Origin: Saccharothrix obliqua
GTDB lineage: Bacteria > Actinomycetota > Actinomycetes > Mycobacteriales > Pseudonocardiaceae
Assembly (NCBI RefSeq): GCF_019375475.1
Contig: NZ_JAHXGQ010000002.1
Coordinates: 806,001 to 870,000, forward strand
Length of the DNA: 64,000 bases
Direction of reading: 5' to 3'
The first letter of the stretch is position 1. Each line of letters opens with the position of its first letter. The notes beneath the pieces were generated by a model that had not been told where the DNA came from, made no database searches, and saw nothing but the letters and a program-made list of their open reading frames with translations. Shown here piece after piece: positions 1 to 64,000 of the stretch. Made by a program: the position numbers and the translations under genes.

Positions 1-314
1 TGACGCTGCCGCTGTGGATCGCGCTTGGCCTGGCCCAGTTGGTGATCGCCCCGGTGCTCTTGGTGGCCGTGATGTGGTGGCTGGCCCCGCTCGGGTGGAC
101 GGTGATCGCGGTGCTGGTGGCGCTGCTCTACCTGCTGTGCGTGAGGTGGGCGGCGCGGGCCTCGCACGGCGGTGTCGTGCGGATGGTCGCCACGCGGGCG
201 GTAACCCGCTCGGAGATCCGCGCCGCCGCCCGTGAAGCCCGCCGTGCTCGCGACGATGACGAGTTCGACGGCGTCACCGCGGCAGGCCCGGTCACCGGCG
301 AGGTGCAGCGGTGA
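1..314 (+). CDS. small membrane protein of the integrative element, 5' end at or before window edge
   Basis: The frame is open from base 3 to the TGA at 312-314. Bases 1-2 (TG) could be the end of an ATG/GTG start, or the gene may begin further left. A TTG at 39 is a later possible start but would cut a transmembrane segment. The product has two hydrophobic segments (about residues 3-25 and 28-48 from base 3) and then a basic Arg/Ala-rich tail ending in an acidic patch. I do not recognise a named family. The size, topology and place before a TraB-like gene fit the small membrane (Spd-like, spread) proteins of AICEs. It overlaps the next gene by 4 bp. Confidence 0.6.
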   Translation, partial: TLPLWIALGLAQLVIAPVLLVAVMWWLAPLGWTVIAVLVALLYLLCVRWAARASHGGVVRMVATRAVTRSEIRAAAREARRARDDDEFDGVTAAGPVTGEVQR

Positions 315-1162
315 CCAGGCGGCGCAAGGACTGGCGCAAAGCGGCGTTGTTCGCGGTGATGACCGGCGCGTTGGCGTTGACCGTGAACGGCGAAGTGCGC
401 GCGGTCGCCCCGATGCTCGGTGTCGGGTTCGGCGTGGTGCTGGCCCTGGTGTTCGCGGTGTCCACGTTGCTGGCGCTGAACTACGTCATCGACGGCAGCG
501 GCCCGGTACGGCGTTGGGCATGGGCGGTGCTGCTGTTCGCCGGTGGCATGGAGTTGGGGCTCAACACCTGGCACGCGGTCACCAGCGTCGCCTTGGACGA
601 CCAGGGACGGCCGCTGTTGATCGACGGTGGAACCGTACCCGCGCTGCCGTTGGGCGCGGCGGTCGCGGTCGGTGCCGGGCCGGTACTGCTGGCCGGGTTG
701 CTGTCGCACCTCGTGTCGCTGGCGGTGAGCGCTACCGCGCCGGTGCTGGTTTCGGTACCGGCCCCGTCGTCACAACCGGTGCCGGTGCGGTACTCCGCCA
801 AGCGGGAATCGGGTACTGCCGATGCCGGTACCGACTTCTCCGGTACCGATCACCGGGCGGCCCTCACCACCGGTACCGCCGCTCCGGCCGGCGACCAGCC
901 GGCCGCCACCTCGGTTCAGGCCACGCCCACCGAGGACCGACCGACCGGTACCGACCAAGCCCACGCGGAGGACCGCGACCCGCGTGAGGTGTGGGGGCCG
1001 GAGCTGTGGGACCGCGCCGTGCGGACCGCTCGCGACTACCACGACCAGCACGGCAGCCACGTGCGCGTGGACGACGTCCAGGCGCTGGGCATCGGCCGCA
1101 ACCGCGCCGTGGCGCTGCGCCGCGATGTCCTGGCCCACCTGCTCTCCCAGCCCGCCGCCTGA
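311..1162 (+). CDS. multi-pass membrane protein of the integrative element (Spd/DUF2637-like)
   Basis: The product has 283 residues. The GTG start at 311 overlaps the previous stop (GTGA), so translation is coupled. Four hydrophobic segments lie near residues 10-28, 33-58, 66-82 and 115-142. A Thr/Pro/Ala linker (about 150-230) follows, then a C-terminal helical block (about 232-280) with many Arg residues and a helix-turn-helix-like pattern. Membrane proteins of this shape upstream of a TraB gene are typical of AICE spread functions (DUF2637-like proteins are common there). The family call is tentative. The linker DNA carries a striking number of GGTACC palindromes. Confidence 0.55.
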   Translation: MTRRRKDWRKAALFAVMTGALALTVNGEVRAVAPMLGVGFGVVLALVFAVSTLLALNYVIDGSGPVRRWAWAVLLFAGGMELGLNTWHAVTSVALDDQGRPLLIDGGTVPALPLGAAVAVGAGPVLLAGLLSHLVSLAVSATAPVLVSVPAPSSQPVPVRYSAKRESGTADAGTDFSGTDHRAALTTGTAAPAGDQPAATSVQATPTEDRPTGTDQAHAEDRDPREVWGPELWDRAVRTARDYHDQHGSHVRVDDVQALGIGRNRAVALRRDVLAHLLSQPAA

Positions 1163-1574
1163 CCGGGACGGCTTGCGAGGACGACAAGTTCAACAACCGA
1201 CCGAAGAGGAGGTGATCCACATGGCCCAGACTGTCGACGCGGTACCGGACACCAACCGCCCGGTACCGAACACCGGTACTGAAGCTCCGAAGGTCCAACG
1301 GGAACAGCCCGGCATCGCCACCGCGTCGCCCGCCCGTACCGCTTCACGCGGCGCAGCCGGTACCAAGTCCACGCCCGCGCCGTTGGTGGTGCCGGGAGTA
1401 CCCGCGGCCGTGACGGCTGCGGAACTGGCGACCATCGCGGGCAGTACCGCCGCGTACGCGGGTGGGGTGCCGGGGCTGCTGGTCGCCGGCGCGGTGGCGG
1501 GGACGACCGCCGCCGTGGCCGGTGTTCGGCGGAGCCGCGCCCGGCGGGCCGCCCGGTCCCGGGCTGCCGGTACC
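754..1574. repeat. cluster of nine GGTACC palindromes
   Basis: GGTACC starts at 754, 827, 842, 872, 947, 1241, 1262, 1359 and 1569, with several GGTACT and CGTACC near-copies between. About 0.3 copies would be expected by composition in 820 bp at 70 % GC. Copies occur in two reading phases (Gly-Thr as GGT ACC, and Val-Pro as GTA CC), and GTA is a rare Val codon in such genomes. The enrichment therefore looks like a DNA-level property rather than a protein repeat. Confidence 0.7.
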
Positions 1575-2990
1575 GCCGCCGCCCGTGCGGGCGGCCGTGC
1601 GGGCAGTCGGGGCGGGGCTCGCCACGCCGGGCGCGGCGTCGCGGGACTCGTGAACAGGGCACGTGCCGCGATGGCCGGCCGCCGTGCTGCTGCGGCTGGC
1701 CGTGGTGCCGCCGGGGTCGCCGGGAAGCGGACCGGACCGGGCGGGCGCGCGGCAGCGGCCTATGCCCAGCAGGCCGGTCGTGGTTCCCAGGCGGCCAAGA
1801 AGACGGTCCCGCCCGGTGGACGTAACGGCAGCGTCGCCGACCGGCGCGGGCCGCTGAAGCGGTTGTTCGGCGCAGGCCGCGCCGGTGGGCGTGGCGCGAT
1901 CGGCCATGGCACCGGTGGAAGTGGCTTACCGGGTCGCCGGCGCGGCGCTGGTCGTGCCGTTGGTGGCCTGGGTGGTCGCGGCGGTACTGGTGTCGCGACG
2001 GGCCGCAAGCACGGTGTCCGGAGCAGCAGCCTCGCCGCTACCGGCGGCAACGGCGCGGGACTGCGGAGTCGGCGCGGTTGGCGCGGCGCGGCGGCGGGCG
2101 CCGTACGCGGTTGGTCACGTGCCGCCCATGGCGTGCTGCGCCAGGTGACTGGTGAGCGTGCGGCATTGCACGACACCGCACGGCGGGCGTACCAGGAAGC
2201 AGAACGAGCCCGCCGCCACCGGCGGATGGTGCGCGAGGTCATCGCCGAAGCGTCCACCGCACGCGCCGCAGCGTCAGCGACCTACCGGATCGTCTACGGC
2301 CGCACCGCTGTCCTCGACCGGCCGCCGATGCTCGCGCCGGTGCGCATGGCGCGGGCGGTTGGCTGGGCGGCCGGAGCATGGGTCGCGGCCACCGGTTACG
2401 CGGCCTGGCAACAGCACTGGCAGGCACAGCTACTACTGGCGCTGGGGTCCGCCGACGTCCACCGCGGCTACGTCGTGGCCGACCGGGTCCGCCTCAGCCC
2501 CGCCCACAGCGGCCCGTTCGTCATCCGGGTTTCCGTGCCCGCGCCCAAGCCCCTGCCCCTGCGGCGGCCCGCGTGGCTACGCCGCACCACCAGCGACAAC
2601 CCGGCAGCGCCGGAGTCGTTCATCCCCACCAGCACAGGAGGTACGACCGTGTCCCGCTTCAACATCTCCGACCTGGCCATGGAGCAGGCCGCCCGCGCCG
2701 CGCGCTACGCGCCGGAGTCCATGGCCTACTTCGGCGGGGACCTCCAGCAGTGGCCCGAGGCGATCGGCCACCTGGCGTTGGCGCTGTCCACGTTCGTCAA
2801 GAGGGGCAGCGCGGAGTACCCGGTGCACCCGGTGGTGATGGAGAAGCTCGCCGAGGTCTACCGGGCGCTCGGTGTCGCGGCGTCGGCCGCGAACGAGGTC
2901 CCCGGCCTGTTCTCCCGAGCGCACTCCATCGACCTCGCCCGCCACCAGGCCCCGCGCCCGGGTGAGCACCTGTGGAACGTCGCCCGCTGA
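1221..2990 (+). CDS. large basic Arg/Gly/Ala-rich protein of the integrative element
   Basis: The product has 589 residues. The ATG at 1221 follows a GAGGAGG ribosome binding site 7-8 bases upstream; the frame stays open further left, but no better start is seen. Residues about 60-95 are hydrophobic, residues about 95-330 are extremely rich in Arg, Gly and Ala (nucleoid-protein-like), and one hydrophobic stretch lies near 376-395. The last 113 residues form a separate helical domain with its own in-frame ribosome binding site and GTG (2649). I do not recognise a family. Position between the membrane genes and traB suggests a transfer or DNA-packaging role, which is inference. It could be a fusion of two AICE genes usually kept apart. 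Confidence 0.6.
   Translation: MAQTVDAVPDTNRPVPNTGTEAPKVQREQPGIATASPARTASRGAAGTKSTPAPLVVPGVPAAVTAAELATIAGSTAAYAGGVPGLLVAGAVAGTTAAVAGVRRSRARRAARSRAAGTAAARAGGRAGSRGGARHAGRGVAGLVNRARAAMAGRRAAAAGRGAAGVAGKRTGPGGRAAAAYAQQAGRGSQAAKKTVPPGGRNGSVADRRGPLKRLFGAGRAGGRGAIGHGTGGSGLPGRRRGAGRAVGGLGGRGGTGVATGRKHGVRSSSLAATGGNGAGLRSRRGWRGAAAGAVRGWSRAAHGVLRQVTGERAALHDTARRAYQEAERARRHRRMVREVIAEASTARAAASATYRIVYGRTAVLDRPPMLAPVRMARAVGWAAGAWVAATGYAAWQQHWQAQLLLALGSADVHRGYVVADRVRLSPAHSGPFVIRVSVPAPKPLPLRRPAWLRRTTSDNPAAPESFIPTSTGGTTVSRFNISDLAMEQAARAARYAPESMAYFGGDLQQWPEAIGHLALALSTFVKRGSAEYPVHPVVMEKLAEVYRALGVAASAANEVPGLFSRAHSIDLARHQAPRPGEHLWNVAR
2636..2651 (+). promoter_or_regulatory. internal ribosome binding site and GTG start inside the basic protein gene
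   Basis: A perfect AGGAGG at 2636-2641 lies 7 bases before an in-frame GTG at 2649. No stop separates the two parts. The site would give a 113-residue product identical to the C-terminal domain of the 589-residue protein. Confidence 0.5.
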
Positions 2991-3042
2991 TCCGAAGCAC
3001 CACCAACCGTTGCGGCACAACAATTCCGGGAGGGAACCGACC

Positions 3043-5118
3043 ATGAACGCCAGGACCACGCGAGGCGGCCTGGACTGGGCCGGCAAGCACAACGCCATCA
3101 CCGGCACGGTCAACACCGCCGGCGGTGTGCTGGCCACCAGCATGGTCGGTTCCCTGCTGGACATGCCGCCGACGTGGGCGCTGGGTGGCGCTGCGGTCGG
3201 CGCGGTCGCCCACGCGGTGACCGCCGCCGGCCGTGGCACCTCCCGGCCCGGTGTGCTCGCCCGCGCCGCCGGGTGGGTCGCCGGTGGTGGGTGGATGGTG
3301 TGGGCGCTGGAGACCTCGCCCTGGTCGTTGGCGTCGGTGTCGTCGCTCGCGGTGCTCGGCGTGGCCGGCGGGATGACCGCCACCCTGGTCCGCTCCACCA
3401 CGACCAAGCGAGAGGAGATCAAGCGCGAAGTCGTTTTCACCCGCCAACGAGCCCGCGCCGCCGGTGAGTGGGAAGCCCGCATCGAGCGCGTGTGCGGCAT
3501 CAAGAACGTGCAGATCATGGGCGTGCAGAAGTGGGAACAGGGCACCGGCTACACCCTGGACATCAACCTGCCGCCGGGTGGCCACTCCTGGCGCGACCTG
3601 GCCAAGTTCCAGGGTCAGCTCGCGGCCGACGCTGACCTGCCCAACGGTTGCACGGTCGAAGCGAAGCCCGGTTTGTCGCGGCGGGCGGCGCTGCTGCGAG
3701 TGGCCACAAAGGACGCTTGGGAAGAGGTCATCGCCTATCCCGAGGACTGGTCGCCGCTGTCGATCCTCAACCCGATCCCGATCGGCGAGCACCGCGACGC
3801 CTCCGTGGCTTCGCTGGAACTGCGCAGCGACACCGTGATCCTCACCGGGCAGAAGGGCGGCGGCAAGACCAACGAGTTGCAGGTGCTCAACGCCGGACTC
3901 GTGCGCTGCGTGGACAACCTGGTCTGGCACATCGACCTCAACGGCGGCGGCATGTCCCTGCCCTGGGTACGCGCCTGGCTGGCGGACACCGGCGACCAGG
4001 TGCCCGCCCCGGCGGTCGACTGGGTGGCGTCCACCGCGGGCGAGGCGAAGAAGATGACTGAGGCCGCGTTGCGCATCGCCAAGGGGCGCAAGGTCGAGTA
4101 CCAGCAGTTGTGCGAGCAGCACGGCACCGACAAGCTTCCCGTCTCCCCCGATATCCCGCAGATCACCATCGTGGTAGACGAGTGCGCCGAGATCATGGGC
4201 CAGAGCACCAAGCACCCCAAACTCCGCGACGACTTGGAGGAGATCCAGCGCATCGCCCGCGCCATGGCGGTCAACCTGGTCTTCTGCGGGCTGTCCGCCA
4301 CCGCCGACGTGATCGGCTCGACCAACGTCCGCAAGCAGGCCCGCGCCCGCATCTCCATGCGCGTGTCCGATCCTGAGGAGCTGAACTACCTGTTCGGCTG
4401 GAACTGCAAGGCCGACCCCCAGGACATGCCCTACGAGGGCTGCGGCCTGTACTTGCAGGACACCAGCGGTCAGCCCACCGGGTTCAAGGGCTATCGGCTC
4501 GTCGGCACGGCCCTGGCCACCGGCGCCCGCGCCGTCGCCGCGCTCCGCCCCGGCTTGGACGCGGTCAGCACCCGCCTCGCCGGGAACGACTACGCCACCC
4601 GCTGGGAACGCGCCGCCCACCTGGTCGCCGACAAGGCCATGGCCCCCGACCGTCCCGACGCATTGGAGGCCCCCGACACCGACCACGCCCTTCCCGAGGG
4701 GTTCGACCTCGCCCAGCTGCACGCCGGCGCGGCCGTGTTCACCACGGCGGCAGCGGTTGGGTTCGACCCGCTCGACCCCAGCACCTGGCCGCCGATCGAC
4801 GTCCCCGGCGTCGGCATACCCCCCGCCGTGGAACCACCCGCCCTGCTGACCCGGCTGTTGGAGGTGTTCGCGCGCGGCGGGCACGACCGCCTGCACACCG
4901 CCACGCTCGCCGCCGAGATCGGCACCACGCCGACCGTGCTGGGCAAGCTGTTGCCGCAGATCGGTGTGCAAGCCCTGCCCAACGCCTTCTACGTCGGCCC
5001 CGACCGCAACCGCGGCTACGCCCGCGCCGACCTCGACACGGTCGCGGAGCGTATCCGTCGCGGCGAAATCGCGGTGCCCGCCGACGTGGCCACGTGGACG
5101 CCCGACACCGCCGCCTGA
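3043..5118 (+). CDS. traB: TraB/FtsK-SpoIIIE-like DNA translocase, conjugative transfer
   Basis: The product has 691 residues. The ATG at 3043 follows GGGAGGG. An N-terminal region with three hydrophobic segments (about 30-110) precedes a RecA-fold motor with Walker A GQKGGGKT (269-276, K275) and Walker B IVVDE (375-380, D379/E380). The C-terminal about 70 residues form a winged-helix-like domain, as in TraB proteins where it reads short repeats in the clt locus. TraB proteins move double-stranded plasmid or AICE DNA between mycelia as membrane hexamers. The block of GCACACC repeats right after the stop codon fits that role. The symbol is by family analogy; the FtsK/SpoIIIE superfamily call is firm. 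Confidence 0.85.
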   Translation: MNARTTRGGLDWAGKHNAITGTVNTAGGVLATSMVGSLLDMPPTWALGGAAVGAVAHAVTAAGRGTSRPGVLARAAGWVAGGGWMVWALETSPWSLASVSSLAVLGVAGGMTATLVRSTTTKREEIKREVVFTRQRARAAGEWEARIERVCGIKNVQIMGVQKWEQGTGYTLDINLPPGGHSWRDLAKFQGQLAADADLPNGCTVEAKPGLSRRAALLRVATKDAWEEVIAYPEDWSPLSILNPIPIGEHRDASVASLELRSDTVILTGQKGGGKTNELQVLNAGLVRCVDNLVWHIDLNGGGMSLPWVRAWLADTGDQVPAPAVDWVASTAGEAKKMTEAALRIAKGRKVEYQQLCEQHGTDKLPVSPDIPQITIVVDECAEIMGQSTKHPKLRDDLEEIQRIARAMAVNLVFCGLSATADVIGSTNVRKQARARISMRVSDPEELNYLFGWNCKADPQDMPYEGCGLYLQDTSGQPTGFKGYRLVGTALATGARAVAALRPGLDAVSTRLAGNDYATRWERAAHLVADKAMAPDRPDALEAPDTDHALPEGFDLAQLHAGAAVFTTAAAVGFDPLDPSTWPPIDVPGVGIPPAVEPPALLTRLLEVFARGGHDRLHTATLAAEIGTTPTVLGKLLPQIGVQALPNAFYVGPDRNRGYARADLDTVAERIRRGEIAVPADVATWTPDTAA

Positions 5119-5121
5119 CCG

Positions 5122-5379
5122 GCACACCTCGGGTGTGCCGTGGGTGTGCCGGTCAGCACACCTGCACACCCACCGGCACACCCGTGACACACGGGCTCTG
5201 ACCAGCGCCGACACGGTACGGCACACCCCGGGTGTGCACCTGTGCAGGTGTGCAGCCGACACCCCCGTCACCAGCGCGAAACCCTGACGCCCGGGGTGGG
5301 TGCCAACCACCTGCACACCTGCACACCCGACCCGTTCCCGACCGCCAGGCCGCCACTGCGCGGCTCGACCACGCACACC
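5122..5379. repeat. 12 copies of GCACACC/GGTGTGC: candidate clt transfer locus or replication iterons
   Basis: GCACACC starts at 5122, 5156, 5164, 5176, 5221, 5313, 5321 and 5373. The reverse form GGTGTGC starts at 5132, 5143, 5231 and 5247. Some pair into palindromes: GCACACCC-C-GGGTGTGC at 5221-5237, CACCTG-TG-CAGGTG at 5237-5250 and CCCGTG-ACA-CACGGG at 5181-5195. The block fills the 320-bp gap between traB and the replication gene, where clt (TraB-recognised 8-bp repeats in Streptomyces elements) or a replication origin is expected. Confidence 0.7.
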
Positions 5380-5438
5380 TGCACATGACTACGCACCGTC
5401 ACCAAAGCGGTGCCAGGACACCCACTACGGAGGTCGCC

Positions 5439-6428
5439 ATGACTGGCCAGCCCACCGCCCACCGCGACGCGATGCTCGCCGTCGCGCTGGACGCCGTGGC
5501 GCGCGGCTGGCACGTCTTCCCGCTGCGGGCGAACTCCAAGAAGCCACCGGCGTTCCACAGCGAGGACAACTGCCCGCACACCGGCATCTGCGCCGCCACC
5601 CACCAGACCTGGGAGCAGCGGGCCACCAACGACCCTCGCGAAGTCCGTTGGTACTGGAACAGCCGTCGCTACAGCGGCAGCAACGTCGCCGTCGCCACCG
5701 GCCCCAGTGGGCTGTTGGTGGTCGACCTGGACACGCCCGACTCGCCGGACGACCTCCCACCGGAGGGCTCTAGACGGGAGGGGGTCCGGGACGGGCTGGA
5801 CGAGTTCGCCTTGGTCTGCGACCGGGCAGGCGAACCCTTCCCGCACGACACCCTGACCGTGCAGACGCCGTCCGGCGGCCTGCACCTGTACTTCCGTGCG
5901 CCCGCCGGCGTCCGCCTCGGTAACACCCAGGGCAACCGCGGACGCGCACTCGGCTGGAAGGTCGACACCCGCTCCGCCGGCGGCTACGTCGTCGCGCCGG
6001 GCTCGACCACTCCCAGCGGCCTCTACCGGCTCGTGCACGACCGGCCCGTGGCGGAACTGCCCACCTGGTTGGTCCAGCGCCTCGCGGCTCGGCCCTCCAC
6101 GGCCACCACAGCGCCCGCTCAGATCGCCACGGACCGGCTGCCCGCCTACGTGGGCGCCGCACTGCGCGGCGAGGCTGACCGGGTCGCCAGGGCCACCCCT
6201 AACGCCCACAACATCGTGCTGTACACCGCCGCCGTCGCCCTCGGGCAGCTCGTCGCCGGGGGACTACTCCCCTCGTCTAGAGCCGAAGACACCCTCTACT
6301 CCGCCGCCACGCACATGATCAGCGGCGAGTGCGGATGCACCGACCGCGAAGTCCGGCGCGTCATCGCCCGCGGCTTGCAAGCCGGACACGACAAGCCCCG
6401 AACCGCGTCGAAGCGGGGTGTCGCGTGA
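5439..6428 (+). CDS. bifunctional DNA primase/polymerase (prim-pol), element replication protein
   Basis: The product has 329 residues. GGAGG at 5429-5433 lies five bases before the ATG at 5439. Prim-pol fold signatures are visible: VVDLD with metal-binding D96 and D98, the GGLHLYF strand with H149, and KVDTRSAGGY with D176. This is the archaeo-eukaryotic primase catalytic pattern. One class of AICE (RepPP type) starts replication with such a protein. It is coupled by a GTGA overlap to the TGT/DpdA-like gene and through it to a DUF3987-like gene. A short Cys/His stretch (CPHTGIC, about 46-52) is seen near the N terminus. Confidence 0.88.
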   Translation: MTGQPTAHRDAMLAVALDAVARGWHVFPLRANSKKPPAFHSEDNCPHTGICAATHQTWEQRATNDPREVRWYWNSRRYSGSNVAVATGPSGLLVVDLDTPDSPDDLPPEGSRREGVRDGLDEFALVCDRAGEPFPHDTLTVQTPSGGLHLYFRAPAGVRLGNTQGNRGRALGWKVDTRSAGGYVVAPGSTTPSGLYRLVHDRPVAELPTWLVQRLAARPSTATTAPAQIATDRLPAYVGAALRGEADRVARATPNAHNIVLYTAAVALGQLVAGGLLPSSRAEDTLYSAATHMISGECGCTDREVRRVIARGLQAGHDKPRTASKRGVA

Positions 6429-7255
6429 GGGCACGGTTCTTCTTGGGCTTCCACCAGCCAGCCGGATTGGCTCGTGCCGGGGTGCCGCTGTTCGTGTCCG
6501 ACACCAGGCTTCGGGAGTACAAGACCCTGCCGCGCGCGGCTGCGCCGTGGGCTCTGGACTCCGGTGGCTTCACCCAGTTGCAGAAGTACGGGGAGTGGAC
6601 CGTGCCGCCACGCGAGTACGTGGCGCGGGTCCGGCGCTACCGCGACGAAGTCGGGCGCATGGAGTTCGCCTCCATCCAGGACTGGATGTGTGAGTCCATC
6701 GTGATTTCCGGTGGCCGGGCCGGACGCATGTTCTTCGTGGGTACCAAGTTGTCGGTTCCTGAGCACCAGAACCGCACCGTGTACAACGCGGTCGAGCTGG
6801 AGATGCTCGCCCCGGATCTGCCTTGGCTCAAGGTGGTGCAAGGAGACAAGCGCGACGACTACCTCCGCTGCGCGGACCTCTACGAACGCGCCGGGATCGA
6901 CCTCACTAAAGAATCCCTTGTCGGGGTAGGCAGCGTGTGCCGCCGCCAAGGCATGAAAGAGGCGCACGACATCATCCAAGCGCTACGCGAGCGCGGCCTG
7001 CACCGGCTACACGGGTTCGGAGTCAAAACCAAAGGACTGGCCATGTTCGGCGATCTGTTGGACTCGGCGGACTCGCTGGCCTGGTCTGAGGATGCACGCC
7101 GCAAGAAGCGCGTCATTTGCGGCACGGTCCACCCGCGCGGCGGCAAAACGTGCGCCAACTGCCTGCCCTACGCGCTCCAATGGCGCACCCGCCTACTCGC
7201 GCAGGGAAGCGAAACCCCCGCGCAGCTGCGGCTTTTCGACGGAGAAGCAGCATGA
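6425..7255 (+). CDS. TGT/DpdA-like 7-deazaguanine base-exchange enzyme (queuine tRNA-ribosyltransferase-like)
   Basis: The product has 276 residues. The GTG start overlaps the previous stop (GTGA). The sequence has hallmarks of tRNA-guanine transglycosylases and their DNA-acting relatives. ALDSGGF (D45) matches the first catalytic Asp loop, QDWMCE (86-90) and HQNRT (114-118) resemble phage DpdA-type proteins, and VGVGSVCRRQ and HGFGVK (196-201) form the substrate loop. ADSLAW (D216) sits where TGT has its nucleophile. A Cys/His cluster (C232, H236, C243, C246) looks like the zinc site. At 276 residues it is shorter than bacterial TGT (about 380). Known DpdA enzymes insert preQ0-derived bases into DNA. 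No preQ0 genes are visible here. Base substrate and DNA versus RNA target are inference. Confidence 0.75.
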   Translation: MRARFFLGFHQPAGLARAGVPLFVSDTRLREYKTLPRAAAPWALDSGGFTQLQKYGEWTVPPREYVARVRRYRDEVGRMEFASIQDWMCESIVISGGRAGRMFFVGTKLSVPEHQNRTVYNAVELEMLAPDLPWLKVVQGDKRDDYLRCADLYERAGIDLTKESLVGVGSVCRRQGMKEAHDIIQALRERGLHRLHGFGVKTKGLAMFGDLLDSADSLAWSEDARRKKRVICGTVHPRGGKTCANCLPYALQWRTRLLAQGSETPAQLRLFDGEAA

Positions 7256-8595
7256 CCACTTCGATCCGACCGCTTCGGGCAGTCACCGACCCGGACGTGG
7301 ACGCGGCCGAAGCGCGGGCGCACGTCGAAGTCGCCCGCGCCCGTGCCGAGTTGCCGCCGCTCGACCCGGCGGTCTACGAGTGCTACCTCGGTGACGCCGT
7401 CGAAAAGCTCGCCGCCTCGACCGAGGGCGACCCCGTGGGCATCCTCGCCTCCCTGATCTGCGCCGCCGGAGTCCACATGGGACAGCGCCCGCACATCCGG
7501 GCCGGTGACGACCCGCACCCGCTGCTGGTGTGGCCGCTGATCGTCGGGCGCACCGGTGGCGGGCGCAAGGGCGCGTCCTGGTCCACGCCGAAGCGGTTGC
7601 TCGCCGCGACCGATCCGGACTTCACCAGCACCAACATCCGCTCGGGCCTCACCTCCGGCGAGGGCCTGGCGGCGGTGTTCGCGGAGGAACCGGATGAGGA
7701 GGCCACTGGTCGCGGCCGGAAGCCGGCTGGTGCCGGGCTGCTGCCGCCCGGCGACCTGCGGTTGTTGGTGTTCGAGCCCGAGTGGGCGGGTGTCATGTCC
7801 CGCATGAAGCGCGAGGGCAACGCCCTGTCCGCCACCCTGCGCCAGGCGTGGGAGGGCGGGGACCTGTCCACCCTCAACGTCTCCGCCCGCATCGCACCCA
7901 GTTCCCACGTCGGCCTGCTCGCCCACATCACCCCCGACGAGTTCCGCGCCAAGGTCTCCAGCTCCGACCTCGCCGGGGGCACCTACAACCGCTTCCTGCC
8001 CATCGCGGTCGCCCGCTCCAAGTTCCTGCCCCTGGCCACGGGCGCCGCACCGGCCCTGGTCGCCGACCTCGGCCGCGGCTTCGCCGAACGGCTCCGCGAC
8101 GGGGCGCGGATCGGTGCGCTCGGCTTCACCGAACGCGGCGCGCAACTGTGGCGCGGCCTCTACGTCGAATTCGGCATCGACCACGGCGACGGCGGCCCGG
8201 TCGAGCAGTTCCTGTCCCGCACCGCCCCGAACTGCCTGCGCATCGCCGGTGTCCACGCCGCCCTGGACGGAACCGACCTCATCGACACCCACCACCTCAC
8301 CGCGGCTGCCGCCCTGGTCCGCTACTCCATCGCGTCCGCCCGCTCGATCTTCACCGCCGACCCGACCCTGACCCGCCTCACGGCCTGGATCAGCGAGGCC
8401 GGCAACACCGGCCGCACGCGCGAAGAGATCCGCTCAGACTTCTTCAAGCGCAACAAGAACGCCAACGAGGTCACCACCCTGCTCGGACAGCTCATCGACG
8501 CCGGACAGGTCACCCGCACCACCCGCCCGGCAACCGGCGGCAGGGGCGGCAGGCCCACCGAGGTCTACGCCGCGACCGCACCGCCACGCGGTTGA
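7252..8595 (+). CDS. DUF3987-like helicase/primase-associated protein of the replication operon
   Basis: The product has 447 residues. The ATG at 7252 overlaps the upstream stop (ATGA). A P-loop-like motif GRTGGGRKG (99-107, K106) follows a hydrophobic strand, then an acidic FEPEWAG strand resembling Walker B. A C-terminal winged-helix region lies near 375-440. DUF3987 proteins are usually found with prim-pol and act as a helicase or loading partner in plasmid and phage replication, which fits this operon. The Lys follows Arg rather than sitting in a standard GKT/S, so ATPase activity is not certain. Confidence 0.72.
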   Translation: MTTSIRPLRAVTDPDVDAAEARAHVEVARARAELPPLDPAVYECYLGDAVEKLAASTEGDPVGILASLICAAGVHMGQRPHIRAGDDPHPLLVWPLIVGRTGGGRKGASWSTPKRLLAATDPDFTSTNIRSGLTSGEGLAAVFAEEPDEEATGRGRKPAGAGLLPPGDLRLLVFEPEWAGVMSRMKREGNALSATLRQAWEGGDLSTLNVSARIAPSSHVGLLAHITPDEFRAKVSSSDLAGGTYNRFLPIAVARSKFLPLATGAAPALVADLGRGFAERLRDGARIGALGFTERGAQLWRGLYVEFGIDHGDGGPVEQFLSRTAPNCLRIAGVHAALDGTDLIDTHHLTAAAALVRYSIASARSIFTADPTLTRLTAWISEAGNTGRTREEIRSDFFKRNKNANEVTTLLGQLIDAGQVTRTTRPATGGRGGRPTEVYAATAPPRG

Positions 8596-8724
8596 CGCGG
8601 TAACGCGTAAACCCGCTGACCAGCACAAACAGGCAAGTGCCCACGCGCGAAGCGCGTACCTACGCGGTTTGCTCTGATCGGGAAGCCCAGCTCAACGCCG
8701 AACCGCGTAACCGCGTCAACCGCG
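8587..8724. repeat. 21-bp inverted repeat flanking the integrase promoter region
   Basis: Arms 8587-8607 and 8704-8724 are reverse complements with one mismatch, separated by 96 bp. The left arm overlaps the stop codon of the DUF3987-like gene and the right arm ends 19 bases before the integrase ATG. No excisionase gene is present in this gap. The arms could be regulator or recombination-directionality sites for int. Confidence 0.55.
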
Positions 8725-8742
8725 CCCGACCGAACGGACACC

Positions 8743-9954
8743 ATGAGCACGAACCACCGCAAGCGCCGCCCACCACTCGGGGTGAAGCTGTCGGACGACA
8801 TCGAGTACCTGCCGAACCGGCCGACGCCATGGCGCGCCCGCGTCCGGTGGGCCGACCCGGCGACCGGCAAGCGGCTCTCGCTGTCGGAGTCGTGCCAGAC
8901 CAGAGACCAGGCGCAAGCCTGGATCGACGACATGAAGCACTACGTGGCCGGTGGCACGGACCCCGACGCCGGAGCGATGAAGCTCACCGACTACGGCAAC
9001 GCCAACATGGAGTTGGCGCTGCGAGGTTTGGAAGCCAAGACCCGTGACCCCTACCTGGCCGGTTGGCGCAAACGCGTCGTGCCGACCATCGGGCACATCG
9101 AGGTGCAGGCGATCACCTACGGCGTGGTGGACCGCGCCGTGCACGGGTGGATCGCCGACGAGTGCGGACGCTCGGTGGTCAAGAACAGCATCGCCGTCCT
9201 GGTACGCGTCATGGAACAGGCGTTACGGGACGGCCTGGTCGACCGCAACCCGGCACGCATCAGCGGGTGGCAGCGGGAGTACGCACGCGCCGAGGACGAA
9301 CTGGACGACCCGCGCTCGCTGGCGCTACCGGACTGGGCCACGCTGACCCGCCTCGCCGACGCGCTGGTGGACCGCTCGTCCAACGAGTACCCGGGGTGGC
9401 GCGATGTCGTGCTGTTCGCCGCCTGCACCGCGGCCCGCATCGGCGAGGTGTCCGGATGCCGCGTGAAGGACATCGACACCAGCGAGTGGACCTGGACCGT
9501 GCGACGCCAGACCACCAGCGGACCCGGCGGCCTGATCGACAAGGGCACCAAGGGCAAACGAGCACGCAAGGTCCCGATCATCGAAGAGATCCGCGACCTG
9601 GTGCAGCGCCGAATCAGCGAGACCGACGGAACCGGCGACGCCCGCCTGTTCACCGGCCCCCGCGGCGGCCGGATCACCACCGCCGTGCTGCGCGACGCCA
9701 CCCACTGGGACGAGGTCGTCAACCAACTCGGCTACGAACACCTGCGCCGTCACGACCTGCGCCACACCGGCCTGACCTGGATGGCCGACGCCGGAGTCCC
9801 CGTCCACCACCTCCAGCGCATCGCCGGACACGGCTCGCTCACCACCACCCAGCGCTACCTGCACCCCGACCGCCGATCCGTCACCGACGCCGGCGCACTG
9901 CTCTCCCAGCACCTCCAACGACCCGGGGGAACACCACGGCTGCGGGCGGTTTGA
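8743..9954 (+). CDS. int: tyrosine site-specific integrase of the element
   Basis: The product has 403 residues, ATG at 8743. An N-terminal SAM-like DNA-binding region (about 70-160) precedes the catalytic domain with the expected residues: R232 (AARIGE), H337 and R340 (RHDLRHT), H363 (AGHGS) and Y372 (TQRYLHP), the nucleophile. Tyrosine integrases recombine attP with a chromosomal attB. The gene ends 140 bp from the 3' end of a tRNA-Pro, the usual AICE arrangement (pSAM2 also uses tRNA-Pro). No xis lies next to it; excision may need a gene elsewhere in the element. Confidence 0.95.
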   Translation: MSTNHRKRRPPLGVKLSDDIEYLPNRPTPWRARVRWADPATGKRLSLSESCQTRDQAQAWIDDMKHYVAGGTDPDAGAMKLTDYGNANMELALRGLEAKTRDPYLAGWRKRVVPTIGHIEVQAITYGVVDRAVHGWIADECGRSVVKNSIAVLVRVMEQALRDGLVDRNPARISGWQREYARAEDELDDPRSLALPDWATLTRLADALVDRSSNEYPGWRDVVLFAACTAARIGEVSGCRVKDIDTSEWTWTVRRQTTSGPGGLIDKGTKGKRARKVPIIEEIRDLVQRRISETDGTGDARLFTGPRGGRITTAVLRDATHWDEVVNQLGYEHLRRHDLRHTGLTWMADAGVPVHHLQRIAGHGSLTTTQRYLHPDRRSVTDAGALLSQHLQRPGGTPRLRAV

Positions 9955-10041
9955 TCGTCTCCCAAATTTCTCCCAGGTCCACGAACGGTCCACAAAAACG
10001 CCCCGGGATGACCTTCGGCAAGATCCACCCCCGCACACGAA

Positions 10042-10085
10042 AAAGCCCCGCTGACCAGGCTTGATGCCTAGATCAGCGGGGCTTT
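10042..10085 (-). terminator. rho-independent terminator of tRNA-Pro
   Basis: The 13-bp arms at 10042-10054 and 10073-10085 pair perfectly around an 18-base loop. Read on the minus strand the stem is followed by a T run, just downstream of the tRNA. It can also stop integrase transcription on the plus strand. Confidence 0.85.
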
Positions 10086-10093
10086 CGCGACCG

Positions 10094-10167
<74 letters not shown>

Positions 10168-10266
10168 GCCGCATCCCGTTGTGGGGTGCGCGCACAGCTT
10201 AGCGCACCCGACAACGGGCCCCCGACACGGCCCCCCGCATTGTCGATCTCAAGGGGCTGACCTGGG

Positions 10267-10293
10267 CCGGAGGCCCGTCGAGCGGGCCTCCGG
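10267..10293. terminator. perfect 11-bp stem-loop downstream of the two-component operon
   Basis: CCGGAGGCCCG at 10267-10277 and its complement at 10283-10293 enclose a 5-base loop. It lies 43 bp past the histidine kinase stop. There is no T tract on the minus strand, so it is a GC-only actinobacterial-type terminator at best. Confidence 0.5.
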
Positions 10294-10336
10294 GGTTTCC
10301 CTGGTCGATGCCGTTCCCCCGGATCGACGGGCCCCA

Positions 10337-11449
10337 CTATGCGGTGACGCCGGTGGGGGTGCTACCGCCGAAAGTCGAGTCATCTCCGCCAACTTTCGAC
10401 GGACCCGTGGGTAGGTCGGCTTCCAGGACCCAGGCGCCGTTCTCCCACGCCGCGGTCAGGACGCCGCCTACCAAGCCCACGCGTTCGGACAGGCCCGGTA
10501 GGCCGGAGCCGCCTGTGCCGGTTCGGGGAGCGGGGGCGGGGGTGGGGTTGGTCGCCGTGATCCGCAGGTGGCCGTCCCGGTGGGACAGTCGCACGTGGAC
10601 GGGGGCGCCCGGCGCGTGTTTCGTCACGTTGGTCAGCGCTTCCTGCACAACGCGGAACGCGGCTCGGCTCACCGACGGCGGCAAGGGGCCCGGGTGGGTG
10701 GACTCCAGGGTGGCGGCCAGGCCGGCTGCCCTGGCTCGCTCGACCAGGGCCGGGATGGTTTCGTGGCCCTGGGCCGGCTCGGGGTTGAGCAGGCCGAGGG
10801 CGGCGCGCATCTCGGACAGCGACTCCTTCGCCAGGGCTCTCAGGCGCAGCGCCGTGTCGCGGACCTCCGGTTCGTCCGTGGTCGCCGCCAGGGCCGCTGC
10901 CTCCACGGCGATCAACGTCGCGTGGTGGCCCACGGCGTCGTGGATCTCCCGTGCTATCCGGGCGCGTTCCGCCGACCTGGCGTTCGCCTCCCGCGCCTGG
11001 ACCTCCGCCTCCCTCGCGCGGGACGCCTCCGACAGGCTCTCGGTGAGCCTGCGCCGGGTGGTGATGAGGGCGCCCAGGGCGGTGGGTGCGCCGGACAGGA
11101 AGAGGCTGAAGGCGTAGGTGAGGACCATCGCACCCGGGGTCAGGTGCTGGGTCGCGACTACCAGGGTGGCGGGCACGGCCGTGGTCGCCGCGACCCAGGC
11201 GATCATGGCGCGGGCGCTCGACTTGCGCCCCACCCGGTAGAGGGCGACCACGCCGGGCGGCCAGCCCAGGCCGCCGGCCAGGGCGGGCAGGCAGGCGGCC
11301 GCGGCCACGGCGGGCCGCCACCGGCGCAGGGGCAGCAGGGCGCACGCGACCAGGGCCGCGGGCAGCGACCACGGGAACGGGCCGCCGTCCGCCATGAGCA
11401 CCAGGGCGGCGGGCAGCACCACGGCCGCCACCTCGACCAGGATCACCAC
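10337..11449 (-). CDS. two-component sensor histidine kinase, NarL/DesK type (HisKA_3)
   Basis: The product has 370 residues. The GTG at 11449 (or 11446) overlaps the end of the upstream response regulator. The N terminus holds five to six hydrophobic segments with no extracytoplasmic sensor. The HisKA_3 dimerisation helix contains REIHDAVGHH with phospho-acceptor H170. The HATPase domain has QEALTNVTKHA (N box) and GGSGLPGLSERV (G box). It should phosphorylate the coupled LuxR-type regulator. The signal is unknown; membrane-embedded sensing is inferred from the absence of any other sensor domain. Confidence 0.92.
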   Translation of the reverse strand: MVILVEVAAVVLPAALVLMADGGPFPWSLPAALVACALLPLRRWRPAVAAAACLPALAGGLGWPPGVVALYRVGRKSSARAMIAWVAATTAVPATLVVATQHLTPGAMVLTYAFSLFLSGAPTALGALITTRRRLTESLSEASRAREAEVQAREANARSAERARIAREIHDAVGHHATLIAVEAAALAATTDEPEVRDTALRLRALAKESLSEMRAALGLLNPEPAQGHETIPALVERARAAGLAATLESTHPGPLPPSVSRAAFRVVQEALTNVTKHAPGAPVHVRLSHRDGHLRITATNPTPAPAPRTGTGGSGLPGLSERVGLVGGVLTAAWENGAWVLEADLPTGPSKVGGDDSTFGGSTPTGVTA

Positions 11450-12102
11450 GCGCCGACCTGGTGGGCCACCAGCGCCGCCTGCACGCGGTTCTCCACGCCG
11501 AGCTTCGTCAGCACGGTGGACACGTAGCTCTTGACCGTGGCCTCGCTCAGGCCGAGCGCGCCGGCTATCGCCCCGTTCGACTGGCCGCTCGCCAGCAACG
11601 CCAGCACCTGCTTCTCGCGGGCGCTCAACGCCTCCAGGTGGGCGTTGCCGCGGAACCGGACCGCGCCGCGCAGCCTCGGCAGCAGCCGCGCGGTGATCCT
11701 GGGGTCCAGCACCGCGCCGCCGGCCGCCAGGTCGACCACGGCCCGGACCAGGGCCTCCGGCTCGGCGTCCTTGAGCAGGAAGCCCTGGGCGCCCATGTCC
11801 AGGGCGGTGGCCACGTAGTCGTCCAGGTCGAACGTGGTCAGGATCGCCACGGCGGGCGGGTCGGGCCACGTCAGCAGGGTCCGCACGGCGGTCAGGCCGT
11901 CCACGCCGGGCATCTGGACGTCGACCAGCGCGACGTCGGGGCGGTGCCCGCGCACGGCGTCGAGCAGGCCCGCCCCGTCGGCCGCCTCGGCGACGACCTC
12001 CACCCGGCCGCCCGCTTCGAGCAGCACGCGCAGCCCCCGCCGCAGCAGCGCCTCGTCGTCCGCGAGGACCAATCGCACCGGCACGAGGTCAGGCAACCGC
12101 AT
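11443..12102 (-). CDS. LuxR/NarL-family response regulator
   Basis: The product has 219 residues. The receiver domain (about 8-125) has acidic residues near 15-16, phospho-acceptor D61 in LVDVQMPG, T88 and K110. The C-terminal LuxR-type helix-turn-helix (about 155-215) reads LSAREKQVLALLASG and SEATVKSYV. It is first in the operon and overlaps the kinase gene, so it is the cognate regulator. The start at 12102 lies 21 bp past the der stop, with no clear promoter in that gap on this strand other than sequence inside der. Confidence 0.93.
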   Translation of the reverse strand: MRLPDLVPVRLVLADDEALLRRGLRVLLEAGGRVEVVAEAADGAGLLDAVRGHRPDVALVDVQMPGVDGLTAVRTLLTWPDPPAVAILTTFDLDDYVATALDMGAQGFLLKDAEPEALVRAVVDLAAGGAVLDPRITARLLPRLRGAVRFRGNAHLEALSAREKQVLALLASGQSNGAIAGALGLSEATVKSYVSTVLTKLGVENRVQAALVAHQVGAW

Positions 12103-12123
12103 CCGCCCGGCCGGGGCAACAGG

Positions 12124-13536
12124 TCACTTCTTCGGCTTCTTCTCCCGCACCCGCACCGAGATGCGCACCGGGCTGCCCTCGAAGCCGAACTCCTCGCGCA
12201 GCTTCCGCTCGACGAACCGGCGGTAGCCCGCCTCCAGGAAACCGGTCGTGAACAGCACGAACGTCGGCGGCCGGGTGCCCGCCTGGGTGGCGAACAACAC
12301 CTTCGGCTGCTTGCCGCCGCGCACCGGCGGCGGGGTGGCGGCGATCAGGTCGCCGAGCCAGGAGTTCAGCCTGCCGGTGGGCACGCGGGTGTCCCACGAG
12401 TCCAGCGCGGTGCGCAGGGCGGGCGCGAGCTTGCGCACCGCGCGGCCGGTGAGCGCGGAGATGTTGACCCGCTCCGCCCACGGCACGCGCACCAGGCCGC
12501 GGTCCAGCTCGCGCACCATGGCGTTGCGCCGGTCCTCGTCCACCAGGTCCCACTTGTTGAACGCCAGCACGCACGCCCGCCCGGACTCGACCACCGTGGT
12601 CAGCACCCGCAGGTCCTGCTCGCTGATCGGCTCGGACGCGTCCAGCAGCACGATCGCCACCTCGGCCGACTCGATCGCGGCCTTGGTGCGCAGCGACGCG
12701 TAATACTCCGCGCCGGACGCGAAGTTCACCCGCTTGCGCAGGCCGGCGGTGTCCACGAACCGCCACACCTCGTCGTCCAGCTCGACCAGCGAGTCGACCG
12801 GGTCGACGGTGGTGCCCGCGACCGCGTCGACCACCGACCGCTCCTCGCCGGTCAGGCGGTTGAGCAGGGACGACTTGCCCACGTTCGGCCGGCCGACCAG
12901 CGCGACCCGCCGGGGACCGCCCGAGGTCGGCTCGAACGTGTCGCGGGGCGTCTCGGGCAGCGCCGCCAGGACGCGGTCGAGCAGGTCGCCGGAACCGCGG
13001 CCGTGCAGGCCGCTGACCGGGATCGGCTCGCCGAGCCCGAGCGACCACAGCGCCGCGACGTCGGCCATCAGCCGCTCGTCGTCCACCTTGTTGGCGACCA
13101 GCAGCACGGGCCGCTTCGAGCGCCGCAGCACCTTCACCGCGGCCTCGTCGGTGGTGGTCGCGCCGACCGTGGCGTCCACCACGAACAGGATCGCGTCGGC
13201 GGTCGACATGGCCAGCTCGGCCTGCGTCGCGACGGACGCCATCATGCCGGTCGCGTCGGGTTCCCAGCCGCCGGTGTCGACGACGGTGAACTTCCGCCCG
13301 TTCCACAACGCGTCGTAGGCGACGCGGTCCCGCGTCACGCCCGGCACGTCCTGCACGACCGCCTCGCGGCGGCCGATGATCCGGTTGACCAGGGTCGACT
13401 TGCCGACGTTCGGCCGGCCGACGACGGCCAGCACGGGCTGCGGCACGGCGCCGCCGCCCTCGTCACCGCCGGCCGACCCGTCGTCGAACGCGGCCCACTC
13501 GGACTCGTCCGCCCAGGTGCCGTCCAAGTCCGTCAT
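12124..13536 (-). CDS. der: ribosome biogenesis GTPase Der (EngA)
   Basis: The product has 470 residues, with an acidic N-terminal extension of about 35 residues before the first G domain. Two tandem GTPase domains carry P-loops GRPNVGKS with K46 and K221. Each is followed by a DTGG or DTAG G3 motif, and NKVD or NKWD G4 motifs are present. The C-terminal KH-like domain ends in a Lys-rich tail. Der acts in 50S subunit assembly. The ATG shares one base with the stop of plsC (TGATG), giving a cmk-plsC-der operon, an arrangement common in actinobacteria. Confidence 0.97.
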
Positions 13537-14186
13537 CACGCTTCTCCACTCGTGCTTCGCCTGCTGTCCAGCTCGGCCACCAGCGTGGCCAAGCGGTCGC
13601 GCACCTGCTCGGTCGCCTTCTCCAGCGCCTGCCTGCCCCGTTCGGCGGGCACCTCGAACGGCTCGCCCACGAGCACGTCCACCACGGGCCGGAACCGCCG
13701 GCCCGAACCCTCCGGGCGCCGGGTGCCCCGGCACGCGACCGGCACGACCACCGCGCCCGCCGACCGGGCCAGCCACGCCGCGCCGCGCTGCGCCTCGGAC
13801 ACGTCACCCGCGCCGCGCGTGCCCTCCGGGAAGACACCGACCACGCCACCCGCCTTGAGCACCCGCTGGGCCGCGAGCAGCGGCTCGCGGTCGGGTTCGC
13901 CGCGCCGCACGGCCAGCTGGCCGATCCGCCGCAGGAACCACCCGGCCGGGCCGCGGAACATCTCCTGCTTGACCAGGAACACCACGGGGCGGGGCGCCGC
14001 GCCGAACAGGATCGGCCCGTCCACCATCGAGCTGTGGTTGGCGACCAGCACCACGGGCCCGGTGGCGGGCAGCGCCGACCAGCCGGTCGAGCGGACCCGG
14101 AACGCCGCGGCGAACGGCACCCGGCCGATCCAGCGGCCGAAGTCGGTCAGCCGGGGCGACGCGCCGGGTGGCAGCGCCGCGGTCAC
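13536..14186 (-). CDS. plsC: 1-acyl-sn-glycerol-3-phosphate acyltransferase (PlsC family)
   Basis: The product has 216 residues. The GTG start overlaps the cmk stop (GTGA). The HX4D catalytic motif is NHSSMVD (H51, D56) and the later FPEGTRG motif binds the phosphate. A hydrophobic stretch follows the first motif and an N-terminal segment may associate with the membrane. The family transfers acyl chains to lysophosphatidate or related acceptors in phospholipid synthesis. The C terminus (about 185-216) is charged and helical. The exact acceptor cannot be read from sequence. Confidence 0.92.
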
Positions 14187-14902
14187 CCACGCACCGCCGC
14201 GACCCGCAGCCCGCGCTGCTCGACCAGGTCCAGCAGGGCCGCCAGCACGCCCGGCAGGTCCAGCTCGGTGGTGTCCAGCTCCACCGCGTCCGCGGCGGGC
14301 CGCAGCGGCGACACGGCGCGCGACGAGTCGTACGCGTCACGCCGCCGCACGTCGGCGAGCGTCGCGTCGACCGTGGCCGCCCGGCCGGACGCGTGGTCCT
14401 GCCGGGCACGCCGCTGGGCGCGGGCCTGGGCGTCGGCGGTCAGGTACACCTTGAGACCGGCGTCGGGCGCGACCACCGTGCCGATGTCGCGGCCCTCGAC
14501 GACGATGCCGCCCGCGAGCGCCAGGGCGTCCGCGATGATCTCCCGCTGCCGCGCCACCAGCAGCTCGCGCACCTCCGGCACGGCCGACACGGGCGACACC
14601 GCGCGGGTCACCTCGGGACCGCGGATGTCCGCGCCGACGTCCACGCCGTCCAGCGTGGTGGTCGACGCGCCGGGGTCGGCGGCCTGCTCGTACCGGGCGG
14701 AGCGGGCGACCTCGGCGACGCGCGCGGCGTCGGCCGGGTCGACGCCGGCGCGCAGCACGGCCAGCGTCACCACGCGGTACATCGCGCCCGTGTCCAGGTA
14801 ACGCGCGCCGAGCGCGCTCGCCAGCTTGCGCGCGGCGGAGGACTTGCCGGTGCCGGACGGCCCGTCCAGGGCCACCACGCCACGCAGCTCACCGTGTCCC
14901 AC
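14183..14902 (-). CDS. cmk: (d)CMP kinase
   Basis: The product has 239 residues. GGAGG at 14911-14915 precedes the GTG at 14902 by eight bases. The P-loop is DGPSGTGKSS near residues 11-20, followed by YLDTGAMYR, the nucleotide-monophosphate loop, and EGRDIGTVV. RRxxR-type basic residues (RRARQDHAS) form the lid. It phosphorylates CMP and dCMP with ATP. It is the first gene of a coupled cmk-plsC-der operon. Confidence 0.96.
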   Translation of the reverse strand: MGHGELRGVVALDGPSGTGKSSAARKLASALGARYLDTGAMYRVVTLAVLRAGVDPADAARVAEVARSARYEQAADPGASTTTLDGVDVGADIRGPEVTRAVSPVSAVPEVRELLVARQREIIADALALAGGIVVEGRDIGTVVAPDAGLKVYLTADAQARAQRRARQDHASGRAATVDATLADVRRRDAYDSSRAVSPLRPAADAVELDTTELDLPGVLAALLDLVEQRGLRVAAVRG

Positions 14903-14985
14903 CGGGGTTTCCTCCTCGAACGCGACCGTGCCCGTCAACCCCACATTGTGCCTGGTGCGGACGCGCGCACCCGCACCGCGTCCGG

Positions 14986-16104
14986 TCAGTCCAGATCGGC
15001 CAGCAGCAGGCCGCTGCGCGGCTTGGGCGTGAAGTACGTGCTCTTGCGCGGCATCCGGCCGCCCGCCGCGTGCACCGCCAGCACGTCCGCCACCGGCACC
15101 GGGGCGATCAGCAGCAACGCGTCGGCGTCCAGCGGCACGCCGTCGGTCACCGGCCGCACGCGGGGGCTCTCCGGGTCCAGGCCGAGCGCGCGCTCCAGCA
15201 GGTCCGACTCGACGAACGCGTGGTCGACGCCCGTCGAGGGCAGCGTCACGCGCAACGCGCGCCCGCCGGACACCGCCACCACGACACCGGGCGCCGGGCG
15301 CTCGGACGCGTCGACCTCCACCACGTCGAGCCCGATGCCGCGCCACGCCGCGGCCAGGTCGTCCACGCCCAGGCCGGTGCCGACCAGGGCGCGGTGGATG
15401 GGGCCGACCCGCAGGTCCGGGCCCGCGGTGACCAGGGCGAGCAGGCCGGTCAGCCCCGCCGCCGCGGCGGCGGCCACCCGGTGGTTGCCGTCCGCGACCA
15501 GCAGGGGGTGGGCGCCCGCGGCGGCGAGCAGGGCGTCCTGCCGCGGACCCGGCCCGACCAGCCACAGCCAGTGCCGCCGCCCGCCCGGGTCGACCACGGA
15601 CGCGGCGGGCTCGTCGTCCACCTCCGCCACCAGGCGGGTCAACTCGGACGGTTCGGGCGAACCGGTCACCGGCACCAGCAGTGCGGCGGAGGTCACACAG
15701 CCGAGCCCGGCCAGCACGCTCGCGCGCTCCGCCACGACCTCCGGGTAGACCTCCTCGGTGTGCCCGACGGCCGCCGGGTCCACCAGGCACAGCAGCCCGT
15801 AGGCGGTGCCGTCCGGCCCGTCCACGCGGTACGGCGCGACGACGTCGGACACCTGCCGGTACGCGCTGCGGCGCAGGTAGCCCAGCTCGGCCCGCGCGCC
15901 CGGCAACGCGTCCCGCAGGTCCAGCCCGGCGGCCAGCGCCGCGGGCGTGCGGTGCGGGTGCTGCACGGCGAGCAGCGTCCCGTTGCGCGCCCGCGCGAGC
16001 GCCGCCTCGACCCGCTCCGGCTCGGCGAACTCGTCCACGTCGGGACCGGGGACGCGCTCCCTGACCACCCAACCGCCGCGAATCGCGCGCGCCCGCCCCG
16101 TCAT
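14986..16104 (-). CDS. DUF1015 family protein
   Basis: The product has 372 residues. Family signatures include LLVADGNHR near residue 200 and MPRKSTYFTPKPRSGL close to the C terminus. DUF1015 proteins are soluble, about 380-430 residues, with no assigned reaction; the conserved GNHR and TYFxPK motifs suggest an enzyme. The start is divergent from khtT with only 20 bp between start codons, so at least one of the two promoters must lie inside the other gene. Confidence 0.9.
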   Translation of the reverse strand: MTGRARAIRGGWVVRERVPGPDVDEFAEPERVEAALARARNGTLLAVQHPHRTPAALAAGLDLRDALPGARAELGYLRRSAYRQVSDVVAPYRVDGPDGTAYGLLCLVDPAAVGHTEEVYPEVVAERASVLAGLGCVTSAALLVPVTGSPEPSELTRLVAEVDDEPAASVVDPGGRRHWLWLVGPGPRQDALLAAAGAHPLLVADGNHRVAAAAAAGLTGLLALVTAGPDLRVGPIHRALVGTGLGVDDLAAAWRGIGLDVVEVDASERPAPGVVVAVSGGRALRVTLPSTGVDHAFVESDLLERALGLDPESPRVRPVTDGVPLDADALLLIAPVPVADVLAVHAAGGRMPRKSTYFTPKPRSGLLLADLD

Positions 16105-16124
16105 GACGATTATGATGCCCGTTC

Positions 16125-16604
16125 ATGAACGTGGAGGTCACGCCCCTGCCGGGCATCGGCACCCGACAGGACTTCATGATCCGCGCGGGCCGCCGGATCG
16201 GGGTGATCACCTACCGCGACGGCAAGTTCGAACTCATCGTCTCGCGCAAGGACGACCCCGACGACTGCTCGGCGTCCATCGCGCTCACCCCGGTCGAGGC
16301 GGGCACCCTGGCGGGCCTGCTCGGCGCGCCGCAGCTCGTGGCGCACCTGGAGGAGCAGCACCGGGACGTGGCGGGCATCTCGACCAGGCAGTTCCCGGTG
16401 GTGCCGGGCTCCACCTACGACGGCCGCACGCTCGGCGAGACCGAGCTGCGCACCCGCACCGGCGCGTCCATCGTGGCCGTGGTGCGCGCGGGCGCCGTGC
16501 ACCCGTCGCCGCGACCGGACTTCGTGTTCGCGGGCGGTGACCTGGTCGTCGTGGTCGGCACGGCCGAGGGCCTGGCCAAGACAGCCGACATCCTGGACGG
16601 CTGA
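16125..16604 (+). CDS. K+/H+ antiporter regulatory subunit, KhtT-like (TrkA-C/RCK_C domain)
   Basis: The product has 159 residues. It is a KhtT-type protein: an N-terminal small domain (1-70) and a C-terminal RCK_C/TrkA-C domain (about 85-155) ending in the GGDLVVVVGTAEGL strand typical of the fold. In Bacillus, KhtT gates the KhtU antiporter and binds c-di-AMP; the same pairing with a CPA2 antiporter is seen here, four bases downstream. The start ATG sits in the palindrome GTTCATGAAC (16120-16129). Confidence 0.9.
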   Translation: MNVEVTPLPGIGTRQDFMIRAGRRIGVITYRDGKFELIVSRKDDPDDCSASIALTPVEAGTLAGLLGAPQLVAHLEEQHRDVAGISTRQFPVVPGSTYDGRTLGETELRTRTGASIVAVVRAGAVHPSPRPDFVFAGGDLVVVVGTAEGLAKTADILDG

Positions 16605-16608
16605 GCCG

Positions 16609-17793
16609 TTGCACGACACAGCGATCGCCCTGGTCCAACTCGGCGCGGTCTTCTTCGGCCTGGGCCTGCTGGGGAAGATGGCCTGGCGGATCGGCATCTC
16701 GCCGATCCCCCTCTACCTGATCGGCGGCCTGGCCTTCGGCGAGGGCGGCCTCGTCCCGCTGCACGGCATCGAGGACTTCTCGCACATCTCCAGCGAGATC
16801 GGCGTCATCCTGCTGCTGCTCCTGCTCGGCTTGGAATACTCGGCGGCGGAGCTGGTGACCGGCCTGAAGCGGTCGTGGATGGCGGGTGTCGTGGACATCG
16901 TCCTCAACGCCGCGCCGGGCGCGGTGGCGGCGTTGATCCTCGGCTGGGGCCCGGTGGGCGCGCTGGCGATGGCGGGCGTCACCTACATCTCGTCGTCCGG
17001 GATCATCGCGAAGGTCCTCGGCGACCTCGGCCGGCTGGGCAACCGGGAAACCCCGGTGGTGTTGTCCGTGCTGGTGTTCGAGGACCTGGCGATGGCGGTC
17101 TACCTGCCGATCCTGACCGCCGTGCTGGCGGGCGTGAGCTTCCTCGGCGGGCTGAGCGCGGTCGGCATCTCGCTGCTCGCGATCACCGTGGTGCTGGTGA
17201 TCGCGTTGAAGTTCGGCCGGTACGTGTCGGCGGTGGTGGACAGCCCCGAACCCGAGGTGTTCCTGCTGAAGCTGCTCGGCGCCGCCCTGCTGGTGGCGGG
17301 TGTGGCGTCGCAGTTGCAGGTGTCGGCGGCGGTCGGCGCGTTCCTGCTGGGCATCGCGATCTCCGGTTCCACGGCGGAGAACGCGACGCGGATGCTGGAG
17401 CCGCTGCGCGACCTGTTCGCGGCGATGTTCTTCGTGGTGTTCGGGTTGAACACCGACCCGCGGTCGATACCGCCGGTGCTGGGCCTGGCCGTGGCGCTGG
17501 CCGCGGTGACCACCCTGACCAAGGTCGCGACCGGCTGGTGGGCGGCGCAGCGGCAGGGCATCGGCAAGCTCGGCCGGGCGCGGGCGGGCGCGGCGCTGGT
17601 GGCGCGCGGCGAGTTCTCGATCGTCATCGCGAGCCTCACCGTGGCCTCCGGCGCGGTGGCGGGCGAGATGGCGGCGCTGGCCACGGCCTACGTGCTGCTG
17701 ATGGCGGTGCTGGGTCCGGTGGCGGCACGCGTGGTCGAGCCGCTGGCCCGGTTGGTGACCCGGAAGCGTGACACCCGCACGGCGACAGCCTGA
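16609..17793 (+). CDS. CPA2 cation:proton antiporter, KhtU-like
   Basis: The product has 394 residues. The TTG at 16609 is chosen because it keeps the first transmembrane helix intact and lies four bases after khtT; the next ATG would remove part of helix 1. About 12 hydrophobic segments are visible, with GLEYSAAEL and the ARGEFS motif near residue 325 as in Kef/CPA2 exchangers. Together with the KhtT-like subunit it should export K+ (or NH4+) in exchange for protons, under ligand gating. Confidence 0.9.
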   Translation: MHDTAIALVQLGAVFFGLGLLGKMAWRIGISPIPLYLIGGLAFGEGGLVPLHGIEDFSHISSEIGVILLLLLLGLEYSAAELVTGLKRSWMAGVVDIVLNAAPGAVAALILGWGPVGALAMAGVTYISSSGIIAKVLGDLGRLGNRETPVVLSVLVFEDLAMAVYLPILTAVLAGVSFLGGLSAVGISLLAITVVLVIALKFGRYVSAVVDSPEPEVFLLKLLGAALLVAGVASQLQVSAAVGAFLLGIAISGSTAENATRMLEPLRDLFAAMFFVVFGLNTDPRSIPPVLGLAVALAAVTTLTKVATGWWAAQRQGIGKLGRARAGAALVARGEFSIVIASLTVASGAVAGEMAALATAYVLLMAVLGPVAARVVEPLARLVTRKRDTRTATA

Positions 17794-17812
17794 GGTTTTC
17801 CCGGTCACGGGT

Positions 17813-17892
17813 GGCAATCCCCGGTTCACGCGCAACAAACCACTTATGGCCGCTTGTACCAGGGCGACCTGCGGGGTTACACCGGGATTGCC
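17813..17892. repeat. inverted repeat upstream of the subtilase gene
   Basis: GGCAATCCCCGGT at 17813-17825 pairs with ACCGGGATTGCC at 17881-17892 with one bulged base. The arms enclose the likely promoter region and the right arm ends 24 bases before the ATG. It may be an operator or an RNA hairpin. Confidence 0.4.
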
Positions 17893-17916
17893 GCCCTACC
17901 CCGGAGGGGGTCAGTC

Positions 17917-19107
17917 ATGCCAGAGGAAACCAAGACCACGACCGGTCGCTACCTCGTGCTCCTCGACGACAGCTCGATCACCGCCGGCGCGCGTGAGATG
18001 AACCGCGTCGCCGGCATCAACGCGGCCAGCGCGGTGGAGTCCGTGTCACCCGCCGACCTGGAAACCGCGGACGGCGTCATCTTCCACGACCTCGGCATCG
18101 CCGTGGTCAACGCGGCGCCGGAGCAGGTGACCCGGCTGGCCCGCGCCGCCGACGAACCCGGCCCGATCACCGTGGTGGAGCCGGAACGGATCGTGCACGC
18201 GCTCGCCGCGCCCGCCGCCGAGGAGGCGGCCGGACCCACCGCCGTCGACGAGAGCGTCTTCACCTGGGGGCTCCAGGCGATCGGCGCCACGCTCAGCTCC
18301 GCCACCGGCGCGGGCGTCCGGCTCGCCGTGCTGGACACCGGGTTCACCGTCGACCACCCGGACTTCGCCGGTCGCACCGTGCTCACCAACTCGTTCATCA
18401 AGGGCGAGACGGTGGACGACGCGCACGGCCACGGGACGCACTGCATCGGCACCGCCGCGGGTCCCCGCAAACCCGCGAGCGGCGGCCCCGGCTACGGCGT
18501 CGCCCACGAGTCCGAGGTCTACGCGGGCAAGGTGCTGTCCAACTCCGGGTACGGCGACGACGGCGGGATCCTCAACGGCATCGCGTGGGCCGTCGCGAAC
18601 GGCTGCGCGGTGGTGTCGATGTCCCTCGGCGCGGCCGTGCGGCCCAACACGCCGTACTCGCAGATCTTCGAGCAGGCCGCGCAGCGCGCGCTGGCGAAGA
18701 ACACGCTGATCATCGCGGCGGCCGGCAACGAGAGCCGCCGACCGGCCAAGGTGGCGCCCGTCGGGCACCCCGCGAACTGCCCGTCGATCATGTCCGTGGG
18801 CGCGGTCGACGACCAGCGCGGCGTCGCGTTCTTCTCCTGCGGCACCGTGGACGCGGTCGGCCAGGTCGACGTGACGGCGCCGGGCGTGAACGTCTACTCC
18901 AGTTGGAACGGCAAGACCCCCGACACGCGGCACAAGCGCATCCAGGGCACCAGCATGGCCACACCGCACGTCGCGGGTCTCGCCGCACTGCTGGCGCAGC
19001 AGTACAACGCGCGCGGCTGGGAGCTGTGGGCGCGGCTCATGCAGTCCGCCCGGCGGCTGGGCTGGTCCTCCGCGGACGTCGGCGCGGGTCTGGTGCAGGC
19101 CCCTTGA
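17917..19107 (+). CDS. S8 family serine peptidase (subtilisin-like) without signal peptide
   Basis: The product has 396 residues. GGAGGGGG at 17903-17910 precedes the ATG. The catalytic triad is D140 (VLDTG), H172 (HGHGTH) and S346 (GTSMATP); the oxyanion Asn is in AAAGNES. Residues 1-125 form a non-catalytic N-terminal region. No signal peptide or membrane anchor is visible, so the protein is probably cytoplasmic or leaves by another route. A TTG-started 80-residue gene overlaps its stop and resembles a detached I9 propeptide. Confidence 0.93.
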   Translation: MPEETKTTTGRYLVLLDDSSITAGAREMNRVAGINAASAVESVSPADLETADGVIFHDLGIAVVNAAPEQVTRLARAADEPGPITVVEPERIVHALAAPAAEEAAGPTAVDESVFTWGLQAIGATLSSATGAGVRLAVLDTGFTVDHPDFAGRTVLTNSFIKGETVDDAHGHGTHCIGTAAGPRKPASGGPGYGVAHESEVYAGKVLSNSGYGDDGGILNGIAWAVANGCAVVSMSLGAAVRPNTPYSQIFEQAAQRALAKNTLIIAAAGNESRRPAKVAPVGHPANCPSIMSVGAVDDQRGVAFFSCGTVDAVGQVDVTAPGVNVYSSWNGKTPDTRHKRIQGTSMATPHVAGLAALLAQQYNARGWELWARLMQSARRLGWSSADVGAGLVQAP

Positions 19108-19346
19108 CCGGGCCGGACGCGCGGGTCGTGGTCTCCATCGCCGACGACCGGGTGGGGACCACGACCGTCGTGGCGGACCTGCGTGCCGCCGGGCTCGTGG
19201 TGGACGCCGTGCTGGACGTGCTGGGCGTGGTCACCGGGTCGGTCGCCCCCGAGGCGATCGACGCGCTGCGGACCGTGCCCGGCGTCACCGGCGTGGAGCG
19301 GCAGCGCGGCGTGGGTGTCCCACCGCCGGGTAACCCGATCGCCTGA
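19104..19346 (+). CDS. small I9/propeptide-like protein coupled to the subtilase
   Basis: The product has 80 residues. The TTG at 19104 overlaps the subtilase stop (TTGA). The predicted pattern is beta-alpha-beta-beta-alpha-beta, with VVVSIADD, a helix, VVDAVLDVLGVVTGSV, a second helix and GVTGVERQRG. This matches the peptidase inhibitor I9 fold used by subtilase prodomains as intramolecular chaperones and inhibitors. Its gene position suggests it inhibits or folds the protease in trans. Fold and role are inference from pattern and context. Confidence 0.65.
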   Translation: MTGPDARVVVSIADDRVGTTTVVADLRAAGLVVDAVLDVLGVVTGSVAPEAIDALRTVPGVTGVERQRGVGVPPPGNPIA

Positions 19347-19417
19347 CCCTGGGTTGGCCAGGTCCGGTCGGGGTAACCGGGGCGTGACATGAACCACTCC
19401 CCCGAGGAGGTCCACCC

Positions 19418-20335
19418 ATGAATGCCCTGCTCGTCGCGCAGACGGCGCAGGCCCAGGGCGTCGGAGAGGCCACCGGCGACGCCTTGAGGTCCGTGGTGAC
19501 GTTCCTGCCCAAGCTCGTCGGTTTCCTCGTCGTGCTGCTCATCGGGTGGGTGGTCGCACGCCTGCTCCGCACGGTCGTCACCAAGTTGCTGGAGCGGGTG
19601 CACTTCGACCGGGCCGTGCAGCGCGGCGGCCTGGGCGACGCCATGGCGAGGTCCAAGTTCGACGCGTCCGGCCTGGTCGCCCAGATCGTGTACTACGCCG
19701 TCCTGCTGATCGCGTTGCAGATCGCGTTCGGCCTGTTCGGGACGAACCCGGTGAGCGTGCTGCTGACCGAGATCGTGGCCTGGCTGCCGAGGGCGATCGT
19801 CGCCATCGTGATCATCGTGGTGGCCGCCGCCATCGCGCGTGCCGTGCGGGACATCGTCTCGCGGGCGCTGGGCGGCGCGTCCTACGGGCGACTGCTGGCC
19901 AACATCTCGTCGTGGTTCATCATCGCGCTCGGCGTGATCGCGGCGCTGAACCAGATCGGTGTCGCCACCACGGTCACCACGCCGGTCCTGGTCGCGGTCC
20001 TGGCCACCGTCGGCGGCATCCTCGTCGTCGGCGTCGGCGGCGGTCTGGTGCGGCCGATGCAGCAGCGCTGGGAGGGCTGGCTGACCCGCGCCGAGAACGA
20101 GGTGCCGCAGGCGAAGGCGCAGGCCGAGGCGTACCAGCGGGGCCGGGAGGACGTGCGCCGGACGCACGAGACGACCGCCGCGGGCCAGCAGCAGCAGGTG
20201 GGTCAGCAGCAGCCCGCGCACACCGCGGCGACCCGCGCGGACGCCACGGCGGACGTGCCGACCTCGCCGGTCGGGACGCCTGCCCAGCCGTACCCGGGTC
20301 AGCAGCAGTACCCGGGACAGCCGCCGCGGTCGTAG
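19418..20335 (+). CDS. conserved TM-helix protein of mechanosensitive-channel type
   Basis: The product has 305 residues; GAGGAGG precedes the ATG. Two repeats of the conserved TM helix (LPKLVGFLVVLLIGWVVARL near 30-50 and LPRAIVAIVIIVVAAAIARA near 125-145) plus further hydrophobic segments fit the Conserved_TM_helix family, related to the CmpX and MscS group but lacking the MscS beta domain. The C terminus (about 235-305) is hydrophilic, rich in Gln and Pro, with PGQQQYPGQ-like repeats. Confidence 0.82.
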   Translation: MNALLVAQTAQAQGVGEATGDALRSVVTFLPKLVGFLVVLLIGWVVARLLRTVVTKLLERVHFDRAVQRGGLGDAMARSKFDASGLVAQIVYYAVLLIALQIAFGLFGTNPVSVLLTEIVAWLPRAIVAIVIIVVAAAIARAVRDIVSRALGGASYGRLLANISSWFIIALGVIAALNQIGVATTVTTPVLVAVLATVGGILVVGVGGGLVRPMQQRWEGWLTRAENEVPQAKAQAEAYQRGREDVRRTHETTAAGQQQQVGQQQPAHTAATRADATADVPTSPVGTPAQPYPGQQQYPGQPPRS

Positions 20336-20349
20336 GGACGGCTCGGGGA

Positions 20350-20380
20350 GGGGGCGGCGGCGCTCGGCGCCGTCGCCCCC
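20350..20380. terminator. bidirectional terminator between convergent genes
   Basis: Arms of 14 bp (20350-20363 and 20367-20380) with one G-T pair and a TCG loop lie between the TM-helix gene and the minus-strand gene at 20384. Confidence 0.75.
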
Positions 20381-20383
20381 TCA

Positions 20384-20722
20384 TCACGCTTCCATCGCGG
20401 GCTCGTCCGCGTTTCGCGCCAACGCGCACACGGCCGCCAGCCGCAACGTCGTCCAGTCCGCCGTCGGCCACTCCACGACGGGCGGCAGCCGCCACCCGAC
20501 CGCCGCCGCCTCGTCGAGCACGCCCTTCGCGTACCCGGCGAGCAGCACCGCGGCCGCCGCCGCGGGCGCGCCCACCGCGAGGATGTCCCGCACCGCCGCC
20601 GCGTGCTGGTCCACCGCCGCGAGCACCCCGACCGGGAGCGCGCCGAAGGAGATCGCCATACCGATATCGCCACCTAGCCGGTCCAGGAACCGGCGGGCGG
20701 ACATGTCCCACCATCCGCTCAC
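20384..20722 (-). CDS. small protein of unknown function (DUF6401-like)
   Basis: The product has 112 residues with a GTG start at 20722; an ATG at 20704 would give a product six residues shorter, starting at ARRFLDRL. It is Ala-rich with a mostly hydrophobic core, a segment LLAAVDQHAAAVRDIL-like near 32-48, and the motif WPTADWTTLRLAAV near the end. The middle segment recalls the DUF6401 group of actinomycete small proteins, but I am not sure of that. No promoter or partner is evident; it converges on the TM-helix gene. Confidence 0.6.
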   Translation of the reverse strand: MSGWWDMSARRFLDRLGGDIGMAISFGALPVGVLAAVDQHAAAVRDILAVGAPAAAAAVLLAGYAKGVLDEAAAVGWRLPPVVEWPTADWTTLRLAAVCALARNADEPAMEA

Positions 20723-20823
20723 AAGGCCGACACCCTACGCTGTGCGGGGCGACCGACCCGACGTCGAACACGTGTTCTAGGATCACGCCGGGTCGAGCCG
20801 GACGCAGAGAGGGAGACCGGATC

Positions 20824-21294
20824 GTGGAGGCGGACACGCTCGTGGATCAGCAGGACCAGGCGGACGTCGAGGCGGTGCGGCAGGACGCGCCTGCCGAGCC
20901 CCAGCCGGAGGCCGCGCCCAAGCCGGCCGCCGAGCCGGCGGCGACGCCCGCGCCCCAGCAGCAGGAAGCGCCCGCGCCCAAGCCCGCGAAGGCACGGGCC
21001 ACCAAGAGCACGGCGAAGAAGACCCGCACCGTCGAGCTGACGCTGACCGTCACCGGCACCGCCGACGGCGAGTGGCAGGCGGACCTGGTGCACGGCACCA
21101 GGCGGGTCGTGCAGGGCCTCGTGATCTCGGCCGCGGCCGTGTCCAAGGCGGCCAAGGAGCTGCACGAGGACATCGCGGGCGGTATCGAGGAGGTCATCGA
21201 GGCCGCCCGGTCCCAGCACCGCACCCGCATGGAGGAGCTGGAGGCCGAGCTGGCGAAGGTCAAGGCCGCGCTGGCCGAGCTGAGCGACGACTGA
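20824..21294 (+). CDS. Pro/Ala/Lys-rich protein with C-terminal DUF6319-like domain (paralog at 51725)
   Basis: The product has 156 residues. GAGAGGGAG precedes the GTG at 20824. Residues 1-70 are a low-complexity linker of Ala, Pro, Glu and Lys. The C-terminal domain (about 72-156) begins with a beta strand VELTLTVTGTADGEW and ends in a long amphipathic, probably coiled-coil helix. The same domain is at the C terminus of the protein at 51725-52393 (shared pattern: GEW, RVVxG, SAVSxAAK, AARxxH, LEAE). DUF6319 is my best family guess. Function unknown. Confidence 0.7.
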   Translation: MEADTLVDQQDQADVEAVRQDAPAEPQPEAAPKPAAEPAATPAPQQQEAPAPKPAKARATKSTAKKTRTVELTLTVTGTADGEWQADLVHGTRRVVQGLVISAAAVSKAAKELHEDIAGGIEEVIEAARSQHRTRMEELEAELAKVKAALAELSDD

Positions 21295-21299
21295 CGTGG

Positions 21300-21322
21300 T
21301 GGGGCCGCACCACGCGGCCCCA
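21300..21322. terminator. terminator hairpin between convergent genes
   Basis: TGGGGCCGC (21300-21308) and GCGGCCCCA (21314-21322) pair perfectly around a 5-base loop, four bases after the upstream stop region and just before the stop of the quinone reductase gene on the other strand. Confidence 0.75.
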
Positions 21323-21326
21323 CCCC

Positions 21327-22283
21327 TCAGCGCGCCGGGTCCAGCACCAGCTTCCCGGTGGTGCGGCGCGACCGCAGGTCCTCGTGCGCCCGGCGCACCT
21401 CGGACAACCCGTACTCCCCGCCCTCGACGGCCCGCAGCTCCCCCGCCTCGACCAGCTCGAACAACTCGGCCACGGCCCGGTGCACGACCCGTCCGGGCAG
21501 GCGGAACGCGTGTGGCAGCCACATGCCCGCGACGGCCGTGGAACGGGCCAGCAGGTCACCGAGCCCGATCGGCGTCGGCCGTTCCCGGCTCGCCATCCCG
21601 TAGAACGCGAGCCGCCCGAACGGGGCGAGCGCCGCGATGCTCTGGTCGGTGACCGAACCGCCCGTCATGTCCAGCACGACGTCCACCGGCCGCCCGTCGT
21701 TGGCCTCCCGCAACGCGCCCGTCACGTCCTCGGCCCGCGAGTCGACGGCGGTGTCCGCGCCCAGTTCGAGCGCGAGCGCCCGCTTCTCGGGCGAACCGGC
21801 CGTGGCGATGACCCGGCCCGCGCCCCACTTCCGCGCCAGCTGCACGGCGATCGACCCGACACCGCCCGCGGCGGCGTGCACGACGACGGTCTCCCCCGGC
21901 TCCAGGTGGGTGCTGCGGCGCAGCAGCAGCCACGCCGTCGCGCCCTGCACCACCATGCTCAACGCGGTCAGGTCGTCGATGCCGTCCGGCACGTCGAACG
22001 CCGTGGCGGCGGGCACCGCGGCCTTCTCCGCGTAACCGCCGGAATCGGTCAGCGCGACCACGCGGCGCCCCTCCGGCGTGCGGCCGACGACCTCGCTGCC
22101 CGGCACCAGCGGCAGCTCCACCCCGGCCAGGTAGGAGTTCTCGGTGTGGTGGGTGTCGGCGTAGTTCAGCCCGGCGCGGCTGACCGCCACGAGCAGCTCG
22201 CCGGGACCCGCGACGGGGTCCGGCAGCTCGACCTCGCGCAACACCTCGGGGCCGCCGAACTCGGTGATCTGGATGGCGCGCAA
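21327..22283 (-). CDS. zinc-binding-type alcohol dehydrogenase/quinone oxidoreductase (MDR family)
   Basis: The product has 318 residues. The TTG at 22283 is supported by AGGAGG nine bases upstream. The N-terminal GroES-like domain has EVELPDPVAGPGELLV; the Rossmann nucleotide-binding motif HAAAGGVGSIAVQLA lies near 140-154. Zinc ligands of classic alcohol dehydrogenases are missing, so this is a quinone oxidoreductase-like NADPH enzyme. It is divergent from the SDR gene at 22435. Confidence 0.88.
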   Translation of the reverse strand: MRAIQITEFGGPEVLREVELPDPVAGPGELLVAVSRAGLNYADTHHTENSYLAGVELPLVPGSEVVGRTPEGRRVVALTDSGGYAEKAAVPAATAFDVPDGIDDLTALSMVVQGATAWLLLRRSTHLEPGETVVVHAAAGGVGSIAVQLARKWGAGRVIATAGSPEKRALALELGADTAVDSRAEDVTGALREANDGRPVDVVLDMTGGSVTDQSIAALAPFGRLAFYGMASRERPTPIGLGDLLARSTAVAGMWLPHAFRLPGRVVHRAVAELFELVEAGELRAVEGGEYGLSEVRRAHEDLRSRRTTGKLVLDPAR

Positions 22284-22434
22284 CGGATCCGACCTCCTCG
22301 GTCGTGCCGATCGCCGCCCGCACCGGGCGACCCGGACGATCCTGCCCGCGAACGCGGCCGGCCGCGCGTCGAGCAATCCGGAACATGGTTCCCCGGCCGG
22401 CGGGCCGGTAGCTTCGGTGCCGAGGAGGTGCCAG

Positions 22435-23196
22435 GTGATCGGATCGGACGCGCGGGTGGCGATCGTCACCGGGGCGGCGCGCGGTATCGGCGCGGCCGTC
22501 GCGGCGCGGCTCGCCCGGGACGGCTTCGCCGTCGCGCTGCTGGACCTGGGCGAGGACGGTTGCGCCGACGCGGTCGCCCGCATCACCGCCGAGGGCGGGC
22601 GTGCCCTCGCGGTGGGCGTGGACGTCACCGACCGCGCCTCCGTCGACCGGGCCGTGGCGCGGGTCGCGGACGAACTCGGCGCGCCCGTGGTGCTGGTGAA
22701 CAACGCCGGCATCCTCCGCGACAACCTGCTGTTCAAGATGACCGACGACGACTGGGACGCGGTCATGGCCGTGCACCTGCGTGGCGCGTTCCTGATGAGC
22801 CGGGCGGTGCAGCGGTTCCAGGTCGAGGCGGGCTGGGGCCGCGTCGTGAACCTGTCCAGCACCAGCGCGCTGGGCAACCGCGGCCAGGCCAACTACGCCG
22901 CGGCCAAGGCGGGCGTCCAGGGTTTCACCAAGACCCTCGCCCTGGAGCTGGGCCGGTTCGGCGTGACCGTGAACGCCATCGCGCCGGGTTTCATCGAGAC
23001 CGACATGACCGCCGCCACCGCCGCCCGCCTCGGCATCCCGTTCGAGGACTTCAAGAAGGCCGTGGCGGCGAACGTCCCGGTCGGCCGCGTCGGCACCCCC
23101 GACGACATCGCGCACACCGCGTCGTTCCTCGTCAGCGACGGCGCGGGGTACGTGTCCGGCCAGGTGCTCTACGTCGCCGGCGGACCGAAGGACTAG
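22435..23196 (+). CDS. SDR family oxidoreductase (FabG-like 3-oxoacyl reductase type)
   Basis: The product has 253 residues. GAGGAGG six bases before the GTG at 22435 fixes the start. The cofactor motif TGAARGIGAAVA, the NNAG loop, active-site Ser in NLSSTSA, and YAAAKAG (catalytic Tyr and Lys) are all present. The sequence is closest in style to FabG-like acyl reductases. Only three bases separate it from the MaoC-type hydratase, suggesting the pair works on the same acyl-CoA or acyl-carrier intermediates. Confidence 0.9.
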   Translation: MIGSDARVAIVTGAARGIGAAVAARLARDGFAVALLDLGEDGCADAVARITAEGGRALAVGVDVTDRASVDRAVARVADELGAPVVLVNNAGILRDNLLFKMTDDDWDAVMAVHLRGAFLMSRAVQRFQVEAGWGRVVNLSSTSALGNRGQANYAAAKAGVQGFTKTLALELGRFGVTVNAIAPGFIETDMTAATAARLGIPFEDFKKAVAANVPVGRVGTPDDIAHTASFLVSDGAGYVSGQVLYVAGGPKD

Positions 23197-23199
23197 GCC

Positions 23200-23652
23200 G
23201 TGCGGAGGTTCGCGAACCTGGACGAGCTGGGCGCCGCCGAGGGCGAGCACCTGGGCCGCGGCGGCTGGCACGAGGTCACCCAGCAGGAGATCGACCTATT
23301 CGCCGACGCCACCGGCGACCACCAGTGGATCCACGTCGACCCGCGGCGCGCGGCGGCGGGACCGTTCGGCGCGCCCGTCGCGCACGGTTTCCTGACGCTG
23401 TCGCTGATCCCGCGGCTGATGCGTGACGTCTTCACCGTCGAGAAGCTGAAGATGGGCGTGAACTACGGCCTGGACAAGGTCCGCTTCCCCAGCCCGGTCA
23501 CCGTCGGCTCCCGCCTGCGTGCCGCCGCGGAACTGGTGGGGTTCCAGGACGTGCCGCCGGGCAAGCGGGCGGTGCTGCGGGTGACGGTCGAGATCGAGGG
23601 CAACCCCAAACCCGCGTGCGTCGCGGAAACCGTGGTGCTCTACGTCGCCTGA
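23200..23652 (+). CDS. MaoC family (R)-specific enoyl-CoA hydratase-like protein
   Basis: The product has 150 residues, a single hot-dog domain. The hydratase motif is ATGDHQWIHVDP with the catalytic Asp/His pair, followed by GPFGAPVAHGF. The GTG at 23200 lies three bases after the SDR stop, so the two genes are co-transcribed. The reaction would be hydration of a trans-2-enoyl thioester; the substrate chain is not evident. The gene converges on the SDR at 23655 with two bases between stops. Confidence 0.9.
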   Translation: MRRFANLDELGAAEGEHLGRGGWHEVTQQEIDLFADATGDHQWIHVDPRRAAAGPFGAPVAHGFLTLSLIPRLMRDVFTVEKLKMGVNYGLDKVRFPSPVTVGSRLRAAAELVGFQDVPPGKRAVLRVTVEIEGNPKPACVAETVVLYVA

Positions 23653-23654
23653 CG

Positions 23655-24419
23655 CTACGCCCCGCCGATCGTCGCGCCGCCGTCGACGACGAACGTCGCG
23701 CCCGTGGTGTACCCGCCGGCCGCCGACGCGAGGAACACCACGGCCGCCGCCAGCTCCGCGGGGTCGCCCAGCCGGCCGATCGGCAGGCGTGCCACGTGCG
23801 ACTCCAGGTAGCCCGGCGGGTACTGGTCGGTCATCTCCGAGGCGAAGTAGCCGGGCGCGAGCGCGTTGACCCGGATGCCCTTGCGGCCCGTCCACTGCTG
23901 CGCCAGGTCGCGCGTCAGGCCGAGGACGGCGGCCTTGGACGCCGAGTAGGCCGCCTGCGGCAGACCCGCGGACACCAGCCCCAGCACGCTGGAGACGTTG
24001 ATGATGGACCCGCCGTCGGTCATCACCGCGGCGGCGGCCTGCGCCATCCAGTACGCGCCGTGCAGGTTCACGTCCACGACGCGGCGGAACTCCTCCGGCG
24101 TCTCGCGGGACGCGGGCACCGCCGTGCCCACCCCGGCGTTGTTCACCAGCACGCCGACGCGCCCGAACCCGGCGGCGGCGCGGGCGACCTCGTGGCAGTC
24201 CTCGGGCCGCGCCACGTCCGCCGGCACCACGAGCGCCCGCCGCCCGGCCCGCTCCACCAGGGCCGCCGTCTCCGCCAACCGGTCCGCGCGGCGGGCGGCG
24301 AGCACGACGTCCGCGCCGGCCTCCGCCAGGCCGCGCGCGAACGCCACGCCCAGTCCCGACGAGGCGCCGGTGACGATCGCCACCCGGCCGTCGAGGCGGA
24401 ACATGTCCAGGACACCCAT
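23655..24419 (-). CDS. SDR family oxidoreductase
   Basis: The product has 254 residues. The cofactor site is TGASSGLGVAFA, then NNAGVGTAV, an active-site Ser in NVSSVLG, and YSASKAAV with Tyr and Lys. The C-terminal GGATIGG is typical of classical SDRs. The ATG at 24419 is 20 bp downstream of the acyl-CoA dehydrogenase stop, so the two probably form one transcript. The substrate is unknown; a role in fatty-acid or alcohol catabolism is inferred from the neighbours. Confidence 0.88.
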   Translation of the reverse strand: MGVLDMFRLDGRVAIVTGASSGLGVAFARGLAEAGADVVLAARRADRLAETAALVERAGRRALVVPADVARPEDCHEVARAAAGFGRVGVLVNNAGVGTAVPASRETPEEFRRVVDVNLHGAYWMAQAAAAVMTDGGSIINVSSVLGLVSAGLPQAAYSASKAAVLGLTRDLAQQWTGRKGIRVNALAPGYFASEMTDQYPPGYLESHVARLPIGRLGDPAELAAAVVFLASAAGGYTTGATFVVDGGATIGGA

Positions 24420-24439
24420 GCTCACTCCATTGTGGACGG

Positions 24440-25585
24440 TCACAGGCCGAGGTCGCGGCCGATCAGTTCCTTCATGATCTCGTTGGAGCCGGCCCAGATC
24501 TTCGTCACGCGGGCGTCCATCCACGCGCGCGCCACGCGGTACTCCGTCATGTAGCCGTAGCCGCCGTACAGCTGCACGCACGCGTCGATGACCTCGTTCT
24601 GCACGTCGGCGCTCCAGAACTTCGCCTTGGCCGCGTCCACCGCGGTCAGCTCGCGGCGGGTGTGGGCGAGCGTGCACTGGTCCAGGAACGCCTGCGTGAC
24701 GTCCACTTTGGTCACCAGCTCGGCGAGCGTGAACTTGTTGTGCTGGAAGGAGCCGATGGACTGGCCGAAAGCCTTGCGCTCCTTGGTGTACTCGATCGTC
24801 TCCAGCAGGACCTGCCGGGCGTGCGCCAGGTTCGAGATCGCGCCGCCGAGCCGTTCCTGCGGCAGGCGCTCCATCAGGTGGATGAAGCCGCGGTCGACCT
24901 CGCCGATCACGTTCGCCGCGGGCAGCCGCACGTCCTCGAAGAACAGCTCGGCGGTGTCGGACTCGGGTTGGCCCACCTTGTCCAGCTTGCGGCCGCGGTG
25001 GAAGCCCTCCATGCCCGTCTCGACGGCGAACAGCGTGATGCCCTTGGCTTTTTTCTCCGGGCTGGTGCGCGCGGCCACCACGATCAGGTCGGCCGAGTGG
25101 CCGTTGGTGATGAAGGTCTTGGCGCCGTTGAGGACCCAGTCGGAGCCGGCGCGCACGGCGGTCGACCGCAGCGCCGCGAGGTCCGACCCGCCCGACGGCT
25201 CGGTCATGGCGATGCCGGTGGTCAGCTCGCCGGTGCAGAAGCGGGGCAGCCACCGCTGCTTCTGCTCCTCCGTGCAGAGGTCCACCAGGTAGGGCGCGAC
25301 GACGTCGGCGTGGATGCCGAGGCAGCTCGCGACGCCCGCGCTGACCTTGCACAGCTCCTCGCCCAGGACGGCGTTGAACCGGTAGTCCCCCGCGCCGCCT
25401 CCGCCGTACTGCTCCGGGACCTCCAGGCCGAGCAGGCCCTGGCGCCCTGCTTCCAGCCAGACGTCGCGGTCGATGTGGCGCTGTTCGACGAAGCGGTCGT
25501 AGTTCGGCCGGATCGTGCGGTCGACGAAGGCGCGGGCGGTTTCGCGGAACGCGTCGTGGTCGGCGTCGAACAGCGTGCGGCGCAC
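24440..25585 (-). CDS. acyl-CoA dehydrogenase, long-chain/LCAD-like
   Basis: The product has 381 residues; GGGAGGG precedes the GTG. The FAD-binding signatures TEPSGGSDLAAL and YGGYGYMTEY are present. The usual medium-chain catalytic Glu near the C terminus is replaced (IWAGSNEI). E244 in LPQERL lies where isovaleryl and long-chain enzymes place their catalytic base, so the enzyme is of that type. It oxidises an acyl-CoA to the enoyl-CoA and passes electrons to ETF. The neighbouring SDRs and MaoC hydratase could complete a beta-oxidation-like route. Confidence 0.92.
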   Translation of the reverse strand: MRRTLFDADHDAFRETARAFVDRTIRPNYDRFVEQRHIDRDVWLEAGRQGLLGLEVPEQYGGGGAGDYRFNAVLGEELCKVSAGVASCLGIHADVVAPYLVDLCTEEQKQRWLPRFCTGELTTGIAMTEPSGGSDLAALRSTAVRAGSDWVLNGAKTFITNGHSADLIVVAARTSPEKKAKGITLFAVETGMEGFHRGRKLDKVGQPESDTAELFFEDVRLPAANVIGEVDRGFIHLMERLPQERLGGAISNLAHARQVLLETIEYTKERKAFGQSIGSFQHNKFTLAELVTKVDVTQAFLDQCTLAHTRRELTAVDAAKAKFWSADVQNEVIDACVQLYGGYGYMTEYRVARAWMDARVTKIWAGSNEIMKELIGRDLGL

Positions 25586-25684
25586 TGGCCCTCCCGGGCG
25601 AAGCGGTTGCTCAGGCGTCGCTCAGCCTCGATCGCCCCGGGGCCGCTTGTCAAGGAGGGTTCCGGGGTGTCGGTCGCCGGTGTT

Positions 25685-25957
25685 CTAACGAACTTGCTTG
25701 CGACCCCAGAGGCCCGCCGCGAGGCTCACCCCGAGCGCCGCGACGGCGATCTGGAGGATGAGTTCGATCCAGTCGATGCCGGGCGTGTCCTCGACGCCGA
25801 ACAGGCGGGCGATGAACGTGCCGATGAAGGCCGCCACGATGCCGACGACGATGGTCAGCCAAATCGGGATGTTCTGCTTGCCCGGTGCCACGGCTTTGCC
25901 GAGGAACCCGATGATGAGACCCACGATCAGCGCGCTGATCACACCGCCGATGCCCAC
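25685..25957 (-). CDS. GlsB/YeaQ/YmgE family stress-response membrane protein
   Basis: The product has 90 residues and three hydrophobic segments with the family pattern GGVISALIVGLIIGFLGK, IVVGIVAAFIGTFIA and a C-terminal helix ending in basic residues. The family is small, transglycosylase-associated in name only, and induced by stress in several bacteria; no molecular role is proven. The upstream region begins the long gene-free stretch at 25958. Confidence 0.92.
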   Translation of the reverse strand: MGIGGVISALIVGLIIGFLGKAVAPGKQNIPIWLTIVVGIVAAFIGTFIARLFGVEDTPGIDWIELILQIAVAALGVSLAAGLWGRKQVR

Positions 25958-27128
25958 GATGCCTCCTGCGGGTTAGTCGCCCCCGATCCCGTCGGGGGCC
26001 TGCGGCCATCATCCCACCGAAAGTCCGGGCCGCAGCGCCCGCGAGAGCCGCGTGCGGGGCGGGTTCGCCCGCGATCGGCCGCGTCCGGTCGGGTGGGAAA
26101 CCGGGTTTCGCGTGCGAAGATCGCCTCTCGGTGCCTCGGGCGCGGCTGCTGCCGGGGGTGTGCGTTCAGGCTCGCGGATCACCTCATCGTGCGACATACA
26201 CTGCGCCCGATCGGGTCATTTCGCGACGTGCTTACGGTTCAAGTGCGGCCGGCCGGGTCCCGGATGCGACCTCGCCGGTGGATGGTTCGGCGAAGTGCGC
26301 GTGGTCGCGCTGGCCCGTCCACCCCGTCGTCCCTCGGCTGTCCATCCACAGTGGACTTGACGGGCGCACCGGTGTCTGAGGCGCGTCGGCCGACCAGAAG
26401 GCCCCCGCGGGCCACGGGGGCTGTGCAGGCGCGGCGGGCGGTGCGACGGCGCGGGCGGTGCGACGGCGGATGGGCGAACAGCGGTGACATGGCGAGCAGG
26501 CGGCTCGACAGCCAGCGCTCGGCCGACACGCGGCAGGTGCCACGCAACAGGCCCGCGGCAGGCGAAACGCCGACCCGCGCAGCGTCGAACAGCGCCACAT
26601 CGACCGCAAGGCGGCGGCCAGCCGGCACACCGGGGACCCACGGGCCTCCGGCGGCCTGCTCTTCCGCGGCTCGCGGGCTTGCGGACGCCGGTGGCGTGCG
26701 GGAAGGCGTCCGAGCGCGGAGACCGGAAGCGACCGGACCCGTGCCCGATGGGGTCGGCCCGTCCCGGTGGGGTCGGCCCGCTTTTGCGGCGTGATTCGGT
26801 TGGCGCAGCCATGCGGGTCGGCGTGGTCGTCCGGCTGCGGGCGGCGGTGAGCGCTGTTCCTCATCCCCGCGCTGTGGGCGGCGGGTGTGGGGCGCGGTGG
26901 CCGCGGGGTGGTGAGGCGGAGGCGGGTGCGGGGCCGTGGTGGGGCGGTCCGTGTTTGGGCATGGGGGTGCCCTTGCTGGGTGCCCTGCCTTGCTCCCTCC
27001 GCCGTGCCGCCTCCTTCTCTCCCGGCAACGAAATGATCACGCCCGAAGTGCCCGATATCCACCCACTTCGCCCGATCGAGTGATCAAATCGAGGCGAATA
27101 CGCAGGTCAGAGGGCTGAAAGAGCGCTG
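25958..27128. other. gene-free region of 1.17 kb
   Basis: I find no frame with believable protein character or a supported start. Visible items are a CCCGATCGGGTCATT site (26206-26220), TCCAC-A-GTGGA (26345-26355), and a stem of GCCCCCG/CGGGGGC (26401-26407 and 26415-26421). The complex hairpin near the secA2 stop is listed separately. It may hold a non-coding RNA or decayed sequence. Confidence 0.5.
27034..27086. terminator. two-tier hairpin downstream of secA2
   Basis: The outer arms TGATCAC (27034-27040) and GTGATCA (27080-27086) and inner arms CGAAGTG (27044-27050) and CACTTCG (27064-27070) nest in one structure. It starts 43 bp past the secA2 stop and may end that transcript. It contains the CCCGATCGAGTGATC motif seen elsewhere, so an operator is an alternative. 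Confidence 0.45.
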
Positions 27129-29447
27129 CTACTTGCGTCGGACCAGTTTGACCAAGCTCTTGAAGGTCTCCTCCAGCCCCGACGAGAAGGGGTTGTCGTT
27201 GACCAGGTACGTCCAGGTCGTGTTGGGCCGCTGGACGCCCGCCTCGGCCAGGTGCGCGCCCTCCTCGTCGATCTCCACCTTGGCGAACGTCTCCTCCGCC
27301 TCGTCCCACGCGTCGGGCACGACCTTGTGGTACGCGGGAATCGCCTCGCGGTGGAACTCGTCCAAGGGGTTCTGCCTGGCCAGTGCCCTCAGGTGGATGC
27401 CCTCCCGCAGGTCGGTCAAGAACGTCAGGTGGTCGCTCCACCGCTGGTCCAGGTGGTGCAGCGCGATCAACCTCGCCGCCTTCACCAGCACCTCGTGGTC
27501 GATCTCCGCCAGCTCCTCCGCCCGCTCGGGCCGCCGCTTGGACAGTTCCTCCCACGCCGCCTCGGTGGTGAGCAGCCGGTCGCGGAACTCCAGGAGCAGC
27601 AGGCGCTGGTGCTCGATCAGCTTGTTGTACCGCCACGTGTTCCGGTGGATCTCCAGGTGCACGCCCTCGGCGACGCGTTGCGCGTGCTCGACCGTGTGCA
27701 GCGTCCCGACATCGGTGACGCGCCCGTCCTCCTCCACCTCGCCGGGCTCCTCGTGGTCGGGCACGTACTGCGCCACGAGTTCGTCCTGCAACGACGAGAA
27801 GAACACCGAACCACCGGGGTCGCCCTGGCGGCCGGCCCGGCCGCGCAACTGGTCGTCCAGCCTGGACGACGGGTGCCGCCCGGTGCCGATCACGTACAGC
27901 CCGCCCAGCTCGGCGATGCGCTCGCGGTCCGCCGAGTCGTGGCCACCCAGGCGGATGTCCGTGCCGCGACCGGCCATCTGGGTGGACACGGTGATCCGCT
28001 GGAACGAGCCGGCGTCGGCGATGATCGCCGCCTCCTCGGCGTCGTTCTTGGCGTTGAGCACCACGCACTCCAGGCCCGCCTCGGCCAGTTTGCGGGACAG
28101 GCGCTCGGATTCGGCGACGTCCAGGGTGCCGACCAGGATGGGCCGCCCGGTCGCGTGGACCTCCTCGATCTCGGCGACGATCGCGGCTTCCTTCAGCTCC
28201 AGCGTGGTGTACAGGCGGGGCGCCTCGTCCTCGCGCACGCACTCCACGTTGGCCGGGATGACGAGCACCTCCAGCCGGTAGAAGTCACGCAGCTGCTCGG
28301 CGACGGCGACGGCGGTGCCGGTCATGCCGCACACCTCGGGGTACCGGTTGAGCAGGGCCTGCACGGTGATCGAGTCGAGCACCTCGCCGGAGTCGGTGGT
28401 CTGCACGTTCTCCTTGGCCTCGACGGCGGCCTGGAGGCCGTCGGGCCAGCGCTGGAGCTTGGCGATCCGCCCGCGGGTGTCGTTGATCAGGTGGACCTTG
28501 CCGTCGCGGACGATGTAGTCGACGTCGCGGTGCAGCAGGACCTGCGCGTGCAGGGCCACGTTGACCTTGCTGAGCGTGGTGGACACGTGCTCGTCGGAGT
28601 ACAGGTCGATACCGCCCAGGGCGCGTTCGACCAGCTCGGAGCCGGCGCCGGTGAGGTAGACGTTGCGCTCCTCGTCGTCCACCTCGAAGTGCAGGTCGCG
28701 ACGCAGGCGCTTGACCAGGTCGGCGAGCGCCGGGTCGGCGGACGGTCCGGCGGTGGAACCGGCGAGCACCAGCGGCACGCGGGCCTCGTCGACCAGGACC
28801 GAGTCCGCCTCGTCGACCAGCGCCACGCGCGGCGCGGGGACGATGCGGTCGGCCTCGTCGGTGGCGAGGCGGTCGCGGAGGACGTCGAAGCCGATCTCGG
28901 ACACCGACGCGTAGCAGACCTCGGCCTGGTAGGCGGCGCGCCGCTCCTCGGGCTTGCTGCTCTGGCTGAGCCAGCCGACGGACACGCCGAGCAGCTCGTA
29001 GAACGGACCCATCCACTCGGCGTCGCGCTGGGCCAGGTAGTCGTTGACGGAGACCACGTGCACCTGGTCGCCGCGCAGGGCGAACCCGGCGGCGGCGATC
29101 GCGCCGGACAGGGTCTTGCCCTCACCGGTGGCCATCTCCACTACGTGGCCCTCCAGGAGGCCGAGCGCGCCGAGGACCTGCACGTCGAACGGCCGCAGCC
29201 CGAGGGCGCGGTCCGCCGCCTCGCGGCCGAGGGCGCACACCTCGACCAGCTCGGCACGCCCGAACTCGGACCGCTCACGCAGGTCGGCCGCCGCTCGGGC
29301 CAGCTCTTCGTCGCTGAGCGCGCCCACGCGGTCCGCCTGCTCGTTCACGTCGGCGAGGAGCTTGCGGTACGGCGACAGGTCGGCGGAGCCGGGCTTCTGC
29401 GCGAACCGGCGCAGGCGCTGCTTGAACCGTCCGAGAAGAGTGGTCAC
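27129..29447 (-). CDS. secA2: accessory Sec translocase ATPase SecA2
   Basis: The product has 772 residues from a GTG start. The motor has Walker A ATGEGKT (K111), the VDEADSVLVDEAR box, and the second-domain motifs QMAGRGTDIRLGG and GRAGRQGDPG. The length and the lack of the C-terminal linker and zinc-binding tail of housekeeping SecA (over 900 residues in actinobacteria) match mycobacterial-type SecA2. SecA2 drives export of a small set of proteins with SecYEG. No SecY2 or accessory Sec gene is adjacent. Confidence 0.92.
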   Translation of the reverse strand: MTTLLGRFKQRLRRFAQKPGSADLSPYRKLLADVNEQADRVGALSDEELARAAADLRERSEFGRAELVEVCALGREAADRALGLRPFDVQVLGALGLLEGHVVEMATGEGKTLSGAIAAAGFALRGDQVHVVSVNDYLAQRDAEWMGPFYELLGVSVGWLSQSSKPEERRAAYQAEVCYASVSEIGFDVLRDRLATDEADRIVPAPRVALVDEADSVLVDEARVPLVLAGSTAGPSADPALADLVKRLRRDLHFEVDDEERNVYLTGAGSELVERALGGIDLYSDEHVSTTLSKVNVALHAQVLLHRDVDYIVRDGKVHLINDTRGRIAKLQRWPDGLQAAVEAKENVQTTDSGEVLDSITVQALLNRYPEVCGMTGTAVAVAEQLRDFYRLEVLVIPANVECVREDEAPRLYTTLELKEAAIVAEIEEVHATGRPILVGTLDVAESERLSRKLAEAGLECVVLNAKNDAEEAAIIADAGSFQRITVSTQMAGRGTDIRLGGHDSADRERIAELGGLYVIGTGRHPSSRLDDQLRGRAGRQGDPGGSVFFSSLQDELVAQYVPDHEEPGEVEEDGRVTDVGTLHTVEHAQRVAEGVHLEIHRNTWRYNKLIEHQRLLLLEFRDRLLTTEAAWEELSKRRPERAEELAEIDHEVLVKAARLIALHHLDQRWSDHLTFLTDLREGIHLRALARQNPLDEFHREAIPAYHKVVPDAWDEAEETFAKVEIDEEGAHLAEAGVQRPNTTWTYLVNDNPFSSGLEETFKSLVKLVRRK

Positions 29448-29586
29448 GGTCGGGCAACGTACGGCACGCGGGCAACGTTCCGCACGTCACCCGGTTGACC
29501 GTTCACGGTCACCGCCGGCCGCGTCGCCCGCGACCTGCGACTTCCCCCGGCGGCGCGGCGGTTGACCTGCGGGAACGGCCTGGTCG

Positions 29587-29859
29587 CTAACGCGCGGGGA
29601 CGGCGTCGTCCACGGGTTCGGCCTGGCGGGGGACGGCGGCGGGTCTGCCGCGGCGCGCGGCGACCGCCTCCTCGGTGAGCGAGCGGATCTCCGCGAGGAT
29701 GTCGAGGTGTTCCTGCGACGGGGGCGGACCCACCAGGTTCGAGCGGTTGAACGCGGTGCGTTCGGCGCGGCACGCCAGGTTCTGGATGCGCCGGATGAGG
29801 TCCGATTCCCCGTCGGTGGGCAAAGAGCGCCGTTGCTCAGTCACCCCGGAAGCGTTCAC
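29587..29859 (-). CDS. small hypothetical protein
   Basis: The product has 90 residues from a GTG at 29859; a second GTG 15 bases in (GVTEQRR) is also possible. It is hydrophilic with a predicted helical middle (DLIRRIQNLACRAERTAF) and a Pro/Arg-rich end. No family recognised. It precedes secA2 by 140 bp on the same strand and could share its transcript. The acidic/basic helix pattern supports a real protein but no function. Confidence 0.5.
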   Translation of the reverse strand: MNASGVTEQRRSLPTDGESDLIRRIQNLACRAERTAFNRSNLVGPPPSQEHLDILAEIRSLTEEAVAARRGRPAAVPRQAEPVDDAVPAR

Positions 29860-30835
29860 CTCACGCCGGGTGAAGGTAAATCACCTGGGAGTGCGAACCT
29901 GACCGGAGCCTCCCGGCGGTTTCGGCGTGCCCGGATGAAATGCCCCGAACGTGCTACCCGAGACCCGTTGGTGCGCCGGCTCGCGGGGTGGTGCGGGATT
30001 TCTTTTCGCGTGCTCAGGCGGTGGGTGGCGGGGTTGCGGGAGGCGTGCCTCGGGGATCAGCCGGTTGGCCGTGACCCGTATTGGTGAAGCGCTGGTTGGG
30101 GTTGTTGGTGACGTGTTGTCGGTCGGGTCGCTCGGGTGGGGGTCGCCCGGGTTGGCGTCCACCAGGTCGGGCACGGGGCGCGGGGGTCGGGTGTTCGGGC
30201 TGTTCACAGTGGGCGGCGGGGGTGACGGGGTGGTTGGTGGCGTGGTGCCGGACGGTGACGGCGGTGGGCTGGGCGGATCGGCGGAAACCGTTGCCGCGCA
30301 CCGGTTTCCGGGCTCTGGGCGACGGTGGTGAGGTGGCGCTGGGGGGTGGAGAGGGGCCGGTGGGACCGGGGTGCGACAGGGGCCTGGCGCGAGGCGGGGC
30401 GGCGAGCGGGTGGTTCGGCGGTCGGGACGGCGGGGTGCGGGGCGGGGAGGACGCGGCAGGGCGGCTTGGCGCGCGACGGGGGCGGCAGGGCGCGACGGTG
30501 AAAGGTGGCGCGGCGCGGCAGGGCGGCGCGGACACGGCGGGCGCGCAGGGCGAGCGCGGTGGAGAGGGCGCGGCAGCGCGGGCACGGGGAAGAGGGTGTG
30601 GCGGCGCGGGCGCGGTGGAGAGGGTGTGGCGGCGCGGCGCAGGAGCGCGGGAGTGGGTGGCGTGCGCCACTTGAGTCCGGACAGCGAGGGCGGGACCTGC
30701 GGGTTCGGCGGGGGTTCAGCCGGTGGTCAGCCCGCGCCGCTGTGGGATCTTCAATACCGGGTGAAGCGGACGGCGTGGCGTGAGTAGTCTGCTTTGGCCC
30801 GATCGGGGGATGAACCGGACTTTGGGGGTTACCAA
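29860..30835. other. gene-free, strongly G-rich region of nearly 1 kb
   Basis: No frame has coding character on either strand. The plus strand is markedly G over C rich and built of GGCGCGG-like words, with a perfect-phase 28-bp tandem repeat (30558-30641). Near its end lies CCCGATCGGGGGAT (30798-30811), just upstream of the small gene at 30836. It separates secA2 from an LCP gene. Confidence 0.5.
30558..30641. repeat. three tandem 28-bp repeats
   Basis: Units 30558-30585, 30586-30613 and 30614-30641 share the pattern GGtGgAGAGGGtGtGGCgGC followed by GCGGgcgc, differing at several positions. They are contiguous without spacers. Confidence 0.7.
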
Positions 30836-30952
30836 GTGTCACTCACGCCGATCTACGACGACCTGCTGCGCGAGTTCGAAGGCATCATCGAGGCCAGTGC
30901 CGACGTCGAGGCGGCCAGTGCGGAGGACGCGCCCGCCGACGCCGAGGGCTGA
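30836..30952 (+). CDS. 38-residue acidic small protein
   Basis: A GTG at 30836 follows a GGGGG stretch. The peptide begins MSLTPIYDDLLREFE and continues with an Ala/Glu/Asp-rich tail ending at TGA 30950-30952. It is amphipathic and acidic. Codon third positions are nearly all G or C, unlike the preceding non-coding DNA, and a strong stem-loop follows 30 bp later, so it looks like a true monocistronic gene. No family recognised. The CCCGATCGGG site 25 bases upstream may be part of its promoter or an operator. Confidence 0.6.
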   Translation: MSLTPIYDDLLREFEGIIEASADVEAASAEDAPADAEG

Positions 30953-30981
30953 CCGCCACGCGGTCGCCCGACGCGACCGCG

Positions 30982-31010
30982 GCGGACCCGACCACGGGGA
31001 CCGGGTCCGC
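30982..31010. terminator. terminator hairpin between the small gene and the LCP gene
   Basis: GCGGACCC (30982-30989) pairs with GGGTCCGC (31003-31010) around 13 bases. It sits between convergent stops and can serve both. Confidence 0.7.
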
Positions 31011-31020
31011 ACCGCGCGGC

Positions 31021-32031
31021 TCAGCCGGGCTGCTTGACGAGGTCGGCGGGCACCGGCTCGTCCTTCTCCAACGCGCCGAACAGGCGCAGGGCGTTCTCCC
31101 GGTCCCACTGCACGACCGAGCCCGCGCCGGGCACGGTTGGCGTCGCGCCGACCGGCACCGTCACGTTGTCCACGCCGCCGCCCATGCCGAACGCCATGCC
31201 CACCAGGTGGTGCAGGTGGTCGCCGTCGGCGATCGAGGTCGAGTCCGTCGCCGAGAACAGCAGCGGGAACGCGCGGAACGGGTTGGCGAGGGTGCCGAAG
31301 CTGGTCGCCTTGTCCGACAGGGCGGCCAGGAACTCGCGCTGGTTCTGCACGCGCTGCAAGTCCGCCGTGGCGAACGCCCGGGTCCGCACGTAGCCCAGCG
31401 CCTGCGCGCCGTCCAGCTCCTGGCAGCCCGCCTGGAGGTCCAGGCCCGCCAACGGGTCGTTCATCGGCTCCTTGATGCACATGTCGACACCGCCGACGGC
31501 GTCCACGATGCCCGCGAACCCGCCGAAGCCGATCTCCATGTAGTGGTCGATGCGCAACCCCGTCGCGCCTTCCACGGTCTGCACCAGCAGCGGCGCGCCG
31601 CCGATCGCGAAGGCGGCGTTGATCTTGCTCTTGCCGTTGCCCGGGATGTCCACGTAGGAGTCCCGCGGCACGCTGACCAGGGTCGCCTTCCCGGACCCGG
31701 ACGGGATGTGCAGCACCATGATGGTGTCGGTGCGCCGGCCGCCCGCGTCGCCCGTGGACAACGCGGCCTTCTGCTCCTCGGTCAGCCCCTCGCGCGCGTC
31801 GGACCCGACCAGCAGCCAGTTGGTGCCCGGCGTGTCGGCGGGCCGGTCCGGGTAGTCCGGCAACGCGTCGATCCGGCGCAGCGACGAGTCGACGTAGACC
31901 CACATGCCGACCACGAAGGCCAGCAGCAGCACGAGGACGACCAGGACGACGCGGCCGATCCGCGGTTTGCGGCGCTTGGGCGCGGGCCGGTAGCCGGCCC
32001 GCTGGTAGCCCTGCTGGTAGCCGGCGCTCAT
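31021..32031 (-). CDS. LytR-CpsA-Psr (LCP) family cell-wall glycopolymer ligase
   Basis: The product has 336 residues from ATG 32031; a TTG ten codons upstream is possible. A cytosolic Tyr/Gln/Lys-rich N terminus (1-30) is followed by one transmembrane helix (about 31-52), then the extracytoplasmic LCP domain. Motifs include NWLLVGSDAR, DTIMVLHIP, VSVPRDSYVDIPG and the YVRTRA arginine loop. LCP enzymes attach arabinogalactan, teichoic or capsular polymers to peptidoglycan. A LytR_C domain is absent, so this is the short form. Confidence 0.92.
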   Translation of the reverse strand: MSAGYQQGYQRAGYRPAPKRRKPRIGRVVLVVLVLLLAFVVGMWVYVDSSLRRIDALPDYPDRPADTPGTNWLLVGSDAREGLTEEQKAALSTGDAGGRRTDTIMVLHIPSGSGKATLVSVPRDSYVDIPGNGKSKINAAFAIGGAPLLVQTVEGATGLRIDHYMEIGFGGFAGIVDAVGGVDMCIKEPMNDPLAGLDLQAGCQELDGAQALGYVRTRAFATADLQRVQNQREFLAALSDKATSFGTLANPFRAFPLLFSATDSTSIADGDHLHHLVGMAFGMGGGVDNVTVPVGATPTVPGAGSVVQWDRENALRLFGALEKDEPVPADLVKQPG

Positions 32032-32105
32032 GTCAGCGACCCCGATCCCATCTTTCGGCAACAGCTCACACCTAATGACGCGGTGCGCGTCGAGAGGTTG
32101 CCAGC

Positions 32106-32495
32106 CTAGTGCTCGGGTGGCAGCACGAGCGCGCGCAGCAGGTGGTCGAGCGACTCCGCCGGGTCGTCGGTCAGGCCGGTGTGCGCGGGCGAGGTCTGGA
32201 TGATGGTGCTGCGCGGCGCGGTCAGCCAGCGGAACCGCTGCCCCGGCGTGGTACCCGCCACGGGACCCGCCTGCGGGTCGCCGTCGCAGGACACGCCCAG
32301 GTGCGCCAGGTTGGCCCGCAGCAGCTCGACGTCCAGGAACGGGTCCAGCGCGCGCAGGCGCTCCTCGTCGACGTGCACGCGCGCGCCGAGGAAGTCCAGG
32401 TCCTTGCAGTAGACGAGGACGCCGACGTTGACGAACTCGCCGCGCTCCTGCCGCGGCACGGCGCGCAGCAGCGCGTACTCAAACACGTGCGGCAC
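32106..32495 (-). CDS. DUF3037 family protein
   Basis: The product has 129 residues. FEYALLRAVPRQERGEFVNVGVLVYC is the conserved N-terminal signature of the family in two strands and a helix (quoted in part only: EYALLRAVPR, EFVNVGVLVY). The GTG at 32495 lies inside the 3' end of the HipA-like gene with a 17-bp overlap, so the two are translated together. DUF3037 and HipA-like kinases are a recurrent pair of unknown role. Confidence 0.9.
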   Translation of the reverse strand: MPHVFEYALLRAVPRQERGEFVNVGVLVYCKDLDFLGARVHVDEERLRALDPFLDVELLRANLAHLGVSCDGDPQAGPVAGTTPGQRFRWLTAPRSTIIQTSPAHTGLTDDPAESLDHLLRALVLPPEH

Positions 32496-33285
32496 GGGCG
32501 GCCTCCAGGGCGTCCACCCAGGCGCGCGGCTGCGCGAGGCGGGCGGCGAAGAACTGTTCGTATGCGTCGCGGACCTTATCGGGCGTGCCGAACGCCTCGT
32601 CCCGCGCCAGCCACTCGTCCGGGACCAGCGCCAGCACCTCGCGCACCAGCTCCGGCGTGACGCGGGCGGACAGCTCGGCGTCGACCTCGGCGAGCGGGCC
32701 GGCGAACGGCAGCATCAGGTGGTCGGCGGCGTCGAAGCGGTAGGTGGCGGCGGGGAACCGGTCGGGCCGCCACGAGTGGTGGAAGTACAGCGCGGCGCCG
32801 TGGTCGATCAGCCACAGCTCGCGGTGCCACAGCAGGGTGTTGGGGTTGCGCCACGAGCGGTCGACGTTGAGCGTCAGGGCGTCCAGCCACAGCAGCCGGG
32901 CGGCGGTCTCCGTGGACGGCTCGCGCACCACCGGGTTGTAGTCGAACGAGCCGGGCAGGTAGTCCAGGCCCAGGTTGACGCCCCCGCTGGCGCGCAGCAG
33001 CTCCTGCACCTCCTGGTCGGGCTCGGCACGCGCCAGCTCGGGGTCGAGGTCGACCAGGACGATCTCGGGCACCCGGAAGCCCAGCCGGCGGGCCAGCTCG
33101 CCCACGACGACCTCGGCGACCAGGGCCTTGACGCCCTGGCCCGCGCCGCGGAACTTGAGCACGTACATGCCGAGGTCGTCGGCCTCGACCAGGCCCGGCA
33201 GGGAACCGCCCTCCCGCAGGGGCGTGACGTAGCGGGTGGCCGCGACCGCGCGCAGCCCGTTCGTGTGTTCCACGCCGGGCATCAT
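32479..33285 (-). CDS. HipA-like kinase family protein paired with DUF3037
   Basis: The product has 268 residues. KFRGAGQGVKAL near 45-56 and EVVVGELARRLG resemble the nucleotide-binding lobe of HipA-type kinases; DALTLNVDRSWRNPN near 135-150 is the catalytic-loop region and LWLIDHG the metal-binding DxG-like segment (IDHG). It is the HipA_2-type group that occurs with DUF3037 rather than with the HipB antitoxin; no HipB-like gene is nearby. Substrate unknown. Confidence 0.85.
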   Translation of the reverse strand: MMPGVEHTNGLRAVAATRYVTPLREGGSLPGLVEADDLGMYVLKFRGAGQGVKALVAEVVVGELARRLGFRVPEIVLVDLDPELARAEPDQEVQELLRASGGVNLGLDYLPGSFDYNPVVREPSTETAARLLWLDALTLNVDRSWRNPNTLLWHRELWLIDHGAALYFHHSWRPDRFPAATYRFDAADHLMLPFAGPLAEVDAELSARVTPELVREVLALVPDEWLARDEAFGTPDKVRDAYEQFFAARLAQPRAWVDALEAARAARV

Positions 33286-33315
33286 CGTCGGTGGCGGCCG
33301 GGTACCGCCAACGGG

Positions 33316-34056
33316 TTACCCGCCGGTGGTGACGCGCTCCAGGACCGGCAGGTAGCCGAGGCGGTGGCCGGCGCCGTTGGGGTGGAAGGAGTCGGCGACC
33401 GGGAAGGACAGGTCGTTGACCCACGGGTTCGGGCCGCACGCGCCGTGCCCCTCGAACGGCTCGCGCACGTCGCCGAACCGGAACCCGGCGGCCTGGGCCC
33501 GCGTCCGGACCACGTCGACGAGCAGGTCCGCAGCCCGGTTCACCGCCGCGCGCTGGGCCTCGGTGAGCAGGCACCGGCCGGTCGGCGCGAACAGGCGCGG
33601 GTAGCCGAGCACGACCACCGGCGCGGACGTGCGCGCCCGGATGGCCGCGTGCACCGCGTCGAGCCTGGCGGGCAGTTCGTCGCGGGTGAACCGCTCGGCC
33701 TGCTCGACCCGCTGCCGGCAGGAGTTCTCGCCGCCGAGCACGCACTTGGTCATCACGTCGGCGAAGCCCGCGTCGTTGCCGCCGACGGTGAGCGTCACCA
33801 GGGACGTGCGGGGCGTGATCTGCTCGGCCTGGGTGGCCACCTCGGCCGTCGTCGCGCCCGAGCACGCCGCGAACCGCAGCTCCATCCCGCGCGCGGCGGC
33901 GAACAACGCGGGGTGCGCGGCGTCGCTGCGCCCGCACTCCGCGCGGTGCGCGCCGACCCCCGCCGCGTAGGAGTCGCCGAGGGCGACGTACTCGGGTGCG
34001 ACGGGGGTCGGTGCGGGTGCCAGTGCCGCGACCAGCAGTGCTGCCAGCAGGTTCAT
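33316..34056 (-). CDS. secreted SGNH/GDSL-family lipase or esterase
   Basis: The product has 246 residues. A signal peptide (MNLLAALLVAALAPAP) leads to block I VALGDSYAAG with nucleophile S29, block III GGNDAGF, and block V DSFHPNGAGH with the catalytic Asp/His. Six Cys residues (in ECG, AACSG, TKCV, SCR, GRC, GAC) fit three disulfides, as in Streptomyces SGNH lipases. It likely hydrolyses ester bonds outside the cell. Confidence 0.93.
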   Translation of the reverse strand: MNLLAALLVAALAPAPTPVAPEYVALGDSYAAGVGAHRAECGRSDAAHPALFAAARGMELRFAACSGATTAEVATQAEQITPRTSLVTLTVGGNDAGFADVMTKCVLGGENSCRQRVEQAERFTRDELPARLDAVHAAIRARTSAPVVVLGYPRLFAPTGRCLLTEAQRAAVNRAADLLVDVVRTRAQAAGFRFGDVREPFEGHGACGPNPWVNDLSFPVADSFHPNGAGHRLGYLPVLERVTTGG

Positions 34057-34127
34057 GCAACCGGCGTACCACCGCGGGCGGGCGCGACGTCGGTCGAGAC
34101 GCCGATGTTGCCCCTATAGTGCGACGC

Positions 34128-35237
34128 CTACAGGGCGACGCACACCGGGATCGGGGCGGGGAAGGTGCTGGTGAGCTTGAGCCCGCCGGTCGCCTGGTCC
34201 ACCGCGAACGTGGTCACCGAGTTGGAGTTCTGGTTGGCCGCGAACAGCAGCTTCCCGGACGGGTCGAGCGCGATGTGCCGGGGGAAGTCGCCGCCGACCG
34301 GGACGGCCTCCAGCAGCCGCAGGTCCGCGCCGCCGTTCTCCGCGGCGAACACCGCCACGCTGTCGTGGCCCCGGTTGGACAGGTACGCGAACCGCCCGTC
34401 CGCCGACACCACGACCTCCGCCGGGTAGTTGCGCGGGGTGGTCGGCGCGCCGGGCGGCAGCGTGCCGAGCTTCCGGACGGGGGTGAGCACGCCGTTGGCG
34501 TAGGACGCCACGACGACCGTGGAGTCCAGCTCGTTGGCGATGTAGGCGTACCGCCCGGACGGGTGGAACGCCAGGTGCCGGGGGCCCGCGCCGGGGTGGA
34601 GCTTGGCCGTGGCGACCCGGGTGAGCTTGCCGTTGGCGCCCAGCCGGTAGCTGAACACCGCGTCCGCGCCGAGGTCGACGGCGAGCACGTGCTCGCCCGC
34701 CGGGTCGACCGCGACCTGGTGCGCGTGCGGCCGGTCCTGCCGGTCGGGGTCGGGCCCGGAACCCTGGTGGGTCACCAGGTCCGTGCGCGCGCCGAGCCCG
34801 CCGTCCGCGCGCACCGGGTGCACCGAGACGCTGCCCGAGCTGTAGTTCGCGGACAGCACGTGCCCGCGGTGCACCACCAGGTGGCACGGGTCCGCGCCGC
34901 CGGTGCTCTGCGTGTTGACCACCTTGGGCACGCCGTCCGCGCCGACCGCCAGCGCGGTGACCGTGCCCCTGGACTGCTCGTTGACCGCGTAGACCCGGTT
35001 GCCCGCGGTGACGACGAACGACGGGTTCGGCACGCCCCGCACGACACCGGTCGACCGGAGCCGGCCGGTGGTCACGTCGTACGCGCCGAGCCCGAGGCCC
35101 TGGCCGCCGCCCGCCCAACTGGTGTAGGTGCCCAGGTAGACGCGGGCCTCCGCGCGTGCTTCGGCGACACCTTCGGTCATCAGCAACCCCGCTCCAACGC
35201 CAACGGCCCCCAGGAACCGCCGCCTGTCCACTGTCAC
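34128..35237 (-). CDS. Tat-exported lactonase-fold beta-propeller protein
   Basis: The product has 369 residues. The twin-Arg signal DRRRFLGAVG near residues 4-13 is followed by a hydrophobic stretch. The mature part is a seven-bladed propeller of the lactonase (6-phosphogluconolactonase/YncE-like) family, with GTYTSWAGG, PHAHQVAVDP, PRHLAFHPSG and DFPRHIALDP repeats. Members hydrolyse lactones or act as binding scaffolds; being exported, a sugar-phosphate lactone is an unlikely substrate. The gene is divergent from rocD across a 310-bp intergenic region. Confidence 0.88.
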   Translation of the reverse strand: MTVDRRRFLGAVGVGAGLLMTEGVAEARAEARVYLGTYTSWAGGGQGLGLGAYDVTTGRLRSTGVVRGVPNPSFVVTAGNRVYAVNEQSRGTVTALAVGADGVPKVVNTQSTGGADPCHLVVHRGHVLSANYSSGSVSVHPVRADGGLGARTDLVTHQGSGPDPDRQDRPHAHQVAVDPAGEHVLAVDLGADAVFSYRLGANGKLTRVATAKLHPGAGPRHLAFHPSGRYAYIANELDSTVVVASYANGVLTPVRKLGTLPPGAPTTPRNYPAEVVVSADGRFAYLSNRGHDSVAVFAAENGGADLRLLEAVPVGGDFPRHIALDPSGKLLFAANQNSNSVTTFAVDQATGGLKLTSTFPAPIPVCVAL

Positions 35238-35308
35238 GCCAGACCTCCCGCTGCACCGTGCCCGCGGCGGTTCCCACAGTGGACTAGACCACTACGGGAT
35301 GACAATAG

Positions 35309-35503
35309 GTGCAACCGATATTGCGCCTGGTGCAACGGCTCGGCGTTCCGGGGGCGAACCATTCCAACCCGGGGATCGTACGAGTGCGCCACGACCACCG
35401 GCCCCTCGCGGCACCCGGACCGGTGGCGCCGGCGCGCTGCACGGCGCGCAACGTTTCTCCGCTGGTTCGACCAATTGCGCAATGAACGCACCCGATGCGC
35501 AAC
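35309..35503. promoter_or_regulatory. array of GYGCAAC boxes and ATTGCGCAAT palindrome before rocD
   Basis: GTGCAAC occurs at 35310 and 35330, GCGCAAC at 35446 and 35497, and TTGCGC at 35321. A perfect 10-bp palindrome ATTGCGCAAT is at 35474-35483. The boxes fill the region between the divergent lactonase-like gene and rocD (start 35549). Repeated short palindromes like this fit an Lrp/AsnC-type regulator, which often controls amino-acid catabolism. Confidence 0.45.
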
Positions 35504-35548
35504 ACCTCACGGATGAAATCGCCGTGACATGCCCCTTAGCCTGGTGAC

Positions 35549-36766
35549 ATGACCGCCACCGCCGCACCCACCACTGGGCAGTTCATCGCGCTCGACGAGC
35601 AGTGGAGCGCGCACAACTACCACCCGCTGCCGGTCGTGATCTCGCACGGCGAGGGCGCGTGGGTGACCGACGTCGAGGGCCGCCGCTACCTCGACTTCCT
35701 GTCCGGGTACTCGTCGCTCAACTTCGGCCACCGCCACCCCGCGCTGGTCGCCGCCGCCGTCGAGCAGCTGGGCCGCGTCACGCTCACCAGCCGCGCGTTC
35801 CACCACGACCAGTTCGGCGCGTTCTGCCGCGAGCTGGCGGAGCTGACCGGCACCGAGATGGTGCTCGCCATGAACTCCGGCGCGGAGGCCGTCGAGTCCG
35901 CCGTCAAGGTCGCCCGCAAGTGGGCGTACCGGGTCAAGGGCGTGCCGGAGAACACCGCGGAGATCATCGTCGCGGGCTCGAACTTCCACGGCCGCACCAC
36001 GACCATCGTGTCGTTCTCCACCGACGAGACCGCGCGTGCCGACTTCGGCCCGTTCACCCCCGGCTTCCGGGTGGTCAAGTACGGCGACCTGGACGCCGTG
36101 CGGGACGCCATCGGCCCGCGCACCGCGGCCGTGCTGATCGAGCCCGTCCAGGGCGAGGCGGGCGTCGTCGTGCCGCCCGCGGGGTACCTGCGGGGCATCC
36201 GCGAGCTGTGCGACGAGCACGGCGCGCTGCTCATCGCCGACGAGGTCCAGTCCGGGCTCGGCCGCACCGGCGACCTGCTCGCGCTGGACCACGAGGGCGT
36301 GCGCGCCGACCTGTACACGCTGGGCAAGGCGCTGGGCGGCGGCATCCTGCCGGTGTCGGCGGTGGTCGGCTCGCGTGCCGTGCTGGGCGTGCTCAAGCCC
36401 GGCGAGCACGGCTCGACGTTCGGCGGCAACCCGCTGGCGTGCGCGGTGGGCCGCGCCGTGGTGCGGCTGCTCGCGACCGGCGAGTTCCAGCAGCGGTCCC
36501 GCGAGCTGGGCGCCCGGCTGCACGGCGCGCTCGGCGAGCTGGTCGGCCGGGGCGTCGCCGAGGTGCGCGGGCGCGGCCTGTGGGCGGGCGTGGAGATCGC
36601 CCCCGGCGGCCCGCGCGGGCGGGAGGCGTCCGAGGAGCTGGCGCGGCTGGGCGTGCTGTGCAAGGAAACCCAGGACACCACGCTGCGCGTCGCGCCGCCG
36701 CTGGTGATCACCGAGGCCGAGCTGGACCGCGGTGTCGACGCCATCGCGCGGGTGCTCGCGCGGTAG
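35549..36766 (+). CDS. rocD: ornithine--oxo-acid transaminase
   Basis: The product has 405 residues. It is a class-III PLP aminotransferase: SGYSSLNFGHRHP, NSGAEAVESAVK, GNSFHG-type segment (NFHGRTTTIVS), IADEVQSGLGRTG and the PLP lysine K260 in TLGKALGGG. The NFHGRTTT and YSSLNFGH elements are those of ornithine aminotransferase. It converts ornithine and 2-oxoglutarate to glutamate semialdehyde and glutamate in arginine/ornithine breakdown. It stands alone here, with a GYGCAAC operator-like array upstream. Confidence 0.93.
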   Translation: MTATAAPTTGQFIALDEQWSAHNYHPLPVVISHGEGAWVTDVEGRRYLDFLSGYSSLNFGHRHPALVAAAVEQLGRVTLTSRAFHHDQFGAFCRELAELTGTEMVLAMNSGAEAVESAVKVARKWAYRVKGVPENTAEIIVAGSNFHGRTTTIVSFSTDETARADFGPFTPGFRVVKYGDLDAVRDAIGPRTAAVLIEPVQGEAGVVVPPAGYLRGIRELCDEHGALLIADEVQSGLGRTGDLLALDHEGVRADLYTLGKALGGGILPVSAVVGSRAVLGVLKPGEHGSTFGGNPLACAVGRAVVRLLATGEFQQRSRELGARLHGALGELVGRGVAEVRGRGLWAGVEIAPGGPRGREASEELARLGVLCKETQDTTLRVAPPLVITEAELDRGVDAIARVLAR

Positions 36767-36782
36767 ACCCGCCGCGACCGCT

Positions 36783-36810
36783 CGGGCACGGTCGGCGACG
36801 GCCGTGCCCG
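36783..36810 (+). terminator. terminator hairpin after rocD
   Basis: CGGGCACGG (36783-36791) pairs with CCGTGCCCG (36802-36810) around 10 bases, followed by TT. It begins 17 bp after the rocD stop. Confidence 0.8.
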
Positions 36811-36874
36811 TTATGCGCGTTCCGCCCGATACCGCAGGTCACAGCCTCGCGGCGGACGACTTCCGCCGGGCATC

Positions 36875-38257
36875 ATGCGCGCCATGGGTGAACACAGGCG
36901 GGCCGAGGCGGCCCGCGCGCTGGGCCGGTGGACCGAGCCGGAGGAGGTCCTGGCGCGGGGGCGGGCGCTGCGCGCGACCACGCCGCACGAGGCGCACCGC
37001 GCGGTGGCGCTCGCGCCGGACCGCCCGTCGGTGGTCGAGTACGTCGAGGCGACCAACGAGGGCAGGCTGCCGCACCTGGCGCCGCTGCGGGTCGGGCGGA
37101 TGCTCGCCTCGCCGTTCGCGTTCTTCCGGGGCGGCGCCGGCCTGATGGCGGGCGACCTCGCCGCCGGCGCCCGCAGCGGGCTGGACGCCCAGCTGTGCGG
37201 TGACGCGCACGCCGCGAACTTCGGCCTGTACGGCACGCCCGAGGGCCAGATCGTCATGGACGTCAACGACTTCGACGAAACCCTGCCCGGCCCGTGGGAG
37301 TGGGACCTCAAGCGGCTGGCGACGTCGCTGGTGCTGGCGGGCCGCGAGGGCGGCGTGTCGGAGAACGGCTGCCGGGACGCGGCGGGCGACGCCGTGCGCG
37401 CCTACCGGGCCGCGGCACGCCACCTGGCCGAGATCCCGTTCCTGGAGTCGTGGAGCGCGTTGGGCGACGAGTCCGTGCTGTCCCGGGCCAGGGCGGGCGA
37501 CCTGCTGGACGAGTTCGACAAGGCGGCGGCCAAGGCACGCCGGAACACCAGCGCGCGGCTGGCCGCGAAGTGGACGCGCAAGGAGGACGGGCACTGGCGG
37601 TTCATCGCCGACCCGCCGGTGCTCACGCGCATCCCGGACGAGGAGGCCCGTTCCGTCGTGGCCGCGCTCCCGTCCTATGTGGACACCCTGCGCGAGTCGC
37701 GGCACGAGCTGATCATGCGTTACGGCGTGTCCGACGTGGCGTTCCGGGTCGTCGGCACCGGCAGCGTGGGATTGCGCAACTACCTGGTCCTGTTGCACGG
37801 CAACGGGGACGAAGCCCTCGTGCTCCAGGTGAAGGAGGCCCGACGGTCGGCGCTCGCGCCGTTCCTGGCGGTGCCGGGGGCCGCGCACGAGGGCAAGCGG
37901 GTGGTGCACGGCGCGCGGCTGGTGCAGGCGGAGACCGACATCCTGCTCGGCTGGACCACCGTCGCCGGCCGGCACTTCATCGTGCGCCAGTTCCGCAACC
38001 GCAAGGGCGGGATCGACCCCACCGCGCTCAAGCGGTCCGACCTGGACGACTACGGGCGGCTCGCGGGCGCGTTGCTGGCCCGCGCCCACTCCCGCACGCT
38101 GGACCCGCGCCTGCTCGCCGGGTACTGCGCGCGTGGCGAGCGGCTGGACGAGGCGTTCACCCGGTACGCCGTGGACTACGCCGACCGGACCGCCGCCGAC
38201 CACGAGGAGCTGACCGCGGCCGTCCGGTCCGGCCGGCTGACCGCGGTCGACGGCTAG
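36875..38257 (+). CDS. DUF2252 family protein
   Basis: The product has 460 residues from ATG 36875; the ATG three codons later is equally possible. Family signatures are FAFFRGGAGLMAGDL, LCGDAHAANFG and DVNDFDETLPGPWEWDLKR-type motif (DFDETLPGP, WEWDLKRLA), which form a kinase-like (aminoglycoside-phosphotransferase fold) active site. HGARLVQAETD and YGRLAGALLARAH follow. The substrate is not known for the family. A Nudix gene follows 17 bp later. Confidence 0.9.
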   Translation: MRAMGEHRRAEAARALGRWTEPEEVLARGRALRATTPHEAHRAVALAPDRPSVVEYVEATNEGRLPHLAPLRVGRMLASPFAFFRGGAGLMAGDLAAGARSGLDAQLCGDAHAANFGLYGTPEGQIVMDVNDFDETLPGPWEWDLKRLATSLVLAGREGGVSENGCRDAAGDAVRAYRAAARHLAEIPFLESWSALGDESVLSRARAGDLLDEFDKAAAKARRNTSARLAAKWTRKEDGHWRFIADPPVLTRIPDEEARSVVAALPSYVDTLRESRHELIMRYGVSDVAFRVVGTGSVGLRNYLVLLHGNGDEALVLQVKEARRSALAPFLAVPGAAHEGKRVVHGARLVQAETDILLGWTTVAGRHFIVRQFRNRKGGIDPTALKRSDLDDYGRLAGALLARAHSRTLDPRLLAGYCARGERLDEAFTRYAVDYADRTAADHEELTAAVRSGRLTAVDG

Positions 38258-38274
38258 CTTGGTTGGATGGGCGC

Positions 38275-38730
38275 ATGACGACCGTGAGCCGGGCCGCCAC
38301 CGCGGCGGGCGCGTTGTTCACCGACCCGGCCGGCCGGGTGCTGCTGGTGGAGCACACCTACCAGGAGCCCTGGGGCATCCCCGGCGGCCTGGTCGAACCC
38401 GGCGAGACACCCGCCGAGGGGTGCGCGCGGGAGGTCGCCGAGGAGCTGGGCCTCGCGTTCACCCCCGGACCGCTGCTGGTGGTGGACTGGGCGCCCACCG
38501 CCGAGGACGGCGACAAGGTGTTGTTCGTGTTCGACGGCGGCGTGCTGCACGAGCCCGACCTGGCGGCCCTGCGCGTCGACGGCGTCGAGATCCGGGCGTG
38601 GCACCTCACCCGGCCCGACGCCCTCGGCGAGCACCTGACCCCGCGCCTGGTGCGGCGGCTCACCGCCGCACTCGCCGCGCGCCACGCCGCCACCACCCGC
38701 TACCTGGAGCACGGCGTGCCGCGCCCGTGA
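38275..38730 (+). CDS. Nudix hydrolase
   Basis: The product has 151 residues. The Nudix box is complete: G at GGLVEPGETPAEG through REVAEELGL, matching GX5EX7REUXEEXGU. The ATG at 38275 is inferred from the gene length; little ribosome binding site is visible. The family hydrolyses nucleoside diphosphate-linked compounds; specificity cannot be told. It ends three bases from the convergent ABC-F stop, leaving no room for a separate terminator. Confidence 0.92.
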   Translation: MTTVSRAATAAGALFTDPAGRVLLVEHTYQEPWGIPGGLVEPGETPAEGCAREVAEELGLAFTPGPLLVVDWAPTAEDGDKVLFVFDGGVLHEPDLAALRVDGVEIRAWHLTRPDALGEHLTPRLVRRLTAALAARHAATTRYLEHGVPRP

Positions 38731-38733
38731 CGG

Positions 38734-40362
38734 TCAGCGGGCGCGGCGCACCCGCTGCTCGTCCCACACCGGCTCGCCGACCTCGACCACCTCGCCGTCC
38801 GAGCGGAACAGCAGGTACCGGTCGAAACCACGCGCGAACCACCGGTCGTGGGTGACCGCGAGCACCGTGCCGGTGAACTGCCCCAGCGCTGCCTCCAGCG
38901 CCTCGGCCGAGTTCAGGTCGAGGTTGTCGGTGGGCTCGTCGAGCAGCAGCAGCGTCGCGCCGGACAGCTCCAGCAGCAGCACCTGGAACCGGGCCTGCTG
39001 GCCGCCGGACAGCGTCTCGAACCGCTGGTCGCCGGACTTGGCCAGGCCGTAGCGGTCCAGCGCCGCCATCGCCGCGCCGCGGTCCCGGCCCGCCCTGCCC
39101 TCCTCGCCGTGCCACAGCACGTCGACCAGGGTGCGGCCGATCCACTCCGGGTGCTGGTGGGTCTGCGCGAACAGGCCCGGCACCACCCGCGCGCCGAGCT
39201 TCCACGACCCGGTGTGCGGCACGTCGCCACCCGCGAGCAGCCGCAGGAAGTGGCTCTTGCCGGAGCCGTTGGACCCGAGCACCGCCACCCGGTCGCCGAA
39301 GAACACCTCGACGTCGAACGGTTTCATCAGACCCGTCAGCTCCAGGTCCGCGCACGTCACCGCGCGCACCCCGGTCCGGCCGCCGCGCAGCCGCGGCGCG
39401 ACCCGCTCGTCGGTGGGCAGCTCCGGCGGCGGTCCCGCCTCCTCGAACTTCGCCAGCCTGGTGCGCGTCGCCCGGTACTTCTGCGCCATGTCCTCGCTGA
39501 TCTTCGCCTGCACGCCGAGCGTGCGCACCAGCTCCACCAGCCGGTCGTGCTCCTCCGCCCACCGCCGGTGCCGCTCGGCGAGCCGTTCGATCCGCGCCGC
39601 GCGTGCCTCGTGCCAGGTGCCGAACGACCCGACGTGCGTCCACGCGGAGTGCGCCTCCACCGTGACCACGTGCGTCGCCGCCACCGCCAGCAGCTCCCGG
39701 TCGTGGCTGACCAGCAGCACGGCCTTGGCGGACTCCGCCAGCCGCTCCTCCAGCCACCGCTTGCCCGGCACGTCCAGGTAGTTGTCCGGCTCGTCCAGCA
39801 GCAGCACCTGCTCGGGACCGCGCAGCAACGCCTCCAGCACCAGCCGCTTCTGCTCGCCGCCGGACAGCGTCCGCACCTCCCGGAACCGGGCCCGGTCGAA
39901 CGGCACGCCCAGCGCCGCCACGGTCACCGTGTCCCACAGCACCTCGGCGTCGTAGCCGCCGACCTCGCCCCACTCGGCCAGCGCGTCCGCGTACCGCAGC
40001 TGGGTCGCCTCGTCGTCGGACTCCATCAGGGCGAGTTCCACGGCGTCCAGCTCGGCCGCCGCCGCCCGCAGCGGCGCGGGCGACGCCGCCAGCAGCAGGT
40101 CCCGGACCGTGCTGCCGTCCCGCACCGAGCCCACGAACTGCGGCATCACGCCCAGGCCGCCCTGCACCCGCACACCGCCCGCCGCCGGGGTCAGCTCACC
40201 GGCGAGTATGCGCAGCAACGTCGTCTTGCCCACGCCGTTGGCGCCGACGAGCGCCGTCACCGCACCCGCGCCCACCTTGAACGACACGTCGCGGAACAGC
40301 TCACGGCCGTCCGGCAGGCGGTAGGCGAGCCCGTTCGCGTCCAGATATCCCACACCGCGCAT
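38734..40362 (-). CDS. ABC-F family ATPase
   Basis: The product has 542 residues from ATG 40362 (a GTG nine bases later is possible). Two ABC domains carry GANGVGKTT and GSNGSGKSH Walker A motifs, LSGGEQKR and LSGGQQAR signatures, and LLLDEPDNYLD and LLLDEPTDNLD Walker B motifs, separated by a charged helical linker. No membrane domain, as expected for ABC-F proteins that act on the ribosome, some giving antibiotic protection. The second Walker A ends in Ser-His instead of Ser/Thr-Thr. Which subfamily is unclear. Confidence 0.93.
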   Translation of the reverse strand: MRGVGYLDANGLAYRLPDGRELFRDVSFKVGAGAVTALVGANGVGKTTLLRILAGELTPAAGGVRVQGGLGVMPQFVGSVRDGSTVRDLLLAASPAPLRAAAAELDAVELALMESDDEATQLRYADALAEWGEVGGYDAEVLWDTVTVAALGVPFDRARFREVRTLSGGEQKRLVLEALLRGPEQVLLLDEPDNYLDVPGKRWLEERLAESAKAVLLVSHDRELLAVAATHVVTVEAHSAWTHVGSFGTWHEARAARIERLAERHRRWAEEHDRLVELVRTLGVQAKISEDMAQKYRATRTRLAKFEEAGPPPELPTDERVAPRLRGGRTGVRAVTCADLELTGLMKPFDVEVFFGDRVAVLGSNGSGKSHFLRLLAGGDVPHTGSWKLGARVVPGLFAQTHQHPEWIGRTLVDVLWHGEEGRAGRDRGAAMAALDRYGLAKSGDQRFETLSGGQQARFQVLLLELSGATLLLLDEPTDNLDLNSAEALEAALGQFTGTVLAVTHDRWFARGFDRYLLFRSDGEVVEVGEPVWDEQRVRRAR

Positions 40363-40399
40363 GGTCGCCCGGACGGGCCTTCGGACGCCAACGTGTTTC

Positions 40400-40642
40400 C
40401 TAACGGAGCGTGAAACCCCGCAGCAGGTAGACGGCCGCGGCGCAGGCCAGCGACGCCAGGCCGGGCCCCACCGACCCGAGCACCAGCAGCAGCACGCCGA
40501 GCACACCGAACGTGATCACCAGCGCGTAGGTGCGCGCCGCGTGCCGTGGGCGGCCGGCGACCAGCGCGTCGGCCAGCCCCGGCTCCTCCACCGAGAGCCT
40601 GTGCTCGATCTCCTTGAGCGTCCGCCGCTCCGCATCGCTCAT
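40400..40642 (-). CDS. DUF3040 small membrane protein
   Basis: The product has 80 residues. The ATG at 40642 begins the family signature SDAERRTLKEIEHRLSVEEP-like N terminus (cytosolic helix), followed by two hydrophobic segments (ALVITFGVLGVLLLVLG and LASLACAAAVYLL). DUF3040 proteins are widespread small actinobacterial membrane proteins of unknown function. It lies 37 bp upstream of the ABC-F gene on the same strand. Confidence 0.9.
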   Translation of the reverse strand: MSDAERRTLKEIEHRLSVEEPGLADALVAGRPRHAARTYALVITFGVLGVLLLVLGSVGPGLASLACAAAVYLLRGFTLR

Positions 40643-40723
40643 CACGAGCTGTGGATACCCCCGCCGCACCCCCCAAAACCAGCGCAAACAGGCTCCCGGG
40701 GGCCACCCGAAGGGACGTTTCCA

Positions 40724-41725
40724 CTACCTCGAAAGGGCGACCAGGCGGGACACCGCGCGCAGGTACTTCTTGCGGTAGCCGCCCCGCAGCATCTCGTCGG
40801 TGAACAGCTCCGACAGGCGTGCGCCGGACACCGCGACGGGGATGTCCCGGTCGTAGAGCCGGTCACCGAGAGCGACCAGCCGGAGGGCGACCGCCTGGTC
40901 CGCCGCGGGCCGCACGCCACGCAGGTGCACCGCCGTGACGCCGTCGAGCAGCCGGCCGTACCGCGACGGGTGCAGCCCGGCCAGCCGCGCGCACAGCTCC
41001 GCGAAGTCGTCCAGGGTCGCGCCGGGCGTGCTCTCCGCCTTCGCCACCAGTTCCTCGTCCGGCATCGGCTCGGGCGCGTCCGGCAGGCCCCGGTGCCGGT
41101 AGTCCGGCCCGTCCACCCGCACCACCGCGAACTTCGCCGCCATGGACTGGATCTCACGCAGGAAGTCCGCCGCCGCGAACCGGCCCTCGCCCAGCTTGTC
41201 CGGCAGCGTGTTGGACGTCGCGGCCACCGCCACGCCCGCCGCCGTCAACTCCTTGATCAGCCGGGTGACCAGCATCGTGTCGCCCGGGTCGTCCAGCTCG
41301 AACTCGTCGATGGCGAGCAGCTTGTGCGCCGACAGGCGGCGCACCGCCTCGCCGAACCCGAGCGCGCCCACCAGGTTCGTCAGCTCCACGAACGTGCCGT
41401 ACGCCTTGGGTCCCGGCACGGCGTGCCACGTCGAGGCGAGCAGGTGCGTCTTGCCGACGCCGAAGCCGCCGTCCAGGTACAGGCCCGGCCGCCCGGCCGG
41501 CGCCGACCGGCGGAACAGGCCGCCCAGCAGGCCCTTCGGCCCCTCCGACACGCGTTCCGCGAACGCCCGGCACGCCTGCACCGCGGCGGCCTGCGACGGC
41601 TCGTCCGGGTTGGGCAGGTAGGTGTCGAAGCGGACGGCGTCGAACCGGGGCGGCGGGACCAGCGCCCCGACTAGTTCGTCCGCCCCGACCCGGGGGTCGC
41701 GGTCGGACAGGCGCGGGGCTGACAT
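40724..41725 (-). CDS. zapE: cell division protein ZapE (AFG1-type AAA ATPase)
   Basis: The product has 333 residues. Walker A GGFGVGKTHL lies near 86-95, Walker B LLAIDEFELDD near 138-148, and SNTLP and REIQS elements match AFG1/ZapE proteins. ZapE is an ATPase acting at the division ring in Gram-negatives; the actinobacterial homolog's role is inferred. It is divergent from the RibD-like reductase with 33 bp between start codons. Confidence 0.9.
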   Translation of the reverse strand: MSAPRLSDRDPRVGADELVGALVPPPRFDAVRFDTYLPNPDEPSQAAAVQACRAFAERVSEGPKGLLGGLFRRSAPAGRPGLYLDGGFGVGKTHLLASTWHAVPGPKAYGTFVELTNLVGALGFGEAVRRLSAHKLLAIDEFELDDPGDTMLVTRLIKELTAAGVAVAATSNTLPDKLGEGRFAAADFLREIQSMAAKFAVVRVDGPDYRHRGLPDAPEPMPDEELVAKAESTPGATLDDFAELCARLAGLHPSRYGRLLDGVTAVHLRGVRPAADQAVALRLVALGDRLYDRDIPVAVSGARLSELFTDEMLRGGYRKKYLRAVSRLVALSR

Positions 41726-41758
41726 GCCCGCAGCCTAACGGCGTGCTGGGATGGTGAC

Positions 41759-42511
41759 GTGCAGATGTTGTGGCCGCCACGCGCCCCGGAAGACGCGGAG
41801 ATCACCGATGCCGAGCTGGAGCGGCTCTACGACTACCCGACGGGCCTGGACCGGCCCTGGGTGCAGGTGAACTTCGTCTCCAGCTCCGACGGCGCGGTGA
41901 CCGTGGCGGGCAAGTCCGGCGGGCTCGGCAACCCCGCGGACAAGAAGGTGTTCGGCCTCGGCCGCGACCTGGCGGACGTGGTGCTGGTCGGCGCGCGCAC
42001 CGCGCTCATCGAGGGCTACCGCGGGGTGAAGGCGGGCGAGGTGCGGCGTGAGCGGCGGGCGCGGCTGGGCCTGTCCGAGGTGCCGCCCGTCGCCGTGGTC
42101 ACCGCGCGCTGCTCGGTGGAGCCCACGTCGCCGTTGATCACCGACACGACCGTGCCGCCGATCGTGCTCACCACCTCCGCCGCGCCGGAGTCGCGGCGGG
42201 ACGCGCTCGCCCGCGCCGGCGCGGACGTCGTCGTCGCGGGCAGCGACGCGGTGCACCTGCCGAGCGCGTTGCGCGCCCTGGACGAGCGCGGGCTGCGGCG
42301 CGTCGACTGCGAGGGCGGGCCGACGCTGTTCGGCGCGCTCATCGCCGAGGACCTGGTGGACGTGCTGTGCGTGACGTACGCGCCGATGCTCGCGGGCGGT
42401 GACGCCGGGCGCATCGCCACCGGTCCCCTGCCCGCCGCGCCGCGCGACCTGGAGCTGGCGTCGGTGCTGCGGCACGAGAGCGCGTTGCTGCTGCGGTACC
42501 GGCGCGCATGA
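41759..42511 (+). CDS. pyrimidine reductase family protein (RibD C-terminal domain)
   Basis: The product has 250 residues, a single RibD_C/DHFR-like fold. WVQVNFVSSSDGAVT, DVVLVGARTALIEGY and CEGGPTLFGALI are the cofactor and substrate motifs of 5-amino-6-ribosylaminouracil reductases. There is no deaminase domain, so it may be a stand-alone riboflavin-pathway reductase or a relative with another substrate; the rest of the riboflavin genes are not nearby. It overlaps the sigma factor gene by 4 bp (ATGA). Confidence 0.87.
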   Translation: MQMLWPPRAPEDAEITDAELERLYDYPTGLDRPWVQVNFVSSSDGAVTVAGKSGGLGNPADKKVFGLGRDLADVVLVGARTALIEGYRGVKAGEVRRERRARLGLSEVPPVAVVTARCSVEPTSPLITDTTVPPIVLTTSAAPESRRDALARAGADVVVAGSDAVHLPSALRALDERGLRRVDCEGGPTLFGALIAEDLVDVLCVTYAPMLAGGDAGRIATGPLPAAPRDLELASVLRHESALLLRYRRA

Positions 42512-43038
42512 CTTCGGACCAGCAGCTGCTGGCCGCGGCCGTCCGGGGCGACGGCGCCGCGTTCGACGAACTCGTCCGCCGCAACACCGGGCGGATGTAC
42601 CGGGTGGCGCTGCGCGTCGTCGGCGACCCGGTCGAGGCCGAGGACGTCGTGCAGGACGCGTGGATCTCGGCGTGGCGCGCGTTGCCGCGGTTCCGCGGCG
42701 AGGCCGCGCCGGCCACGTGGCTGTACCGGGTGGTGACCAACGCGGCGCTCGCGCACCTGCGGCGGAAGAAGCCGACCGTGCCGCTGGAGGCCGCGCCGGA
42801 GTTCCCCGCGCCCGGCGGGCCGGAGGCGTCGGTGCTGCGTGACGAGACCGCGGACGTCGTGTCGCGGGCCATCGCGACCCTGGAACCCTCCCAACGCGTG
42901 CCGCTGGTGCTGCGTGAGCTGGAGGGGCTGAGCTACGAGGAGGTGGCCCAGGTGCTGGGCATCCCGGTACCCGCCTTGCGCGCGCGGTTGCACAGGGCGA
43001 GGGTGGCGCTCATGGCGAAGCTGGCGGAGCAGCGGTGA
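42508..43038 (+). CDS. ECF-type RNA polymerase sigma factor
   Basis: The product has 176 residues. Region 2 has YRVALRVVGDPVEAEDVVQD-like sequence (RVVGDPVEAEDV) and FRGEAAPATWLYRV; region 4 has RVPLVLRELEGLSYEEVAQVLG and RARLHRAR. It should direct core polymerase to its own promoters. The stop overlaps the anti-sigma/Asp23 gene by 4 bp, the standard sigma/anti-sigma layout, and it heads an envelope-stress island. Confidence 0.95.
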   Translation: MTSDQQLLAAAVRGDGAAFDELVRRNTGRMYRVALRVVGDPVEAEDVVQDAWISAWRALPRFRGEAAPATWLYRVVTNAALAHLRRKKPTVPLEAAPEFPAPGGPEASVLRDETADVVSRAIATLEPSQRVPLVLRELEGLSYEEVAQVLGIPVPALRARLHRARVALMAKLAEQR

Positions 43039-43553
43039 GCCCGCTGCCCTGCGGGCACTCGGTCGACGACCTCGTGGCGCACCTGGCGGGCGACGCCCCG
43101 GAACTGGCCGCGCACGTCGCCGCGTGTCCCCACTGCGCCGCCCGGCTGGCCGAGTTGGAGCGCCGGTGGTCGGCCGTGCGGGAGACGGCCGTGACGCCCG
43201 TGCCCACGCCGCCCGGTCTGGTGGAGCGGGTGCTGGCGGCCGTGCGCGGCGTGCGACCCAGGCCGGCGGGCGCGCCCGTGGAGGTCGACCGGGAGGGCGG
43301 GCGCACGAGCGTCGCCGAGCGGGCCGTGCTGGCGGTGTGCCGGCAGGCCGCCGTGGACCTCGCGGGCGACCTGGGGCTGCACGTGCGGGCCACCGCCGTC
43401 GAGGACGGTGAGTTGCAGGTGCTGGTCACCGCCCGCTACCCCGCGCCCGCCGTCGTGGCGGCCGACGACCTGCGCACCGCCCTGGACCGCGAACTCCGCG
43501 CCCGCCTGGGTGTCGCCCTGGTCGTGCACGTTCACCTGATCGACGTCCACTGA
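43035..43553 (+). CDS. zinc-finger anti-sigma factor fused to an Asp23-like domain
   Basis: The product has 172 residues. The N-terminal part has the zinc-finger anti-sigma motif HX3CX2C (H27, C31, C34). After a Pro-rich linker (about 52-85) the C-terminal part (about 90-172) has the Asp23/Gls24 pattern: VAERAVLAVCRQAAVD helix, then strands LHVRATAVEDG and LQVLVTARY, a helix and LVVHVHLIDVH. No transmembrane segment. The fusion would tie sigma release directly to Asp23 assembly. The domain assignment of the C-terminal half is from pattern. Confidence 0.75.
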   Translation: MSPLPCGHSVDDLVAHLAGDAPELAAHVAACPHCAARLAELERRWSAVRETAVTPVPTPPGLVERVLAAVRGVRPRPAGAPVEVDREGGRTSVAERAVLAVCRQAAVDLAGDLGLHVRATAVEDGELQVLVTARYPAPAVVAADDLRTALDRELRARLGVALVVHVHLIDVH

Positions 43554-43641
43554 GTGATAGAGGTCACATTGCCGTGATGGTCCGGCGACGGTCCGCATCC
43601 GAACCAGTGCAGACCGATCTCCTCTCCGGGAAGGGACCGCC

Positions 43642-44100
43642 ATGGCCAACACACCCAGCACCAAGCCCGAGACCTCCACCTCCCCCGCGCGCCTGGCCGA
43701 CGACACCGCGCAGGGCAAGACCACCATCGCGTCGTCGGTCGTGCAGAAGGTCGCCGGCATCGCGGCCCGCGAGATCTCGGGGGTCCACGCGCTGGGCGGC
43801 GGCGTGTCGCGGGCGTTCGGGGCGTTGCGCGAGCGGATCCCCGGGGCGGGGACGTCGGCGACGTCCGGCGTGACCGTCGAGGTGGGCGAGAAGCAGGCGG
43901 CGATCGACCTGGACATCGTGGTCGAGTACGGGGCCGGGATCGTCGACCTCGCGCGGGCCGTGCGGCGGAACGTGATCACGTCCGTCGAGCGGATCACCGG
44001 GTTGGAGGTCATCGAGGTGAACATCGCCGTGAACGACATCCACCTGCCCGACGAGGACGGGGAGGGCGCCGAGGAGTCGAACCCGTCCCGGGTCGAGTGA
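43642..44100 (+). CDS. Asp23/Gls24 family envelope stress protein
   Basis: The product has 152 residues; GGGAAGGG precedes the ATG at 43642. After a 25-residue polar N terminus, TTIASSVVQKVAGIAAREISGV and VTVEVGEKQAAIDLDIVVEYG form the Asp23 fold, closing with VIEVNIAVNDIHLPDE. In Staphylococcus, Asp23 is held at the membrane by AmaP. An AmaP-like gene is at 46655. Confidence 0.93.
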   Translation: MANTPSTKPETSTSPARLADDTAQGKTTIASSVVQKVAGIAAREISGVHALGGGVSRAFGALRERIPGAGTSATSGVTVEVGEKQAAIDLDIVVEYGAGIVDLARAVRRNVITSVERITGLEVIEVNIAVNDIHLPDEDGEGAEESNPSRVE

Positions 44101-44103
44101 CGG

Positions 44104-44367
44104 ATGACGGTCGCGGAGGTCGCGGAGCGGATCGAGGCCGTGCTGCTGGCGCACCCGTCGGTGGTCCGCCTCGGGGCCGGCTACGCGTCGTACCTGCCCG
44201 GCCGGCGGGTGGTCGGGGTGCGGGTGGAGGAGCGGGTCGGGGTGGCGGTGGTGCTGCGCCCGGGGCGGCCGATACCCGAGGTGGTCGACGAGTTGCGGGC
44301 GGCGGTGGCGGAGCACGCGGGCGGGCGGCCGGTGGACGTCGAGGTGGCCGATCTGGAGGAGCCGTGA
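44104..44367 (+). CDS. short Asp23-like protein
   Basis: The product has 87 residues. The ATG lies three bases after the asp23 stop. VAERIEAVLLAHPSVVRLGAG, GRRVVGVRVEERVGVAVVL and PVDVEVADLEE follow the strand-helix order of the Asp23 domain in a reduced form without the long N-terminal tail. It probably joins the same complex. A hairpin follows at 44387, dividing the island. Confidence 0.75.
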   Translation: MTVAEVAERIEAVLLAHPSVVRLGAGYASYLPGRRVVGVRVEERVGVAVVLRPGRPIPEVVDELRAAVAEHAGGRPVDVEVADLEEP

Positions 44368-44386
44368 GCCGGGTCGTTTTTTCGAG

Positions 44387-44414
44387 GGGGCGGATTTCGT
44401 ACATGATCCGCCCC
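44387..44414 (+). terminator. hairpin after the first part of the Asp23 island
   Basis: GGGGCGGAT (44387-44395) pairs with ATCCGCCCC (44406-44414) around 10 bases. A run of T lies upstream rather than downstream, so on the plus strand this is a weak terminator or an attenuator. Confidence 0.55.
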
Positions 44415-45096
44415 ATCGTGCGTACCTGCGGCGATGGTGGCTTTTTCGGGCATTTTCGGGGGCAGAATCGCGTTGCCGGAAACAAGGAGCGCGGCCACCC
44501 CGGCGAAGCAACGCGCCCGGCCCGCGACCGCCCTACCCAGCCCCGCCCCGCTCCCCCGTCCCCCTCGTCGCCCCGCCAACCCAGCCCACCGCCGACCCGC
44601 CGTCTCGCCACCTGCCTCGCCGATCTCCCGTCCAGCGCCTGCCCGTCCAGCACCTGGTCGCCCAGCGCCTGCCCGTCCAGCGCCTGGTCACCGCGCGCCG
44701 ACCCGCGCGCCCATTCGCGGCGCTGGCTGGGGATCGAAGCGGCCGGGTTCGCCTGGGTTCGCGAGGCTCACCTCGGATCGCGGACCGCGATGGATCGCTC
44801 GCGAACCAGTTGGCCGCCGGTCGCTGCGTCGCCCTCCGCAGCGCTGCGTCACCCCAACCGCCCGGTGTGGACGGTCGGGACTTGTTGGCGTGCGAGCGTT
44901 TCCCCGTTCACGGCTCCGCCGATCGTTCGAGGTCGGGCGACGTGGTCGGTGGAGGGGTTGTGTTCGCGGTGCTTTCCGTTCCGCGGGGGCTTGCTGGGCC
45001 TTGGACGGTTGCGGGCGCAGGGAGTGGCGAGTGGCGGGTTTGGGTCGGGGGTGGGGGCTGGAGCGCGGGGCGGAAGGTGCGAGTGGAGGTGGGTTC
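44415..45096. other. gene-free stretch of 680 bp inside the Asp23 island
   Basis: No believable frame or start. It holds a 2 x 30-bp tandem repeat (44633-44692). The strand composition changes from C-rich in the first half to G/T-rich toward 45,000. A promoter for the second half of the island may lie at its right end, but I see no clear -35/-10 pair. Confidence 0.45.
44633..44692. repeat. two tandem 30-bp repeats
   Basis: Units 44633-44662 and 44663-44692 (CAGCGCCTGCCCGTCCAGC, then CCTGGTC) differ at two positions. Confidence 0.75.
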
Positions 45097-45351
45097 GTGG
45101 ATCGGCGGGCGGAGGTTCGGGCGTTTGTTCGGGCCAACCATCCGGATGTCGGGGGTGATCCGGAGGTGTTTGTGCGGGGGTTGGAGGCGTTGCGGCGGGG
45201 GTTGCGGGAGGACGGTCGGGACGGGGCTGGTGGGGCGCCTGGCTGTGAGCGGGTGGATCGGTGGGATGCGCCTGTTGTGTTCGTGGCCGGGGGGCGGTGG
45301 CGGCGGGTGGTTGGTTGGGTTTGGAGGCGGCCTCGGCGTCGGCTGGAGTAG
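45097..45351 (+). CDS. J-domain-like small basic protein of the Asp23 island
   Basis: The product has 84 residues. GGAGG at 45085-45089 lies seven bases before the GTG. The N-terminal VRAFVRANHPDVGGDPEVF contains the HPD tripeptide and following Gly-Asp typical of DnaJ helix II-III loops. A helix ALRRGL follows, and the C terminus is Trp/Arg-rich (RRVVGWVWRRP). J domains stimulate Hsp70 ATPase; the short length and missing helix I make full J activity uncertain. G/T-rich codons set it apart from its neighbours. Confidence 0.65.
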   Translation: MDRRAEVRAFVRANHPDVGGDPEVFVRGLEALRRGLREDGRDGAGGAPGCERVDRWDAPVVFVAGGRWRRVVGWVWRRPRRRLE

Positions 45352-45594
45352 CGCGGATCGGGCTGGAGCGGGTGGTTGAGGTTGGGTGCTCGGCTGGCTC
45401 GGGTGGGACGCCGGGGGCACGGTGGGTGAGACGCCGAGGGCGGGTTGCGGGAGCGGGTGGGTTGCGGGAGCAGGTGGGTGGTGGGCGGGTTACCGGGCGG
45501 AGCAGGGTGCGGGAGTGAGCGGGGAGCAGGGGCAAGGGATTGAGCGCAAGGCGGGGTTCTGGGTAGCGGCTACGGGTGTTGGGAGTGGGTTGGG

Positions 45595-45771
45595 ATGGGT
45601 TGGACTCGGACTGGCTTGTTGGCCGGGTTGGTGTTGGGGGTTGCGGCTTCCGTTGGGTTCACGGCGTTTCTCGTGACGGTCGCCCTGGGGGTGGTGGGGT
45701 TGGTTGTCGGGCGTGTGCTGGACGGTGACCTCGACCTCGGCGACCTGCTCGGGCGGGGGCGGGATCGGTGA
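45595..45771 (+). CDS. DUF2273-like small membrane protein
   Basis: The product has 58 residues: short basic start MGWTRTG, two hydrophobic segments (LLAGLVLGVAASVGF and FLVTVALGVVGLVVG), then GRVLDGDLDLGDLLGRG. The last motif is the DUF2273 signature found in Asp23/AmaP loci. The stop overlaps the next gene (GTGA). Likely an accessory membrane anchor. Confidence 0.8.
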   Translation: MGWTRTGLLAGLVLGVAASVGFTAFLVTVALGVVGLVVGRVLDGDLDLGDLLGRGRDR

Positions 45772-46103
45772 GCGGGGCGATGGTTCCCGGGGTGGATGAC
45801 GAAGTTGGCTCGCGAGGGGCGTTGGACATCCGGCCCGGCGTGCTGCGCAAAGTCGCCACTCGGGCTGTGTCGCTTGTGGACGGTGTCGGGCACGGCCCCT
45901 CGGTCAAGGTGCACGACGAGGGCGGGGTGCTGGACGTCGCGGTCCGGATCGCGCTCCACTACCCGTCCCCCGTCCTGCCCGCGGCCACGGCGGTGCGGCG
46001 ATCCGTTGCCGGCGAGGTGGAGCGCATCACCGGCTACCGGGTCCGCGACGTGACCGTGACGGTGGCGGCGCTCCGCCCCGCTCCCCGACCCCGGGTGGGG
46101 TGA
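45768..46103 (+). CDS. Asp23-like protein
   Basis: The product has 111 residues from a GTG overlapping the DUF2273 stop. LDIRPGVLRKVATRAVSLVDGV, GVLDVAVRIALHYPSPV and GYRVRDVTVTVAAL give the Asp23 order of helix and strands. It is the third stand-alone Asp23-type protein of the island and probably assembles with the others beneath the membrane. Confidence 0.85.
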   Translation: MSGAMVPGVDDEVGSRGALDIRPGVLRKVATRAVSLVDGVGHGPSVKVHDEGGVLDVAVRIALHYPSPVLPAATAVRRSVAGEVERITGYRVRDVTVTVAALRPAPRPRVG

Positions 46104-46109
46104 GCGCCG

Positions 46110-46658
46110 GTGCGTGGCTTCCTCCGGTTCCTCTCCCCCTTCCTCGGCCTGGCCGTCGCGGCGCTCGGGGGGCTGGTGATCGCCGACGTCCTGTGGCACT
46201 GGGCGGGCAACGGGCACGTCGTCCCCTGGCCCCGCGACCTCGCCTGGACCGACGACCGGGTGCGCACCGCGGGCCTGATCACCGCCGCGGCCGGGTTGGT
46301 GCTGCTGGTCATCGCCGCGGCCGCCCGCTTCCGGTACGTCCGGCTGCACGACCCGGCGGACGGCGTCGTGGTCACCACCTCGCCGACCGCGCTGGCACGC
46401 GTCGTCGGCCACCGGGTGCGTGCCGAGGAAGGCGTGTCGTCCGCATCGGTCACGGTGTCCCGGCGCAAGGTGCACGTCCGCGCGACGAGCGCGCTCTACG
46501 ACGAGGCGACGCTGCGCCCACGCCTGCTGGAGGTCGTGGGCGACACGGTGCGCGGCCTGCCGATCGCCCGCACGCCGAAGGTCTCGGTGGTGGTGAGTTC
46601 GCCGAAGGACCGCCGCCCGGTCGGCAACCCCGTCGGCAAGCCGGAGGTGGCGCGGTGA
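46110..46658 (+). CDS. DUF6286 family membrane protein
   Basis: The product has 182 residues with two transmembrane segments (about 5-28 and 55-75). The cytosolic C-terminal domain contains GHRVRAEEGVSSASVTV, similar to the last domain of the AmaP-like protein (AVEGVSSARVKV). DUF6286 proteins occur in actinobacterial Asp23 loci. Function is unknown; a shared membrane-anchor role with AmaP is inferred. It overlaps the next gene by 4 bp. Confidence 0.82.
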   Translation: MRGFLRFLSPFLGLAVAALGGLVIADVLWHWAGNGHVVPWPRDLAWTDDRVRTAGLITAAAGLVLLVIAAAARFRYVRLHDPADGVVVTTSPTALARVVGHRVRAEEGVSSASVTVSRRKVHVRATSALYDEATLRPRLLEVVGDTVRGLPIARTPKVSVVVSSPKDRRPVGNPVGKPEVAR

Positions 46659-47191
46659 TCGCCCGCTCGTACCGCACCGAACGCGTGTGCGCCACGCTGC
46701 TGGGCCTGGTGGCGTTGCTGGTGGGCGTCGGCGCGGTGGTGCTGCACGCCCGCCACGTGAACCGACCGGTGCTGGACCCGACAGCCCTGGACTGGGCGCG
46801 CGACCACCTGTTGTGGGTGCGGGTCGGGTTGTTGTTGCTCGGGCTGCTGCTCGTGGTCATCGGCCTGCGGTGGGTGTGGCGGGCGGTGACGCCGGAGCGG
46901 CACCCGGACCTGACGTTGGAGCGGGACGTGGTGGTCACCTCCGGCGCGCTCGCGGACGCCGTGCGGGCCGACGCGGAGGCGGTCGAGGGGGTGTCCTCGG
47001 CGCGGGTCAAGGTGATCGGCGAGCCGGCGTTGCGGATGAAGCTGACGCTGCGGCAGGGCGCGGACGTGCGCGTGGTGTGGCGGGAGCTGGACGGGGTGCT
47101 GGGCCGGGCGCGGGAGGCGCTGGGCGTGTCGACGCTGCCGACCGCGGTGCGCCTCGACCTGGCGGCGCGTTCCCGGCAACGCGTGCGCTGA
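46655..47191 (+). CDS. AmaP-like alkaline shock membrane anchor protein
   Basis: The product has 178 residues from a GTG overlapping the DUF6286 stop. Two transmembrane helices (about 12-31 and 52-73) are followed by a cytosolic domain with VTSGALADAVRADAEAVEGVSSARV. In Staphylococcus, AmaP fixes Asp23 to the membrane. This is the last gene of the island, 18 bp before ligC. Confidence 0.85.
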   Translation: MIARSYRTERVCATLLGLVALLVGVGAVVLHARHVNRPVLDPTALDWARDHLLWVRVGLLLLGLLLVVIGLRWVWRAVTPERHPDLTLERDVVVTSGALADAVRADAEAVEGVSSARVKVIGEPALRMKLTLRQGADVRVVWRELDGVLGRAREALGVSTLPTAVRLDLAARSRQRVR

Positions 47192-47209
47192 GCACGACCA
47201 CCAGGCAGG

Positions 47210-48292
47210 ATGTGCCGCGTGGTGCTTCCGCTGAACCCGCCCGTGCAGCCGATGCTGGCGACGGCGGTGGACGAGATACCGACCGGCGCGGACTGGGTGT
47301 TCGAGCCGAAGTGGGACGGTTACCGCTGCCTGGTTTTCCGGGACGGGGACGAGGTGTTCCTCCAGTCCCGCAGCGGCAAGCCGCTCAACCGATACTTCCC
47401 GGAGGCGGTGGCGGCGCTGGGTCGCGCGTTGCCGGACCGGGTGGTGGTGGACGGCGAGCTGGTGGTGGCGAAGGACGACCGGCTGGACTTCGACGCGTTG
47501 TCCGAGCGCATCCACCCGGCGGCGAGCCGGGTGCGGTTGCTGGCGGAGCGGACGCCGGCGAGCTTCGTGGCGTTCGACCTGCTGGCCGCGGGTGACGAGG
47601 TGTTGCTGGACGTGCCGTGCGCGAGCCGCCGGGAGCGGCTGGAGAGCCTGGTGACGCCGGGTGACTCGCTCTACCTGACGCCCGCGACGGCGGACGCGGC
47701 GGTGGCGGCGCAGTGGTTCGAGCTGTTCGAGGGCGCGGGCCTGGACGGCGTGATCGGCAAGCCGGCGAAGGCCGGGTACACGCCGGGCAAGCGGACCATG
47801 GTGAAGGTGAAGCACGCGCGGACGGCCGACTGCGTCGTGGCGGGTCTGCGGTGGCACAAGGACACCGAGCCGGGCACGGCGGTGGGCTCGCTGCTGCTCG
47901 GCCTGCACGACGAGCGCGGCGTGCTGCACCACGTGGGTGTCGTCGGGTCGTTCAAGGCGGCCGAACGGCGGGAGTTGGCGCGCGAGCTGAGCGGGTTGAT
48001 CACCGAGGGCGAGCACCCGTGGTTGGTGGAGCCGGACGGCAGGCGGTTGCCGGGTGAGATCAACCGGTGGCGCGGGAAGCACGCCGACTGGGTGCCGCTG
48101 CGGCCGGAACGGGTGCTGGAGATCGCCTACGCGCAGACGGAGGGCGCGGCGCCGGCGCGGTTGCGGCACAACGGCCAGTTCCGGCGGTGGCGGCCGGACC
48201 GGACGCCCGAGTCGTGCGGCTACGACCAGTTGGAGCAGCCCGCCCGGTACGACGTGGAGTCGGTGCTGCGGGGCGAGGTCCGCCCGGCCTGA
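47210..48292 (+). CDS. ligC: ATP-dependent DNA ligase, LigC type
   Basis: The product has 360 residues from ATG 47210; GTG at 47219 or 47222 would also fit. The adenylation lysine is K34 in FEPKWDGYR. Further motifs are DGELVV, SFVAFDLL, GVIGKPA and VKVKHARTADCVV, then the OB domain. LigC enzymes act with Ku and LigD-type polymerases in actinobacterial end joining or in base-excision repair. A LigD-type polymerase gene is at 52993; Ku is not in the window. Confidence 0.92.
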   Translation: MCRVVLPLNPPVQPMLATAVDEIPTGADWVFEPKWDGYRCLVFRDGDEVFLQSRSGKPLNRYFPEAVAALGRALPDRVVVDGELVVAKDDRLDFDALSERIHPAASRVRLLAERTPASFVAFDLLAAGDEVLLDVPCASRRERLESLVTPGDSLYLTPATADAAVAAQWFELFEGAGLDGVIGKPAKAGYTPGKRTMVKVKHARTADCVVAGLRWHKDTEPGTAVGSLLLGLHDERGVLHHVGVVGSFKAAERRELARELSGLITEGEHPWLVEPDGRRLPGEINRWRGKHADWVPLRPERVLEIAYAQTEGAAPARLRHNGQFRRWRPDRTPESCGYDQLEQPARYDVESVLRGEVRPA

Positions 48293-48344
48293 TGTGCACC
48301 GAACCCCGGGCCGGTGACGGCGTGATCGCGTACCGTGCACGGAC

Positions 48345-48800
48345 GTGGGGGATGTCGAGGTCCTCGTCCGGGAACTGGACGAGCGGATGTTGCGGGATTG
48401 CACGCGCCTCACCAAGTGGGGCTGGGTGCACCGAGCCACGGGTGTGGTCTACACGGTGGTGCTGATCCTGGTGCCCGCGGTGCTGGCGGTCGGTTTCACG
48501 TCGTCGGAGACGGCGATCGGCAAGGCGTTGCTGCTGGTCGCGGCGGTGGTGGGTGGGTTGAACGTGACGTTCAAGCCGTACGTGCACAGCCAGAAGCGGC
48601 GGGCGGACGTGAACACGATGCGGCGGCTGCGGGACCAGTTCCGGGCGGAGGTCGCGCGGGCCGACGACGTGGTCGCCGTCTACGACCGGTACTCGGCGCA
48701 GTACGCGGCGGTGTTCGAGGCGCGTGGCCGGGACCTGGTGGACGGGAAGCTGAGCGCGGAGGCCGACGCCGCGGGCAAGGCGCCGGCCGGCGGGCGTTAG
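48345..48800 (+). CDS. DUF4231/SLATT-like membrane protein
   Basis: The product has 151 residues. After a 30-residue cytosolic helix, two transmembrane segments (VYTVVLILVPAVLAVGF and ALLLVAAVVGGLNVTF) are followed by a charged helical tail (QKRRADVNTMRRLRDQF). The layout matches DUF4231 or SLATT-type two-helix proteins. SLATT proteins sometimes act as effectors in anti-phage or nucleotide-signalling systems, but no partner is present. The stop overlaps the convergent exporter by 4 bp. Confidence 0.6.
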   Translation: MGDVEVLVRELDERMLRDCTRLTKWGWVHRATGVVYTVVLILVPAVLAVGFTSSETAIGKALLLVAAVVGGLNVTFKPYVHSQKRRADVNTMRRLRDQFRAEVARADDVVAVYDRYSAQYAAVFEARGRDLVDGKLSAEADAAGKAPAGGR

Positions 48801-49717
48801 ACGTCGGGGCGGGCGGTCCGGGTCGCGCCGATGGAGGCCAGGACGACGCAGCACACGGCGACCCACTGCGCGGGTCGCAGCGCCTCGTGCAGGAGGATCA
48901 GCCCGGCGAGGGCGGCGACGGCGGGTTCCAGGCTCATCAGGATGCCGAACACGCGTGGCGGGATGCGGCGCAGCGCCTCCAGTTCCAGCGAGTAGGGCAC
49001 GACGGAGGACAGCAGCGCGACGGCCGCGCCGGCGATCAGCACCACGGGGTCGAGCAGGGCGGCGCCCGCGTCGGCGATGCCGAACGGCAGCGCGAGGGCG
49101 GCGCCGAACACCATGGCCAGCGCGAGGCCGCGCCCGTCGGAGGTGCGGCTGCCGAGCGCGGCGGCGAGCAGGATGTAGCCGGCCCAGCAGGCCGCGGCGG
49201 CGAGGGCGAACAGCACGCCGGTCAGTTCCAGGCCGCCGTCGGCCCTGGTCAGCAGCAGCACGCCGGCGGCGGCGAGCAACGCCCACAGGCCGTCGAGCCA
49301 GCGGCGTGACCCGAGCACCGCGACGGCGAGCGGCCCGAGGAACTCGATGGTGACGGCCGCGCCGAGCGGGATGCGTTCGATGGCCTGGTAGAAGGTCAGG
49401 TTCATCGCGCCAAGCACGAGGCCGTAGCCCGCGATGACCAGCAGGGTGCGGCGGTCCACGCGCAGCGACGGCCGCCACACGGCGACGAGCAGCACGGCCG
49501 CGAGCACGAGGCGGAGCGTGACGGTGCCCGCCGGGCCGGCGAGGGTGAACAGCTGCTTGGCGACGGCCGCGCCGACCTGGACGCTGACGATGCCCACCAG
49601 CACCAGCGCGGGCGGGGGTATCGCGCCGAACGCGCGCGCGGCGGCGGCGAACGGACCGGAGTCGCGGAACCGACGTTCGGGGATGCCTTCCACGTGCACC
49701 ATGACCACGTCGCCCAT
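48797..49717 (-). CDS. EamA/DMT-family exporter (RhtA-like)
   Basis: The product has 306 residues with ten predicted transmembrane helices in two EamA repeats (VLVGIVSVQVGAAVAKQLF; LEPAVAALAGLILLHE). Similar to RhtA-type amino-acid exporters such as threonine/homoserine efflux. The first ATG at 49717 gives a 35-residue hydrophilic N terminus; an ATG five codons later is possible. Substrate not determinable. Confidence 0.87.
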   Translation of the reverse strand: MGDVVMVHVEGIPERRFRDSGPFAAAARAFGAIPPPALVLVGIVSVQVGAAVAKQLFTLAGPAGTVTLRLVLAAVLLVAVWRPSLRVDRRTLLVIAGYGLVLGAMNLTFYQAIERIPLGAAVTIEFLGPLAVAVLGSRRWLDGLWALLAAAGVLLLTRADGGLELTGVLFALAAAACWAGYILLAAALGSRTSDGRGLALAMVFGAALALPFGIADAGAALLDPVVLIAGAAVALLSSVVPYSLELEALRRIPPRVFGILMSLEPAVAALAGLILLHEALRPAQWVAVCCVVLASIGATRTARPDV

Positions 49718-49792
49718 CTTGCTCCGCTCACCGAAGTCTCACCTGCGTTGTGTGAGGCTTTGCACGACCGTCGGGAGAGAGTGGGGAAGATC

Positions 49793-51331
49793 GTGCCGCG
49801 TCGGCGTCACGCCGCCCTGTTGCTGGTGGCTCTGAGCGCGCTGGCCGCGTGCAGCGCGGGTCCGTCGTCACGGCCGGTGATCGCCGTGCACGGTGACGGC
49901 GCGCAGACGCAGACCCAGGCCCCGGCGGGCGCACGGGACATCCCGCCGCTGGGCGCCATGAAGTCGAACCTGACGTGGTCGCAGTGCACCGAGTCGACGC
50001 GGCTGCGGATGGGTGCGACGGCGCCGGCGGGCGACCAGTCGTACGAGTGCGCGCGGCTGGTGGTGCGGCTGGACGCGCCGAGCCGGCCGGGTCGCGGCAA
50101 CCTCGGCCTGTCGTTGCTGAAGGTGGGCACGGGCGGCAGCGCGCTGGTGGTGGTGGGTGACGCGGGTGGCGAGCCGGGCACGGTGAAGGCGGCGCGGTTG
50201 GCGGCGTCGCTGCCGCCCGCGTTGTTGAGCACGTTCTCGCTGATCGGCGTGGACCGGCGGGGCACGGGCAAGTCGGACGGGGTGCAGTGCGTGCCGGAGG
50301 TGGCGCGGGCGGGCATCGTGGAGGCCGACCCGGCCGACCCGTCGCAGGAGGACCTGCTGGCGGCTGTCGGGCGGGCCAGCCAGGAGTGCGTGCTGGACCT
50401 GGAGAACCGGCTGCCGGCGGTGGACTCGTGGCGGGCGGCGGCGGACCTGGAGGCCGTGCGCGAGGCGCTGGGCGCCGACCACCTGAACGCGATCGGCGTC
50501 GGTGACGGGTCGAAGGTGCTGACCCTGTACGCGGGCCGGTTCCCGGACCGGGTCGGCCGCCTGGTGTTCGACGGCGCGCCGGACCCGACGATGGACGTGC
50601 CGTCGGCGGCGGAGGCGCGGGCGGCGGCCGCGGAGGACGCGTTCGAGGCGTTCCAGAAGGACTGCGTGGTGCGCGGGTGCGCGTTGGGCGCGGACGCGAC
50701 GAGGCGGTTCACGGAGCTGCTGTCGGCGTTGCGGGACAGGCCGTTGCGTGGTGGCGAGGTGGACCTGACGCCGGGTGCGGCGGTGTCGGCGGTGCTGGCG
50801 GGGCTGGCGGACCGGCCGCGGTGGCCGGCGCTGGCGGACGCGGTGGTGGCGGCCGAGACGGGCAACGCGGGTCCGCTGCTGGAGTTCGTGCGGCCGCAGG
50901 TGGTGGACCGGGACGAGAACCCGGCGTTGTTCGACGCGGGTTTCGTGACGGCGTGCAACGACACCACGACGCGCGTGCCGCCGGAGCGGGTGGCGGGCAT
51001 CGCGGAGGACTGGCGGGGCAGGCACCCGTTGTTCGGCGGGTGGTTCGCGCGCCGGATGCTGCTGTGCGGGCCGTTCCCGGTGCCGCCGCTGCCGGAGACG
51101 CCGAAGGTGGGTTCCGCGCCGCCCGTGCTGGTGCTGACGACGGCGGCGGACCCGGTGACGCCGCGGTCGGGCACGGAGCGCGCGGCGCAGGCGTTGCCGG
51201 CCGGTGTGGTGGTCGGTTGGCAGGGCGGCGGGCACGGCGCGCTCGGCCAGTCGTCGTGCGCCGCGACGGCCGCGCGCGAATTCCTGGTGGACGCCGTGCT
51301 GCCCACGAACGGCACCGTCTGCCCGCCGTGA
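49793..51331 (+). CDS. TAP-like alpha/beta-hydrolase lipoprotein lacking the catalytic serine
   Basis: The product has 512 residues from GTG 49793, chosen because it gives a clean lipoprotein signal (RRRHAALLLVALSALAAC, lipobox LAAC). An in-frame GTG four codons upstream is the alternative. The body follows tripeptidyl-aminopeptidase-like secreted hydrolases: GVDRRGTGKSD oxyanion region, LTTAADPVTP (Asp) and GGGHGALGQSSC with a TAP-type C-terminal Cys. The nucleophile elbow normally reads GXSYG; here it is IGVGDGSK, with G237 at the Ser position and D238 next. Unless a neighbouring Ser (S240) substitutes, the protein is a pseudoenzyme. Confidence 0.85.
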   Translation: MPRRRHAALLLVALSALAACSAGPSSRPVIAVHGDGAQTQTQAPAGARDIPPLGAMKSNLTWSQCTESTRLRMGATAPAGDQSYECARLVVRLDAPSRPGRGNLGLSLLKVGTGGSALVVVGDAGGEPGTVKAARLAASLPPALLSTFSLIGVDRRGTGKSDGVQCVPEVARAGIVEADPADPSQEDLLAAVGRASQECVLDLENRLPAVDSWRAAADLEAVREALGADHLNAIGVGDGSKVLTLYAGRFPDRVGRLVFDGAPDPTMDVPSAAEARAAAAEDAFEAFQKDCVVRGCALGADATRRFTELLSALRDRPLRGGEVDLTPGAAVSAVLAGLADRPRWPALADAVVAAETGNAGPLLEFVRPQVVDRDENPALFDAGFVTACNDTTTRVPPERVAGIAEDWRGRHPLFGGWFARRMLLCGPFPVPPLPETPKVGSAPPVLVLTTAADPVTPRSGTERAAQALPAGVVVGWQGGGHGALGQSSCAATAAREFLVDAVLPTNGTVCPP

Positions 51332-51426
51332 CGGCGGTTTCCGATTAATCGCCGAAGCATTTTTTCCGGTTTGCGCGTGCTCGTCGGGAACCGAATTAAC
51401 CGCACATTTCCGGCGGGTGACGCGGT

Positions 51427-51460
51427 ACGGCCCCCGGCGGGTGTTCCCACCGGGGGCCGT
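51427..51460. terminator. bidirectional terminator between the hydrolase and the Cys-rich peptide
   Basis: The arms 51427-51437 and 51450-51460 (ACGGCCCCCGG and complement) pair perfectly around 12 bases that can pair further. It lies between the convergent genes at 51331 and 51480. Confidence 0.8.
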
Positions 51461-51479
51461 GCCGGGTCGTGCACGCGGG

Positions 51480-51581
51480 TCAGCAGCTGGAACAGCACCC
51501 GCAGCCGGGGCCGGTGCAGCCGCCGCAGCAGCCGCAGCCGGCGGCCTGGGGCTGTTCGACCGTCGTGATCTCTACCGCCAT
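51480..51581 (-). CDS. 33-residue Cys-rich peptide (RiPP precursor or metallothionein-like)
   Basis: ATG 51581 is preceded by GGGAGG six bases upstream on the minus strand. The peptide starts MAVEITTVEQPQAAG and ends in an 18-residue Cys/Gly core with eight cysteines (positions 16, 18, 19, 22, 27, 29, 30, 33), in CxCC, GGC, CxCC and SSC groups. A leader of about 15 residues plus a Cys core is the shape of a RiPP precursor, and a small metal-binding peptide is an equally good reading. No modifying enzyme is adjacent; the nearest is the MNIO gene 7 kb away. A perfect terminator follows. Confidence 0.7.
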   Translation of the reverse strand: MAVEITTVEQPQAAGCGCCGGCTGPGCGCCSSC

Positions 51582-51724
51582 GATGTCCTCCCGGTGATCG
51601 CGCGGATTTCGAGCACTGGCAAGGTATGACGGCCCCCACAATGCGCCCCGCCGCCGGGCGAGGGAAGCCCCGTCACCCGATCGCGGGCATTTGTCAGCGG
51701 AACGTCGCAGTACGTGCCCGTATT

Positions 51725-52393
51725 TCAGCCGGTCAGCTCATCCAATGCGCGTTGGGCGGCTTCCAGCTCCGCCCGGAGCTGTTCGACGCGGGCCAGGTGG
51801 CGTTCGCGGGCGGCGCTGAGCACCGTCTCGACCGCCTCGTCGACCTCCGGCAGGAGCAGCTTCGCGGCGCGGGACACGGCGGACGCGGCGATCGGCGCGC
51901 CCCGGAGGACCCGCTTGGCGCCGGACTGCACGTCCACCGTCCACTCGCCCTCCGCGGAGGACGTCAGCGTGACGGTCACCTCGGCGGGCTTGGCGTGCTT
52001 GCGCGCCGGCGGGCGGGCGGGCGCGGGATCGGGCTTGGCGGGCGCCGGTTTCGGCTTGGCGGGCACGGGCTTCGGCTCCGGGGTGTAGATGTGCTCGACG
52101 GGGGTCGGCGCGGGCGGCGGCGGTGGCGGCGGCGTCTTCTTGCGGGGCGCGGGCTTCTCCAGGGTCAGCTCGGCGGGCGAGAAGGACAGCTCGTCCCGCG
52201 ACCCGGTCGGCCGCACCTGGATGTAGTCGCCCTCCGGCGGGTCGGTGAAGGCCAGCACCTTCGCCGATCTGCCCTCCTCCACCCCGACCGCCGCCGAGGT
52301 GAACCACACCGCGGGCGGGCGGCCCTCGGCGAGTTCCCGGCGCAGGTGGTCGAGGTCCTCCGCCGACAAGGAATTCTGCTTGGCCTTCGCCAT
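51725..52393 (-). CDS. two-domain protein with C-terminal DUF6319-like domain (paralog at 20824)
   Basis: The product has 222 residues. An N-terminal domain (1-75: SAEDLDHLRRELAEG, then VWFTSAAVGVEEGRSAKVLAFT) is followed by a Pro/Lys/Ala linker (about 80-140) and the domain shared with the protein at 20824 (VTVTLTSSAEGEW to coiled-coil end). The second copy has the additional N-terminal domain. Function unknown. The ATG at 52393 and the AGGTGCC upstream are ordinary. Confidence 0.75.
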   Translation of the reverse strand: MAKAKQNSLSAEDLDHLRRELAEGRPPAVWFTSAAVGVEEGRSAKVLAFTDPPEGDYIQVRPTGSRDELSFSPAELTLEKPAPRKKTPPPPPPPAPTPVEHIYTPEPKPVPAKPKPAPAKPDPAPARPPARKHAKPAEVTVTLTSSAEGEWTVDVQSGAKRVLRGAPIAASAVSRAAKLLLPEVDEAVETVLSAARERHLARVEQLRAELEAAQRALDELTG

Positions 52394-52497
52394 CGGGCAC
52401 CTCCGCTGCCGATCAAGATCCGTCGCGTGCAGCTTGCCCTACGGGACCGACAATTCCGCGCGCCGCCCGCGCGCGGGACGCCGCGCCGGCTTCTTCA

Positions 52498-52524
52498 GTC
52501 CACAGTGGACAGTCCGCTGTGGAC
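52498..52524. repeat. GTCCACAGTGGAC palindrome and degenerate second copy
   Basis: GTCCACAGTGGAC (52498-52510) is followed by GTCCGCTGTGGAC (52512-52524). The same motif occurs at 26345-26356, 35274-35284 (CCACAGTGGAC) and 53200-53212. It is next to the stop of the small gene at 52527. Confidence 0.5.
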
Positions 52525-52526
52525 GG

Positions 52527-52724
52527 TCAGTCCTCGACGCGCAGCCGGTACTCGCAGCCGTACTCGACGGCGTACTGGAGGTCGTAGTGGTGCACGATCT
52601 TCGGGCCGCCGTGCAGGTGCACGTGGGTGACGGTCGGCTTGGGCGCGTCGTCCGGCATGTCCACCGAGTCGACGCGACCGTCGAGGGGACCGCCGACGAA
52701 CCGCACCACGTAGGCATCCGCCAT
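52527..52724 (-). CDS. conserved-looking 65-residue hypothetical protein
   Basis: The ATG at 52724 follows GAGGGAAG. The product is a compact beta-rich protein: MADAYVVRFVGGPLDGRVD, PTVTHVHLHGGPKIVHHYD and YGCEYRLRVED. The GGPLDG turn and His-rich middle recall small actinomycete proteins of unknown role. No signal, no membrane segment. It stands alone between two gaps. Confidence 0.6.
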   Translation of the reverse strand: MADAYVVRFVGGPLDGRVDSVDMPDDAPKPTVTHVHLHGGPKIVHHYDLQYAVEYGCEYRLRVED

Positions 52725-52947
52725 GGCCTGCTTCCCTCTCCGTCGATGACGCCGTTCATGGTACGAGAGGGCCGCCGGGATCGCGTCCGACCGGCCGCGA
52801 CAACTAGCCGGTCGGACCAAACCCGCAGGTCGGACGCACACCGGGCAACGCGGGAACCGTCACCCGCCCGAAGCAGGTCGCATGATGCGGTGATCGGGTG
52901 ATCGCGCTGCGGCGAACGGTGGACGCTCGCGGCGACGCCGGACGACT

Positions 52948-52985
52948 GCCACCGGCCTCGCGGCGTGAGACGCGGTGGCCCTTTT
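52948..52985. terminator. hairpin with T run next to the LigD-type polymerase stop
   Basis: GCCACCG (52948-52954) pairs with CGGTGGC (52973-52979), followed on the plus strand by CTTTTT. The T run suits plus-strand transcripts; the stem could also slow the minus-strand transcript of the polymerase gene. Confidence 0.5.
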
Positions 52986-52992
52986 TCGCGAC

Positions 52993-53985
52993 CTAGTTGC
53001 GCTTCCTGCTCGGCTGCACGCGCGGCGGCTCGCCGGGCATCTTCGGGTAGTCCGGCGGGTACGGGAGTTCGCCTCTCTCGTCCGACGCGTACCAGTCGAG
53101 GAGGGTCTCCAGGCCGAACGCCTCGTCGTCCAGGCTCGCGTGCGGGTCGCCGTGCTCGGCCAGGTACGCGGGCACGGTGAGCACGTCGAAGTCGTCCGGG
53201 TCCACTGTGGACAGGCGGTCCCAGGTCACCGGTGTCGACACGGTCGCCCGCGGGGTGCCGCGGACCGACCACGCCGACGCGATGGTGCGGTCGCGCGCGG
53301 CCTGGTTGTAGTCCAGGAACACGCGTTCCCCGCGCTCCTCCTTCCACCACGACGTGGTCGCGAGGTCGGGCACGCGGCGCTCCACCTCGCGCGCCAGGGC
53401 GATCACGGCGTGCCGCACGTCGATGAAGTCCCACTCCGGCCGGATGCGGACGGCGACGTGGACGCCTCGACCGCCGGAGGTCTTCGGGTAGCCGGTCATG
53501 CCCAGGTCGTCCAGCACCTCGCGCAACACCTCCGCCACGCGCACGGCGTCGGCGAAATCAGTGCCGGGCTGGGGGTCCAGGTCCACCCGCAACTCGTCGG
53601 GGTGGTCGGTGTCGGGCCTGCGCACGGGCCACGGGTGGAAGTCGAACGTGCCCAGGTTCGCCGCCCACGCGAGCACGGCGGGCTCGGTGGGGCACACCTC
53701 GTCGGCGGGCCGGCCGGAGGGGAACGCCACGCGTGCCGTCTGCACCCAGTCCGGCGCGCCCTTGGGCAGCCGCTTCTGGTAGAACGCCTCGCCGGTGACG
53801 CCGTCCACGTACCGCTTGAGGGTGGTCGGCCGGTCGCGCAGGACGTTCAGCAGCGGTTCGGCGACCGCCACGTAATACTCGACCACCTGGCGCTTGGTGA
53901 TGCCGCGCTCGGGGAAGTACGGCTTGTCGGGGTTCGACACCCGCACCACGCGGTCGCCTACGGTCAGCTCAACAGCCTGGGCCAC
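52993..53985 (-). CDS. LigD-type DNA polymerase domain protein (NHEJ prim-pol)
   Basis: The product has 330 residues. It matches the stand-alone polymerase domain of LigD: SNPDKPYFPERGITK, metal ligands D135 and D137 in LRVDLDP, SGGRGVHV, and FLDYNQAARDRTIASAWSVR. It fills gaps and aligns ends in non-homologous end joining with Ku and a ligase. No ligase or nuclease domain is fused. The LigC ligase gene at 47210 is a likely partner. Confidence 0.93.
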   Translation of the reverse strand: MAQAVELTVGDRVVRVSNPDKPYFPERGITKRQVVEYYVAVAEPLLNVLRDRPTTLKRYVDGVTGEAFYQKRLPKGAPDWVQTARVAFPSGRPADEVCPTEPAVLAWAANLGTFDFHPWPVRRPDTDHPDELRVDLDPQPGTDFADAVRVAEVLREVLDDLGMTGYPKTSGGRGVHVAVRIRPEWDFIDVRHAVIALAREVERRVPDLATTSWWKEERGERVFLDYNQAARDRTIASAWSVRGTPRATVSTPVTWDRLSTVDPDDFDVLTVPAYLAEHGDPHASLDDEAFGLETLLDWYASDERGELPYPPDYPKMPGEPPRVQPSRKRN

Positions 53986-54004
53986 GTCGGGGAGCCTAAC
54001 CCGG

Positions 54005-54652
54005 TCACGGGCGCAGCGCGGTGAGCATCTGCGCGCGGACGCGGGCCAGGTGCTTGCGCATCACCGCGGTCGCCTGCTCGGCGTCGCCCGCCGCGACCGC
54101 CGTCACGAGCGCGTCGTGGTCGTCCAGCGACGCACGCTGGTGCGGCGGGTCGTCGGCGAGCCCGCTGCGCAGCAGCACGACCCGCTGCTGCACGAGCCGC
54201 ACCTGCTCGGCGATGTGCGGCGAGCGGGCGGCGTCCAGCAGGGCCCGGTGGAACGCCAGGTCGAGGTGGTGCGGGAAGCGCTCGCCGGAGTGGTGGGTAC
54301 GGCGGGACTCCGCGCACACCGCGCTCAACCTCGCCACGTCGGCGTCGGTGCGGCGGGCGGCGGCGAGTTCGGCCGCCGCGCACTCCAGCGCGGTGCGCAG
54401 CTCGAACAACGCCGCCACGTCCGCCGCGGTGGCGGTGGGCACGTGCGCGCCGCGGTGCGGCACCAGGACCAGCAGCTGCTCGGAGGCCAGGTGGCGGATG
54501 GCCTCCCGGAGCGGGCCGCGGCTGATGCCGAGCCGCGCGGCCAGCTCGACCTCGTTGACCCGCGTGCCCGGCGGGATCTCGCCGTTCAGCACCAGGTCGC
54601 GCAGCACGTCGACGGCCTGGCCGGCGAGGCTCAGGTGCACGGGAGGTGTCAC
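54005..54652 (-). CDS. GntR-family transcriptional regulator (FCD domain)
   Basis: The product has 215 residues. The winged helix-turn-helix (10-75) has VNEVELAARLGISRGPLREAIRHL; the FCD ligand domain (about 80-210) has FHRALLDAARSPH and HDALVTAVAAGDAEQA with the His/Asp metal or ligand site. It is divergent from the asparaginase gene across a 68-bp gap holding a 14-bp palindrome, so it probably represses that gene and itself. Confidence 0.93.
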   Translation of the reverse strand: MTPPVHLSLAGQAVDVLRDLVLNGEIPPGTRVNEVELAARLGISRGPLREAIRHLASEQLLVLVPHRGAHVPTATAADVAALFELRTALECAAAELAAARRTDADVARLSAVCAESRRTHHSGERFPHHLDLAFHRALLDAARSPHIAEQVRLVQQRVVLLRSGLADDPPHQRASLDDHDALVTAVAAGDAEQATAVMRKHLARVRAQMLTALRP

Positions 54653-54688
54653 GAACGTCTCCCTAGCACAAACCGGGCGCGGGTTGTT

Positions 54689-54702
54689 AACTGTCGACAG
54701 TT
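54689..54702. promoter_or_regulatory. GntR operator palindrome between gntR-type gene and asparaginase
   Basis: AACTGTCGACAGTT is a perfect 14-bp palindrome in the divergent gap, seven bases before the asparaginase ribosome binding site. FadR-type regulators bind short palindromes of this kind. Confidence 0.7.
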
Positions 54703-54720
54703 GGCAGCGGAGGAGGGCGC

Positions 54721-55665
54721 ATGGCGCACGAGCTGGTCGCCGAGGTGTGGCGGGGCGACTTCCTGGAGTCGGTGCACCACGGCTCGGTGGTGGCGTTGGA
54801 CCGCGACGGCCGGGTGGCGCTCGCCGTGGGGCAGCCCGCCGAGGTGGCGTACCCGCGGTCGTCGAACAAGCCGGTGCAGGCCCTCGCCATGCTGCGCCGC
54901 GGCCTGGACCTGGACGGCGAACTGCTCGCCCTGGCCTGCGCCAGCCACTCCGGCGAGGACTTCCACGTCGACGGCGTCCGCCGCCTGCTGGCCGCCGCCG
55001 GGCTCACCGAGTCCGCGCTCCAGTGCACGCCCGACCTGCCGATCGGGGAGCACGCGTTGCGCGCCCACCTCGCGGCCGGGCGCGACAAGGCCCCGATCTA
55101 CATGAACTGCTCCGGCAAGCACGCCGCGATGCTCGCCACCTGCGTGGCCAACGGCTGGCCCACCGACACCTACCTGGACCCCGCGCACCCGCTCCAGGCC
55201 GCCATCCGGGACACCCTGGAGGAGGCGGCGGGCGAACCGGTCGGCGCGCAGGGCGTGGACGGCTGCGGCGCGCCGCTGCTCGGGGTGAGCCTGCTGGGGC
55301 TGGCCCGCGCGTTCCGGCGGATCGCCACGTCCGACGACCCGTTGGAGCGCCGCGTCGCCCGCGCCATGAACACGCACCCGGAGTGGGTGGGCGGCACCGG
55401 TCGGGACGTCACGGCGTTGATGCGCGCCATCCCCGGTGCGGTGGCCAAGGACGGGGCGGAGGGCGTCTACGCGATCGGCCTGCCGACCGGTGAGGCCGTG
55501 GCGTGCAAGATCGGCGACGGTTCGGGCCGGGCCCGCGCGGTGGTGCTGGTGGCGGCGCTGCGCGCGCTGGGCGTGGCCGCGCCGGAGGAGTTGGCCACGT
55601 TCCCGGTGCTGGGCCACGGCCGCCCGGTGGGCGCGATCCGCCCGGCCGCCGCCCTGACCCGCTGA
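54721..55665 (+). CDS. asparaginase (Asparaginase_II / class 3, Rhizobium ReAV-like)
   Basis: The product has 314 residues; GGAGGAGG precedes the ATG. Family signatures are YPRSSNKP (S48, K50), MNCSGKHAAM (C130, S131, K133) and GVDGCGAP (C182), the two Ser-Lys tandems and metal-binding Cys residues of the ReAV class, unrelated to E. coli asparaginases. It would hydrolyse asparagine to aspartate and ammonia in the cytoplasm, under control of the divergent GntR regulator. Confidence 0.92.
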   Translation: MAHELVAEVWRGDFLESVHHGSVVALDRDGRVALAVGQPAEVAYPRSSNKPVQALAMLRRGLDLDGELLALACASHSGEDFHVDGVRRLLAAAGLTESALQCTPDLPIGEHALRAHLAAGRDKAPIYMNCSGKHAAMLATCVANGWPTDTYLDPAHPLQAAIRDTLEEAAGEPVGAQGVDGCGAPLLGVSLLGLARAFRRIATSDDPLERRVARAMNTHPEWVGGTGRDVTALMRAIPGAVAKDGAEGVYAIGLPTGEAVACKIGDGSGRARAVVLVAALRALGVAAPEELATFPVLGHGRPVGAIRPAAALTR

Positions 55666-55804
55666 GGCGATCGGCGCCCGCCGCCGGTGCGGAGAGGGCG
55701 CCGGTCACCGGGTGCGCTGAACGGCCGAACGGCGGCGCGACCCGATCCGACGGAGCTGCGGTGTACCGGCCGCCGCGGGTTGAAGTGGCCACTACGCTGG
55801 CCGC

Positions 55805-56143
55805 ATGGCCAGTTCCCGTGCCGCCGACACCCCGGAGGAGGACCGGCCGACGGGCCGGTCCGACGAGCGGCAACCCAACATCGACGACGAGTTGATCGGC
55901 CTGGACCCGGACGACCCGGAGACCAGGGCGTTCGCCGAGCACCTGGACCGGATGCAGCGGCAGCAGCCCGCGTTCACGGTCGAGGGCTACCTGGCTGGCG
56001 TGGAGAACTTCGCCGATTCCGCGAACCGCGCGGGCGGGTTGCGCAGGCTCACCGCGGTCGCCGTCGTGCTGCTGATCCTGCTGGGTGTCGCGGTGTCCGT
56101 GTGGTTCGGGCTCGGCGAGATCCTGTCCACGTTCTTCGACTAA
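55805..56143 (+). CDS. hypothetical single-pass membrane protein
   Basis: The product has 112 residues. The first 75 are hydrophilic and acidic (NIDDELIGLDPDDPETRAF), then a C-terminal transmembrane segment (AVAVVLLILLGVAVSVWFGL) ends at STFFD. It is probably tail-anchored with the N terminus in the cytoplasm. I do not recognise the family. It precedes msrB by nine bases and likely shares its transcript. Confidence 0.65.
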   Translation: MASSRAADTPEEDRPTGRSDERQPNIDDELIGLDPDDPETRAFAEHLDRMQRQQPAFTVEGYLAGVENFADSANRAGGLRRLTAVAVVLLILLGVAVSVWFGLGEILSTFFD

Positions 56144-56152
56144 CGTGGAGGT

Positions 56153-56590
56153 ATGGAACCTGTCGTCGGCGCCACCCCGAAGGTGGTCCGCTCCGAGCTG
56201 GAGTGGCGGGAGATCCTCTCGCCCAAGGAGTTCGCCGTGCTGCGCCAGGCGGGCACCGAACCCGCCTGGACCGGCGAGTACACCGACACCAAGACCGAGG
56301 GCGTCTACTCGTGCCGCGCGTGCGGCGCGGAGCTGTTCCGCAGCGACACCAAGTTCGACTCGCACTGCGGCTGGCCGTCGTTCTTCTCCCCGCTCGCCGC
56401 GGACTCGGTGATCCTGCGCGAGGACCGCTCACACGGAATGGCGCGCACGGAGGTGCTGTGCGCGACGTGTCACAGCCATTTGGGCCACGTCTTCGAGGGT
56501 GAGGGCTACGCCACTCCGACGGATCAGCGCTACTGCATCAACAGCGTCAGTTTGCGTCTGGTCGAAACCACCGGCGGTCCGACAGACTGA
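56153..56590 (+). CDS. msrB: peptide-methionine (R)-S-oxide reductase
   Basis: The product has 145 residues. Zinc ligands C54, C57, C103 and C106, the GWPSF motif (73-77), HSHLGHVF (107-114) and catalytic C128 in RYCINSV are all present. It reduces methionine-R-sulfoxide in proteins. The following micro-ORF begins 44 bases after the stop and may be on the same transcript. Confidence 0.96.
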   Translation: MEPVVGATPKVVRSELEWREILSPKEFAVLRQAGTEPAWTGEYTDTKTEGVYSCRACGAELFRSDTKFDSHCGWPSFFSPLAADSVILREDRSHGMARTEVLCATCHSHLGHVFEGEGYATPTDQRYCINSVSLRLVETTGGPTD

Positions 56591-56634
56591 GGGCGCTGGT
56601 CCGAACGACGAAGGTATCCACCGAGGGAGGAATC

Positions 56635-56700
56635 ATGCGCATCTTCAAGGGCACCGACGGCGAGGGTTCGGGCGGCGTGGACGGCGCGTCGTCGTCCTGA
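56635..56700 (+). CDS. 21-residue micro-ORF with strong ribosome binding site
   Basis: GAGGGAGGA lies five bases before the ATG at 56635. The peptide begins MRIFKGTDGEGSGG and ends GASSS. It is Gly/Ser/Asp-rich, with no cysteine. It sits between msrB and the TIGR04222-type operon. The ribosome binding site is the best reason to call it translated. It may be a peptide, a leader ORF that controls downstream genes, or a chance ORF. Confidence 0.5.
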   Translation: MRIFKGTDGEGSGGVDGASSS

Positions 56701-56769
56701 CCCCGCGCGGCGGCAACCCTAAGGTTTGCTAAAGCGCTCTTGTCGGGGTGTGGCCTGACCCACACGATT

Positions 56770-56810
56770 ACCCCCTGCGCCGGTATCGCCGGGCAGGGCT
56801 CGCAGGGGGT
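56770..56810 (+). promoter_or_regulatory. stem-loop that would mask the ribosome binding site of the first TIGR04222-type gene
   Basis: ACCCCCTGCG (56770-56779) pairs perfectly with CGCAGGGGGT (56801-56810), and CCGG at 56780-56783 with CCGG at 56789-56792. The 3' arm holds the AGGGGG ribosome binding site for the GTG at 56816. Melting or ligand binding could switch translation of the operon. Confidence 0.6.
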
Positions 56811-56815
56811 GGACC

Positions 56816-57718
56816 GTGGAGCGACCGTGGGGTCTGTCAGGCCCGGAATTCCTTGAGCTGTACTGGATCGCGCTGGCCGTCGCAGTGGCGGTCGCGATCT
56901 TCGTCCGGGTGCGCCCGCGGCGGGCGCCGGTCGGTTCCCCCGCGGACGTGCCCGGACTCCACGACATCGCCTTCCTGACCGGCGGTCCGCGCCGGGTCGT
57001 CGAGACGTCCGTGGCGTCGTTGATCGAGTCCGGCGCGCTGCGCCCGGCGCGGGACGGCGCGGTGCGGGTGGTCGGCTCCCCCGTCCCGTCGAACCCGGTG
57101 GACGCGGCCGTGCTCGCCGACGCCCGCCGTTACCGGTACCGGACGCTGGCGCTGCTGATCGCCGCGGTGACCGACCAGGACCCGCCGCGCCTCGTGGGCG
57201 ACCGGCTGGTGGAGCGGGGTTACCTGGTGGCGCCGCGCGTGGTGCGCCGGGCGGTGCGCTGGAGCCTGGCGCCGATGGCGCTGGTCGCCGCGGTCGGCGT
57301 GGTGCGCTGGGTGAACGGCGTCGCGATCGGCGCGCCGGTCGGCTGGCTGTCCCTGCAACTCCTGCTCACCGGCGTGCTGATCGCCTTGGGCCGCAAGACG
57401 AAATCCGTCCACCGCACCGTGCTGGGCAACCGCGCGGTGGCGGCGGCGCGCACCGGGGGTGGTGCGGCGGCCGGCCAGGCCGGCGAGTCCTGGCCGGTCG
57501 CCCTCGGTGGCTTCGAGGCGCATCCGAACATCCCGCTGCGCGCGGCGGCCCGCCGGGTGGTCGGGCTGCGGGTCCGCGCCAGGTCGGCCGCCGACGGCTC
57601 GCCGGTGCTCATCGCGGGCACCACGGTCGGGACGTCCTGCGGCAGCGGGTCGTCTTGCGGCAGCGGGTCGTCGTGCGGTGGTGGCGGCGGCGGGTGTGGC
57701 GGCGGTGGCGGCGGCTGA
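56816..57718 (+). CDS. TIGR04222-type membrane protein with C-terminal Gly/Ser/Cys array (candidate MNIO substrate)
   Basis: The product has 300 residues. WGLSGPEFLELYW (5-17) is the TIGR04222 start motif, followed by a transmembrane helix (about 17-32). A helical region and two more hydrophobic segments (about 148-165 and 177-192) follow. The last 30 residues have cysteines at 275, 281, 287 and 294, spaced 6-6-7, each in SSCG or GCG context. This pattern is a known C-terminal feature of TIGR04222 proteins. Followed by a paralog and a DUF692 iron oxygenase, the tail is a likely site of modification. Function unknown. Confidence 0.75.
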   Translation: MERPWGLSGPEFLELYWIALAVAVAVAIFVRVRPRRAPVGSPADVPGLHDIAFLTGGPRRVVETSVASLIESGALRPARDGAVRVVGSPVPSNPVDAAVLADARRYRYRTLALLIAAVTDQDPPRLVGDRLVERGYLVAPRVVRRAVRWSLAPMALVAAVGVVRWVNGVAIGAPVGWLSLQLLLTGVLIALGRKTKSVHRTVLGNRAVAAARTGGGAAAGQAGESWPVALGGFEAHPNIPLRAAARRVVGLRVRARSAADGSPVLIAGTTVGTSCGSGSSCGSGSSCGGGGGGCGGGGGG

Positions 57719-57828
57719 GACCCGCGGCGGCGTGGTGACCGCCGGCACGCGCGGAACCGATCGGGCTGGTCAGCGCGTCCCAGCGGGGCGCGGCCGGTGG
57801 GTGGTCGCCGAGCGGGCGGAAGGGGACC

Positions 57829-58608
57829 GTGGTGGCTGCTTCCCGGGTGTCGGCAGCGGTGAACCCGGCGGTGGGGCTGCGTGCCGAGGAGCTGGGCTTC
57901 CTCGCGGGTGGGCCGGGGCGGGCGGCGGAGGTGGCCGTGGTGTCGTTGCTCGCGTCGCGCTCGGTGCGGGTGTCCCGCGAGGGCCTGGTCAGCCCGGTGC
58001 GCCAGGTGGTGCCCGGCACGCCGCTGGAAGCGCTGGTGCTCCGGTCCCTGCCGCGTCCGCTGGGCGAGCTGGTCGCGGCGGTGGCGCGTGGTCCGGAAGT
58101 CGGGTCGCTGCGGCGCGGGCTGGTCGAGCGCGGGCTGGCGCGGTCGGCGGCGGTGCGGTCGGCGGTGGCGGCGGTGCGCGTGCTGGTGCTGGTGGACGCC
58201 TTCGTGTTGTTCGTGCTGGCCATGGCCGACGTGGTGGCGCCCTGGGTGTTCTTCGCCGGGCTCATCGCCTCGCTGACGGCCGTGGTCGTGCTGGGACGCG
58301 TGGCCCGGCCGTTGACCGCCTCCGGGCGGGCGGCGGTGCGGTGGTCGCGCGGCTCGGTCACGACCCGCGACTGGCGGGTGCTGGTCGCCTGCCACGGTCT
58401 GCTGGGCCGGTACGGCGGTCGCCCGGTGTGGGAGGTGGTGGGCATCGCGCGCACCGCGTCGGCGACGCTGAAGCGGCGCCGGGCGGCGAACCGCTCGGGT
58501 GGTGGTTCGTCGTGCGGTGGTTGCGGCTCCTCCTCGGACGGCGGCTCGTCGTGCGGTGGCGGCGATTCCTCGTGCGGTGGCGGGTGCGGTGGTGGCGGCG
58601 GTGACTGA
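57829..58608 (+). CDS. second TIGR04222-type membrane protein with Cys-rich tail
   Basis: The product has 259 residues from GTG 57829 after GGAAGGGG. It shares the arrangement of its neighbour: an N-terminal ELGFLAGGPGRAAEVAVVSLL segment like the first protein's IAFLTGGPRRVVETSVASLI (each partly quoted), two transmembrane segments (about 125-145 and 148-165), and a C-terminal Gly/Ser/Cys tail with cysteines at 229, 232, 242, 249 and 253. It lacks the WGLSG start motif. It ends 15 bases before the MNIO gene. A tandem duplication with divergence is likely. Confidence 0.75.
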   Translation: MVAASRVSAAVNPAVGLRAEELGFLAGGPGRAAEVAVVSLLASRSVRVSREGLVSPVRQVVPGTPLEALVLRSLPRPLGELVAAVARGPEVGSLRRGLVERGLARSAAVRSAVAAVRVLVLVDAFVLFVLAMADVVAPWVFFAGLIASLTAVVVLGRVARPLTASGRAAVRWSRGSVTTRDWRVLVACHGLLGRYGGRPVWEVVGIARTASATLKRRRAANRSGGGSSCGGCGSSSDGGSSCGGGDSSCGGGCGGGGGD

Positions 58609-58623
58609 CCGCCGGGGAGAGGG

Positions 58624-59421
58624 GTGCGGGTGAAGCTCGGGGTGGGCATCGGCTGGCGGGCGGAGATCGACCTGACCGTGGAGCGGCTCGACGTGGACTT
58701 CGTCGAGGTGGTGGCGGAGAACCTGCACGTCGGGCACCTGCCGGAATCGGTGCTGCTGCTGCGCGAGCGGGGCGTGCCGGTGCTGCCGCACGCGGTGTCG
58801 TTGTCGCTGGGCGGCGCGGAGCCGGTGGACCCGCGCCGGGTGGCGCACCTCGGCGCGCTGGCGGAGGCGCTGGACGCGCCGTTCGTCAGCGACCACGTGT
58901 GCTTCGTCCGCGCGGGCGGCCTGGACTCCGGGCACCTGATGCCGCTGCCGCGCACCCGCGACGCGCTGGACGTGCTGGTGGCGAACGTCCGGTCCGCGCA
59001 GGCCGACCTGCCGGTGCCGCTGGCGCTGGAGAACGTGGCGGCGTTGCTGGAGTGGCCGGACGGCGAACTCACCGAGGGCGAGTTCCTGGCGGAGCTGGTG
59101 GAGCGCACCGGCTGCCTGCTGCTGGTGGACGTGGCGAACCTGTACGCGAACGCCCGCAACCTGGGCACCGACGTGGACCGGTTCCTGGACGAGATCCCGT
59201 TGGAGCGCCTGGCGTACGTGCACGTGGCGGGCGGTGTCGAGCACCAGGGCGTCTACCACGACACGCACGCCCACGCCGTGCTGCCGGAGGTGCTGGACGT
59301 GCTCGCCCGCCTGCGTGAGCGCGTGGACCCGCCGGGTGTGCTGCTGGAGCGCGACGACGACTACCCGTCGGACGCGGACCTCGCGGGCGAGCTGGCGGCC
59401 ATCCGGGCGGTGCTGGGGTGA
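58624..59421 (+). CDS. DUF692 family multinuclear non-heme iron oxidative enzyme (MNIO)
   Basis: The product has 265 residues, a TIM-barrel enzyme of the MbnB/TglH family. Candidate metal ligands are H56 ([11 protein letters not shown]), D90/H91 (SDHVCF), E136 (LENVA), D169 ([11 protein letters not shown]), H200 (VHVAGG), H215 (DTHAH) and E242 (LLERDDDYP). MNIO enzymes use an iron cluster and oxygen to modify cysteines or nearby residues of ribosomal peptides, as in methanobactin, 3-thia-glutamate and bufferins. It is 15 bases after a gene with a Cys-rich tail and overlaps the partner gene by 4 bp. Confidence 0.92.
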
Positions 59422-59762
59422 CGGAGCCGCAGCGGGAGCGGTTGGCGGCGGCGCAGGCCGGGTTGCTGCGCGCACTGCTCGCCGACGGCACGCCGCCCGC
59501 CGGGTTCGACCCGGAGCGGCTGCGGGTGGAGGCGCGGTCGCTGCTCAACAAGCGGCGTGGTGTGGTGGCGGCGTTGCGGCCGGACGTGGCCGCCGAGCTG
59601 GCCGACCGGTTCCGCCCGCTGTTCGACGAGTACGCCCGCGCGCACCCCCGCCGCGACGGGACGCGGTTCCGCGAGGACGCCGCCGCGTTCGCCGAGTGGG
59701 CCACCGCCCGCGGTGAGCTGACGCCGCCGCGCAGGCGGCGCTGGTGGCGGCGCGGGACCTGA
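59418..59762 (+). CDS. small MNIO partner protein (DUF2063-like)
   Basis: The product has 114 residues from a GTG overlapping the MNIO stop (GTGA). [14 protein letters not shown], then [23 protein letters not shown] and [12 protein letters not shown] match the helical pattern of the DUF2063-like partners (TglI/MbnC-type) that bring the substrate to MNIO enzymes. It is shorter than a typical DUF2063 protein. Role as a substrate-recognition subunit is inference from context. The C terminus is strongly basic ([10 protein letters not shown]). Confidence 0.7.
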
Positions 59763-59806
59763 CGGGTCCGCGCAACCCGACCGCCCGGCCGTTCCGTCCC
59801 ACCGGC

Positions 59807-60283
59807 ATGCGCAGAGCGATGGCGGCCGTCCTGCTGCTCGTGACGGCCTGCGGGTCGACCCCCGAGCAGGTGTGCACGGCGATCGGCGTGCCGGTGGGCG
59901 TCGGGGTGGACGTGCGGTCGGCGGGGGTGGCGACGGGCGCCCTGGAGGTCTGCTGGGACGGCCGGTGCACGACGCGGCCGCTGGCGTTGTGGCCGTCGAG
60001 CCGGGTGGTCGGCGGCACGTGCGCCGGGACCGCGCCGGAGGACGTGTGCTCGGCGAGCGCCGAGCCGGACGGCGGCCTGCACGGCTACGCGGACGTGCCG
60101 GACCTGCCGGTGCGGCCGGTCGTGGTGAAGCTGCGGCTGGCCGACGGCACGGGGGCGACCGTGCTGGACCGGCAGGTGGAGGCGACCCCGAAGCTCGTCC
60201 GACCCGGCGGCCCGGAATGCGGCGGCGGTGGCGCGCAGCTGAACCTCGCCGTCGCCGCGGACGGGTCGGTCACGGCGACCTGA
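59807..60283 (+). CDS. small secreted lipoprotein after the MNIO operon
   Basis: The product has 158 residues. The ATG at 59807 gives a short lipoprotein signal (MRRAMAAVLLLVTAC, lipobox VTAC); an ATG four codons later is possible. The mature part is beta-rich with seven further Cys residues (VCTAI, EVCWDGRC, GGTCAG, DVCSAS, PECGGG), likely disulfide-bonded. No family recognised. It is 44 bp after the partner gene on the same strand and could belong to the operon. Confidence 0.65.
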   Translation: MRRAMAAVLLLVTACGSTPEQVCTAIGVPVGVGVDVRSAGVATGALEVCWDGRCTTRPLALWPSSRVVGGTCAGTAPEDVCSASAEPDGGLHGYADVPDLPVRPVVVKLRLADGTGATVLDRQVEATPKLVRPGGPECGGGGAQLNLAVAADGSVTAT

Positions 60284-60609
60284 CGCGGCCCGAATCGAGA
60301 CGAGGCCGCCTTCGGGGCCGGCACGGACGCCGACGTGGTGCGGACCGCCGTCGACGGGGCGTTCGGCAGTGGCGGGCGTCACTCTCCGGACACCTTTTCG
60401 TAGCAAGGACAAACTGAGCGTCACCCCAAGAACCGCCGATACGGTGGCAGAACATCCCTCAATGAGACGCTGATCTCACCCGGAGGGGTGGTTAGCGTCG
60501 AAAGTTGTGGGGGGTTCGTCACTTCCGGTTATCCGCCGCCGCCGGTCTTCGGCGTGCCTTCCGACTGCGCGATCCACAGCGCGCACCACCACACCCGGGA
60601 GGTATATCC
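60284..60609. other. intergenic region upstream of the secreted subtilase
   Basis: This 326-bp stretch holds no believable gene. A GATACGGT element near 60437 is a possible -10 region but no matching -35 is clear. GGGAGG at 60597-60602 is the ribosome binding site of the next gene. Confidence 0.4.
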
Positions 60610-63600
60610 GTGTTGCGGAGAACCGGAAAACGCGGCGCATGGGGAGCCGCCGCGTTAGCCGTGGGACTGCTCGCCCCGATGACCGCGGCGGCCACCGCCG
60701 CACCGGGCGCGACCGGTCCGACGAACACCACCGATGCCGGCCGCACCACGTCGGTCACCCTGATCACGGGTGACCGCGTCGTGCTGCACGGCGGACGCCT
60801 GGCCTCGGTGACGGGAGGGCCGGGCCGGGACGACGCCGCGTTCTACACCTACGTGCGCGACGACCGCGTCCACGTCGTCCCGCGCGACGCCGCCGGGCCG
60901 CTCGCCGAGGGCAGGCTCGACCCGCGCCTGTTCGACGTGACCGGCCTGGTCGAGGCCGGCTACGACGACGCGCACCGCGCCGACGTGCCGCTCCTGCTCG
61001 CCCGCGACGGCGGACCGGACGTGCGTGCCGCGGGCGTCCGGGTCACGCTCGACCTGCCCGCCGCGGGCGTGGTCGCCGCCAAGGCCGACAAGGCCGCGGC
61101 GGGCGACGCGTTCCGGGCGCTGGTCGCCGACCCGGCCGTGACGAAGGTGTGGCTGGACGGCAAGCGCGCGACCAGCCTGGACCGCAGCGCCGCGCAGATC
61201 AACGCGCCCGCCGCGTGGGCCGCCGGGCACACCGGCAAGGGCGTCAAGGTCGCCGTCCTGGACACCGGCGTCGACGCCGCGCACCCCGACCTCGCCGGGC
61301 ACGTCGCCCAGCAGGCCAACTTCACCAGCGACCCGGACAACACCGACGGCGTCGGCCACGGCACGCACGTCGCGTCCATCATCGCCTCCAACCACGCCAA
61401 GTACCGCGGTGTCGCACCGGACGCCCAGATCCTCGACGGCAAGGTGTGCGTCTACTCGGGCTGCGAGGAGTCGTGGATCCTGGCGGGCATCCAGTGGGCC
61501 GCCGACCAGGGCGCGGACGTGGTGAACCTCAGCCTCGGCGGCGGCGACACGCCCGACGTGGACCCGCTGGAGGCCGCCGTCAACCGGCTGTCCGCGGAGA
61601 AGGGCACGTTGTTCGTGGTCGCCGCGGGCAACGCGGGCGGCGCGGGCACGGTCAGCTCGCCGAGCACCGCCGACGCCGCGCTCAGCGTCGGCGCGGTCGC
61701 GCGGGACGACCGGCTCGCCCCGTTCTCCAGCCGCGGCCCGCGCACGGGTGACGCGGGCGTGAAGCCCGACGTGACCGCGCCGGGCGTGGACATCGCTGCG
61801 GCCAAGGCGTCCGCCGGTGTCATCGGCGCGCCGGTGGACGACACGCACGTGGCGGTCTCCGGCACCTCGATGGCCACCCCGCACGTCGCGGGCGCGGCGG
61901 CGCTGCTGGCCCAGCAGCACCCCGACTGGACCGGCACGCAGCTCAAGGCGGCCCTCGTGGCGTCCGCGAAGCCCAACCCGGACCTCGGCGCCTACGACCA
62001 GGGCGCCGGTCGGGTCGACCTGGCCAAGGCCATCACCACCACGCTGACCACCGACCCGGTGAGCGTCGGCCTCGGCCTCCAGCCGTGGCCGCACGACGAC
62101 GACGTGCCGGTGACGCGCAAGCTCACCTACCGCAACGCCGGCACGCAGCCCGTCGCGCTGGACCTGTCGGTCGAGGCCAAGGGCCCCGACGGCAAGCCCG
62201 CGCTGGCCGGCGTGTTCGCCGTGACGCCCGCGAAGGTCACCGTCCCGGCGGGCGGCTCGGCCGAGGTGTCCGTCACCGGTGACAGCCGCGCGGGCACCGC
62301 CGACGGCGGGTACACCGGCGTGGTCGTCACGTCCACCGGGCTGCGCACGCCCGTCGCGCTGGAGCGCGAGGTGGAGAGCCACGACCTGACGATCAAGTAC
62401 ACCGACCTGGACGGCAAGCCGGCCGAGCTGGCGTCGTCGCTGGTGATCGGGCTGGACACCAACGTCGTCGCGTTCCCGCCGCGGGTGGGCGGCGTCGCCA
62501 CGGCCCGCCTGCCCAAGGGCGAGTACCTGGTGGTCCACGACGTGCGGACCGGCGACCGGACGGCGTACCTGCCGCAGCCGCGGCTCAACCTCGACGCCAA
62601 GACCACCGTCGACGTGGACGCCCGGACCGCGAAACCGGTGCGGATCAAGTTCCCCGACCCGACCGCGCGGGACCGCACGGGCGGCATCACCGTCGACCGC
62701 ACCCACAACGGCCGCCACCACATCGTCGGCGCGCTCCTGCTCGACGGCTTCGGCGACCGGGCGCTGGTCGCCCAGGTCGGGGCGCCGCTGCCCGCCGACC
62801 AGGTGACCACGTCGTTCGCCTCGCACGCCGAGGCCACGCCGGTCGACGGGACGCCGGTGAGCTACCGGGCGTCCTACGACGTGCCCGGCAACGTGCCCAC
62901 CGGGTTCGAGCGCGCGCCCGCCGCGAAGGAGCTGGCGAAGATCAACCACCGGGTGGTGCGCGGCGCGGACGGCAGGACCTACCGGTACGGCGGCATCCCC
63001 GTGTCGAAGTCCGGCGGCGGTGGCGCGACGCTGCTGCTGCACACCGGGCCGACCGGCGAGGCCGTCGACCACGTCCTGACCAAGGACGTGGGCTGGCGCT
63101 GGGTGGTGCTCCAGTACAACGCCGCCGACCAGCCCGAGGGCAGCCAGGCGTCGGGCGAGCTGACCTACCGCGCGGGCAGCGAGCACCGGCAGCGCTACTT
63201 CCAGCCGGTGCTCGGGCCGGGGCTCTCGCCCACCGCGGGCGCGCTGCACCTGGTGCGGTTCGGTGACGAGATCGGGTTCGGCGTGCCGCTGTGGAACGAC
63301 CACGACGGCAACAGCGGCGGCTACAACACCGAGTCCGCGCGCACCACGCTCTACCGCGACGGCGTCAAGGTCGGGGAGTTCCCGAGCCCGGCGAACGGCG
63401 TGTTCCGCGTGGACCCGGGCGCGGCGCGGTTCAAGATCGAGACCGACGCCGTGCCGGTCGCCGGCTCCACCTCGTTGAGCACGCGGATCGGCGGCTCCTG
63501 GACGTTCCGGTCCGACACGGCGCCCGGTGAGGAGATCAAGCCGCTGCCGCTGACCGTCGTGCAGTTCAGGCCGGAGCTGGACGAGGCGGGCAACGCGCCC

Positions 63601-63852
63601 GCGAACCGGGTGCTGCGCGTGCCGCTGGACGTGCGGCAGCAGCAGGGCGCCGACAGCGGCCGGGTCCGCGACCTGACCGTCGAGGTGTCGTTCGACGACG
63701 GCAAGACCTGGACGAAGGCCGCGGTACACGGGAAGACCGCGCTGGTGCGCAACGGCGCGGCGGGTTTCGCGTCGCTGCGGGTGAAGGGCTCGGACGGCAA
63801 GGGCAACGCGTTCGAGCAGACCGTGATCCGGGCCTACCGGGTCAAGGCGTGA
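60610..63852 (+). CDS. secreted S8 family subtilisin-like serine peptidase, large form
   Basis: The product has 1080 residues. GGGAGG lies seven bases before the GTG at 60610. A signal peptide (1 to about 34, ending in TAAATAAPG) leads to a propeptide (about 45-200), then the catalytic domain with D218 (VLDTG), H250 (GHGTHV) and S420 (GTSMATP). The C-terminal 580 residues are beta-rich, in at least two modules, with a Fn3-like segment near 495-580. Large actinomycete subtilases of this shape are extracellular proteases. No sorting signal or transmembrane anchor is seen. Confidence 0.95.
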   Translation: MLRRTGKRGAWGAAALAVGLLAPMTAAATAAPGATGPTNTTDAGRTTSVTLITGDRVVLHGGRLASVTGGPGRDDAAFYTYVRDDRVHVVPRDAAGPLAEGRLDPRLFDVTGLVEAGYDDAHRADVPLLLARDGGPDVRAAGVRVTLDLPAAGVVAAKADKAAAGDAFRALVADPAVTKVWLDGKRATSLDRSAAQINAPAAWAAGHTGKGVKVAVLDTGVDAAHPDLAGHVAQQANFTSDPDNTDGVGHGTHVASIIASNHAKYRGVAPDAQILDGKVCVYSGCEESWILAGIQWAADQGADVVNLSLGGGDTPDVDPLEAAVNRLSAEKGTLFVVAAGNAGGAGTVSSPSTADAALSVGAVARDDRLAPFSSRGPRTGDAGVKPDVTAPGVDIAAAKASAGVIGAPVDDTHVAVSGTSMATPHVAGAAALLAQQHPDWTGTQLKAALVASAKPNPDLGAYDQGAGRVDLAKAITTTLTTDPVSVGLGLQPWPHDDDVPVTRKLTYRNAGTQPVALDLSVEAKGPDGKPALAGVFAVTPAKVTVPAGGSAEVSVTGDSRAGTADGGYTGVVVTSTGLRTPVALEREVESHDLTIKYTDLDGKPAELASSLVIGLDTNVVAFPPRVGGVATARLPKGEYLVVHDVRTGDRTAYLPQPRLNLDAKTTVDVDARTAKPVRIKFPDPTARDRTGGITVDRTHNGRHHIVGALLLDGFGDRALVAQVGAPLPADQVTTSFASHAEATPVDGTPVSYRASYDVPGNVPTGFERAPAAKELAKINHRVVRGADGRTYRYGGIPVSKSGGGGATLLLHTGPTGEAVDHVLTKDVGWRWVVLQYNAADQPEGSQASGELTYRAGSEHRQRYFQPVLGPGLSPTAGALHLVRFGDEIGFGVPLWNDHDGNSGGYNTESARTTLYRDGVKVGEFPSPANGVFRVDPGAARFKIETDAVPVAGSTSLSTRIGGSWTFRSDTAPGEEIKPLPLTVVQFRPELDEAGNAPANRVLRVPLDVRQQQGADSGRVRDLTVEVSFDDGKTWTKAAVHGKTALVRNGAAGFASLRVKGSDGKGNAFEQTVIRAYRVKA

Positions 63853-63858
63853 CGACGG

Positions 63859-63885
63859 GGGGCGTCCGCCGCCGGCGGGCGCCCC
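63859..63885. terminator. terminator between convergent genes at the right edge
   Basis: GGGGCGTCCGCC (63859-63870) pairs with GGCGGGCGCCCC (63874-63885) with one G-T pair and a 3-base loop, just after the subtilase stop. Confidence 0.8.
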
Positions 63886-63892
63886 TCCCGCG

Positions 63893-64000
63893 TCACGGCA
63901 GGTTCGCGACCAGCTCCGCCACCGGCACCCGCGTGCCGGTGTAGAACGGGATCTCCTCGCGCACGTGGCGACGTGCCTCGGTGCCGCGCAGGTGGCGCAT
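63893..64000 (-). CDS. 3' end of a minus-strand gene, truncated by the window edge
   Basis: The last 35 codons are visible. The encoded C terminus reads [16 protein letters not shown] then [19 protein letters not shown], stop at 63893-63895. The frame is open to the window edge, so the first M shown may be internal. A charged helix followed by [11 protein letters not shown] is not a signature I recognise. It converges on the subtilase. Confidence 0.6.

Follow-up and report, generated by a model that had tools for sequence, protein, structure and literature searches.

We found that arrays of cysteines in the Gly/Ser-rich C-terminal tails of TIGR04222 membrane proteins track MNIO enzymes across genomes, and this survey strengthens the idea that the tails are MNIO substrates. 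MNIOs are a class of iron enzymes, members of which convert cysteines into metal-binding groups. A sequence-only reading of the window (the whole stretch of DNA that was analysed, 64,000 nucleotides) had proposed as substrates the tails of full-length membrane proteins rather than small leader-core peptides. Our comparison upholds this proposal, since the arrays track MNIO and both gene order and partner are conserved, and judging from the sequences the TIGR04222 tails are very probably MNIO substrates. The same reading had called the system undescribed, which now needs to be narrowed: the pairing, with PME-type 2 partners, is already proposed in the portion of Antoine et al. (2025; PMC12452194) available to us, and what stands is that no product has been described, as the literature searched, by titles and the beginnings of abstracts, gave no experimental product for the TIGR04222-MNIO group. 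The pairing therefore stands in the literature as a prediction, with no known product.

The genome that contains the window, that of a soil actinomycete, is 8.04 Mb in 49 contigs. Its closest named relatives by locus are Saccharothrix, the best being S. tamanrassetensis with 73% identity across the A-type protein. The locus has the following features:

56153-56590, + strand: msrB (SelR, 1.8e-49)
56635-56700, + strand: 21-codon open reading frame
56816-57718, + strand: TIGR04222 membrane protein, A-type (TIGR04222, 136.4 bits)
57635-57715, + strand: A-type Cys tail, SCGSGSSCGSGSSCGGGGGGCGGGGGG (from the sequence)
57829-58608, + strand: TIGR04222 membrane protein, B-type (TIGR04222, 71.8 bits)
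58498-58605, + strand: B-type Cys tail (from the sequence), with TLKRRRAANRS just before it
58624-59421, + strand: MNIO (MbnB_TglH_ChrH) enzyme (PF05114, 5.5e-82; below the bufferin maturase cut-off)
59418-59762, + strand: short DUF2063-like partner (PME-type 2), 114 residues (DUF2063, 0.014)
59807-60283, + strand: putative lipoprotein with a VTAC lipobox-like motif and an ATG at 59807 (no family cut-off reached)

The coordinates and frames of the two TIGR04222 proteins (300 and 259 residues), with four and five tail cysteines and followed by MNIO, were confirmed as first read, as were the 15 bp between the B-type stop and the MNIO start and the overlap of the partner's GTG start with the MNIO stop (GTGA). 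Both proteins score above the TIGR04222 model cut-off of 43 bits. The A-type protein is built from a short N-terminus, TM1, a DUF2207_C-like domain, TM2-TM3 and a Gly/Ser tail with four Cys, and its GTG start is backed by an N-terminus (M..PWGLSGPEFL) that is conserved in relatives. The B-type protein is built without TM1 and has a two-TM hairpin, a basic stretch and a Gly/Ser tail with five Cys. GPP34 matches to the cytoplasmic domain were seen in 3 of 44 A-type proteins (best 1.8e-6) and in 1 of 39 B-type proteins (0.025). When the A-type profile was compared with PDB, nearly all of the 24 matches fell in the Gly/Ser-rich end and were mostly linkers, and we accepted no relative of the domain. 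The lipoprotein had first been read together with the system, as a Cys-containing product; it is not a constant member, as a homologue is present in 17 of 48 related loci, and it is probably a lineage-limited neighbour outside the system. The 21-codon frame, present in 35 of the 48 loci, was rejected as an MNIO substrate because it has no Cys.

The window MNIO belongs to PF05114 and differs from bufferin-type enzymes, scoring 198.6 bits on the BufB model (NCBIfam NF050167) against a cut-off of 310. In a tree of 92 MNIO rows (89 different; the program warned of long branches), 82 fall in one group with support 99/98, and seven bufferin-type rows branch apart with support 100/100; on four of those seven, the BufB model gives 338-349 bits for three and 305 for one. 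H56, H91, E136, H200, D213, H215 and E242 are present in all 82 aligned MNIO rows; these rows include the copy of the window's own locus and, from one genome, the same gene three times. From alignment to 3bww and 8hci, and from what is known of the class, these seven invariant positions are likely the metal ligands. For the partner, the earlier label of DUF2063-like holds loosely: the DUF2063 match of the window protein is weak (0.014) and under the Pfam gathering score, so it lacks the signature of PME-type 1, and 11 of 26 homologues do match DUF2063 (best 0.0014). The window partner has a homologue in the Saccharothrix sp. NRRL B-16314 locus (L197), which places it with PME-type 2. The available portion of PMC12452194 describes partner model A as a 115-residue protein from this strain, and the L197 partner, 115 residues from its Met, was matched to it by strain and length. 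A partner profile found nothing among PDB chains at E values up to 1, so the structural link of the partner to 3dee rests on PMC12452194.

To place the locus among its relatives, we used a family sample of 150 genomes, of which 82 have TIGR04222 above the cut-off and 79 have MNIO. The sequence-only reading had accepted that TIGR04222 genes mostly lacking MNIO neighbours in related genomes would tell against it; we found the opposite, with 123 of 150 among the TIGR04222 matches listed lying within 8 kb of MNIO, all 123 of them upstream and on the same strand. Seen from the enzyme, TIGR04222 is present in the stretch covered at 77 of 79 MNIO loci, and the two others are G422, at a contig edge, and G326, where MNIO and partner are present and TIGR04222 gave no match. 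A DUF2063-like partner lies at most 1.5 kb downstream of MNIO at all 79 family loci of window-type MNIO (77 genomes). The window itself has the C-proximal Cys in a Gly/Ser region and the adjoining MNIO that mark the TIGR04222-MNIO group.

The cysteines of the window's tails had been described as near-regular in spacing, which is true of the A-type tail (four Cys; spacings 6, 6, 7) and not of the B-type tail (five Cys; spacings 3, 10, 7, 4). The family sample gave 185 TIGR04222 records from MNIO genomes, 158 of them near MNIO and 27 elsewhere. Two or more Cys stand within the last 60 residues in 154 of the records, including 21 of the 27 away from MNIO; 25 of the 158 adjoining MNIO have 0 or 1 tail Cys. 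The enrichment of Cys in tails exceeds chance: in these 154 records the tails reach a Cys density of 0.072, as compared to 0.0033 for the remainder of the sequence, a contrast that is partly built in because the records were picked for tail Cys. The 154 tails hold 666 Cys, preceded by Ser in 357 cases and followed by Gly in 487 and by Ser in 158. The commonest spacing is 6 (142 cases; range 3-18), and exactly two residues follow the last Cys in 66 tails. This last Cys is kept in at least 90% of a separate set of 44 A-type members.

To quantify how closely tail arrays follow the enzyme, we used a stricter array count, of Cys whose ten neighbours are at least 70% Gly/Ser/Cys, a criterion that was fixed after the tails had been inspected and after a plain Cys count. 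In a class sample of 394 genomes (102 with TIGR04222, 97 scored), arrays were present in 56 and absent in 17 MNIO genomes, and present in 1 and absent in 23 MNIO-less genomes (Fisher 1.5e-10 for this table; the genomes are related and not phylogenetically independent). The one exception, G511, was moved to the MNIO-bearing genomes because the start of an MNIO gene (76% identical over residues 5-36) runs off the end of its array contig. After this reassignment, arrays are found in 57 of 74 MNIO genomes as compared to 0 of 23 MNIO-less genomes. By genus, 19 of 20 genera with MNIO have at least one array genome as compared to 1 of 11 without, the one being that of G511. Among genomes with Gly/Ser-rich tails, arrays occur in 55 of 56 with MNIO as compared to 1 of 7 without, again G511, and Gly/Ser/Asp tails lacking Cys can persist in MNIO-less genomes. 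Arrays occur in 75 of 77 MNIO genomes of the family sample and in 2 of 5 MNIO-less ones. These two, G399 and G391, gave no MNIO in the stretches covered of their fragmented assemblies (about 370 and 480 contigs). By the plain count, a TIGR04222 protein with two or more Cys among its last 60 residues is encoded in 76 of the 77 family MNIO genomes, and the five MNIO-less genomes have tail Cys counts of 3, 4, 0, 0 and 1. The plain count gives a weaker contrast in the class sample: at least two tail Cys are present in 61 of the 89 records that have MNIO and in 7 of the 24 that lack it, and in the MNIO-less records most such Cys lie outside Gly/Ser runs.

By the positive-inside rule, basic flanks mark the cytoplasmic side of the membrane. 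In an alignment of the window B-type protein and 38 homologues, with start codons chosen by hand, an N-terminal hydrophobic stretch (TM1) is present in 0 of 39, the flanks before TM2 and after TM3 are each net basic in 39 of 39, the TM2-TM3 loop is net basic in 1 of 39, and the segment just ahead of the tail is net basic in 33 of 39. Because TM1 is missing and the hairpin flanks are basic, the rule indicates that the B-type tail should face the cytoplasm, and the earlier description of the tails as surface-exposed is not supported for this protein. In 44 aligned A-type proteins, the flanks after TM1 (44/44), before TM2 (43/44) and after TM3 (44/44) are net basic, which places the domain inside and the chain inside past TM3. 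Of the 44, 35 also have a net basic TM2-TM3 loop, although this loop holds fewer charges (mean K+R of 1.2 as compared to 3.3-4.8). DUF2207 proteins, relatives of the domain, would fit the same inside arrangement. The side of the A-type tail is ambiguous because its fourth hydrophobic stretch is borderline (median 1.47; at least 1.6 in 10 of 44). Taking A- and B-type together, we consider the case for tails on the cytoplasmic side to be evenly balanced, and stronger for B-type. The tails could instead cross the membrane once they have been modified in the cytoplasm and end up outside, in keeping with the extracytoplasmic tails predicted in the available portion of PMC12452194. The A-type fourth stretch would allow this, being TM-like in 47 of 122 members of a larger set; basic residues precede it and a Pro-Asp motif follows. 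However, the B-type fourth stretch is TM-like in 0 of 38, the B-type flanks put both ends inside, and A and B come from one operon, have the same type of tail and share the enzyme. We regard export after modification as unlikely.

It is also conceivable that metal is bound by the plain thiols of the Cys tails while MNIO and its partner act on something else. The 17 MNIO genomes that have TIGR04222 and no array, the same number before and after the G511 reassignment, are counter-evidence to the tails as substrates. Fifteen of them belong to one genus, g8, so some of these MNIOs must have another substrate; in 14 of the 15, the gene for MNIO precedes that for TIGR04222 on a shared contig. In seven stretches inspected from the 15 genomes, we found no substitute Cys-array gene; two flagged frames were set aside because by eye they are unlike Gly/Ser tails. 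In G651, also array-less, the sole MNIO resembles the bufferin-type ones in its PF05114 score (366 bits). Against the plain-thiol explanation, by the array count all 23 MNIO-less genomes of the class sample lack arrays, and the other Cys-containing product that we noted, the lipoprotein, is present in a minority of loci; we consider this explanation quite improbable. That the tail Cys are a by-product of low-complexity drift, with the linkage to MNIO being inherited synteny, is scarcely credible: a single step separates the codons of Gly, Ser and Cys, relatives differ in tail length and in where the Cys lie, and genomes within a sample are related, but Gly/Ser-rich tails in MNIO-less genomes are array-free (6/6 without G511), the final Cys-Gly-Gly is invariant among 28 aligned diverse A-type members, and the contrast between arrays and MNIO persists across 31 genera.

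Taken together, these data suggest a model in which MNIO and its DUF2063-like partner would oxidise the Cys in the Gly/Ser tails of the TIGR04222 pair encoded upstream, and in many genomes those of further TIGR04222 copies encoded elsewhere. The remainder of each protein would serve as an anchor, made of a cytoplasmic domain akin to the C-terminal part of DUF2207 and a two-helix hairpin. The tails would stay on the cytoplasmic side, the same side as the enzyme, and the product would be an array of modified thiols, tethered to the membrane, that may hold a soft metal such as copper. The modification is perhaps 5-thiooxazole, which other MNIO products contain. Both the binding of metal and the type of modification are proposed by analogy with bufferins and captophorins, as described in the available portions of PMC12452194 and PMC13097082. 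As a whole, this model seems to us somewhat more probable than its negation. We put forward more tentatively, and at less than even confidence, that the modified tails stay permanently at the cytoplasmic face, neither exported nor cleaved, and buffer metal inside the cell, as a product of RiPP chemistry on integral membrane proteins. Should the tails be modified, the chemistry of MNIO would reach whole membrane proteins, beyond small secreted peptides, in many actinomycetes. The gene set is small: substrate, enzyme and partner.

A TIGR04222 peptide is named as a predicted ribosomal product in the available portion of PMC5183585. In that of PMC12452194, TIGR04222 proteins make up 40% of more than 1,000 signal-less Cys-containing proteins whose genes precede those of MNIOs, and subsets with Gly/Ser/Cys C-termini are suggested as possible MNIO substrates. 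The clusters reported there share with the window TIGR04222, a Gly/Ser/Cys C-terminus, an adjoining MNIO and a short PME-type 2 partner. The association that they show is loose: C-proximal Cys are absent from over a quarter, a sizeable share of Cys-containing clusters have no MNIO, 490 of 1372 TIGR04222 genomes (about a third; Table 3) lack MNIO. The clusters have no DUF2063 signature, and PME-type 2 partners are present in at least 10%. In contrast, arrays follow MNIO closely in our samples and the partner is constant in the family loci. The tails are periplasmic in the published prediction, whereas the B-type tail looks cytoplasmic here, and a cytoplasmic reading contradicts the published topology. 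DUF2207 proteins are matched by TIGR04222 in their C-terminal domain (for example 3.8e-9 where DUF2207_C scores 3.8e-33) and have similar Gly/Ser tails, but they have a large N-terminal domain and the tails compared hold no Cys array. Bufferins and captophorins (Buf1, Buf2 and EGKCG peptides; BufB-BufC and FonB-FonC) likewise combine MNIO, a DUF2063-related partner and repeated Cys, often as Cys-Gly. According to the available portion of PMC12452194, their precursors have Sec signals and their partner is of the DUF2063-RRE kind. The window differs in its 114-residue partner and its MNIO below the BufB cut-off, and instead of short precursors with a Sec signal it has two longer candidate substrates that are anchored in the membrane, the B-type one without an N-terminal hydrophobic stretch.

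Between msrB and the A-type gene, which encodes a TIGR04222 membrane protein with a Gly/Ser/Cys tail, we found two short conserved elements in the window.

56153-56590, + strand, msrB (methionine sulfoxide reductase B), the upstream neighbour
56635-56700, + strand, 21-codon ORF with a ribosome site, sequence MRIFKGTDGEGSGGVDGASSS
56715-56765, conserved non-coding stretch, pattern AACCCTAAGG.TTGCTAAAG...GGGGTGTGG

When 13 copies of the 21-codon ORF were aligned, variation was synonymous only in 12 of the 21 codons and altered the residue in 4, and the C-terminal motif GTDGEGS[GS]GVDG..SS is retained in 35 of the 48 related loci. The product of the window's copy (56635-56700) lacks Cys. The ORF is a conserved putative micropeptide gene located between msrB and the TIGR04222 gene. 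The msrB motif itself is present in 43/48 named loci and 55/79 family stretches. The non-coding stretch at 56715-56765, downstream of the 21-codon ORF and ahead of the A-type gene, is conserved in the 9 sequences aligned and is perhaps a promoter.

In the A3 alignment, which comprises the protein encoded at 56816-57718 and its relatives, three of the 44 A-type members gave matches to GPP34 (Golgi phosphoprotein 3), the strongest at 1.8e-6. These matches hint at the fold of the A-type cytoplasmic domain.

The window's genome has a second, partial MNIO match (L005/L151, C4:115158-115613), around which no partner was matched in the 11-kb stretch searched. Another genome (G326, locus L143) encodes an MNIO and a partner of the same kind as the window's, yet no TIGR04222 protein was detected there.

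A third TIGR04222 match in the window's genome (L003, C44:522169-522678) is weak, its 30.5 bits falling below the 43-bit cut-off. Saccharothrix loci L190-L200 and L203 carry, as the second frame, a middle TIGR04222-like paralogue whose Cys-free tail ends like GGWFAGGWLAAQWLEGDDGGDF; no paralogue of this type was seen in the window. In Lentzea loci the same middle position mostly holds a Ser/Cys-rich copy.
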